From Candidatus Saccharimonadota bacterium (GTDB taxonomy: Bacteria > Patescibacteriota > Saccharimonadia > Saccharimonadales > Saccharimonadaceae): a stretch of 33,656 bases of DNA. Location of the stretch: NCBI GenBank assembly GCA_017512045.1, contig JAFWHE010000017.1:1-33656 (forward strand), given 5' to 3'. Numbering within the stretch: position 1 is the stretch's first letter; each line of letters starts with the position of its first letter. The position numbers were made by a program, and so were the translations under genes. Positions 1 to 33,656 of the stretch are shown here, piece after piece. The notes beneath the pieces were generated by a model, which saw nothing but the letters and a program-made list of their open reading frames with translations, had not been told where the DNA came from and did no database searches.

Positions 1-132
1 CACCGCCCGTCAAACCATGAGAGTCACCAACACCCGAAGTCCGTTTCGGCGGCCTAAGGTGGGGGAGATGATTGGGGTTAAGTCGTAACAAGGCATCGGT
101 ACGAGAACGTGTCGATGGATTACCTCCTTTCT
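1..132 (+). rRNA. rrs: 16S ribosomal RNA, 3' end (partial)
   Basis: The window opens inside 16S rRNA at the universal ACCGCCCGTCA segment and runs through AAGTCGTAACAAGG to the anti-Shine-Dalgarno ACCTCCTTT (122-130). The 5' part lies outside the window. Helix 45 can be drawn as CATCGGTACG (94-103) paired with CGTGTCGATG (108-117). Its tetraloop reads AGAA, where most bacteria have GGAA (the KsgA dimethylation site). The segment before the anti-SD reads GGATTACC instead of the usual GGATCACC. The 3' boundary is set by analogy and could be off by a few bases. Confidence 0.97.
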
Positions 133-323
133 AGAGAAGGAATTGATGCGCAAATGTCTTGGGGTGACCCACATTTGTAGCTAGGTCGGTCGGGTTATGT
201 TTGTAAGCTTGAAACATAACATTTATCATCGGTTATCCGACGATCCGACAGCAAGCAATTACGACTGAGATGATTACGACAATTAGATTGCACAACCGAA
301 GGGTTAAAATAGTTAGACTAGAG
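133..323 (+). other. 16S trailer with stem-loops, no tRNA or 23S
   Basis: No gene is visible between the 16S end and the terminator. The stretch holds several hairpins: CAAATGT (151-157) with ACATTTG (171-177), enclosing GGG/CCC; GTTATGTTT (194-202) with AAACATAAC (212-220); and ATCATCGG/CCGACGAT around 226-243. These are plausible rRNA processing or trailer structures. Unlike a classical 16S-23S spacer, there is no tRNA-Ile or tRNA-Ala inside. Confidence 0.6.
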
Positions 324-347
324 AATCGCCTGAGAGGGCGATTTTTT
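324..347 (+). terminator. Rho-independent terminator after 16S
   Basis: AATCGCC (324-330) pairs with GGCGATT (337-343), followed by a T run (342-347). Its position indicates that the 16S transcript ends here, without 23S. Confidence 0.9.
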
Positions 348-354
348 GTGTATA

Positions 355-382
355 TTGCAAAAATAAAGAAAAGTGTTATAAT
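355..382 (+). promoter_or_regulatory. Sigma70-type promoter for the gene at 487
   Basis: TTGCAA (355-360), a 16-bp spacer and TATAAT (377-382). The predicted start is near 389, giving a leader of about 100 nt before the ATG at 487. Confidence 0.7.
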
Positions 383-486
383 GTAAATAATTGTGGGTGG
401 CAAGGCAGATTAAAATATTTCTTCATCATCAAATAAGGTTTTAATGCATACTAATTTCTCTCTTTTTCGTGAATGGAGGTGATCAA

Positions 487-1095
487 ATGATTAAGAGAAC
501 CAAAGAAGAACTGCATGAAGATTTGCTCAAAAAAATTGAAGAGTTAGGTAGGAAACCAACTTTCCAAGAAGTAAGACAGGATCCAGCTATGGCCGATCCG
601 AACGAGTATGCTTACCACTATCGTTCATTTTCTGATGCAGTAGATCAGGTGTGGCAAGCGTATTCTTTTCGCAAAACGGAGAAAGAAGCGCGGGCACGGA
701 CTGAGGAACGGCGCACTGTCTATCCTCAAGCCAAGAAGCCAGTTGCTACGATGGTTCCCCTCAAAGGAACTGTTCCAAAAACAAAGTGGCAACCTAGCCC
801 CGAGCGAATAGAGGAGCTCCGGCAATTTTATCTGGATTATTTTATTGAGAATGATACGATGCCAACATTTGTAGAAGCGGAAAAAGCGGTCAAAATGACC
901 AGAAGAGAGCTATCTTTTATGAGGTCAAAATTCCTTTTAGAGAAAACCTATTATATCAGAGAAGCCACTAAAATTACTGGTAAGGAATATATAGACCCAT
1001 GGTTGGAGCATAATCAAAATTCAATCATTGCTAACAGAATGCGGAGAGAGCAGGAGATGCTGGAGAAACAATTAGAGAATACCCCGATTGAATAA
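487..1095 (+). CDS. Hypothetical protein with HNH-repeat-like helical motifs
   Basis: This gene encodes 202 residues. The ATG at 487 is chosen because a full Shine-Dalgarno (GGAGGTGATC) lies just before it; the in-frame GTG at 469 precedes the SD. The N-terminal 45 residues have the pattern E-L-G-R-K-P-T-F-x-E followed by a Y...F-S-x-A-V-x-x-V-W motif, resembling the helical 'homing-endonuclease-associated repeat' (HNH_repeat, a helix-turn-helix-like unit). A weaker second copy follows around residues 105-150 (I-E-x-x-x-M-P-T-F-x-E-A). No nuclease motif is visible, so a nucleic-acid-binding role is only inferred. The protein is rich in Lys, Arg and Glu and is probably cytosolic. It has its own promoter and lies between 16S and the methyltransferase gene. 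Confidence 0.65.
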   Translation: MIKRTKEELHEDLLKKIEELGRKPTFQEVRQDPAMADPNEYAYHYRSFSDAVDQVWQAYSFRKTEKEARARTEERRTVYPQAKKPVATMVPLKGTVPKTKWQPSPERIEELRQFYLDYFIENDTMPTFVEAEKAVKMTRRELSFMRSKFLLEKTYYIREATKITGKEYIDPWLEHNQNSIIANRMRREQEMLEKQLENTPIE

Positions 1096-1104
1096 TCGGG
1101 GTTT
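1081..1104 (+). terminator. Hairpin overlapping a stop codon, weak terminator
   Basis: ACCCCGATT (1081-1089) pairs perfectly with AATCGGGGT (1094-1102) around a 4-nt loop and spans the TAA stop. Only three Ts follow, so termination is uncertain. The hairpin separates this gene from the next promoter. Confidence 0.45.
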
Positions 1105-1131
1105 ACTCGTGCTATAATGCTTGACAATTCA

Positions 1132-1140
1132 TGTTATAAT
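1132..1140 (+). promoter_or_regulatory. Extended -10 directly before a start codon
   Basis: TGT-TATAAT (1132-1140) ends 6 nt before the ATG at 1147, which places the predicted +1 on the A of the ATG. No SD is present. A TTGACA at 1121 is only 8 bp from this -10 and so cannot be its -35. Confidence 0.7.
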
Positions 1141-1146
1141 ATTGGC

Positions 1147-1731
1147 ATGGAAGATACGCGTAACCTGATAGATGAATTCAAAGGGCTTCCCAATGAGGAA
1201 GTTTTTTCGCGCTTGTCAGAGAAGAGGACAGAACTAGAAGTAGCGATAGAAAATGTGGAACATGATTTCAACGTGGGTACAATTGTGAGGAGTGCGAACA
1301 ATTTTAATGTTCGGCGAGTTCATATTATCGGTCGCAAAAAATACAATCGTCGTGGTGCAATGTGTACAGATAAGTATCTGGAGATTTGCCATTGGGCAAC
1401 TACAGAAGAGTTCCTAACAGATCAGAGGAATAGACACGGGGATGAAGAACATTCTAAAAACAGGCGTGAATTGGTCGCAATAGAGAACCATGTGCCACCA
1501 GAAAGTGGCTTGCCAGAGGTGAAGCCGCTAGCATCTAAAAAATTTGTTCAAAGAACTACTCTAGTGTTCGGCAGTGAAGGAAACGGTATATCAGACGAGT
1601 TACTGAGAGAATGCGATGAGATTATAGAGATAGAGAGTCTAGGTTCTACTAGAAGTGTGAATGTTGGTGTAGCAGCCGGTATTGCGATGTATGAGTGGGC
1701 GAGACAATGCGTACTAGGAGGGGAAAAATAA
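1147..1731 (+). CDS. TrmH/SpoU-family RNA 2'-O-methyltransferase
   Basis: A SPOUT-class methyltransferase of 194 residues that transfers a methyl group from SAM to a ribose 2'-OH in tRNA or rRNA. The three family motifs are visible: motif 1 N-V-G-T-I-V-R-S-A-N-N-F (residues 42-53, with the catalytic-type Arg48), motif 2 L-V-F-G-S-E-G-N-G-I (139-148), and motif 3 I-E-S-L-G-S-T-R-S-V-N-V-G-V-A (162-176), which form the trefoil knot. There is no N-terminal substrate-binding domain, so it is a minimal catalytic type and the target base cannot be named. The start at 1147 is preferred over an in-frame ATG at 1117 because 1117 lies upstream of the -10 box. The next gene starts on the base after its stop. 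Confidence 0.88.
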   Translation: MEDTRNLIDEFKGLPNEEVFSRLSEKRTELEVAIENVEHDFNVGTIVRSANNFNVRRVHIIGRKKYNRRGAMCTDKYLEICHWATTEEFLTDQRNRHGDEEHSKNRRELVAIENHVPPESGLPEVKPLASKKFVQRTTLVFGSEGNGISDELLRECDEIIEIESLGSTRSVNVGVAAGIAMYEWARQCVLGGEK

Positions 1732-2595
1732 ATGCCCCGTCGGACGGGTTTCTTCCGGGAATATCCGTGGATGAAAATCTATCTCCTAATTTGTATTATG
1801 TTTTTGCTCGTCGGACTACCTTTATCGCTCATGAGAAGCGCTGATGTGAACAAAATTGTGTATAGCCTGAACATTCCAAGTGGGGAATTAGGAAATTCTA
1901 TGCAGGATACCCAATTTAAGGATGTTTTATTGGGTAAGATAGAGGTAAAAATCAGCGATATTAATGAAGTGCCAGTAGATTTAACGGATAAGAAACTAAT
2001 TGCCTTAACCTTTGATGATGGTCCATCGGAGTATACTAATAAATTATTGGACATTTTAAAAGCCAAGAATGTTAAGGCAACATTCTTTACCCTAGGGAGC
2101 AGAGCGGCGGCATTCCCAGAAGTGATAAAACGCGCCTCAAAGGAAAAACATGAGATAGAAAGTCATACCACTAATCACCGTAATTTAACTACTATCTCTG
2201 CTAGTGAAGTAACTAATGAGGTACAGGCAACGGAGAATACAATCTGCGGTATCTTAGCGCGTCCTGGTTGCATTAAATATGTTCGTCCACCATATGGCGC
2301 AGTGAACGATATAGTTAGGAATGTGGTAAAACAGCCTTTGATGGGTTGGAGCATAGACTCTCTAGACTGGAAAACACGTGATAGTAATCAAATTAGAACA
2401 GAGGTGAGGAGTCATGCTTTTGATGGAGCAGTAATTCTAATGCACGACATATACGATACGACGGTTGGCGCAGTGGAGGGAATCATAGATGATTTAAGAG
2501 CGGATGGCTACACTATTGTAACGGTAGATGAAATGGTGCGAGAAAGAGACCCAAATCTGACAACAGTGGTCTTGTATGGTGATTTTAAGCCATAG
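1732..2595 (+). CDS. Membrane-anchored polysaccharide deacetylase (NodB family)
   Basis: A carbohydrate esterase 4 protein of 287 residues, probably acting on peptidoglycan or another cell-surface N-acetylated glycan. One membrane segment near residues 14-34 anchors it with the enzyme outside. The NodB motifs are all present: T-F-D-D-G-P (93-98; catalytic Asp and metal Asp), S-H-x-x-N-H (H145 and H149, metal ligands), R-P-P-Y-G (185-189), a W-S-I-D region near 206, and L-M-H-D (H238). The substrate is inferred from the family. The ATG abuts the preceding stop, and its SD (GGAGGGG) lies in the end of the methyltransferase gene, so the two are cotranscribed and translationally coupled. Confidence 0.9.
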   Translation: MPRRTGFFREYPWMKIYLLICIMFLLVGLPLSLMRSADVNKIVYSLNIPSGELGNSMQDTQFKDVLLGKIEVKISDINEVPVDLTDKKLIALTFDDGPSEYTNKLLDILKAKNVKATFFTLGSRAAAFPEVIKRASKEKHEIESHTTNHRNLTTISASEVTNEVQATENTICGILARPGCIKYVRPPYGAVNDIVRNVVKQPLMGWSIDSLDWKTRDSNQIRTEVRSHAFDGAVILMHDIYDTTVGAVEGIIDDLRADGYTIVTVDEMVRERDPNLTTVVLYGDFKP

Positions 2596-2601
2596 ACGAT
2601 G

Positions 2602-2847
2602 CTATTTTGATGTGAAGCCACTAAATACTATATCTACAAGGAAAGATAGAATTAACGTGTGTAAATTTGCCATAATGGTAAAACCGACTATGGCAGTGAT
2701 AACGCCAATGAGCTTGACTCTCTCATAAGATGAGATACCAGACGCCATATTGTCTGAAATCTTTTGATAGAATACTGTGACGAGGGTCCCTGCGATGAGA
2801 ATTAAAACTCCTACGAAGAACCACCCAAAGCTAAAATTCCAATCCAT
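2602..2847 (-). CDS. Small two-helix membrane protein
   Basis: Encodes 81 residues with two strongly hydrophobic segments (about residues 7-26 and 43-74, the second long enough for one or two passes) joined by a short polar loop containing S-Y-E-R. No family is recognised. The start at 2847 (M-D-W-N) is chosen because TATAAT lies exactly 6 nt upstream; an in-frame ATG at 2862 lies upstream of that box. The gene converges with the deacetylase gene, leaving only 6 bp between stops, and is divergent from the tRNA promoter. Confidence 0.6.
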   Translation of the reverse strand: MDWNFSFGWFFVGVLILIAGTLVTVFYQKISDNMASGISSYERVKLIGVITAIVGFTIMANLHTLILSFLVDIVFSGFTSK

Positions 2848-2853
2848 ATACCT

Positions 2854-2859
2854 ATTATA
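2854..2859 (-). promoter_or_regulatory. -10 box directly before a start codon
   Basis: TATAAT on the minus strand, 6 nt before the ATG at 2847, with no SD. It is back-to-back with the tRNA promoter. Confidence 0.6.
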
Positions 2860-2862
2860 CAC

Positions 2863-2891
2863 TTGATTTTATAAAAAAGATAGTGTAAAAT
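2863..2891 (+). promoter_or_regulatory. Promoter of the tRNA-Ala/tRNA-Ile pair
   Basis: TTGATT (2863-2868), a 17-bp spacer and TAAAAT (2886-2891). The predicted +1 is near 2898, 13 nt before tRNA-Ala. Confidence 0.75.
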
Positions 2892-2910
2892 AGTAGTACT
2901 GGGGGCATCT

Positions 2911-2987
2911 GGGGTAATAGCTCAGCTGATTAGAGCGCCGCCTTTGCAAGGCGGAGGTCCAGGGTTTGAATCCCTGTTACTCCACCA
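2911..2987 (+). tRNA. tRNA-Ala (TGC)
   Basis: A 77-nt cloverleaf. The acceptor GGGGTAA pairs with TTACTCC (one G-T), discriminator A, and CCA is encoded. The anticodon stem is CCGCC/GGCGG with loop TTTGCAA, anticodon TGC at 2945-2947. The T arm CAGGG-TTTGAAT-CCCTG is intact. It is first in a two-tRNA transcript. Confidence 0.97.
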
Positions 2988-2994
2988 AATCGAT

Positions 2995-3071
2995 GGGGTT
3001 ATAGCTCAGCTGGTTAGAGCGCGTCACTGATAATGACGAGGTCTGTGGTTCAAGTCCACATAACCCCACCA
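2995..3071 (+). tRNA. tRNA-Ile (GAT)
   Basis: A 77-nt cloverleaf. The acceptor GGGGTTA pairs with TAACCCC, discriminator A, CCA encoded. The anticodon stem is CGTCA/TGACG with loop CTGATAA, anticodon GAT at 3029-3031. It lies 7 nt after tRNA-Ala. These are the two tRNAs usually found in the 16S-23S spacer, here about 2.8 kb downstream and under their own promoter. Confidence 0.97.
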
Positions 3072-3080
3072 GTAATACAT

Positions 3081-3117
3081 GGGGTGTTCGGCGCTCCCCC
3101 GCCTGAACACTCCACCA
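3081..3117 (+). other. tRNA-like hairpin ending in ACCA
   Basis: GGGGTGTTC (3081-3089) pairs with GAACACTCC (3105-3113, one G-T), and the helix continues as GGCG (3090-3093) with CGCC (3100-3103) across one bulged T. The result is a 13-bp stem with a CTCCCC-type loop, followed directly by ACCA. The end ACTCCACCA matches the 3' end of tRNA-Ala. It has no D arm, anticodon arm or T loop, so it is not a tRNA. It lies in the tRNA transcript before its terminator. Confidence 0.6.
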
Positions 3118-3131
3118 AAATATCAAAAAAT

Positions 3132-3154
3132 CAGCCAGAAAAGGCTGCTTTTTT
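3132..3154 (+). terminator. Terminator of the tRNA transcript
   Basis: CAGCC (3132-3136) pairs with GGCTG (3143-3147), followed by C and six Ts. An A run precedes the stem. Confidence 0.8.
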
Positions 3155-3364
3155 GTGGGCTCAAGGCATCTAGCGAGAGTAATAGACATGAGAATAGGGA
3201 GCGCCTGTGACGCTCCCCGTTCTGAGGTAATGCTTTATGAGGAGTAATTCGTGACTTTTCTTGTGGGAAACGCATCGTGTCACGAGTCGATACGTAAGTA
3301 CTACTAATGCCTTTTGTGGCCACCTTTTCTGAATTAATTCAGTAATCTTGCTGTCTATGCAGCC
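3155..3364. other. Non-coding stretch with hairpins
   Basis: No convincing gene is seen. GGGAGCG (3197-3203) and CGCTCCC (3211-3217) form a perfect 7-bp hairpin. Its left arm, extended to GGGAGCGCC (3197-3205), is also complementary to GGCGCTCCC (3090-3098) inside the tRNA-like hairpin, so alternative folds are possible. TTCGTGAC and GTCACGA (about 3247-3288) form a looser inverted repeat, and CTGAATTAATTCAG (about 3330-3343) is a palindrome. Confidence 0.4.
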
Positions 3365-3889
3365 TCATCCTACGGCGGCGATGGTTTTTCTGATGAATTT
3401 GGTCTCTGGAATATATCTAATCTTCAATTCCTCCTCTAATTCATCTCGTTGGATCTCTATATGCAGGTCATCAATAGTTTTCATTATGCGGTCTATCTCT
3501 CTCTGCTCAATCTCATGAGCGAAGACACCGCTCTGGATGTCAATGATATCAACTCCCATATGCTCCTGATGGTCAATGATAGACCTAACACGGCTATTGT
3601 ACCGCCTAGACGCAACCAGGAAGCAATTGCTTAGTGATATCTCTGACACCGCGTTCAGCTTGCCGAGAATATCCATCGCCCGGTATAGCTGAATAATCCG
3701 ATTGCTATCCATATAATAGATAATGCAATCGTCGGTGGCGCCAATGAGCGCGAGACCTAGCTCCATTGTGTCATCACGTTGTCTTTCACGGGCGACAATG
3801 GCAGGATATGCCTCACGTATTTCACCAGTGCTGGCGAAGATGTAATCGTGCGCATCCTTGAAGCTAATGAGCTGGAAATCTCCTTTCAT
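3365..3889 (-). CDS. Hypothetical protein
   Basis: Encodes 174 residues, and I do not recognise a family. It is mixed alpha/beta with no signal peptide or membrane segment; residues around 120-150 (H-E-I-E-Q-R-E-I-D-R-I-M) look helical and charged, and the final stretch is basic. The start is the ATG at 3889, 6 nt after a strong SD (AAAAGGAGGG). An in-frame TTG two codons upstream overlaps the SD spacing. The gene stands alone, with its own promoter and a leader of about 60 nt that contains a perfect hairpin. No terminator with a T run is seen after the stop. Confidence 0.7.
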   Translation of the reverse strand: MKGDFQLISFKDAHDYIFASTGEIREAYPAIVARERQRDDTMELGLALIGATDDCIIYYMDSNRIIQLYRAMDILGKLNAVSEISLSNCFLVASRRYNSRVRSIIDHQEHMGVDIIDIQSGVFAHEIEQREIDRIMKTIDDLHIEIQRDELEEELKIRYIPETKFIRKTIAAVG

Positions 3890-3919
3890 AAACAACCCTC
3901 CTTTTAAAATGTACCTGTT

Positions 3920-3940
3920 AGTCTGGCCCTTTCCCAGACT
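3920..3940 (-). promoter_or_regulatory. 5'-leader hairpin
   Basis: AGTCTGG and CCAGACT form a perfect 7-bp stem with a 7-nt loop, between the predicted +1 (near 3948) and the SD of the gene starting at 3889. It could affect mRNA stability or translation. No known riboswitch is recognised. Confidence 0.5.
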
Positions 3941-3954
3941 TAAAACATTATTCT

Positions 3955-3983
3955 ATTTTATCACTAGATTTTAAAAAAAGCAA
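3955..3983 (-). promoter_or_regulatory. Promoter of the hypothetical gene at 3889
   Basis: On the minus strand: TTGCTT (3983-3978), a 17-bp spacer and TAAAAT (3960-3955). Confidence 0.7.
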
Positions 3984-4031
3984 GACCTTTTATGACAAGT
4001 CATGACTTTTACGGAGGAGGGAATGATTTAT

Positions 4032-4062
4032 AAAAAAGAAGAAGCCATGATTGACTTCTTCT
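4032..4062 (-). terminator. Terminator of the KGG-repeat gene
   Basis: On the minus strand AGAAGAAG pairs with CTTCTTCT around an interior of about 10 nt, followed by a T run. It lies 20 bp after the stop of the gene at 4083-4286. Confidence 0.8.
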
Positions 4063-4082
4063 AATAAACAACAAATCTATAA

Positions 4083-4286
4083 TTAGACAGATTTTTTTGC
4101 AGGGCCACGGCGAGAAATGCGACCACCTTTTGCACCAGCGATGCGAGCGAGTGCAGGATTAGCGGCAAAACCACCAGTATGACCATTTTTACCACCTTTA
4201 CGGCCGATTTGAGCGTAAAACTCTTTGCCGTATTTGTTGCGGTTGGTTTCAGCAGCTTTGAGGCCACCAGCTTTGGTACCAGCCAT
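4083..4286 (-). CDS. KGG-repeat (GsiB/con-10-like) small basic protein
   Basis: Encodes 67 residues, basic and glycine-rich. Three spaced G-G motifs (K-A-G-G-L-K-A-A, R-K-G-G-K-N-G-H-T-G-G, A-K-G-G-R-I-S-R-R-G) match the 'stress-induced acidophilic repeat' (KGG motif) of GsiB, YciG and con-10 proteins. Those are small hydrophilic proteins linked to general stress; their molecular role is poorly defined. The start ATG at 4286 has a GGAG site 7 nt upstream. It is a single-gene unit with a consensus promoter and its own terminator, which suggests high expression. The C terminus (R-R-G-P-A-K-K-S-V) is strongly basic, so nucleic-acid binding is possible but not shown. Confidence 0.8.
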   Translation of the reverse strand: MAGTKAGGLKAAETNRNKYGKEFYAQIGRKGGKNGHTGGFAANPALARIAGAKGGRISRRGPAKKSV

Positions 4287-4351
4287 TGTTGCTCCATTCT
4301 GCCCACCTAATTAACTAATAAACAAGCCCTCTGACAAGGGTGTATGGCATC

Positions 4352-4380
4352 ATTATATCATAGCGCTTTCGGTTTGTCAA
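4352..4380 (-). promoter_or_regulatory. Consensus sigma70 promoter of the KGG-repeat gene
   Basis: On the minus strand: perfect TTGACA (4380-4375), a 17-bp spacer and perfect TATAAT (4357-4352). This is the only full-consensus promoter found in the window. The leader is about 59 nt and contains a small CCCT/AGGG hairpin. Confidence 0.9.
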
Positions 4381-4423
4381 TACGTTTTTGCTAAAAAATG
4401 TTTTATAATATGTGAGTAAATTT

Positions 4424-4439
4424 CCGAACGGCCGTTCGG
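4424..4439. promoter_or_regulatory. 16-bp perfect palindrome, possible operator
   Basis: CCGAACGGCCGTTCGG is its own reverse complement. It lies between the divergent KGG promoter and the small-RNA promoter, 14 bp after a plus-strand TATAAT (4404-4409). There is no T run directly after it. The shape suits a dimeric repressor site (TetR-like), but no such regulator is in the window. Confidence 0.55.
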
Positions 4440-4470
4440 TAAAAATTTTATACAATTTGCCAAAAAGCTA

Positions 4471-4499
4471 TTGATTTTATTCGTCTGGTGGTATATAAT
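4471..4499 (+). promoter_or_regulatory. Promoter of candidate small RNA / mazG leader
   Basis: TTGATT (4471-4476), a 17-bp spacer and TATAAT (4494-4499). The predicted +1 is A4506. Confidence 0.8.
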
Positions 4500-4505
4500 T
4501 GGGGT

Positions 4506-4576
4506 AGAGTTTGAGTATGTAAAACTGCGAGATACTCAAAACAGTATAATTCGCCCGGTGGGGGCGATATTTTTTG
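4506..4576 (+). ncRNA. Candidate ~71-nt small RNA or transcription attenuator
   Basis: Bounded by a good promoter (+1 near 4506) and an intrinsic terminator. The first hairpin is perfect: TTTGAGTAT (4510-4518) with ATACTCAAA (4532-4540), loop 13 nt. The second is the terminator stem TCGCCC/GGGCGA (4551-4556/4562-4567) with a T run. The loop of hairpin 1 contains GCGA, complementary to TCGC in the terminator's left arm, so a competing contact is possible. There is no ORF. It may be a free sRNA, or the leader controlling the pyrophosphohydrolase gene that starts 30 nt later. No known RNA family is recognised. Confidence 0.6.
4551..4575 (+). terminator. Intrinsic terminator before the mazG-like gene
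   Basis: TCGCCC (4551-4556) pairs with GGGCGA (4562-4567) around a 5-nt loop, followed by TATTTTTT. It lies between the promoter at 4471-4499 and the SD of the next gene. Confidence 0.75.
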
Positions 4577-4605
4577 TGATAAAATAGAAGGAAGTAGGAG
4601 GTGAA

Positions 4606-4950
4606 ATGGAGTTTGATCAGTATCAAGCAGAGATAAAGAAAAATGACATCTGTGATGGAAAAACAGATAATAGTGTGCCAGTGGGAATGGTGGAGAAACT
4701 ATTGGGCCTAACTGGGGAAGCAGGAGAAGTTGCCGATAAGTTCAAGAAGATATATCGCGATCGTGGAGGCAAAATTACAGAGGAAGATAAAGAGGAGATT
4801 GTCAAAGAGTTAGGTGACGTACTGTGGTATGTGGCGACTATCGCTAGGTATCTGGATGTGCCTTTTTCTGAGGTAGTGAAGAAAAATATAGAAAAAGGCG
4901 AGAGCCGCAGAAAAAGAGGGAAAATCAGTGGCAGTGGAGACAACAGATAA
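4606..4950 (+). CDS. MazG-like nucleotide pyrophosphohydrolase
   Basis: A single-domain all-alpha NTP pyrophosphohydrolase of 114 residues, which would hydrolyse (d)NTPs to (d)NMP and pyrophosphate for nucleotide-pool housekeeping. The metal-binding signature is visible as E-A-G-E (E38, E41), followed after a helix by E-L-G-D (E68, D71) and W-Y in the same helix, the usual E-x-x-E...E-x-x-D arrangement. It is about half the length of full MazG and resembles the MazG-like/HisE-type small members. The ATG at 4606 has a strong SD (AGGAGGTG). It may be read through the attenuator upstream. The next gene overlaps its 3' end by 23 nt, so the two are translationally coupled. Confidence 0.85.
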   Translation: MEFDQYQAEIKKNDICDGKTDNSVPVGMVEKLLGLTGEAGEVADKFKKIYRDRGGKITEEDKEEIVKELGDVLWYVATIARYLDVPFSEVVKKNIEKGESRRKRGKISGSGDNR

Positions 4951-5380
4951 AGCTTTCGTGGAACGCTTGGAGCGAGATTATAAAGAGATAGAGTTTCGCT
5001 GGGGCTGTTCAAGATTTTCCTATCAGCTGAGGAATGGAAAGAAAGTAGTTTTTTTGGGTCCAGCCCAGCCAAATTTTGCCCTTCTCGCATTACACGAGCT
5101 CGGACATGCGTTGTGTGGGCATAAAGACTATTCGACACACGTCCAACGCCTAAAAATTGAATCTGAGGCCTGGGAGAGGGCAAAAACAGTGTTTTCTAAA
5201 TACCAAAAAATGGCTGATGCTCCTGAATGGGACGAAGATTTTGTGCAAGCAGAAATGGATACCTATCGAGACTGGCTACATACCAAGTCCCGGTGTAAAA
5301 AATGTGGATTAACTAGATATCAAACCGAGAATGGGGAATATCACTGTCCTCGGTGCGAGAATTTTTGTTTGGCGTATTGA
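4928..5380 (+). CDS. HExxH zinc metallopeptidase-like protein with zinc ribbon
   Basis: Encodes 150 residues. A H-E-L-G-H motif (56-60) followed by L-C-G-H (H65) is a zincin active site like that of ImmA/IrrE-type peptidases. E-S-E-A-W-E-R-A (78-85) fits the third-ligand helix seen in that group. The C-terminal 30 residues form a zinc ribbon with C123-x-x-C126 and C140-x-x-C143. No membrane segment is seen, so it is cytosolic. ImmA-like peptidases cleave repressors, but no repressor partner is next to it and the substrate is unknown. The GTG start at 4928 overlaps the mazG-like gene; GAGGG lies 7 nt upstream. Its last 40 bp overlap the convergent ROK gene. Confidence 0.75.
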   Translation: MAVETTDKAFVERLERDYKEIEFRWGCSRFSYQLRNGKKVVFLGPAQPNFALLALHELGHALCGHKDYSTHVQRLKIESEAWERAKTVFSKYQKMADAPEWDEDFVQAEMDTYRDWLHTKSRCKKCGLTRYQTENGEYHCPRCENFCLAY

Positions 5381-6156
5381 TAACCACCATAAATAACAGA
5401 TTCTTTTGGCCTTTCTGCAGGAACGATGCGAGGGAGTTTTTTGACTTTTGGCATCAGAACTCGAACATTATGGCGGAGCTGGACCTTGAAACGGTCAAAA
5501 AGCATGCCGAGTGGACCGCCAATAATAATACAATCTGGATGATAACGTAAAATCAGTTCTGGCAGACCTAGTGAGACTCGATGCGCGATATCATCATAAG
5601 CTTCTTGTCCTCTGACGGAGGTAGCCTGACAATGGTAATCTTTGCCGATTGCCGCACAAGAGGCGATATCCTCCCATTCTGTTGGCTGATTTTTCCAAAT
5701 ATAGATTGTGTGGCCAGGTTCAACACTAGCAGAATTACGTGCCAAGACGCCCCTACGAGCTAAACCGCCACCAATACCAGTGCTAAATGTTAGATATAGA
5801 CTCAAGCCCTTGTGGTAGGTAGACTCATAGACTGTAGCAAGATTGGCATCGTTTTCTAGGTAAATTGGACAGCTGAATAAATTTTTTATACGCTTTGCAA
5901 GATCTAGATTTTTCCAGGGGCGGTTTCCAAATTTAATAGCTACATTATTTTCTATCCAACCTGGAATGGCAATGACGACATTTTTTACTTTTTTGCCGTA
6001 AGTAACGGAAAAGGGAACTAATGCGCTTTCCAGAATGGCTAAAAAGTCAGACTGTTTGTCGGGGGTAGGGAAACGGTATTTCTTTATAATACGTCCGTAG
6101 CGGTTGAATAATGCGATTAAAGTCTTGGTGCCGCCGATATCGATAACTAGATACAT
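5341..6156 (-). CDS. ROK-family sugar kinase or regulator-like protein
   Basis: An ASKHA-fold protein of 271 residues. Visible motifs: D-I-G-G-T-K-T (6-12, phosphate 1), I-A-I-P-G-W near 63-68, E-N-D-A-N-L-A near 101-107 (catalytic-type Asp), S-T-G-I-G-G-G near 124-130, V-E-P-G-H near 144-148, and I-I-I-G-G-P-L-G (adenosine). There is no N-terminal HTH, which favours a kinase such as glucokinase or N-acetylhexosamine kinase over a repressor. The usual zinc motif C-x-C-G-x-x-G-C-x-E is absent after the G-H; the equivalent segment keeps only W-E-D-I-A-S. The sugar substrate is unknown. The start has a -10 box 6 nt upstream and no SD. Confidence 0.8.
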   Translation of the reverse strand: MYLVIDIGGTKTLIALFNRYGRIIKKYRFPTPDKQSDFLAILESALVPFSVTYGKKVKNVVIAIPGWIENNVAIKFGNRPWKNLDLAKRIKNLFSCPIYLENDANLATVYESTYHKGLSLYLTFSTGIGGGLARRGVLARNSASVEPGHTIYIWKNQPTEWEDIASCAAIGKDYHCQATSVRGQEAYDDIAHRVSLGLPELILRYHPDCIIIGGPLGMLFDRFKVQLRHNVRVLMPKVKKLPRIVPAERPKESVIYGGYQYAKQKFSHRGQ

Positions 6157-6162
6157 AACTAT

Positions 6163-6171
6163 ATTATAGCA
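6163..6171 (-). promoter_or_regulatory. Extended -10 directly before the ROK gene
   Basis: Minus strand TGC-TATAAT, 6 nt before the ATG at 6156; no SD. The predicted +1 is the A of the ATG. Confidence 0.7.
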
Positions 6172-6194
6172 TAAGCAGATTCCTGTCGCTACTC

Positions 6195-6223
6195 TTTACA
6201 AATCGTTTAATCTCTGATAAAAT
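6195..6223 (+). promoter_or_regulatory. Promoter of rpsA
   Basis: TTTACA (6195-6200), a 17-bp spacer and TAAAAT (6218-6223). The predicted +1 is near 6230, giving a leader of about 100 nt. Confidence 0.75.
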
Positions 6224-6232
6224 GGTCGTATC

Positions 6233-6313
6233 TTAGGTTCGTTCAGGAGTTTTTATTTTTTGGCGAAATTTCTTAGAAAATTACTCAAAATAATGATTGC
6301 TGAACGGACCTAA
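6233..6313 (+). promoter_or_regulatory. Structured rpsA leader closing on the SD
   Basis: TTAGGTTCGTTCAG (6233-6246) pairs with CTGAACGGACCTAA (6300-6313) over 14 positions, with one G-U and no mismatch. The stem encloses a 53-nt loop rich in U and A. Its 3' arm runs into the SD AAAGGAAGG (6312-6320). This is a candidate site for autoregulation by S1 or another ribosomal protein. Confidence 0.65.
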
Positions 6314-6331
6314 AGGAAGGAAATAATATAA

Positions 6332-7396
6332 ATGGCTAATGCCAAAAAAGTTACAATGGATGAATTACTAGAAAAGAATAGTGATTCTATAAAACAATTA
6401 GTAGTTGGAGATACCGTCAATGGAAAGGTTATCTCTGTTAAGAAACATGAGATTTTGATTGATCTCGGTGCGAACGGCGTCGGAATGGTGCCTCGCAGGG
6501 AAGCATCTTTTTCTCGTGATTTGGAAGTAGGACAAGATGTCACTGCCTCTGTCATTGATACAGAGATGGATGACGGAATGGTGTTACTTTCTATGCGTAA
6601 AGCAGTGAAAGACAAGGGTTGGGATGAAATTTCTGCCAAGTTAGAGGCTGGAGAAATCGTAGAAATCACTCCATTTGATGCAAATCGCGGTGGTCTCTTA
6701 GTAGAATACGAAGGAATCAGAGGTTTCTTGCCAGTTTCTCAGCTTTCTGCGGAACATTATCCACGTGTAGGTTCTGCTGATAAGGATGAAATTTTGCAGA
6801 GGTTGAATTCTCTGGTTGGTCAACCTATCAAGGTTCGTATCTTGGATGCATCAAAGAAAGACAATAAACTAATTTTCTCAGAGAAAGAAGCTGTGAAAGA
6901 TGCGCTTTCTGCTCGTTTCTCAGAGATGCAGGTTGGCGATGTGGTCAAGGGCCTAGTCACTGGTGTCGTGGACTTTGGTGTATTTGTCAATGTAGATGGA
7001 ATTGAGGGGCTGATTCATATTTCTGAAATTTCTTGGGAAAGAGTGAATAATCCATCCGACTACGTCAAGCCAGGTGAGACGGTGGAGGCTAAGATTATCG
7101 CTATTGATAAAGAACGCCTATCGTTATCCATGAAGCAACTCAAGGATGATCCATGGTTATCAGAGGTGGAAGGTCTGAAAAAAGGCTCAAAGGTGGAGGG
7201 AACAGTCACTCGTATCACTCCATTTGGTGCATTCGTTCAGATTTCTCCAGCAGTAGAAGCACTGGTTCATGTCTCTGAACTAGGTGAAGGCAACGATGTT
7301 GATCCAGAAAAAGTCTTTACTTTAAATGAAAGAAAAGAGTTTAAAGTATTAGACATTGACCGTGAAGGTCGCAAGATTAGCTTAACGATTGCTTAG
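6332..7396 (+). CDS. rpsA: 30S ribosomal protein S1
   Basis: Ribosomal protein bS1, which captures mRNA leaders on the 30S subunit. It has 354 residues with four S1 (OB-fold) repeats at about 24-90, 105-187, 199-270 and 282-354. The third and fourth are the most canonical (G-D-V-V-K-G-x-V-T-G-V-V-D-F-G-V-F-V and G-S-K-V-E-G-T-V-T-R-I-T-P-F-G-A-F-V). Six-repeat S1 is the proteobacterial form; four repeats are usual in many other bacteria. The start ATG has the SD AAAGGAAGG, 11 nt upstream. It is monocistronic, with its own promoter, structured leader and terminator. Confidence 0.93.
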   Translation: MANAKKVTMDELLEKNSDSIKQLVVGDTVNGKVISVKKHEILIDLGANGVGMVPRREASFSRDLEVGQDVTASVIDTEMDDGMVLLSMRKAVKDKGWDEISAKLEAGEIVEITPFDANRGGLLVEYEGIRGFLPVSQLSAEHYPRVGSADKDEILQRLNSLVGQPIKVRILDASKKDNKLIFSEKEAVKDALSARFSEMQVGDVVKGLVTGVVDFGVFVNVDGIEGLIHISEISWERVNNPSDYVKPGETVEAKIIAIDKERLSLSMKQLKDDPWLSEVEGLKKGSKVEGTVTRITPFGAFVQISPAVEALVHVSELGEGNDVDPEKVFTLNERKEFKVLDIDREGRKISLTIA

Positions 7397-7406
7397 ACTA
7401 ACTAAA

Positions 7407-7434
7407 AATCACCTCTTTGTGGAGGTGATTTTTT
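7407..7434 (+). terminator. Terminator of rpsA
   Basis: AATCACCTC (7407-7415) pairs with GAGGTGATT (7422-7430) around TTTGTG, followed by a T run. Confidence 0.92.
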
Positions 7435-7450
7435 GTGCATATAACAACGT

Positions 7451-7717
7451 TTATTTCTTTTTCTTAATTACGCTGACCCAGATAATCTCAATTAGGGTAA
7501 AGATAGCAGCAAAGATAATCGGTGCAATGATATGCGAGCCGACTGTGTATTCAAACGACTTATTATTGATAGAATCGATAATCCAGTCAATAAGTGGCCA
7601 GACAATCATGGCAACGATTGCGTAAAGAACAAAATATAAAATGTAATATTTGGCAGAACCTCTATCAGTTTTGAATAGAGTAGATTCTACGTTTGACTTT
7701 GCGCTTGTTTTTGGCAT
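7451..7717 (-). CDS. Small two-helix membrane protein
   Basis: Encodes 88 residues. A polar N terminus of about 22 residues is followed by two membrane segments (about 24-47 and 61-83), separated by a polar loop (S-I-N-N-K-S-F-E-Y), and a K-K-K-K end. The positive-inside rule puts both termini in the cytoplasm. No family is recognised. The start has AAGGGG about 5 nt before the ATG, with an extended -10 about 27 nt upstream. It converges with rpsA. Confidence 0.65.
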   Translation of the reverse strand: MPKTSAKSNVESTLFKTDRGSAKYYILYFVLYAIVAMIVWPLIDWIIDSINNKSFEYTVGSHIIAPIIFAAIFTLIEIIWVSVIKKKK

Positions 7718-7743
7718 AAAACCCCTTATTATTACTTGAGTTT

Positions 7744-7752
7744 ATTATAGCA
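7744..7752 (-). promoter_or_regulatory. Extended -10 promoter of the small membrane protein
   Basis: Minus strand TGC-TATAAT. The predicted +1 is near 7737, giving a ~20-nt leader with an SD. No clear -35 is seen. Confidence 0.6.
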
Positions 7753-7792
7753 CAAACGGGAAACTGGCGCGTTTTTTATGATTTTAATTATA

Positions 7793-7903
7793 ATGGCAAC
7801 CATTCCGACTTATACTGAGCCGCTCAGCGCCATGTCGGCGGTGGCCTCCATGATTGGACTAGGATTAGATGTAGAACGTAGACGAAAAGCCAGAAAAAAA
7901 TAG
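7793..7903 (+). CDS. Possible 36-residue peptide
   Basis: A short open frame with a mildly hydrophobic middle and a very basic end (E-R-R-R-K-A-R-K-K), stopping at the start of a terminator hairpin. The start is unclear: the ATG at 7793 lies inside a TATAAT, an in-frame ATG at 7778 would add five residues (M-I-L-I-I), and a later ATG at 7832 would suit a +1 near 7801. There is no SD at any of them. It may be chance. Confidence 0.25.
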   Translation: MATIPTYTEPLSAMSAVASMIGLGLDVERRRKARKK

Positions 7904-7925
7904 AGACCCATGGTCTCATTTTTTA
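7903..7925. terminator. Bidirectional terminator
   Basis: GAGACC-CAT-GGTCTC (7903-7917) has A6 to its left and T6 to its right, so it can terminate from both sides. On the minus strand it closes the tRNA-Asn transcript. Confidence 0.8.
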
Positions 7926-7927
7926 TG

Positions 7928-8002
7928 TGGCTCCCCGGACTGGACTCGAACCAGTAACCTCGAAGTTAACAGCTTCTTGCTCCACCATTGAGCTACCGGG
8001 GA
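7928..8002 (-). tRNA. tRNA-Asn (GTT)
   Basis: A 75-nt cloverleaf on the minus strand. The acceptor TCCCCGG pairs with CCGGGGA, the discriminator is G, and CCA is encoded (7930-7928). The anticodon loop CTGTTAA gives GTT. The T arm ACTGG-TTCGAGT-CCAGT is intact. It has its own promoter and terminator. Confidence 0.96.
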
Positions 8003-8013
8003 ATATATCAGTA

Positions 8014-8042
8014 ATTATAAGGCTAGTTAGTGAAAAAATCAA
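8014..8042 (-). promoter_or_regulatory. Promoter of tRNA-Asn
   Basis: On the minus strand TTGATT (8042-8037), a 17-bp spacer and TATAAT (8019-8014). The -35 overlaps the stop codon of the upstream membrane-protein gene. Confidence 0.8.
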
Positions 8043-8626
8043 GGGTTTTCGGGGTTTTCTTCTGGCTCTGTTGGATAGACCACTATGATAGGAGTTAAGC
8101 TCCCGTCGCCATTGTCTATGTTTTCACCATTATCATCCACGTATCTCACCTCATTGTAATCAAAGGCTGGAGTGGTGGGTTGGCTAACTGGTCGAGCAGT
8201 GGGAGTAGGTTGACTGGTTGCGGTTTGATTCGGAGTGATGGTGGTGTTTGATTGAGTGTTAGCTCTATAATAATGATACTCAGCGTTTTGATAATCAGGG
8301 ACAGTCGTTACGGGTGTTTCCTCTACTAGGGGGTCATTTTCTTCTATTGAATTATCTGATACATCTATTAAATCAGGTGCATCAGAATCATCAGTATCAT
8401 TTCCGGTAACAGGGGTATTAACATCATCTGTGTTATGATTGTCGTCTGATGGAGTATGAGGGGAGAGAGAAACGTCGGGGTCTTTTAGGGAAATATCATT
8501 AGAGGACATTTTTTGGCTAGAAACAGCAGTGGCAGTGAGGAGAATCAGTGTAATCAGTACCGCACTCAGGAAAATAATGCGACCAGCAATTATAAACTTA
8601 TACACTCTATCATCTAAGCCTTCCAT
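8039..8626 (-). CDS. Single-pass membrane protein with Ser/Thr/Asp/Pro-rich extracellular part
   Basis: About 195 residues from the ATG at 8626. A short cytoplasmic N terminus is followed by one hydrophobic segment (about 12-34), then a long low-complexity region rich in Asp, Ser, Thr, Asn and Pro, with no recognised fold. It is probably exposed on the cell surface as a stalk or spacer. The start is uncertain: an in-frame ATG at 8638 is equally possible, neither has an SD, and the frame is open further upstream. I did not use the longer frame because it crosses the infB promoter and the leader of infB. It is divergent from infB; no clear promoter is identified. Confidence 0.6.
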   Translation of the reverse strand: MEGLDDRVYKFIIAGRIIFLSAVLITLILLTATAVSSQKMSSNDISLKDPDVSLSPHTPSDDNHNTDDVNTPVTGNDTDDSDAPDLIDVSDNSIEENDPLVEETPVTTVPDYQNAEYHYYRANTQSNTTITPNQTATSQPTPTARPVSQPTTPAFDYNEVRYVDDNGENIDNGDGSLTPIIVVYPTEPEENPENP

Positions 8627-8646
8627 TACAACCAGCATAACATAAG

Positions 8647-8675
8647 TTGGCAAAAAAGTCCATATATGATAGAAT
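8647..8675 (+). promoter_or_regulatory. Promoter of infB
   Basis: TTGGCA (8647-8652), a 17-bp spacer and TAGAAT (8670-8675). The predicted +1 is near 8682, with an ~80-nt leader. It lies just upstream of the divergent membrane-protein gene's start. Confidence 0.7.
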
Positions 8676-8761
8676 AAATAGATAAGAGAAGCGGTGGCGT
8701 GATTTTGCGTGTATCTGGTTATAGATATGTGAATTGCGTAACAATAGGGAAAGGAGAGCAT

Positions 8762-10534
8762 ATGAGCACACAAGAGAAAGTTATTCAGATTGCTGGGTCT
8801 ATTACTGTTGATGAACTGGCAAATGCTCTCGGTTTGACGGTCACTACCCTGATAGGTCAATTATTTAAAGAGGGAATTGTCGCTACCATCAATCAGAGAC
8901 TAGACTATGATACGGCCTCTATTATTATTGATGAGCTAGGCATAGAGGGGGTGCGTTTGGAGAAAAAGAACTCTGCCACTCAGATTTCTGACAACCGTCG
9001 TGAGCTATCAGATAAGGCAGTGGGTCGTCCACCTGTGGTGGCGGTGATGGGTCATGTTGATCACGGTAAGACTACTTTATTAGATACTTTGTTGAACAAG
9101 AAGACCGTAGAGGATGAGGCTGGCGGTATTACGCAACATATTTCCGCTTATCAGTTAGAACATGATGGTAGGAAGATTACTTTTCTAGACACGCCGGGGC
9201 ACGAGGCGTTTGCAGCGATTCGCCAACATGGTGCCATGTTGACAGATATAGTTGTAATTGTAGTGGCGGCAGATGACGGCGTGAAACCGCAGACGATAGA
9301 AGCGATTAAATTTGCGCAGGGAGCGAATGCAAAAATTATCGTTGCGATTAATAAAATTGATCGTGAAGGTGCTGATATCCCACGTACCATGGCGGACTTA
9401 GCGCAAAACGGTCTCCAGCCAGAAGAATGGGGCGGTGATATTACAATGGTACCGATTTCTGCGAAGCTCAATCAAAATCTGGATAAGTTGTTAGATATGA
9501 TTCTCTTGATTGCTGACATGGAAGAATTGAAGGCTGATGTGGATATTCCGGCTGAAGGATTAGTAATTGAGAGCCATATGGAAACAGGTAAGGGCTCCGT
9601 AGTGAATCTATTGGTTACCGGTGGCGAACTCAAAACCGGCGAATTTATCGTGGCGGGGAATACTTACGCTAAGATTCGTACAATGGTAGATTTTCGTGGC
9701 AAGCCAAAGGGCAAGGCTACGCCTTCTACCCCTGTTACAGTGACTGGATTTAAGGATTTGCCGGATTTCGGTGATAGATTCATAGAGGTAGTAGATGAGA
9801 AGACTGCTCGTAAGATGGCACTTCTTAATGCTAACGCTAGTGCTGATGCTAGTGCATCTGCTAACGTCACCTCGGGCGATTTGCTTCGCATGATGAATAC
9901 GGCTGATAATTCTAAAGTATTCAATGTCTTGATCAAGGGTGACGTACTTGGTTCTGTCACCTCCGTAGTGGATAGTCTAAAAATGATAGACACTAAGGGA
10001 GAGATTACACTAAACATCGTTGCAACTGGTGTGGGGGACGTAACAGAGAATGATGTGTATATGGCGACAGGGGAAAACACAGTGATTTATGGCTTTAACG
10101 TAACCGTGCCGACCAACATCGCAAAGATGGCAGCCAGAGATAATGTACCGATTCGTTGTTATAAGGTGATTTATGAACTTCTAGATGATGCAAAGCACTC
10201 CATGGAAGATCTGTTGGATGCCGAGGTGGTAGAGGAAGATGTTGGTGAGATGAAGATTGAAGGTGTATTTCGTACAGAGAAGACATCCATCATTGCTGGT
10301 GGTGAGGTATTAAGAGGTAGTGTGAAGCCTGGCGTATTGGCGCGTGTCGTTCGTGCTAAGGAAGAAATTGGTGAGGTAGAAGTTGTCTCTGTTCAGAAAG
10401 AAAAAATTGACGTGAATGAGCTAGTTTCTGGTGAAATTGGTGGTCTAGCATTGAAAACTGAGCATAAGATTAACTTGCAGATTGGTGATAGATTGAAACT
10501 ATTTACCAGGGAATTAAAAAAGAAGACATTATAA
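8762..10534 (+). CDS. infB: Translation initiation factor IF-2
   Basis: GTPase of 590 residues that places fMet-tRNA on the 30S subunit and promotes subunit joining. A short IF2-N domain (about 5-60) leads directly into the G domain, with no long linker. G1 is G-H-V-D-H-G-K-T (97-104), G3 D-T-P-G-H-E (143-148), G4 N-K-I-D (197-200), and G5 I-S-A-K near 233. Domains II, III and the C-terminal beta barrels follow to R-E-L-K-K-K. It is much shorter than the E. coli protein because the N-terminal extension is reduced. An Ala/Ser/Asn-rich stretch near 360-375 sits in domain III. The start ATG has the SD AAAGGAG 5 nt upstream; an in-frame upstream extension lacks an SD and is not used. Confidence 0.96.
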
Positions 10535-10574
10535 AAGCATTTACTTCACTAGTAGCCTCGATAAAGATTGTTAA

Positions 10575-10991
10575 TTATTGCCCTAGAATTTGCGATTGCC
10601 CAGAACGGATTTCATTCTTTAGCTCATCAATTGTAGATTGCACAATTTCATGATAATTTGGGCGATTTTTCTGAATCCACTTGATAGAGAGATATTCGCT
10701 GATAATTTCCCAAGTCCCCTCTGACACGCCGTATTTATCCAAAACCTTCTTATAGATAGGATCAGTACGGAAATCCATGCCGAGTTCAGAAACAACTTTA
10801 CGGATGACTTGCTGGTCATTCTCCATAATGCCTTCAAATTCCTCTATTTGAGCTTCTGTTAAGCCTTCGCTCATTTTTGTGCCGACACGCAGTTCCAGTT
10901 CTTCTTGGGCGTGGTTCAAAAAGGCTTGTTTTTGGTCTTCTGGGAGATTTGACAATCCCACCTCTGAAAGAAAATTATCGTCAAATTTCAT
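10575..10991 (-). CDS. DUF5663-like small acidic protein
   Basis: Encodes 138 residues, acidic and predicted all helical, with no signal or membrane segment. The core G-L-x-x-L-P-E-D-Q-K-x-x-F-L through L-T-E-A-Q-I-E-E-F-E-G-I-M is shared with the protein at 27203-27604 and matches DUF5663-type proteins of candidate-phyla bacteria (from memory, not searched). Function unknown. It converges with infB. The start at 10991 has TATACT 6 nt upstream and no SD. Confidence 0.65.
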   Translation of the reverse strand: MKFDDNFLSEVGLSNLPEDQKQAFLNHAQEELELRVGTKMSEGLTEAQIEEFEGIMENDQQVIRKVVSELGMDFRTDPIYKKVLDKYGVSEGTWEIISEYLSIKWIQKNRPNYHEIVQSTIDELKNEIRSGQSQILGQ

Positions 10992-10997
10992 AATTTA

Positions 10998-11003
10998 AGT
11001 ATA
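10998..11003 (-). promoter_or_regulatory. -10 box directly before the DUF5663-like gene
   Basis: Minus strand TATACT, 6 nt before the ATG at 10991; no SD. It lies between the fmt stop and this gene. Confidence 0.55.
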
Positions 11004-11052
11004 AGCGATTTATGCGAAAAATGCAAGCAAAAATATTTCTCGAATCCTGGTT

Positions 11053-11880
11053 CTATTTGCAATAGCCATTCAGAAAAGATTTGGCATCCATCACCTTGCG
11101 TCCAGCAGGCTGTAGGTAATCCACTACCAGGTATTTCCCATCATGACATTGTAATGCGAGGGGATTTTTGCTAGGAGCGGAATCTTCAATATGAGCACTA
11201 ATAATAATACATTCTAGGTCATGGAAAACATATTTACTCTTAGGATAGCCGGAAAAAGCACGGATTTCACCCAGGAGTTGCTCGGCGGATTTTTCAGCTG
11301 GATTTAAAGGGGAAAGAGATTTGTCTAACATTTTAGTAAAAGTGGCTTTGCTATCATCTTGAGGGGTTGCCGTAGGTAAATGGGTAAGATTTTCTGTTAT
11401 CCATCTAGCACCAGCTTCTGATAGCTTCTGATAGACGGTATCTTTGTAATCACTAGCATCTATTAGAGATAACTCATCAGAAGAAAAAATTTCTTTTTCG
11501 GAAAAAGTAGCCTGGTGATAGATATCTCCGGCGTCCATGGCTTTGGCTAGCTTCATTACGGATACGCCAAACTTTTTATCACCGTTCACAATGGCGGTTT
11601 CTATCGGTGATGGTCCACGATATTGTGGCAATAGGGAAGGATGGATATTCAAAATCCCCTCTGGCTCAAACAACTCCAGGATATCAGGTCTAATGATGAC
11701 CCCATAAGAGGCTAAAATTCCATAGAGTTTGTCGGAGCTATCGCGGGTGAGTTTCTTTACTTCTTCTAGATCTTCTTTTTTGCGGGCATGGAAGACAATC
11801 TCACATTTTTCTGCCAAAACCCCTAAAGCGTAATCAGCTAGTGGTCCATTGCCAAAAAAGATAATCTTAGGTTTAGTCAT
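11053..11880 (-). CDS. fmt: Methionyl-tRNA formyltransferase
   Basis: Enzyme of 275 residues that formylates Met-tRNA(fMet) using 10-formyl-THF, working with IF-2 and Def in initiation. The N-terminal Rossmann domain starts I-I-F-F-G-N-G. Catalytic residues are in place: N78, H80 in N-I-H-P-S-L-L-P-Q-Y-R-G, and D116 in M-D-A-G-D-I. A reduced C-terminal OB-type domain follows; the protein is about 40 residues shorter than E. coli Fmt. The ATG at 11880 overlaps the end of def by 8 nt, so I placed the start there although the frame is open further upstream inside def. The pair is translationally coupled. Confidence 0.92.
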   Translation of the reverse strand: MTKPKIIFFGNGPLADYALGVLAEKCEIVFHARKKEDLEEVKKLTRDSSDKLYGILASYGVIIRPDILELFEPEGILNIHPSLLPQYRGPSPIETAIVNGDKKFGVSVMKLAKAMDAGDIYHQATFSEKEIFSSDELSLIDASDYKDTVYQKLSEAGARWITENLTHLPTATPQDDSKATFTKMLDKSLSPLNPAEKSAEQLLGEIRAFSGYPKSKYVFHDLECIIISAHIEDSAPSKNPLALQCHDGKYLVVDYLQPAGRKVMDAKSFLNGYCK

Positions 11881-12445
11881 CTGGAAAGAGATCCTTGTTG
11901 GATTTAATTTCTTTTTCGTAATCGGCTGGCTGGAGATCGCCGTTTTCGTCGAGGCGATAAAAAGCTTTTGTATCATCTTTGATATGATCAATAAAGAGAA
12001 CGCCATTGAGGTGGTCAATCTCATGTAGGAGCGTGCGAGCTAAGAAACCATCTGCTTTGATTCTGACTTCTGTACCATCTTCTAGCATAGCTTTGACTTT
12101 GGCTTTGCTTGGGCGGGGAACGCGACCATAAATCTCTGGCACAGATAGACAGCCCTCATAATCTCGCACTACCTTACCATCTGTCTTTATCACTTCTGGG
12201 TTAATCAGGGCGGTAAAATGATTATTTTCTTTGTCGTCAAAATCATCACGCACAATAATAACCCTGCGATTGATACCTAGTTGTGGTGCGGCCATAGCGG
12301 TAGTTAGTTCATAGGGATGTTCCTTTTCCCAATCAATAGAACTTTTGGTCATCTTCTTGATAATATCTTTGACTTCATCGTCAATAACGCTAATTTTAGT
12401 GGATTTTTTCCGTAGACGTGAATCTGGCGTAGTGATTACTTTCAT
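11873..12445 (-). CDS. def: Peptide deformylase
   Basis: Metalloenzyme of 190 residues that removes the N-formyl group from new proteins. Motif 2 E-G-C-L-S (97-101, Cys metal ligand) and motif 3 H-E-I-D-H (141-145, two His ligands and catalytic Glu) are intact. Motif 1, normally G-x-G-x-A-A-P-Q, reads T-T-A-M-A-A-P-Q (48-55): the Q is kept but both glycines are replaced. An insert (D-D-F-D-D-K-E-N-N-H) follows the first strand. It is first in the def-fmt operon. The start at 12445 has an extended -10 6 nt upstream and no SD. Confidence 0.93.
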   Translation of the reverse strand: MKVITTPDSRLRKKSTKISVIDDEVKDIIKKMTKSSIDWEKEHPYELTTAMAAPQLGINRRVIIVRDDFDDKENNHFTALINPEVIKTDGKVVRDYEGCLSVPEIYGRVPRPSKAKVKAMLEDGTEVRIKADGFLARTLLHEIDHLNGVLFIDHIKDDTKAFYRLDENGDLQPADYEKEIKSNKDLFPDD

Positions 12446-12451
12446 AGAGGT

Positions 12452-12460
12452 ATTATACCA
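12452..12460 (-). promoter_or_regulatory. Extended -10 directly before def
   Basis: Minus strand TGG-TATAAT, 6 nt before the ATG at 12445; no SD. The predicted +1 is the A of the ATG. Confidence 0.7.
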
Positions 12461-12563
12461 TATCTTGGTTTTATCTGCATTTGCGCAAGCTTGCCTTGCA
12501 TAACAGAGAAGGAGAGGGGTTAGGTTTAGCGTAAGGGTGTTAAGATGGGAGTGGGAGAATTTT

Positions 12564-13208
12564 ATGAAGAAAGTTTTGATTTTTGATTATGGATTTTCAG
12601 GGTGGAAGCTGGGAAGTTTGATAGAAAAAGAATTTCCAGTAGAAGTAAAACGTTTAATAATTGGTGGGGAAGAGGATCTTCATCATCAGACTAATTGGGA
12701 GATTAGAGAAAACGCGAAAGTGGCACTAGAGCCTTTTGTCGGTAACGTGGATGTGATTATTTTGGCAAATCCGTTGGTGGCGATGATCGCGGAAGATTAT
12801 CTAAAATTGGAGTTTCCAGAGCAGAAATTCATTGGCTATGGTTGGAATCTGCCAGATTTGGTTAGGGATACAAAGCAGGTGCTTGTCATAGCACCAGAAC
12901 GGCTAGGTAGAACAGAACAATATCAGAAGATGAAAGCGGAATGTCAAGGGGTGAATATCAAAGAAACTGATAGCCAGAGGTGGTTAGATCTTGTAAAAAG
13001 CGATATCAATTTAGAAGATACGGATTTGATAGAGGATATTAAGGGTCTGACTGGCGGGAAAATGGTGCTTTATAATGCTAGATTAGTATTAATGGAAAAT
13101 CGTCTAAAAGAAAAAGTGAAATGGAAAGTAGAAGTGGTAGATTTCTTTGGGATAATTATAGAAATTCTAGGGCGTGAATTTGCGCATGATTTTAGAAAGG
13201 CATCATAA
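12564..13208 (+). CDS. Asp/Glu racemase-like protein, catalytic cysteines not seen
   Basis: Encodes 214 residues. The N terminus (V-L-I-F-D-Y-G-F-S-G-W-K-L) and the spacing of later strands (V-I-I-L-A-N-P-L-V-A-M, then K-F-I-G-Y-G) recall glutamate racemase MurI. However, the first catalytic Cys region (usually A-C-N-T) reads A-N-P-L, and no G-C-T-H motif is present; the protein has one Cys, at a different place (E-C-Q-G). It may be a divergent or inactive member, or an unrelated Rossmann-like protein. The start ATG at 12564 has GGGAG 6 nt upstream; an in-frame GTG at 12537 is less likely. It lies between priA and def-fmt on the opposite strand, overlapping the priA stop by 6 bp. Confidence 0.5.
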   Translation: MKKVLIFDYGFSGWKLGSLIEKEFPVEVKRLIIGGEEDLHHQTNWEIRENAKVALEPFVGNVDVIILANPLVAMIAEDYLKLEFPEQKFIGYGWNLPDLVRDTKQVLVIAPERLGRTEQYQKMKAECQGVNIKETDSQRWLDLVKSDINLEDTDLIEDIKGLTGGKMVLYNARLVLMENRLKEKVKWKVEVVDFFGIIIEILGREFAHDFRKAS

Positions 13209-15167
13209 CAGGGATGGAGGGTCGATCCAAAAATGCATTTTTGGATTCTTTGGTAGAGAATTTAATACAGAGATAAGATTGTTGCGAGATGTGGAACGGA
13301 TGGTGATTTGCCAGGTGTAGCCAGTGGATGTATGTTCGTGGAAGGCTGGTGTAGGTTGGGAGACTAATAGATTTGGATATTTGCTTAGCTCTTTGTGATA
13401 ATTTTTGATGTATTTAACAGAGGTAGCTTCGGTTTTGTAGGATACGGTGAGTTTCGCTAGATAATAAAAAGGTGGAAAATGGCCTCTGCGACGAGATTGC
13501 AGAGCATGGTGGTAAAATGCATCATAATCGGATTTTAGAGCGGCTTGGACTATGGGGTGATTAGGTTGATAAGTCTGGACGAAGACATCTGCCACATCTA
13601 GGTGTCCACGCCCAACTCGCCCAATTACCTGGGTGAGCAGATGGAAGGTGCGCTCTTCTGATGAATAATCTGGTAGGGAAAGCCCAGCATCAGCCTGAAC
13701 AATGCCGACACTAGCTAGAAGCGGTAAGTCCAGCCCTTTGGCAATAGTTTGAGTGCCAACAATAATGTCGTAATCACCGTTTTTGACCTCTGTAAATTTT
13801 GCGTCTAGGGTGTCATTTTTGGTGTTGTCAGCATCAAAGCGGGCAATTTTAGCATCAGGAAAAAGTTTCTTTAGCTCAGCCTCTAGCAATTTGGTGCCAA
13901 AACCTTTATGATGGATTCCGATGCCTTTACACTCTGGACAAGATGATGGGACTTTCTGTCGTATCCCACAAGTGTGACAGATTAGTTCGTACTGATCAGC
14001 GTGTAGGGTGAGTGGTAGGTAGCAGTTTGGGCAGAGTGCCTGCCAGCCACAATGGTCACAAATCGTCAGATTGGCTGAGCCACGGCGATTATGGAAGATT
14101 AGGGTTTGGTGGTGTTCGGATAAGTTTTTTTCGATATTTTCTAATAACTGATTAGAGAAATAACGATTTTTAGAAAAATTGAGCGGGTTACAGAGGTCGA
14201 TAATATGAAATTCTGGGGCAATTGCGGTGGTCTTGGCTTTTTCCATGAGAGGAACGACCGCCTGATGAGTCTTCGCAAGATAATAATCTGTGATTAGCGG
14301 GGTGGCAGTACCATAAATACAGGGTATTTTCTCTGTCTGTGCGATAAAACTGCCCAGCCTGAGTGCGGAATAACGGGGTGCATTCTCTTGGAAATAAGAT
14401 GATTCATGTGCCTCATCTATAATGATTAAGCCGGGATGCTGAATCGGCAAAAGTAGAGCAGAGCGTGGCCCAATTATTATCTGGGGAGAAGTAGAATTTA
14501 AGGTATTTTCCCAGATCAGGTGGCGAGTAGCTTCTGTTTGTTTAGAATGGAGCAGAATGACTTTTTTCCCAAAAGTCTGTTCGAAAATCTGAACTAACTG
14601 AGAGGTGAGGGCGATTTCTGGTACTAATAGAATGACGGATTTTCCTGACGAGAGTGCATCTTTGGCGAGTTGGAGATAGATGTTGGTTTTGCCGCTACCG
14701 GTAATGCCATGAAGGAGACTGGTGCTACCAGAAGTGTTTTTTAGTGAGTCAAGAGCGGTTTTTTGGGCAGGATTGAGTGGGATAACCGAGGCGAAATCGG
14801 CTTTACTAGGCATACTCTCAGTACCATTAGCGAGATTATTTAAATCGTTCTTGATGCGACGTTTTTTGCCAATGCCGGACGGCAGGAACATCTTTGCTAC
14901 GACAGGGAGCGGAGAGAGATAATAGCCCGATAGCCAAAAAATAGATTTCACAATGTGGGTTGGGAGAGGGGTATCATACAATGCTCTGGAGATGGGCTTA
15001 GTAGGAAAGTCTACTGATTTGACGGATTTGCTGATGATGCCAAAAGTCTTCGCTCGACCAAGGGGGATTTCTACGATTTGACCAGGAAGAAGTTTCTCCT
15101 CTGATGAATAAGTTAGAATTCCACCAGATTCTCGAAATTGTCGGATTGGTATCACCTCATAAAACAT
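13203..15167 (-). CDS. priA: Primosomal protein N' (replication restart helicase PriA)
   Basis: A 654-residue SF2 helicase that reloads the replisome at stalled forks. It has an N-terminal DNA-binding domain (1-100), Walker A G-I-T-G-S-G-K-T (154-161), the D-E-A-H box (251-254) and a zinc-binding insert with eight cysteines (C370, C373, C379, C382, C397, C400, C410, C413). The second RecA lobe has G-T-Q-T-I-A-K-G-L-D near 500, and a C-terminal domain ends at S-L-L. The length is slightly below that of E. coli PriA (732). The start at 15167 (M-F-Y-E-V) is chosen because TATAAT sits 6 nt upstream; the frame is open 93 codons further but crosses the divergent gene's promoter. No SD. Confidence 0.94.
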   Translation of the reverse strand: MFYEVIPIRQFRESGGILTYSSEEKLLPGQIVEIPLGRAKTFGIISKSVKSVDFPTKPISRALYDTPLPTHIVKSIFWLSGYYLSPLPVVAKMFLPSGIGKKRRIKNDLNNLANGTESMPSKADFASVIPLNPAQKTALDSLKNTSGSTSLLHGITGSGKTNIYLQLAKDALSSGKSVILLVPEIALTSQLVQIFEQTFGKKVILLHSKQTEATRHLIWENTLNSTSPQIIIGPRSALLLPIQHPGLIIIDEAHESSYFQENAPRYSALRLGSFIAQTEKIPCIYGTATPLITDYYLAKTHQAVVPLMEKAKTTAIAPEFHIIDLCNPLNFSKNRYFSNQLLENIEKNLSEHHQTLIFHNRRGSANLTICDHCGWQALCPNCYLPLTLHADQYELICHTCGIRQKVPSSCPECKGIGIHHKGFGTKLLEAELKKLFPDAKIARFDADNTKNDTLDAKFTEVKNGDYDIIVGTQTIAKGLDLPLLASVGIVQADAGLSLPDYSSEERTFHLLTQVIGRVGRGHLDVADVFVQTYQPNHPIVQAALKSDYDAFYHHALQSRRRGHFPPFYYLAKLTVSYKTEATSVKYIKNYHKELSKYPNLLVSQPTPAFHEHTSTGYTWQITIRSTSRNNLISVLNSLPKNPKMHFWIDPPSLL

Positions 15168-15173
15168 AGTTAT

Positions 15174-15179
15174 ATTATA
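15174..15179 (-). promoter_or_regulatory. -10 box directly before priA
   Basis: Minus strand TATAAT, 6 nt before the ATG at 15167; no SD, no clear -35. Confidence 0.6.
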
Positions 15180-15252
15180 TCGCAGAAATGTTGTTAAAAT
15201 TACACAAAATAAGTATGAGTGGTGTATAATGGAATGAGAAAGGATGAGGTAA

Positions 15253-15552
15253 ATGTTAGATGTGTTTATTACGTCTAGGGTGCGTAGAAAAATAATAGTA
15301 GTTTTTGCAAAATATCCAGATTTTAAGACGCATGTGAGAGGGCTTTCTAAGCTAATCAAAGAGGATGCTGGTAATATCCAAAGAGAATTAAAACGGCTAG
15401 AAAAAGGTAAGTTCCTAATCGTGACAAAACGGGGCAATACTCTCATCTATCAGACCAATAAGCAATTTCCACTCCTAAAAGAGCTCCAGAGTATGGTGAT
15501 AAAGAGTCAAAACCTCTCTGATCGCAAGAACCAGAGCAAGACAATCGGCTAA
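15253..15552 (+). CDS. Winged-helix (ArsR-like) DNA-binding protein
   Basis: Encodes 99 residues, basic. The order helix - helix-turn-helix (H-V-R-G-L-S-K-L-I-K-E-D-A-G-N-I-Q-R-E-L-K-R-L-E) - wing (K-F-L-I-V-T-K-R-G-N-T-L-I-Y) over residues 10-67 is that of small winged-helix regulators, including transcription factors and nucleotidyltransferase-associated HTH proteins. No metal-binding cysteines are seen, so it is not a classical ArsR sensor. The start ATG has the SD AAGGATGAGG; a TATAAT at 15225-15230 gives a ~15-20 nt leader. It lies 19 bp upstream of recJ in the same direction and is divergent from priA, so it may control either. The target is inferred only from position. Confidence 0.7.
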   Translation: MLDVFITSRVRRKIIVVFAKYPDFKTHVRGLSKLIKEDAGNIQRELKRLEKGKFLIVTKRGNTLIYQTNKQFPLLKELQSMVIKSQNLSDRKNQSKTIG

Positions 15553-15571
15553 CAAATTACAGGGTTAAGTT

Positions 15572-17206
15572 GTGAATAAAGTTCTTGGACGGCTATTAAA
15601 AAAGCGCGGCATAGATGAGGATTTTCTAAATCCCAAATATGAAGATTTGACCGCACCGGAAAATCTACCAGATATGGAAAAGGCGGTGGAGCGGGTTTTG
15701 CGTGCGAGAGATAAAAAGGAGAAAGTGCTAATCTATGGTGACTATGATGTGGATGGCGTAACAGCCACTACTATCATGGTCAATACCCTAGAAATGGTTG
15801 GAATTACAGAGGCAGATACTATGCTCCCAGACCGTTTTATCGATGGCTATGGCATGAGTCAAAGACTGGTAGATAGAGTAAAAAAAGAGCAGTTTCCACT
15901 GGTTATCACGGTAGATTGTGGTAGTAATAATGAAGAGATTATAGATCAATTAAATCAGCTTGGAACAGAGGTAATAGTAACTGACCATCATGAAATATTA
16001 GGAAATTTACCAGAGGCGATAGCGGTGGTGAATCCAAAACGCCCAGATTTTCGCTTAGAAGTAAAGAATAATGAAAAAATAGCTGGATTAGAGGATTTGT
16101 CAGGGGCGGGAGTAGCATTTATGTTGGCAAAAGCATTGACCAATAGAAAGGCGATTCCAGAGGGGATGGAAAAGTGGCTCTTAGACCTAGCGACAGTAGG
16201 AATTATCTGTGATGCGATGAATTTGACCAGGGATAATAGGATTATTTGTCATTATGGTTTCATTGTACTAGGGAAGACTCGCCGCCCTGGTTTCCAGGAA
16301 TTGCTAAAGGTATCAGATGTGAGAAAACTTAATTCCATGGCGGTGGGATATCAGATTGGGCCTAGGCTGAATGCAGCTGGCAGGATGGAAACAGCAGAGA
16401 AAGCCTTGGAGCTTCTGACGACGAAATCCAGAGTAAAAGCAGCAGAATTGGCAGATAATTTGAATGGCCTAAATATCGGTCGACGTACCCAGCAACAACA
16501 AGCATTAAAAGAGGTGGAGGAAAATGGTGTTGGTGAGGAGCCAGTCCTCGTAATTACAGGGAAATGGAGCGAAGGAATAGTCGGTATTATTGCTGGAAAA
16601 CTAATGGAGAAATACAAACGACCGAGTTTCGTATTGACAGAGGTAGATGGAGATTACAAGGGATCTGGGCGAAGTTTCGGTGACTTCAATCTGGCGCTCG
16701 CACTAGATGAGTGCCAGGATGTTATCGCCTCTGGCGGTGGCCATGCGGCGGCTTGTGGAGTGCGGCTACCAAAAGAGATGCTGGATAGTTTCAAGCAAAA
16801 AATCAATGATTATTATCGTAGCCTGAACCTAGAAAACCAGAAAAAATATCTGGATGTGCAGGCAGATTTGGATATTTATGAATTGGCGGATTTAGATACG
16901 GAATTGATGGAGGGGCTACAAAAAATGGAACCATTCGGTGAGGGTAATCCAGAGCCAGTGTTCTGCCTGAAAGATATGTTTGTCCTTAGTATGACAAAGA
17001 TGGGGAGTGAACAACAGCACCTGTCGTTAACAATCAGAGATGATTTCGGTGTGACGATGAGGCTAGTTGCTTTTTACGCAGATGATGAGTGGATGGATAT
17101 TTCCCCGGGAACACAATTGGATGTCTGGGTACATTTGACAGAGAACGAGTGGCGTGACCAGAAGACCATAGAGGGAAGAATCCTGAAATTAGGTGTTGTA
17201 ATTTAG
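15572..17206 (+). CDS. recJ: Single-stranded-DNA-specific exonuclease RecJ
   Basis: 5'-3' exonuclease of 544 residues for recombination and mismatch/base-excision repair. DHH-family motifs: I-Y-G-D-Y-D-V-D-G (54-62), V-D-C-G (114-117), T-D-H-H-E (137-141), V-N-P-K-R near 153. The DHHA1 domain shows I-G-P-R-L-N-A-A-G-R-M and later S-G-R-S-F...S-G-G-G-H-A-A-A-C-G, then an OB-type domain at the C terminus. It is close to the typical RecJ length (about 560-580). The start is GTG at 15572 with only a weak AGGG upstream; being 19 nt after the winged-helix gene it is probably cotranscribed. Confidence 0.94.
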   Translation: MNKVLGRLLKKRGIDEDFLNPKYEDLTAPENLPDMEKAVERVLRARDKKEKVLIYGDYDVDGVTATTIMVNTLEMVGITEADTMLPDRFIDGYGMSQRLVDRVKKEQFPLVITVDCGSNNEEIIDQLNQLGTEVIVTDHHEILGNLPEAIAVVNPKRPDFRLEVKNNEKIAGLEDLSGAGVAFMLAKALTNRKAIPEGMEKWLLDLATVGIICDAMNLTRDNRIICHYGFIVLGKTRRPGFQELLKVSDVRKLNSMAVGYQIGPRLNAAGRMETAEKALELLTTKSRVKAAELADNLNGLNIGRRTQQQQALKEVEENGVGEEPVLVITGKWSEGIVGIIAGKLMEKYKRPSFVLTEVDGDYKGSGRSFGDFNLALALDECQDVIASGGGHAAACGVRLPKEMLDSFKQKINDYYRSLNLENQKKYLDVQADLDIYELADLDTELMEGLQKMEPFGEGNPEPVFCLKDMFVLSMTKMGSEQQHLSLTIRDDFGVTMRLVAFYADDEWMDISPGTQLDVWVHLTENEWRDQKTIEGRILKLGVVI

Positions 17207-17215
17207 CGCCTTATC

Positions 17216-17224
17216 TGGTATAAT
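17216..17224 (+). promoter_or_regulatory. Extended -10 just before rpsU
   Basis: TGG-TATAAT ends 10 nt before the ATG at 17235, giving a leader of about 3-4 nt without an SD. It lies just after the recJ stop. Confidence 0.6.
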
Positions 17225-17234
17225 GAAGAGCAAT

Positions 17235-17453
17235 ATGGCTATAAAAGTAACAAGAAAAGATCAGAACGAGGCGAATGAGAATATTATTCGTCGTTTCAAC
17301 CGCAAGGTTCTTCAGAGTGGTATTATGCCGCTAGCAAAGGCACAGACTAGATTTTCTAAGCCTATTTCTAAGAGTGAACGTCGCAAGAAAGCTATTTTGC
17401 GCGAGATTCGCAAGGCGGAGAAGAATGAGCGTATCAAGCTAGGTCTAAAGTGA
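17235..17453 (+). CDS. rpsU: 30S ribosomal protein S21
   Basis: Ribosomal protein bS21, which sits near the anti-SD end of 16S rRNA. It has 72 residues, very basic, with the family order I-K-V...E-x-x-I-R-R-F-N-R-K-V-L-Q-S-G-I and a C-terminal basic helix (S-E-R-R-K-K-A-I-L-R-E-I-R-K-A). The start M-A-I-K at 17235 is preferred; an in-frame ATG at 17223 lies inside the -10 box. A long hairpin terminator follows. Confidence 0.88.
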   Translation: MAIKVTRKDQNEANENIIRRFNRKVLQSGIMPLAKAQTRFSKPISKSERRKKAILREIRKAEKNERIKLGLK

Positions 17454-17464
17454 TTTTGCATTAA

Positions 17465-17548
17465 AATCACCAATCTTGGCCTTTTTCGGTGCTTGCTCTA
17501 CCGAAGTAGCGCTACGCACCGAGAAAAGACCAACCTTGGCGATTTTTT
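17465..17548 (+). terminator. Long imperfect hairpin and terminator after rpsU
   Basis: A segment starting AATCACCAATCTTGG (17465-) can pair over nearly 28 positions, with a few G-U pairs and mismatches, with the segment ending CCAACCTTGGCGATT (to 17544). The apex contains CTAC-CGAA-GTAG and TAGCGCTA. A T run (17543-17548) closes it. It is unusually long for a simple terminator. Confidence 0.75.
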
Positions 17549-17559
17549 CTGTGAAATAA

Positions 17560-17568
17560 TGGTATAAT
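17560..17568 (+). promoter_or_regulatory. Extended -10 directly before the first adenylate kinase
   Basis: TGG-TATAAT ends 7 nt before the ATG at 17576; no SD. Confidence 0.65.
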
Positions 17569-17575
17569 GGTTGTT

Positions 17576-18085
17576 ATGAGACGAATCGTTTTATTTGGGA
17601 TGCCAGGTAGTGGCAAAAGTACACAAGGACAAAAATTAGCGGCTTATCTGGGATATCCGTGGATTTCTACAGGGGAGATTTTGCGTAGTAGTAAGGAAAA
17701 ATGGGTGCAAGAAAAGCTAAAAACCGCAGAACTTTTTGATGATACGGTAATTTTCCAGCTTTTGAAGAATGCTATCAATGGCAAAAATAACGTCATCCTG
17801 GATGGTTTTCCTAGGAATAGGGCACAGACAGAAATGGCAGTTAACGATCTCGGCGTCAAAGAAGTGATAGAACTAGTGGTGCCAGAAGAAAAAGTCTATG
17901 CTAGATTGTCAGAACGCGGAAGAGAGCAAGACAATATCTCTGTTGCAAAAGAGCGCATAGAAGATTATAAGAGAATGCGCCGAGAGGTGGAGGAAGCATT
18001 TTTCCATCACGGTATAGAGATAAAAAGAATAGATGGAGATGGCACGATAGATGAAGTATTTGAACGGGTGAAGGAGGCATTATGA
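17576..18085 (+). CDS. Adenylate kinase-like nucleoside monophosphate kinase (copy 1)
   Basis: A P-loop kinase of 169 residues converting NMP + ATP to NDP + ADP. G-M-P-G-S-G-K-S-T is the Walker A (8-16), followed by the NMP-binding S-T-G-E-I-L-R, then V-I-L-D-G-F-P-R (adenylate kinase signature) and an R-G-R-E-Q-D segment. No cysteine-bearing LID is present, so it is the short form, and shorter than E. coli Adk (214). The start at 17576 is chosen over an in-frame ATG at 17567 because the latter lies in the -10 box. It overlaps the second copy by ATGA. Which copy is the main AMP kinase cannot be told from sequence. Confidence 0.82.
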   Translation: MRRIVLFGMPGSGKSTQGQKLAAYLGYPWISTGEILRSSKEKWVQEKLKTAELFDDTVIFQLLKNAINGKNNVILDGFPRNRAQTEMAVNDLGVKEVIELVVPEEKVYARLSERGREQDNISVAKERIEDYKRMRREVEEAFFHHGIEIKRIDGDGTIDEVFERVKEAL

Positions 18086-18702
18086 TAATTTTCTTCGGTC
18101 CAGCTGGCAGTGGTAAGAGTACACAGGGAAGAATTATTGCCGATAAATATGGTTGGCGATGGCTATCCGTGGGACAGGTTTTGAGAGATACTGGGGAGTT
18201 CGATGAGATTCTCAAGAAAGGTGAACTAGTAGATGATAAGGAAGTAGTGAACCTGATGAATAAGCAGATAGAATTTGCCAGAGCAGAGGGGATGGACATC
18301 GTGTTAGATGGTTATCCACGTGATGTTCAGCAGGCGGAGATTTTGCAGGCAGACAAAAAAACGGATTTCTTTGGCAATATTGATTGTGCAATTATTTTGA
18401 ACGTGCCAAAAAAAGAATTGTTGGAGCGTATCCAAGAACGCGGTCGTGAGGATGATACTATGGCAGTAGTTGAGCGTCGTTTCGCCATCTTTGAACAAAA
18501 TATTTGTTCAATCTTACCTCTGTTAAAGGAGCGAAATGTGCCGATTCATGAAGTGGATGGTACTGGTGAATTTGAAGATGTAACGGCACGGATTACGAAA
18601 ATTATTCAGAAAGTAAAGCCGGCTCCAGAAGTTTGGCGCGATGACGAGGCAGATGCAATAGAAAATGATGCACTAGAACGCGAGAAAAGTTATGGAGAAT
18701 AA
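18082..18702 (+). CDS. Adenylate kinase-like nucleoside monophosphate kinase (copy 2)
   Basis: A 206-residue P-loop kinase. G-P-A-G-S-G-K-S-T (6-14), then the S-V-G-Q-V-L-R NMP site, V-L-D-G-Y-P-R-D (signature) and E-R-G-R-E-D-D. The LID is short and lacks cysteines. A charged C-terminal extension of about 30 residues (P-E-V-W-R-D-D-E-A-D-A) is absent from copy 1. Compared with copy 1, the F-P-R of the signature is Y-P-R. It is translationally coupled at both ends: ATGA overlap with copy 1 and an 11-nt overlap with map. The adk-map order is the classical ribosomal-operon arrangement without secY. Confidence 0.82.
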   Translation: MIIFFGPAGSGKSTQGRIIADKYGWRWLSVGQVLRDTGEFDEILKKGELVDDKEVVNLMNKQIEFARAEGMDIVLDGYPRDVQQAEILQADKKTDFFGNIDCAIILNVPKKELLERIQERGREDDTMAVVERRFAIFEQNICSILPLLKERNVPIHEVDGTGEFEDVTARITKIIQKVKPAPEVWRDDEADAIENDALEREKSYGE

Positions 18703-19432
18703 AAAAATTATTGCAATGCGAGAGGGTGGGAAAATCCTCGGTGGTCTTTTGCGTGATTTGAAGGATTATGTGCAACCTGGAATGTCGGAAAAAGAGATAG
18801 ATGCTTGGGTTAGAGAAGAGGTAGTAAAAAGAGGTGCAGAAGTAGCGTATGATGAACTAGAAGAAAAGTTTCCAGGGGCAATTTGTATTTCTGTTAATGA
18901 GCAGTTGGTTCACGGCGCGCCGAGTGACTATGTGTTAGAAGAGGGCGACAAAGTATCTTTTGATATGGTAATAAAATACAAGGGATACTATACGGATTCT
19001 GCTTTTACGATGATTGTAGGAAGAAAAGGTTCTCCAGCAGTAAAGAAGATGATTTCCGTCACGGAGAGCGCTCTGTATGAAGGAATAGAACAGGTGAAGC
19101 CAGGTGCGCACCTAGGAGATATTGGGCATGCAGTACAGAAGACCTTAGAAAAGGGGCACCTGGGTGTAATAGAGAATTATGTCGGTCACTTCATCGGAGA
19201 AAAAATGCACATGCCACCGGATGTGCCAAATTATGGTAGAAAAGGCCATGGTTATGTTTTGCAAGTGGGTGATACACTCTGTATAGAGCCGATGTCATCT
19301 TTGGGTAAACCAGCTAATCACATTGCTAAAGATGGCAGTGGGTGGACGGTAGTGATGAACGACGGAAGCTTTGGTTGCCATTTTGAGCACACCATCCTAG
19401 TTACAGAGGATGGGCATGAAATATTGACATAG
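18692..19432 (+). CDS. map: Methionine aminopeptidase (type I)
   Basis: Dimetal peptidase of 246 residues that removes the initiator Met after Def. The pita-bread fold ligands are recognisable: D in F-D-M-V and D in Y-T-D-S-A, H in Y-V-G-H-F-I-G, E in C-I-E-P-M, and E in H-F-E-H-T-I. The usual M-H-E-x-P reads M-H-M-P-P-D-V-P-N-Y-G, so the position after the His is Met instead of Glu. H-G-A-P near residue 75 carries the substrate-binding His. No SD-rich start: it overlaps the end of the kinase gene, which implies coupling. Third gene of the operon. Confidence 0.93.
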   Translation: MENKKIIAMREGGKILGGLLRDLKDYVQPGMSEKEIDAWVREEVVKRGAEVAYDELEEKFPGAICISVNEQLVHGAPSDYVLEEGDKVSFDMVIKYKGYYTDSAFTMIVGRKGSPAVKKMISVTESALYEGIEQVKPGAHLGDIGHAVQKTLEKGHLGVIENYVGHFIGEKMHMPPDVPNYGRKGHGYVLQVGDTLCIEPMSSLGKPANHIAKDGSGWTVVMNDGSFGCHFEHTILVTEDGHEILT

Positions 19433-19477
19433 AGAGAAAATTAGCATCATCGAATTTTTTCTTCATGTTAGTTTTTG

Positions 19478-19486
19478 TGTTATAAT
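19478..19486 (+). promoter_or_regulatory. Extended -10 directly before ftsA
   Basis: TGT-TATAAT ends 6 nt before the ATG at 19493; no SD. The predicted +1 is the A of the ATG. Confidence 0.7.
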
Positions 19487-19492
19487 GTGCTT

Positions 19493-20728
19493 ATGGATGA
19501 AATTGCAAAATTCGCAGTCGGCTTAGACGTGGGCACAGAGAACGTCAGGGCGGTGGTTGCCACAGTCGGAAAAGACGGTTCTATGTCTGTTGTCGGATAT
19601 AATGAGGGACCAAACAGTGGCATGCGCAAGGGCGTAGTTGCTAATCTCACTGGTCCAGCAGAATCCATTGACCGGATGTTAGGGGAAGTAGAGCGAATGA
19701 GCGGTTTCGAGGTGAACTCCGCATATGTATCTATCAACGGTGCCCATGTCATGTGTACACGTGCTGAGGGGATGATTGCGGTTGGCGCAGAAGATCACGA
19801 GATTAGTGATGATGACCTTGCTAGAGTGGAACAGGCTGCAGTAGTTGGCCGTGTGCCAGCGAATAGAGATATCTTAGATGTATTGCCGTTATCATATACC
19901 TTGGACGGTCAAGGCGGTATTAAGGATCCACTGGGGATGACTGGTTCTCGTCTGGAATTGAAAGCTAGTGTTTTGTCAGCCTTAGCACCGAACTCTCTCA
20001 ATCTCAGGAAGGCGACCGAGGGTGCTAGGGTAACAGCGGAGAAGCTAGTACCTAGCGTAGTGGCGGCTGCAAGGGCGGTATTGACAGAGAAACAGATGGA
20101 AAATGGCGTGGCAATTATAGATTTGGGCAGTGCTACCACTAGCGTTGCTATCTATGAAGAGGGCGATCTGCAATATGTCGGTGTATTGCCAGTTGGCGCG
20201 CATAATATTACAAATGATTTGGCTATTATGCTAAAGATTGATACAGAGATAGCAGAAGATATCAAACATCGCTTTGTGGCAAAGAATTTGGCTGGAGAAG
20301 AGCCAGAGGGCGATATTGTGATTCGTAGGAACAGGGAAGAATTGGCATTTTCTAGGGCAGAGGTCAATCAAATTGTAGAAGATCGCTTATCAGAGATTTT
20401 TGATGGTATTAGGAAAGAATTAAAAGCTGCGAAGTATGACCGTAGATTGCCAGAGGGTGTAGTTTTGGTAGGCGGTGGCGCGAAGCTGAAAGATATCGCA
20501 GTATATGCCAGGGAGGCCTTAGAGGCATCTATCAAGATTGGCTTACCAAAGAAATTAGGCGGTGTGGCTGATGCGATAGAGAAGCCAGAGTATGCTACGG
20601 CGGTAGGCTTGGCGATGATGGCGGCGGCAGAAAGTGGGCAGGCGGTGCAGGCTAAGACTAAGTCCAAATCGCATAAATCTGCCGGAAAGAAATCTGGCGT
20701 CTTGGGGAAGTTTTTCAAGAAATTTTAA
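19493..20728 (+). CDS. ftsA: Cell division protein FtsA
   Basis: Actin-like ATPase of 411 residues that tethers FtsZ to the membrane. V-G-L-D-V-G-T-E-N-V-R (9-19) is phosphate 1, the SHS2 (1C) domain follows around 85-165, then I-I-D-L-G-S-A-T-T (phosphate 2) and V-L-V-G-G-G-A-K-L (adenosine). A Ser/Lys-rich linker leads to a C-terminal amphipathic helix (V-L-G-K-F-F-K-K-F), the membrane anchor. The start at 19493 (M-D-E-I) is preferred over an in-frame ATG at 19475, which lies upstream of the -10. It is followed by ftsZ after ~100 bp, the usual order. Confidence 0.94.
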   Translation: MDEIAKFAVGLDVGTENVRAVVATVGKDGSMSVVGYNEGPNSGMRKGVVANLTGPAESIDRMLGEVERMSGFEVNSAYVSINGAHVMCTRAEGMIAVGAEDHEISDDDLARVEQAAVVGRVPANRDILDVLPLSYTLDGQGGIKDPLGMTGSRLELKASVLSALAPNSLNLRKATEGARVTAEKLVPSVVAAARAVLTEKQMENGVAIIDLGSATTSVAIYEEGDLQYVGVLPVGAHNITNDLAIMLKIDTEIAEDIKHRFVAKNLAGEEPEGDIVIRRNREELAFSRAEVNQIVEDRLSEIFDGIRKELKAAKYDRRLPEGVVLVGGGAKLKDIAVYAREALEASIKIGLPKKLGGVADAIEKPEYATAVGLAMMAAAESGQAVQAKTKSKSHKSAGKKSGVLGKFFKKF

Positions 20729-20785
20729 GGGCAATTTATCCTGAACAACTTTTTTATAAAATAGGGGTTGTAAAGGTTGATTTTG

Positions 20786-20794
20786 TGCTATAAT
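20786..20794 (+). promoter_or_regulatory. Extended -10 promoter of ftsZ
   Basis: TGC-TATAAT; the possible -35 TTGTAA (20768-20773) is at a short 15-bp spacing. The predicted +1 near 20801 gives a ~29-nt leader with an SD (GTGAGGA), unlike ftsA. Confidence 0.65.
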
Positions 20795-20829
20795 AAGAAG
20801 TAATTATTGTAAAGTGAGGAATATATAAA

Positions 20830-22065
20830 ATGCCCGAAGTTAAGCCAACAGAGGTGGAAAGCACAGCAAGTATAAAAGTAGTAGGTGTCGGTGGTGCCGG
20901 TGGTTCTGCCGTAGATCGTATGCGCGAGGTCGGATTGTCTGGCGTGGAGTTTGTTGCAGTCAATACAGATGCGCAAGCTCTTCATCATTCCGATGCAGAT
21001 ACCAAGGTCCACATTGGTAGGGGTCTTGGTGCTGGTGGCGATCCAGAAAAAGGCCGCGAGGCGGCAGAGGAAAGCCGTGAGAACATTGGTAAGGCGTTAG
21101 ACGGAGCAGATATGGTATTCATCACTCTTGGTGCTGGTGGTGGTACTGGCTCTGGCGCTGGCCCTATTGTGGCACAAGAATCACACAACCGCGATATCCT
21201 CACTGTCGGTGTTGTGACGAAACCATTCACCTTTGAGGGTGCTCAGCGCAAGGCGAACGCAGATGTCGCCATCGAGAAGCTTTCTCATGAGGTAGACGCT
21301 CTAATTACTATTCCGAATGATCGCTTGCTCCAGACTATTGATCCACGCACACCACTCTTGGAGACATTTAAGATTGCAGATGATGTTTTGCGTCAAGGTG
21401 TTCAGGGCATTTCTGAGCTTATCACAGAACATAGCTTGATTAACTTAGACTTTGCCGACGTTAAGGCTATCATGAAGAACGCTGGTTCCGCTCTGATGGG
21501 TATTGGTCGGGCTAGCGGAGAGAATCGTGCGGTGCTCGCTGCACAGCAGGCGATTGAAAGTCCTCTGATTGAAGTTAAGATTGAGGGTGCTAGGGGTGTC
21601 TTATTCTCTGTGGCTGGTGGCTATGATATGAGCATGTCAGAGATTCAAGAGGCGGCAGAAGTTATCACTAGCGCAGTAGCGCCAGATGCCAACATCATCT
21701 TTGGTGCATCTATCCGCCCAGAGCTAGAAGACGAAATTATTATTACGGTAGTAGCGACTGGATTTGATTCTGATTATTATCGTGCTAAGGAGCGCGAAAG
21801 GCAAGAAAAAGAATTAGCAGACAGCGTAGCTACGGCAACTGTTGGTGATGCTAAGGCCGCTGCAGATACGGCGACTGCTACTCCAGCCCCAGCAGAGCCG
21901 GAAAACCATGTAGATTTGTCTGATTTGGAGGAGAAAAAACCTACTGTCGCACAAGAAGATTTTGCCAAAGACAACAAGGTGAATATGTGGGACTCCATTC
22001 GTTCAGAAGATGAGGATTTGGATGTTCCGCCATCCCTACGTGCGAAGCTACGAGGAAAGAAATAA
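20830..22065 (+). CDS. ftsZ: Cell division protein FtsZ
   Basis: Tubulin-like GTPase of 411 residues that forms the division ring. It shows [10 protein letters not shown] (17-26) at the nucleotide site, the tubulin signature [12 protein letters not shown] (101-112) and N-x-D...D-F-A-D-V T7 loop near 215. A C-terminal linker rich in Ala, Thr and Pro (about 325-385) ends in the conserved tail D-L-D-V-P-P-S-L-R plus basic residues, the FtsA-binding peptide. ATG at 20830 with SD upstream. No T-run terminator follows; the next feature is the CIRCE repeat 3 bp after the stop. Confidence 0.97.
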
Positions 22066-22068
22066 CCA

Positions 22069-22095
22069 TTAGCACTCTCGGTCTGGGAGTGCTAA
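22069..22095 (+). promoter_or_regulatory. CIRCE operator (HrcA site)
   Basis: TTAGCACTC (22069-22077), 9-nt spacer, GAGTGCTAA (22087-22095): an exact match to the CIRCE consensus bound by the heat-shock repressor HrcA. It lies 3 bp after the ftsZ stop and 19 bp before the GTG of the nrdR-like gene. No chaperone gene or hrcA is in the window. The arms also contain TTAGCA and GCTAAT 16 bp apart, so the repeat may itself overlap a weak promoter. It would form a hairpin in RNA, but without a T run. Confidence 0.85.
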
Positions 22096-22114
22096 TTACT
22101 CAGGAGGTACATAG

Positions 22115-22591
22115 GTGTCGGAAATAAAAATAGGAGATAGCAAGGTATTAGAGAGCCGGGAAGCGATGGATGGCACAATGATTCGTCGTCGCAGAGTTAC
22201 TTCTGATGGAAAAATACGTTTCACTACCTATGAGCGGATAGAAATGCCGACGATTATGGTGCGGAAACGTAGTGGAAACAGGGAAGAATTTGATCGCGAC
22301 AAATTAATCACCTCTGTTAAGCGTAGCGTTGGGAAATTTTTTAATTCATCACTAGAGGTGGAAGCCGTAGTAGATCAAGTGATGAATCGGATATATGACC
22401 TCGGTACAGAGGAAGTTACATCCAAGCAAATTGGCCAGACCACACTAGATGTCTTAGCAGAAGTGAATGAGGTGGCATATGTTAGGTTCGCCAGTGTATT
22501 CCAAGAGTTTACTTCGCTAGCAGAATTTGAGCAAATCATCAAAGAACAGAAGCGTAAAAAAGATAAAACTAAAAAGGAGGGCAAAAAATGA
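22115..22591 (+). CDS. NrdR-like regulator with ATP-cone, zinc-ribbon cysteines lost
   Basis: Encodes 158 residues. The N-terminal 45 residues follow the NrdR pattern (K-V-L-E-S-R, then I-R-R-R-R, then R-F-T-T-Y-E-R), but all four zinc-ribbon cysteines are missing; the whole protein has no Cys. Residues about 48-138 form the ATP-cone (R-K-R-S-G-N-R-E-E-F-D-R-D-K-L...V-A-Y-V-R-F-A-S-V-F), which in NrdR senses ATP/dATP to repress ribonucleotide reductase genes. The tail is Lys-rich. GTG start with SD AGGAGGT 6 nt upstream. It is preceded by CIRCE and overlaps the next gene by ATGA. Confidence 0.85.
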   Translation: MSEIKIGDSKVLESREAMDGTMIRRRRVTSDGKIRFTTYERIEMPTIMVRKRSGNREEFDRDKLITSVKRSVGKFFNSSLEVEAVVDQVMNRIYDLGTEEVTSKQIGQTTLDVLAEVNEVAYVRFASVFQEFTSLAEFEQIIKEQKRKKDKTKKEGKK

Positions 22592-22860
22592 GAGTAGTAA
22601 TCGTTTGGAATGAACAGACAGATTATGCCAGAGAGGTTAGAGATTGGATGCAGGATTTTTCGCATGATACTGGCGGAACTAAGGAAATAGAAAGTCTAGA
22701 TCCAGAAACGGTGGCAGGGGAGGATTTTGCGAAAGTTTATGATATTGTGCAATATCCAACTATCGTAGCATTGGATAATAGTGGGAAGGTCTTGCAGATG
22801 TGGAAGGGAACACCTTTGCCACAGATAGAGCAAGTAGCAGTGTGGGCAGAAGATAAATAG
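22588..22860 (+). CDS. Thioredoxin-fold protein without CxxC
   Basis: Encodes 90 residues. V-V-I-V-W-N-E starts the first strand and Y-P-T-I-V-A-L-D is a cis-proline strand typical of thioredoxins, followed by G-K-V-L-Q-M-W-K-G. There is no cysteine, so it cannot be a thiol oxidoreductase; a binding or structural role is possible. Cytosolic. The start overlaps the nrdR-like stop (ATGA) and has a strong SD (AAGGAGGG) inside the previous gene, so the two are coupled and both lie under the CIRCE site. Confidence 0.6.
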   Translation: MRVVIVWNEQTDYAREVRDWMQDFSHDTGGTKEIESLDPETVAGEDFAKVYDIVQYPTIVALDNSGKVLQMWKGTPLPQIEQVAVWAEDK

Positions 22861-22901
22861 CTAGCATTTCCCGGCTTATGTTTTATATTCAGCGGGCTTT
22901 A

Positions 22902-22910
22902 TGCTATAAT
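22902..22910 (+). promoter_or_regulatory. Extended -10 just before the HD-hydrolase gene
   Basis: TGC-TATAAT ends 8 nt before the ATG at 22919; no SD. The predicted leader is 0-2 nt. Confidence 0.65.
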
Positions 22911-22918
22911 AGACTACA

Positions 22919-23584
22919 ATGAAACTGCGAGAGAGAGCTGAGGAGATTTTTGCGTGGGGAATGAAACAGCGGACGGAGAATTTTCCGGATGCTAATAATT
23001 CTGCATGGGAAAACCACTCTCGTGCAGCAGCAGAAATTGCAGAGAAGATTGCGAAGCATGCTGGAATGGATGCCGAGCGGGCCTATGCTGGTGGTCTACT
23101 CCATGATATTGGGCGTTATTTGGGGCCACACACGGGGATGAATCATATCCCTGATGGCTATGATTTGCTAAAAGAAAAAGGTATGCCAGAGGAGGTTGCT
23201 CGAGTTTGTTTGACGCACTCGTTTAATCCGCAAGAGACAGTTGAAGCTCTGGAGCTGGAGAACAAGGAGCGTGAGCAATTTGTCAAAAATTATGTATTAA
23301 ACACTAAGTATGACGATTATGATAAGTTGTTTCAACTGGTAGATTTTATGTCTGGTTCGCATGGGGTTACTACGATAGAACGAAGATTTTGCAGTGTGAT
23401 ATATCGCCATGATATACCAGATCCACGTAGCACATTAATCAAAATATATGAGATTAAGAAATACTTCGATAAGAAAATTGGCGGCGATATTTACGAACTG
23501 TTCCATGACAAAATCGCCGAAACGCCGTTCCAAGGCATACCAGGAGGGGGAGCATTAGTAGAAAAGAAAGGAGAGAGAAAATGA
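22919..23584 (+). CDS. HD-domain phosphohydrolase
   Basis: A 221-residue metal-dependent phosphohydrolase. H33 (E-N-H-S-R), H62-D63 (L-L-H-D-I-G-R) and H100 (L-T-H-S-F), with a later Asp in L-V-D-F-M, make the H...HD...H...D ligand set of HD enzymes acting on nucleotides, tRNA ends or signalling nucleotides. There is no other domain and no membrane segment, so the substrate is unknown. It shares a 4-nt ATGA overlap with ileS and is first in that operon. Confidence 0.82.
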   Translation: MKLRERAEEIFAWGMKQRTENFPDANNSAWENHSRAAAEIAEKIAKHAGMDAERAYAGGLLHDIGRYLGPHTGMNHIPDGYDLLKEKGMPEEVARVCLTHSFNPQETVEALELENKEREQFVKNYVLNTKYDDYDKLFQLVDFMSGSHGVTTIERRFCSVIYRHDIPDPRSTLIKIYEIKKYFDKKIGGDIYELFHDKIAETPFQGIPGGGALVEKKGERK

Positions 23585-26500
23585 GATTTCAGCCAAGAAA
23601 AAGAGCAAAAGAATATGAATCAGCATTAGTAGAATGGTGGAAGAAAAATCAGATTTTCGAGAAATCTATCAATGCTCGCAAGAATGGCGATAGCTATGTT
23701 TTCTATGATGGCCCTCCTTTCATTACGGGCTTGCCACACCATGGGACTTTGCTTTCTTCTATTGTGAAGGATGTCGTGCCACGCTTTTGGACGATGCGCG
23801 GATTCAGGTGTGAACGTAAGTGGGGCTGGGATTGTCATGGTCTGCCGGCAGAGAACTTCGTAGAAAAACAATTGGATATCACAGATCGTCGCCAGATTGG
23901 CGCACCAGAGGGCACACCAGGTGCGATTTCTCTAGAAAATTATATCACTAAGGCTAGAGAAAGTATGGTTGCCAATTCAGAAACTTGGGAGGGGACGATT
24001 GACCGTATTGGACGGTGGGTAGATTTTCGTGGTGCATACCGCACAATGGACAAGGATTATATGGAAAGTGTCTGGTGGGCGTTCAAGACCTTATATGATG
24101 CTGGTGAAATCTATGAGGGGCGCAAAGTCTTAATGTATGATACGAAGTTCGCTACTCCTGTTTCTAAGGCAGAGGTGACGATGGATAACGATGCATATCA
24201 AGTAGTGACGGACCCATCTGCATTTGTGCGATTCAAGGCGATGGAGAAAATCGCTGGTGAGGAAGATGTATATCTTTTAGCTTGGACTACTACACCGTGG
24301 ACTTTGCCAGCTAATTTGGCACTTGCTGTCAGCCCGAAGATGAAATATGGTATTTATGAGGTGAATGGGGAGAAATTAGTCATCGCCTGTGAGCTGGCGG
24401 ACAAGGTATTGATAGATGATAAGTTGGGTAAAGATGGTAAATCTGGCACTTTGGAACAGAGAGTGCTAAAGACTTTCTCTGGCAAAGAGCTAAAGGGTGT
24501 GAAATACAAGCCAATTATAGAGACTATCACAGAGAAAGAGAGAAAATCTGGTACTTATACTGTCCATACGGCGGATTTTGTTTCTGCTGAGGATGGTACT
24601 GGTATTGTCCACATTGCGCCAGCCTATGGTGAAGATGACTATGTGCTTGGCCAGGCAGAGGACGTAGATTTCGTGGATTGCTTGGACGATAATGGCTACT
24701 ACTTGCCAGACATGGCGGAAAAATTGCATGAGCTGGGTGTGCGTGATACGGATGAACACGGAATTGAAATTTGGGCGGGTAATAAATTTATCGCGAAGAT
24801 TTTAGAAGAAAAAGGCATTGTATACAAAATTGAATATATCAAACACGAGTATCCGTTTAATCCTCGTAGCAAACAGAGAATAATGTATCGTGCATTCCCG
24901 AGCTGGTTCTTTGATGTGGCAGAAAATAAGGGCATGATGTTGGCAGAAAATGAACACATAAATTGGTTCCCAGAATATTTGAAGCATGGGCGTTTTGCTA
25001 AAAATATTGAACAGGCGCCGGATTGGAACCTCTCACGTGATAGATTTTGGGCGACGGCAATGCCAGTTTGGAAATCTGCTGAGGGGACGACGATCGTCAT
25101 CGGATCTTATGCAGAGCTAAAAAAATACTCTGGTGTGGAGTTAGAGGATTATCACCGTCCATGGGTGGACGAGATTGAGTTTGATGCTTTTGTCAAAGAC
25201 GGCAAAATCGTATCAGAAAAAACCAGTGGTGCGAAGCAGGAGCATTTCAAGCGCATAGAGAAGGTGCTGGATTGCTGGTTTGAGAGTGGGTCTATGCCTT
25301 TTGCCCAGATGCATTATCCATTTGAGAATAAGGAAAAGTTTGAGGCAGGTTATCCGGCAGATTTTATCGTGGAATATGTTGGGCAAGTGCGAGCGTGGTT
25401 CTACTATGTTCACACAGTCAATACTGCACTGGCTAGCATTGGCGCATTTGGCGAAAAGATTCAGAATGCCGATGGCAAAAATGCCTACAAGAATGTGATT
25501 ACTACTGGTACTTTGGCCGGTAATGATGGCCGCAAGATGAGTAAATCACTCGGTAATTACACCGATCCAAACACCCTGATAGACCAATATTCTGCCGATT
25601 CTTTGCGCTTGCTTTTGATTTCTTCACCAGTGCTGGCAGGGGAGGATTTTGCACTGCTAGATAAAGATGTAAGCGATACTGCGCGCAAACTTTCTATGGT
25701 ATGGAATGTATATGATTTCTTTGCAACGTATGCAAATGTCGATAATTTTGACCCTCACCACGCTTCGCTAGCGGATGTGTCGCCTGATTCGCTCAAAATT
25801 GCCGACTTGTCTAACTTGCAAAATCCACTAGACATCTGGATTATATCGCGTGTGCATATGCTACGTGATGAGATTACTGACGGCATGGAAGAGTATAATC
25901 TGCCAAAGGCGACTGCTGGTATTTTGCCATTTATCGATGATTTGTCTAATTGGTTTGTGCGCCGTAGCCGCCGCCGTTTTTGGAAATCAGAAAATTCTGA
26001 GGATAAGGAAGAGGCCTATGCGACATTATATTATGTCTTGCTATACTTGAGTAAAATTATTGCACCGTTTGTTCCATTTTTGGCGGAAGAATTGTACCAC
26101 AACTTGACGGAGTTTGATGAAAAATCTGATGATTCTGTGCATCTTTTGGATTGGCCAGAAGCAGGTGAGGTGGATGTGGAGACTGTCCAGCAAATGGCAC
26201 GCACGCGTGAAATTATCTCTGATGGGCTAGCTCTCAGAATGAGAAAATCTGATACAGAAGAGCAGATCAAGGTACGTCAGCCACTGGCAGAGTTCGTCTA
26301 TGCAGGCGATAAATTACCAGAAGTTTATGAACAAATGATTATAGATGAGGTGAATGTTAAAAAAGTTAACCAAGGCAAAGAAACTTGGCTCGATAAGAAT
26401 ATAACAGAAGTGCTCAAGAAAGAAGGCTTTGCCCGGGAGCTGATTCGTGTGGTGCAATCTGCGCGCAAGAAGGCGGAGTTGAATGTGGATGACAGGATAA

Positions 26501-26664
26501 AGCTCTATGTAGAGTGTGAGCTAGACAGCGAATTCTGCGATTTAGTGTCTGCAGAAGTCCTAGCAACGGAATTACACGCCGGGAAAGACACACAAAACTA
26601 TGCTTATGATGAAATCGTAAAGGTGGATGGGGAGCAAATCACGATTAGCTTAGAAAAAGCATAA
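23581..26664 (+). CDS. ileS: Isoleucyl-tRNA synthetase (type 2 / eukaryotic-like)
   Basis: Class I synthetase of 1027 residues charging tRNA-Ile. The HIGH-type motif, in the context G-L-P-H-H-G-T-L-L (51-59), reads H-H-G-T: the last His is Thr. The KMSKS motif is intact (652-656, G-R-K-M-S-K-S-L-G-N-Y). The CP1 editing domain (about 190-420) shows W-T-T-T-P-W-T-L-P-A-N. The anticodon-binding region ends without the C-terminal zinc finger of type-1 bacterial IleRS. The G-L-P-H-x-G pattern and length point to the type-2 form, which is generally less sensitive to mupirocin. SD GAAAGGAG upstream. A tRNA-Ile (GAT) is in the same window. Confidence 0.96.
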   Translation: MRFQPRKRAKEYESALVEWWKKNQIFEKSINARKNGDSYVFYDGPPFITGLPHHGTLLSSIVKDVVPRFWTMRGFRCERKWGWDCHGLPAENFVEKQLDITDRRQIGAPEGTPGAISLENYITKARESMVANSETWEGTIDRIGRWVDFRGAYRTMDKDYMESVWWAFKTLYDAGEIYEGRKVLMYDTKFATPVSKAEVTMDNDAYQVVTDPSAFVRFKAMEKIAGEEDVYLLAWTTTPWTLPANLALAVSPKMKYGIYEVNGEKLVIACELADKVLIDDKLGKDGKSGTLEQRVLKTFSGKELKGVKYKPIIETITEKERKSGTYTVHTADFVSAEDGTGIVHIAPAYGEDDYVLGQAEDVDFVDCLDDNGYYLPDMAEKLHELGVRDTDEHGIEIWAGNKFIAKILEEKGIVYKIEYIKHEYPFNPRSKQRIMYRAFPSWFFDVAENKGMMLAENEHINWFPEYLKHGRFAKNIEQAPDWNLSRDRFWATAMPVWKSAEGTTIVIGSYAELKKYSGVELEDYHRPWVDEIEFDAFVKDGKIVSEKTSGAKQEHFKRIEKVLDCWFESGSMPFAQMHYPFENKEKFEAGYPADFIVEYVGQVRAWFYYVHTVNTALASIGAFGEKIQNADGKNAYKNVITTGTLAGNDGRKMSKSLGNYTDPNTLIDQYSADSLRLLLISSPVLAGEDFALLDKDVSDTARKLSMVWNVYDFFATYANVDNFDPHHASLADVSPDSLKIADLSNLQNPLDIWIISRVHMLRDEITDGMEEYNLPKATAGILPFIDDLSNWFVRRSRRRFWKSENSEDKEEAYATLYYVLLYLSKIIAPFVPFLAEELYHNLTEFDEKSDDSVHLLDWPEAGEVDVETVQQMARTREIISDGLALRMRKSDTEEQIKVRQPLAEFVYAGDKLPEVYEQMIIDEVNVKKVNQGKETWLDKNITEVLKKEGFARELIRVVQSARKKAELNVDDRIKLYVECELDSEFCDLVSAEVLATELHAGKDTQNYAYDEIVKVDGEQITISLEKA

Positions 26665-26696
26665 GGCGGACGTGCTTTAGCATAAGAAATATAGGA

Positions 26697-26725
26697 AATC
26701 ATCCCGACTATGGGATGATTTTTTG
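26697..26725 (+). terminator. Terminator after ileS
   Basis: AATCATCCC (26697-26705) pairs with GGGATGATT (26712-26720), then a T run. Confidence 0.92.
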
Positions 26726-26780
26726 ATGAAATTAACAGGGGTATATTTGACAAAATGCTACAAATTAAGCATAAAAGGTA

Positions 26781-26809
26781 TTGACTTTTTCTATAAAGTG
26801 TGCTAGTAT
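26781..26809 (+). promoter_or_regulatory. Promoter of the 53-residue peptide gene
   Basis: TTGACT (26781-26786), a 17-bp spacer ending in TGC, and TAGTAT (26804-26809), an extended -10. Directly upstream is AAGCATAAAAGGTA, also found in similar form before the promoter at 31782. Confidence 0.75.
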
Positions 26810-26884
26810 AGAAGACAGTTAGATAATAAAATAAAAAATCTAACAAATAAAGACAAAAAATAACAAAAAGGAGAAAAATATAAG

Positions 26885-27046
26885 ATGAAAAATAGTGCCG
26901 GATTAGGATTTGAACTCGTTGGTGGTTCTGAATCCAAAGAAAGGGGATATGACTCTGAAAAGGTCACCGTAAGTAAGGAAACAAGGAGAAAATTAGGGCA
27001 CTTCGCAGCTCAGGGTGCCATCTTCAAATCTGATTTAGTATATTAA
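26885..27046 (+). CDS. 53-residue peptide of unknown function
   Basis: A short gene well supported by context: promoter (26781-26809), strong SD (AAAAAGGAG) 9-10 nt before the ATG, and a terminator 35 nt after the stop, so it is a monocistronic unit. The peptide is hydrophilic with no membrane segment or cysteine. An E-L-V-G-G stretch at residues 10-14 with a charged remainder recalls a short double-glycine leader, but this is weak. Codons 5-7 (CCGGATTAG, 26898-26906) are complementary to CTAATCCGG in the 3' UTR (27063-27071), and a further 5 bp (GAACT/AGTTC) extends the pairing. No family is recognised. It sits at the head of the surface-protein region. Confidence 0.6.
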   Translation: MKNSAGLGFELVGGSESKERGYDSEKVTVSKETRRKLGHFAAQGAIFKSDLVY

Positions 27047-27080
27047 ATAGTCTGACCAAGTTCTAATCCGGAACTACAAA

Positions 27081-27107
27081 AAACCGAACAGAAGTGTTCG
27101 GTTTTTT
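27081..27107 (+). terminator. Terminator of the 53-residue peptide gene
   Basis: AAACCGAACA (27081-27090) pairs with TGTTCGGTTT (27095-27104) around GAAG, followed by Ts to 27107. Confidence 0.92.
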
Positions 27108-27123
27108 GATGTTAAAATTCCTC

Positions 27124-27152
27124 TTGACATTTTTTAGCGTTAGTATTACGAT
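27124..27152 (+). promoter_or_regulatory. Promoter of the DUF5663-like/surface operon
   Basis: TTGACA (27124-27129), a 17-bp spacer and TACGAT (27147-27152). The -35 is perfect and the -10 weak. The predicted leader is ~44 nt. A TATAAT at 27172-27177 lacks a -35. Confidence 0.5.
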
Positions 27153-27202
27153 AAGGGGTGTAAAGGCATATTATAATATAAAATAAAAACGAAAGAAAAA
27201 CT

Positions 27203-27604
27203 ATGGATGACACCCAATTCATGCAGTCTTTTGACCAGTATGTAGATTTGCTGGTAGAAAAGAAAGGACTGGATAGTCTGCCGGACGATAAGAAAGATAG
27301 ACTAAAAGAAGAAATCAAGAAAACTCTGATTGAGGAGTTTAATAAGGAAGTTTTGCGTCAGCTCCCAGAAGACAAGCTGGATGAGTTTGAGCAAATCTTG
27401 GATGATGATAGTAAGACTATCGAAGATGCGGGTGTGGTGATTAAGTCGGCTGGACTTGATATGGGTGAAATCCTGAAGACGGTTTTGGAATCTTTCCAAA
27501 AAATGTTCCTTGGCGAGGCACCTGCAGAAAATGATAGCGCGAATGATGCGGGCGCGGAAGATGTGAACGCAGAAAGCGCAGAAAAGGAGGCCGAAAATGA
27601 ATAA
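27203..27604 (+). CDS. DUF5663-like acidic protein
   Basis: Encodes 133 residues, acidic, mostly helical, with a low-complexity Ala/Glu/Asn end. The segment G-L-D-S-L-P-D-D-K-K through L-D-E-F-E-Q-I-L-D-D-D matches the protein at 10575-10991 (G-L-x-x-L-P-E-D-Q-K...I-E-E-F-E-G-I-M), so the two are paralogues of a family I take to be DUF5663. No signal peptide, so it acts inside the cell. It overlaps the next gene by 8 nt and is probably made with it in fixed ratio. Start ATG at 27203 with only a poor SD. Confidence 0.65.
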   Translation: MDDTQFMQSFDQYVDLLVEKKGLDSLPDDKKDRLKEEIKKTLIEEFNKEVLRQLPEDKLDEFEQILDDDSKTIEDAGVVIKSAGLDMGEILKTVLESFQKMFLGEAPAENDSANDAGAEDVNAESAEKEAENE

Positions 27605-30290
27605 TCCAGAAATTCAGCCAGCAGCCAGCGAACAAAAAGAAACCAAAGGCAAAGACAATGCAGAGTTTCGCAGAAGACTGGGCAAAGAAACATTGTTGCT
27701 ATTTGATTTATATGGTAGCGATAAACTAGAAAGATTAGAATACGAGAAAAACTTGCCAGATGAGGATGCGGCGGAAAAACAAAAAGAAATTGATGCTATC
27801 CAAGCAGAGCGTAGCGAGAGATCCGAAGCTCTAAAGCGTGGACGCATTGGATTTGTCGGATACTATAATAAACATCCAGAAAATATTGGCGAAATCGTCA
27901 TTCCTGGCATGAAGCATGATGCAGAATATTACCGCAAACAATTTGATGATGCAATCGAGAAACATGGTAAGGCATCATTTGGCAGAGTGGTAGATGAATA
28001 TCTGCGTGTGAAAGAATTGAGCGGCAGGGAAGATTTGAAGAATTTGACTGAAGAAGCCCTTGCAAAGGAAGAAGCTATGCTTCGCAGTGAGCAGGATGAA
28101 ATGTTCCAGCGCGCTAGTGCTGGTGTGCTCAGCCAAGAGCAGATTACGGAAAACATGGATGCGCTCAATGCCAAGATGAAAGATTTTCTAGCAAAGAAAA
28201 ATGATTTTGCAGAGTATAGTGCTATTATGGAGCGCATCGCGGCTTCTGAAAATGCAGGCGAAAACGCTGATGTAAAAGCACAAGTAGAATCAGCTGAAAC
28301 ACAAGCAGATCAGAAACAAGCAGAAGCGGAATCCGCGGACAAAGCAAAAGAAGCCGAAGTGGAAGAAATTGAAGAGGTAAAAGAAGCAGCGGAAGACCTG
28401 AACAATGAAGTGACTGGTTCAGTATCAGGTAATATTATTAATATCTCGCCTGAAGAATTTCTGAGGGATCCTGATGCAGCTTTCGCGAAGATGAGTTCCG
28501 AATACTCTGCTCTCATGGCACAGAAAAACCGCAAAGCAGAATTAGCTGTGATAGAAAATTATACGGAAAATGTTTCTGCGGAAGAGAGAGCCGATATAGA
28601 AAGGCGTGTAGAAGAAAAAGATAAAAAAGTGAATCGCATCGCTAAAAAACTTGGCAGTAAGATTGCTGGTAGTAGATTTGGTAGATTTGTGGCAGCGGCG
28701 GCAGCAGTCGTAATGGTGATGGCATCATTGCAGGGCTGTACAGAACAGCTTTCTAAATATCCTTTCCAGGTGACTGACCCGGCCAAGGTCGCATCAGCAA
28801 CTGCTGAGGAAGCTCTGAACGCAAAGGAAGTTCCAGGTGCGACATTTAACAACGGCATGAACGAGGCACAAACGGAATCCACAGATGATAGTGCAGAAGA
28901 TGCTGGCGGCGTCGCCTCAGAGCAAATAAAAACTCCAGAATATAACACTAATTTCTTTGCCACTGACAAGGATGGTAATCGTCGCGATTTGACTCAGAAC
29001 TTGTATAACAAGGTGACGGATGGTAGTAGTAACCCATTTGACGTGGAAGCACGTGCAAAAGGTGAAGCTCAGACCGCAGACAAGAAAGAGAGCGAGGGCG
29101 CATTTGGTGTAATCCTCTCTGCGGCAGAACTAGACGGGAACACTGATGCGCTAGAAGATGAGTATCTGGCTAAGGTGATGGAACGCTCTGCAGATCAGAG
29201 GGAACTCCTAGCTTATCGCTCTGTCATTAACAAGGCCTTTGACAGTATTAAAGGTAGAGAATTTGGCACTGGCAATAGCATAGACGGTATGATGAAATTG
29301 AGTGCTATTGAAGGTGATTATTCTCTGGATAATATCAACAGAGATGCACATCTTTTGGAGGTGATGAGTGAATCAGATTTCCAGGCGGTTTATGATGCCT
29401 ATGCTGAGGCAGAACAACAGGCTTGGGAAGGCAAGGAGAGTCGTGCCGTAGAAATGACTGGCTCATACATTACTGCGCATATTGAGAAAGTTACCAGCGA
29501 ATCTGGTGTAACTACTTACAAACTAGCAGTAGGTAATAGTAAACACAGTGAGTCATTTATGGTGATTCAACGTATCAACGAAAACGGTGAGAACGAGTAT
29601 GATATGGGTGAGACTAAGCTCAATATCCTGAAAGCTCATAACCTTGTCCCAGCAGATATGTCATTGGAAGATGCTCAGAATAAGGGCTACTTCAAGAAAT
29701 ACACTGTGATGGGTGAGCGCAATAAGTGCGGTGGTCAGATGGTGATTAAAGAAAATATCACAAAGAAGAAAACAAAGAAAAAGGTAGAAGTGCAAACACC
29801 GGTAGTAGAGCAGACGGTGGTAGAAAATCCATTCCTCTTCGCAGTAACAACTACGACAGAGACTACCCCAGATATTCCAACTCCTCCAGGGCCAACGCCT
29901 CCACCAGATCCGGGTCCAGGGCCAGACCCAGGTCCAGGACCAGACCCGACCCCTCCAGGTCCAACGCCTCCTCCTCCAAGACCGGATCCGCAGCCAGAGT
30001 TGAAGCCAAAGACGGATGAGAATCACCAAGGTGATGATGCAGATCCGAACGCGACAACCACTCCAGAATGGACGGATGAAGACAAAGAACATAATGTCCA
30101 GGCCGGAGAGGAAACCGTGCCACCAGATAATACCGAAGGTGTGAATGAGAATCCATCTGACCAGCAAGATTGGGCAGAAGAGCCAACACCAGCACCAGAG
30201 GATACCAATACTGGCGGTGAGAGAAACGATACTACGCCAGAGAACGTAGACGAAGCTGCTAGAAGAGCAGCAGAGATGTCAGCACAATAA
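27597..30290 (+). CDS. Large protein: coiled-coil cytoplasmic part, internal membrane/lipobox segment, Pro-rich outer part
   Basis: An 897-residue protein of unknown family. Residues 1-360 are charged and helical (many E, K, A; coiled-coil character near 200-280) and have no signal peptide. One hydrophobic segment (about 361-380, rich in Ala, Val, Met) ends in L-Q-G-C (C381), which looks like a lipobox although it is internal. The C-terminal 515 residues would be outside: a mixed domain (about 460-720) with T-T-Y-K-L-A-V-G-N, then a Lys-rich turn, a Pro-Gly repeat stretch (about 761-801) and an acidic tail. The topology suggests a signal-anchor protein linking the cytoplasm to the cell surface. 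Strong SD inside the previous gene; coupled to the DUF5663-like protein. Confidence 0.65.
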   Translation: MNNPEIQPAASEQKETKGKDNAEFRRRLGKETLLLFDLYGSDKLERLEYEKNLPDEDAAEKQKEIDAIQAERSERSEALKRGRIGFVGYYNKHPENIGEIVIPGMKHDAEYYRKQFDDAIEKHGKASFGRVVDEYLRVKELSGREDLKNLTEEALAKEEAMLRSEQDEMFQRASAGVLSQEQITENMDALNAKMKDFLAKKNDFAEYSAIMERIAASENAGENADVKAQVESAETQADQKQAEAESADKAKEAEVEEIEEVKEAAEDLNNEVTGSVSGNIINISPEEFLRDPDAAFAKMSSEYSALMAQKNRKAELAVIENYTENVSAEERADIERRVEEKDKKVNRIAKKLGSKIAGSRFGRFVAAAAAVVMVMASLQGCTEQLSKYPFQVTDPAKVASATAEEALNAKEVPGATFNNGMNEAQTESTDDSAEDAGGVASEQIKTPEYNTNFFATDKDGNRRDLTQNLYNKVTDGSSNPFDVEARAKGEAQTADKKESEGAFGVILSAAELDGNTDALEDEYLAKVMERSADQRELLAYRSVINKAFDSIKGREFGTGNSIDGMMKLSAIEGDYSLDNINRDAHLLEVMSESDFQAVYDAYAEAEQQAWEGKESRAVEMTGSYITAHIEKVTSESGVTTYKLAVGNSKHSESFMVIQRINENGENEYDMGETKLNILKAHNLVPADMSLEDAQNKGYFKKYTVMGERNKCGGQMVIKENITKKKTKKKVEVQTPVVEQTVVENPFLFAVTTTTETTPDIPTPPGPTPPPDPGPGPDPGPGPDPTPPGPTPPPPRPDPQPELKPKTDENHQGDDADPNATTTPEWTDEDKEHNVQAGEETVPPDNTEGVNENPSDQQDWAEEPTPAPEDTNTGGERNDTTPENVDEAARRAAEMSAQ
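29878..29998 (+). repeat. Pro/Gly-rich coding repeat
   Basis: Imperfect repeats of CCAGGxCCAGAxCC and CCTCCAxxxCC units encode P-G-P-D-P and P-T-P-P motifs in the 897-residue protein. They likely form an extended, cell-wall-spanning stalk. The open frames on the opposite strand here are by-products of this composition. Confidence 0.75.
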
Positions 30291-30323
30291 CAATAACTTA
30301 AAAGGGAAGAAAGGAGAAGAAAA

Positions 30324-31724
30324 ATGAAAACTAATCTAAAAAAGTTATTAGTCTTACCAGTAGCCGGATTAGCAGTTGCCGGAATCGCCAGTCAATTTAA
30401 TACTAGCGATGTCGCCGCAAAAGTTGAGACCTCTTGGGGTCCACAAGACCGCCCTACATACACTTGGGAAAAACCAGCCGACCACGTGACCTTTAACTCT
30501 ATTACAGATAATCCAAATATCGGTGATGAGCGTAACTTTGTTCGCGTGCGTAAGGTAGGTGATACTGGCTATAACTCTGATTCAGTAGATTTGGAAGTGG
30601 GTGAAGAATATGAAGTATTTGTGTATTATCACAATAACGCTTCTGGTTCTCTGAACGCTAGCGGCAAGGGAATTGCACAAAATGTGTATATGCGCACAGA
30701 GTTTCCAAAGGTACTCAATGACGGCGAGAATGGTATCGTGACGGGCTTTATTAGCTCATCCAATGCTACGCCGACCGAGATTTGGGATACGGCGATGCTA
30801 AAAGCACACGGTACGGTTTACCTGAATTACGTGGTGAATTCCGCAGTGATTCACAATGGTGGATCTTCTGACGGAGTGGGCATCTCTGGTGATGCATTGC
30901 TTAGCTCTCCAGGTGCGACATTGGCATACTGGAACGATCTCTGGGGATTGGTGCCAGGTTGTAACGAATATGCTGGCTATGTAACTTATCGCATCAAGGT
31001 AGACCAGCCAGATTTTGCCGTGGATAAGAAAGTGGCTTTGTCTGACCTACCAGATGATTACAAAGATGAAATTACCGTCTTGCCAGGTGATACACTGAAT
31101 TTCCAGATTCATTATAAGAATACCGGGACTTTGGAGCAGACTGGTGTAACTTTCCATGACATGTTGCCAAATGGTATTTCTTATATCACCGGTACAACCT
31201 TTGCGAGGTCCACTCGCCATCCAGAAGGTTCACAGTCACCAGAAGCATTATTTGGTGATGGTCTGGGTGTAGGTGCGATTATCGCTGGGGAAGAAGTCTG
31301 GGTTACCTATCAGGCTAAGGTATCTGATAGTGAAGAGATTTTCCCATGCGGTGAGACAGAAGTCTATAACGGGGCTTATGTTGCCACTCACAGTGGACAG
31401 AACTCAGATAAGACTAAGATTATCGTGAAGCGTAGTTGTGACCCTACTCCAACTCCTACCCCTACACCTACGCCGACTCCTGGTGGTACGCCATCTTCAC
31501 TACCAAAGACTGGCCCAGGCGAAATCGCTTTTGCAGTGGCGGTGTTATTAGTGATTGGTGGTGGCGCATTTTATCTATATCGCTCACACAGAATGCTCCG
31601 CAAAGTGTCCAGTGCAGCTGGTGCTGATGGAGGTAAGAGTGATGGTAATATCGTCCTCGATGGTATTAAGAATACTCCTAGCCAAGCAAGCGATAATAAC
31701 GAAGATCACACAGAGAAGAAATAG
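30324..31724 (+). CDS. LPKTG surface protein with signal peptide and DUF11-like domain
   Basis: Encodes 466 residues. A signal peptide (basic M-K-T-N-L-K-K, hydrophobic 8-22, likely cleavage near V-A-A) leads to two beta-rich regions. The second (about 230-365) has P-G-D-T-L-N-F-Q-I-H-Y-K-N-T-G...F-H-D-M-L-P-N-G-I like DUF11/isopeptide-type repeats. A (P-T)n linker (about 375-386) precedes L-P-K-T-G (393-397), a membrane segment (about 401-419) and a 47-residue polar tail. L-P-K-T-G plus helix is a sortase substrate signal, but the tail is much longer than the usual few basic residues. It lies 33 bp after the 897-residue gene, with SD AAAGGAG. No sortase gene is in the window. Confidence 0.8.
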   Translation: MKTNLKKLLVLPVAGLAVAGIASQFNTSDVAAKVETSWGPQDRPTYTWEKPADHVTFNSITDNPNIGDERNFVRVRKVGDTGYNSDSVDLEVGEEYEVFVYYHNNASGSLNASGKGIAQNVYMRTEFPKVLNDGENGIVTGFISSSNATPTEIWDTAMLKAHGTVYLNYVVNSAVIHNGGSSDGVGISGDALLSSPGATLAYWNDLWGLVPGCNEYAGYVTYRIKVDQPDFAVDKKVALSDLPDDYKDEITVLPGDTLNFQIHYKNTGTLEQTGVTFHDMLPNGISYITGTTFARSTRHPEGSQSPEALFGDGLGVGAIIAGEEVWVTYQAKVSDSEEIFPCGETEVYNGAYVATHSGQNSDKTKIIVKRSCDPTPTPTPTPTPTPGGTPSSLPKTGPGEIAFAVAVLLVIGGGAFYLYRSHRMLRKVSSAAGADGGKSDGNIVLDGIKNTPSQASDNNEDHTEKK

Positions 31725-31729
31725 TATCT

Positions 31730-31788
31730 TATGCAATGTAGTTTTGCATAGTAAATTGTGCAAAATTAGCATAAAAAGTTCTTGCATA
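31730..31788. promoter_or_regulatory. Cluster of TTGCATA-type sites before the last promoter
   Basis: TATGCAA (31730-31736) and TTGCATA (31744-31750) form a 7-bp inverted repeat; TTGCATA recurs at 31782-31788 over the -35. Between them lies AGCATAAAAAGTTC, like the motif before the promoter at 26781. This may be a regulator-binding region. The first pair could also act as a weak hairpin after the LPKTG gene. Confidence 0.45.
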
Positions 31789-31810
31789 AACAATAGCGTT
31801 TATGTATAAT
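31782..31810 (+). promoter_or_regulatory. Promoter of the large surface protein
   Basis: TTGCAT (31782-31787), a 17-bp spacer and TATAAT (31805-31810). The predicted +1 is near 31817, with a ~58-nt leader. Confidence 0.8.
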
Positions 31811-31874
31811 AGAGTAATAAAGGGAAAAGTCTGAAAGTGATTTTTCTGGGAGATTAATAAAATTAAGGAGGTGT

Positions 31875-33656
31875 ATGGGCATAATAAAACAGCCTATTCG
31901 GTCCAGATACGGCCTGTCTTTCAAACAGAGAGAGGAAAGCGGACTTCGTATCACGACAAAACAGGGGGGATTAAACAAATTCTTGGTGGGTGTGATTCCG
32001 ATTTTTGCGGTGGCATTCATGACAGCGTTTGCAGTAGCATCGGTTTTTGCGCCGACTCAGATTTCTGACGCTACCTCATCTACGACCACCATTACGGCGG
32101 ATCTTAATAGCTCCGGTTATTACATTAAGATTTGGTCTGATCCATCAGTGGATCTGGAGCTGATGGCTGGCCCTAATTCTCCTATGTCTGTGGCGGAAAC
32201 CACAGTAAAGACTTTCACCAATTCTCCCTCTGGTTACAAGCTTTATCTCGGTATGACGAGCAGCAACACCTCCCTCGTCCTAGAGAATGAAAGCAATGCA
32301 ATTCCTAGCCTCGGCGTCCTGCCAACGGCAGCTACACCTCTTGGTGTGAACACTTGGGGTTATGCAGTCAATGGCACCAGCACTGGTGTACCTAGCTCTT
32401 GGTCTGGCACTCGCACGACTGGTAATACTATCGCTGCTAACAGTGAGACTTATGCTGGTGTTCCAGCTTATGGCTCTGAGGGTGATGGCTTGCTTCAGTC
32501 TACAAATCAGGCTAATGGTGCTGGTGGCACAGATGAGCAAGATTATGCTCAGGCTACCCCAGTAGGCGTGTATTACGCTGTGCGTGCAGATGCCAATATG
32601 CCATCTGGTAAGTATTCTAATACTGTGGCCTACACTGCCTTGGCAGAGGCCAGTAGCACCGGTGACTTCGGTATCGTAAAGACTACACCAGCTTCCTATA
32701 ATCGTCCAAAGCGCTATGAGGAGATGGGTGGCACTACTAACCAGAGGTTAACCATAGATACCACAGTCTTCACCAGTATGAATGACCTCGGCACTGCCAC
32801 AGTTACGCTGAAGGGTGGTCCGATTTCCACTGATAATACCGCTTCTGGTGATCAAATGACCTATACCTGTGCCAATCCTACTGTGGAGACCGTCTCGAAC
32901 CTCGTACGCGTGTCTTGCGACCTTCCATTGGCCTATGCGGGTAAATATATCGCGACTCTCACACTGAATAAGTTTGGGCTCTCTACTACCTTTGATTATT
33001 ACTACTATGTGGATTGGGGTACTATCTCTGCGATGCAAGAGATGGGTTATGGCCCAGGTAGCCTAGACACTAATGCTACTACTAAGGTTTCCGTCTGTGA
33101 GACCGCTACTAATCCGGTTGGCGATCAGCCATTCTACTTACCAAATAACGTAACCCGTACTGATGGCAGAAACTCATCGGCGACAGCAGAGGTTTGGACA
33201 CCAAGTACCACAAAGGTAGCGAACAGTGTCCCAGAAATCTACCTGAAAGATTTGCGTGATTATACCTTCTCCACCAAGGCTGGCAGCCAGACTGGTGGTG
33301 GTGAGATTCAAGCTGGCTACTATCGTATTCGCAAGTTAGCGGATGGCGAATGTTGGATGACAGAGAACATGGATCATCCACACCAGACTGGCCACTACTA
33401 CTTTGCCTGGGATACTGATATGAATACCATGGCTAAGTGGGCACCGACCTCCGACTTCATTGACGGTACTCATCCTGGTGATAGTGTGATTGGTTATAAG
33501 GATACTAACTATAATAATGACCACACCTACTATGGGAATGGATGTAATAATACTTGGGGGACTGATGGTAATGGCGGTAGCGATGTAGTCTGTCCGGCAA
33601 CGGGCGGAGCAGATACGCACGCCGCAGGCGGGCGCTATGTCCAGACGGCTGATGGC
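31875..33656 (+). CDS. Large secreted surface protein with FISUMP-like domain (partial, runs off the window)
   Basis: An uninterrupted frame of 594 codons to the last base; the stop lies outside. A long basic N terminus (about 36 residues) precedes a hydrophobic segment (about 37-58) and A-S-V-F-A, a likely signal peptidase site. The following region (60-400) is rich in Thr, Ser, Gly and Asn. Around 478-500 is Y-Y-R-I-R-K-L-A-D-G-E-C-W-M-T-E-N-M-D, matching the core of FISUMP-type domains found in Fibrobacter and in many Saccharibacteria surface proteins. SD AAGGAGGTG ends only 1-3 nt before the ATG at 31875, a tight spacing. Probably a cell-surface protein for contact with a host or partner cell (inference). 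Confidence 0.82.
   Translation, partial: MGIIKQPIRSRYGLSFKQREESGLRITTKQGGLNKFLVGVIPIFAVAFMTAFAVASVFAPTQISDATSSTTTITADLNSSGYYIKIWSDPSVDLELMAGPNSPMSVAETTVKTFTNSPSGYKLYLGMTSSNTSLVLENESNAIPSLGVLPTAATPLGVNTWGYAVNGTSTGVPSSWSGTRTTGNTIAANSETYAGVPAYGSEGDGLLQSTNQANGAGGTDEQDYAQATPVGVYYAVRADANMPSGKYSNTVAYTALAEASSTGDFGIVKTTPASYNRPKRYEEMGGTTNQRLTIDTTVFTSMNDLGTATVTLKGGPISTDNTASGDQMTYTCANPTVETVSNLVRVSCDLPLAYAGKYIATLTLNKFGLSTTFDYYYYVDWGTISAMQEMGYGPGSLDTNATTKVSVCETATNPVGDQPFYLPNNVTRTDGRNSSATAEVWTPSTTKVANSVPEIYLKDLRDYTFSTKAGSQTGGGEIQAGYYRIRKLADGECWMTENMDHPHQTGHYYFAWDTDMNTMAKWAPTSDFIDGTHPGDSVIGYKDTNYNNDHTYYGNGCNNTWGTDGNGGSDVVCPATGGADTHAAGGRYVQTADG

Follow-up and report, generated by a model that had tools for sequence, protein, structure and literature searches.

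HrcA regulons are usually limited to chaperones, and repression by a roadblock within an operon is exemplified by the CodY and CcpA sites of Bacillus subtilis. Non-chaperone targets of the HrcA operator (CIRCE) are already known and include rpoH in Geobacter sulfurreducens (PMC545781), lp_1268 and lp_1880 in Lactobacillus plantarum (PMC3842655) and accessory targets in Waddlia (PMC4989314). In published structures of the nucleotide-sensing regulator NrdR, two CxxC motifs are conserved and arginines contact the DNA backbone (PMC9110341), and a spacer of 15–17 bp between NrdR boxes was measured as optimal for four NrdRs (PMC12051234). HrcA control of nrdR was not found in the open-licence papers searched, nor was a report linking HrcA to NrdR, ribonucleotide reductase or ftsZ, or one concerning HrcA in Saccharibacteria.

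The stretch analysed here (33,656 nucleotides; the window) belongs to a genome of 732,739 bases in 30 contigs, whose nearest species-named relative in the genus is Candidatus Nanosyncoccus alces, the other relatives being mostly rumen and gut Saccharibacteria genomes. It contains the gene order ftsZ, CIRCE, nrdR, thioredoxin-like gene, HD-domain gene, ileS. The locus resembles the class I heat-shock regulon in that the operator agrees letter for letter and shares its genome with hrcA and the canonical chaperone targets; it differs in its target, nrdR with a thioredoxin-like gene, and in that the operator sits within an operon and lacks a promoter.

The operator between ftsZ and nrdR

The sequence TTAGCACTC-N9-GAGTGCTAA on the forward strand at 22069–22095 (in full, TTAGCACTCTCGGTCTGGGAGTGCTAA) is a perfect 9-N9-9 inverted repeat that matches the CIRCE consensus with no mismatches, as the initial annotation had it. 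When up to three mismatches are allowed, 0.01 matches per window are expected by chance, and the only second match in the window lies within ileS and has three mismatches. The site begins 3 bp after the stop codon of ftsZ (20830–22065) and ends 19 bp before the GTG start of nrdR (22115–22591), both genes being on the forward strand; the Shine–Dalgarno-like sequence of nrdR (around AGGAGGT, 22102–22108) lies outside the repeat. Judged by its sequence, 22069–22095 is a genuine HrcA operator.

The genome encodes a single HrcA (PF01628, 69.5 bits; C25:125125–125481), with its own CIRCE upstream. Six further CIRCEs with at most one mismatch precede clp, dnaK (two), dnaJ, groES–groEL and hrcA, and the predicted HrcA regulon is therefore the ordinary set plus nrdR. 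Five members of the genus (G102, G107, G157, G162 and G176) carry seven to ten CIRCE sites each, so that further targets besides chaperones may exist.

Of the 174 genomes of the genus, exactly seven have a CIRCE before nrdR according to a pattern that links the right arm with the conserved IGDSKV start of NrdR; direct reading of the ftsZ–nrdR gap returned the same seven, and all of them have hrcA. The initial annotation would have been refuted by a genome without hrcA and a repeat not conserved before nrdR in relatives, whereas hrcA, further CIRCE copies and such conservation were all found. In a tree built on FtsZ, NrdR and the thioredoxin-like protein, the seven species fall within one nine-species clade (support 99/96), in which two species without the site are nested. 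One gain followed by two losses is a simple history consistent with this distribution, and other three-change histories may also fit; the CIRCE was probably recruited into the ftsZ–nrdR junction once, in a single clade of Nanosyncoccus-type Saccharibacteria. In the rest of the genus the gap mostly spans about 15–60 bases and has no CIRCE. Since the site is absent there and from two of the nine clade members, it is not essential. In one relative an additional half-site, TAGCACTC, lies a few bases past the CIRCE and before nrdR (L080:3927–3970).

The mean pairwise difference among the seven species is 3% at the 18 arm positions, 57% in the loop and 70% in the DNA just downstream, and the HrcA consensus is matched at 124 of 126 arm positions although the neighbouring DNA is saturated. 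On these comparisons, selection is acting on the HrcA-binding sequence in the arms. Such conservation speaks strongly against a neutral copy of CIRCE without regulatory effect, a reading which agrees with the absence of the site from two clade members and which we regard as highly improbable.

The constancy of the arms also bears on a role at the RNA level, in which a stem–loop in the ftsZ–nrdR mRNA would protect the 3' end of ftsZ or act in processing or attenuation, with HrcA irrelevant or secondary. The hairpin is stable (about −17 kcal/mol, z −4.3), G–U pairing survives both arm changes (those of L082 and L083), the loop edges pair above random (p about 1e-4), and L079, a nested sister without CIRCE, has an unrelated perfect 11-bp hairpin in the same place, right after the ftsZ stop (L079:3936–3975; AGTCTAGCGCC-TTG-GGCGCTAGACT, then TTTTAGGTTTT). 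However, a hairpin alone would permit the arms to drift with compensating changes instead of holding to the HrcA consensus, no terminator or T-tract accompanies it in the window, and in L086 a strong hairpin and a CIRCE are both lacking. A purely or mainly RNA-level role, the chief rival reading, thus appears unlikely. Since the arm sequence is constant, DNA recognition would be at least part of the function of the arms, and DNA and RNA roles may both hold.

Two related candidates were rejected. An RNA thermometer is not supported, as the Shine–Dalgarno sequence lies outside the stable hairpin according to the RNA fold, and no intrinsic terminator of ftsZ was found on the forward strand of the gap. 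Among the relatives, L080 and L083 do have TTTT, and L079 offers a better terminator candidate.

Promoter context and the predicted action of HrcA

At the CIRCEs of clp, dnaK (distal copy), dnaJ, groES and hrcA, a −35 hexamer (TTGACA or TTGCAT) is located in the loop, extending into the right arm at groES, and a −10 hexamer (TACAAT, TATCAT or TATAAT) follows 16–17 bp after it; the second dnaK site is the exception among the chaperone-type sites and does not have this layout. With the −35 in the loop and the −10 shortly after it, HrcA bound at the promoter-bearing chaperone sites must, on this arrangement, cover the promoter. In contrast, both elements are missing from the nrdR CIRCE in all seven species: its loop contains no −35, and no −10 follows at the expected spacing. 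The ftsZ–nrdR gap contains no promoter-like sequence that the operator could overlap or adjoin. This absence weakens the case for an ordinary CIRCE promoter but not that for an HrcA site.

These observations bear directly on the proposal that HrcA occludes an internal nrdR promoter overlapping the CIRCE, which the initial annotation had derived from the resemblance of the arms to −35 and −10 elements 16 bp apart. The resemblance itself is real: TTAGCA-N16-GCTAAT agrees with the promoter consensus at eight of 12 positions (four of six in each hexamer) and a TG precedes TAATTA, and the genome's remaining CIRCEs with promoters do overlap them. Nevertheless, the same hexamers are found in every CIRCE followed by T and they score below the threshold of the promoter scan; moreover, a transcription start set by them would fall in or near the Shine–Dalgarno sequence, leaving no normal leader. 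As the site also has neither the TTGACA in the loop nor the TATAAT-like −10 about 17 bp further on that mark the chaperone sites, a promoter made by the arms is not borne out, and occlusion of an internal promoter is quite unlikely.

A promoter scan found no promoter-like sequence on the forward strand between 21582 and 22881. Upstream of ftsZ, a promoter-like sequence with an extended −10 (TGCTATAAT), a −35 of TTGTAA and a spacer of 15 (20768–20794, forward strand) was chosen by eye and not by scan; downstream, the scan gave a promoter-like sequence for the HD-domain gene (22882–22910, forward strand), which suggests that the CIRCE-controlled unit ends after the thioredoxin-like gene. A transcript from ftsZ would run into the CIRCE. 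Because the nrdR operator has no −35 in its loop and no −10, and because the scan is empty, a roadblock to read-through is preferred over promoter occlusion, and an HrcA operator acting in this way in the ftsZ–nrdR junction is in our judgement the best explanation, held with moderate confidence.

We infer the binding, the roadblock and the direction of the response from features read in the sequence (the site, hrcA, the other CIRCEs, selection on the arms, the absence of a promoter and the NrdR boxes before nrdDG described below). HrcA bound at 22069–22095 would block RNA polymerase reading through from ftsZ and so keep nrdR and the thioredoxin-like gene low. Heat or unfolded protein would inactivate HrcA and raise read-through, and with it NrdR and the thioredoxin-like protein; the accumulated NrdR would then repress the anaerobic ribonucleotide reductase operon nrdDG. 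The arrangement resembles the CodY and CcpA roadblocks of B. subtilis in that the repressor site lies downstream of the promoter and within the transcribed region, but here the roadblock is predicted from sequence, and none has been described for HrcA in the papers that could be searched. It is unusual for an HrcA operator without a promoter to lie within an operon, and no case was found in the open-licence literature searched.

The suggested link of heat-shock status to dNTP control is strengthened by the presence of only one NrdR in the genome and of tandem NrdR boxes before nrdDG. The alternative link to cell division is not supported, since ftsZ lies upstream of the CIRCE and has its own promoter-like sequence.

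NrdR without zinc ligands and its thioredoxin-fold partner

The gene 19 bp downstream of the CIRCE does encode a nucleotide-sensing regulator, as first annotated: a NrdR homologue with an ATP-cone (PF03477, E 3.8e-16) that scores 119.7 bits (E 1e-34) against NCBIfam TIGR00244, below the curated cut-off of 124.65. All four zinc cysteines are absent from its zinc-ribbon-type domain, a feature that the initial annotation did not mention; the CxxC motifs are missing and the window protein contains no cysteine at all. Within the first 45 residues, 77 of 79 NrdRs of the genus have no cysteine and two have one (zinc-less relatives L079–L147, L151 and L153), while CxxC...CxxC is retained by the NrdR next to ftsZ in about 20 further families of the order. 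The DNA-contact residues (RRRR, R17 and R37 of Streptomyces coelicolor NrdR) are kept, ESR, RRRR and RFTTYER being invariant. The AF2 model is of moderate quality (mean pLDDT 75; N-terminal domain about 60) and matches NrdR structures.

No second, zinc-type NrdR was found elsewhere in the genome, the only other ATP-cone belonging to the class III reductase NrdD. Tandem NrdR boxes, ACACTATATATAGTGT and ACACTAAATGTAGGGT (L155:6588 and 6620), precede nrdDG with a 16-bp spacer, at a distance of three helical turns; the first is perfect and lies between TTGACA and TACAAT. Such tandem boxes occur in 29 of the 30 genomes of the genus that were examined, one of the 29 (L177) being weak and the remaining genome showing only half of the pair at a contig end, and none of 900 shuffled trials reached nine or fewer mismatches. 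Since its boxes are kept before nrdDG, the zinc-less protein appears, as these operators suggest, still to work as a repressor. The system thus shares with the NrdRs of S. coelicolor and Escherichia coli (PMC9110341, PMC12176259) the ATP-cone, the RRRR and other DNA-contact residues, the fold and the tandem boxes at a 16-bp spacing; it differs from them in the genus-wide lack of the four zinc cysteines, in the lack of boxes before nrdR and, in one clade, in the CIRCE upstream. No report of a zinc-less NrdR was found in the open-licence papers searched. Because operators and DNA-contact residues are preserved here in the absence of zinc ligands, this NrdR makes it testable whether DNA binding requires the metal at all.

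Several order-level relatives (L069–L072, L075, L076 and L078) carry a divergent NrdR (24–31% identical) that has the zinc cysteines and does not lie beside ftsZ. Most of these relatives have it as a second copy.

In other families of the order the ftsZ–nrdR gap is about 105–340 bases long and mostly contains two NrdR-box-like sequences, implying NrdR autoregulation there at a promoter belonging to nrdR itself. No NrdR box precedes nrdR in this genome. The genus has lost both these boxes and most of the gap; its nrdR looks like a member of the ftsZ operon, and in one clade the nrdR CIRCE occupies the place that NrdR-box autoregulation holds in the other families. The full proposal, that the heat-shock repressor gates NrdR through a promoterless operator in the ftsZ operon, that this NrdR works without zinc and that the circuit arose once in a host-associated clade of Patescibacteria, is put forward tentatively and given slightly less than an even chance. 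If it is true, heat or proteotoxic stress could throttle the supply of DNA precursors and so act as a simple brake on replication under stress; in this 0.7-Mb genome, where regulation is otherwise sparse, a member of its small set of regulators is apparently connected to the only NrdR.

The second gene of the predicted unit (22588–22860, forward strand) overlaps the end of nrdR by four bases and encodes a protein of 90 residues. Its thioredoxin fold is supported by the AF2 model (pLDDT 93.8) and by Foldseek matches to thioredoxins (E 5e-5), and the conserved proline is present in a YPT/YPA motif. The window protein has no cysteine, in agreement with its earlier description as a cysteine-free thioredoxin-fold protein, and the CxxC active site is found in none of 79 relatives. 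A distant relative also occurs in several other families at about 3 kb downstream of nrdR, in some of them apparently after ileS.

Elsewhere in the same genome, repeated reading frames with SYVYSGYYYW.../GYYWSSSIV... motifs are located at L010:8482–11791, L008:3049–3390 and L008:8830–9293, and apparently represent a family of surface-protein-like fragments.
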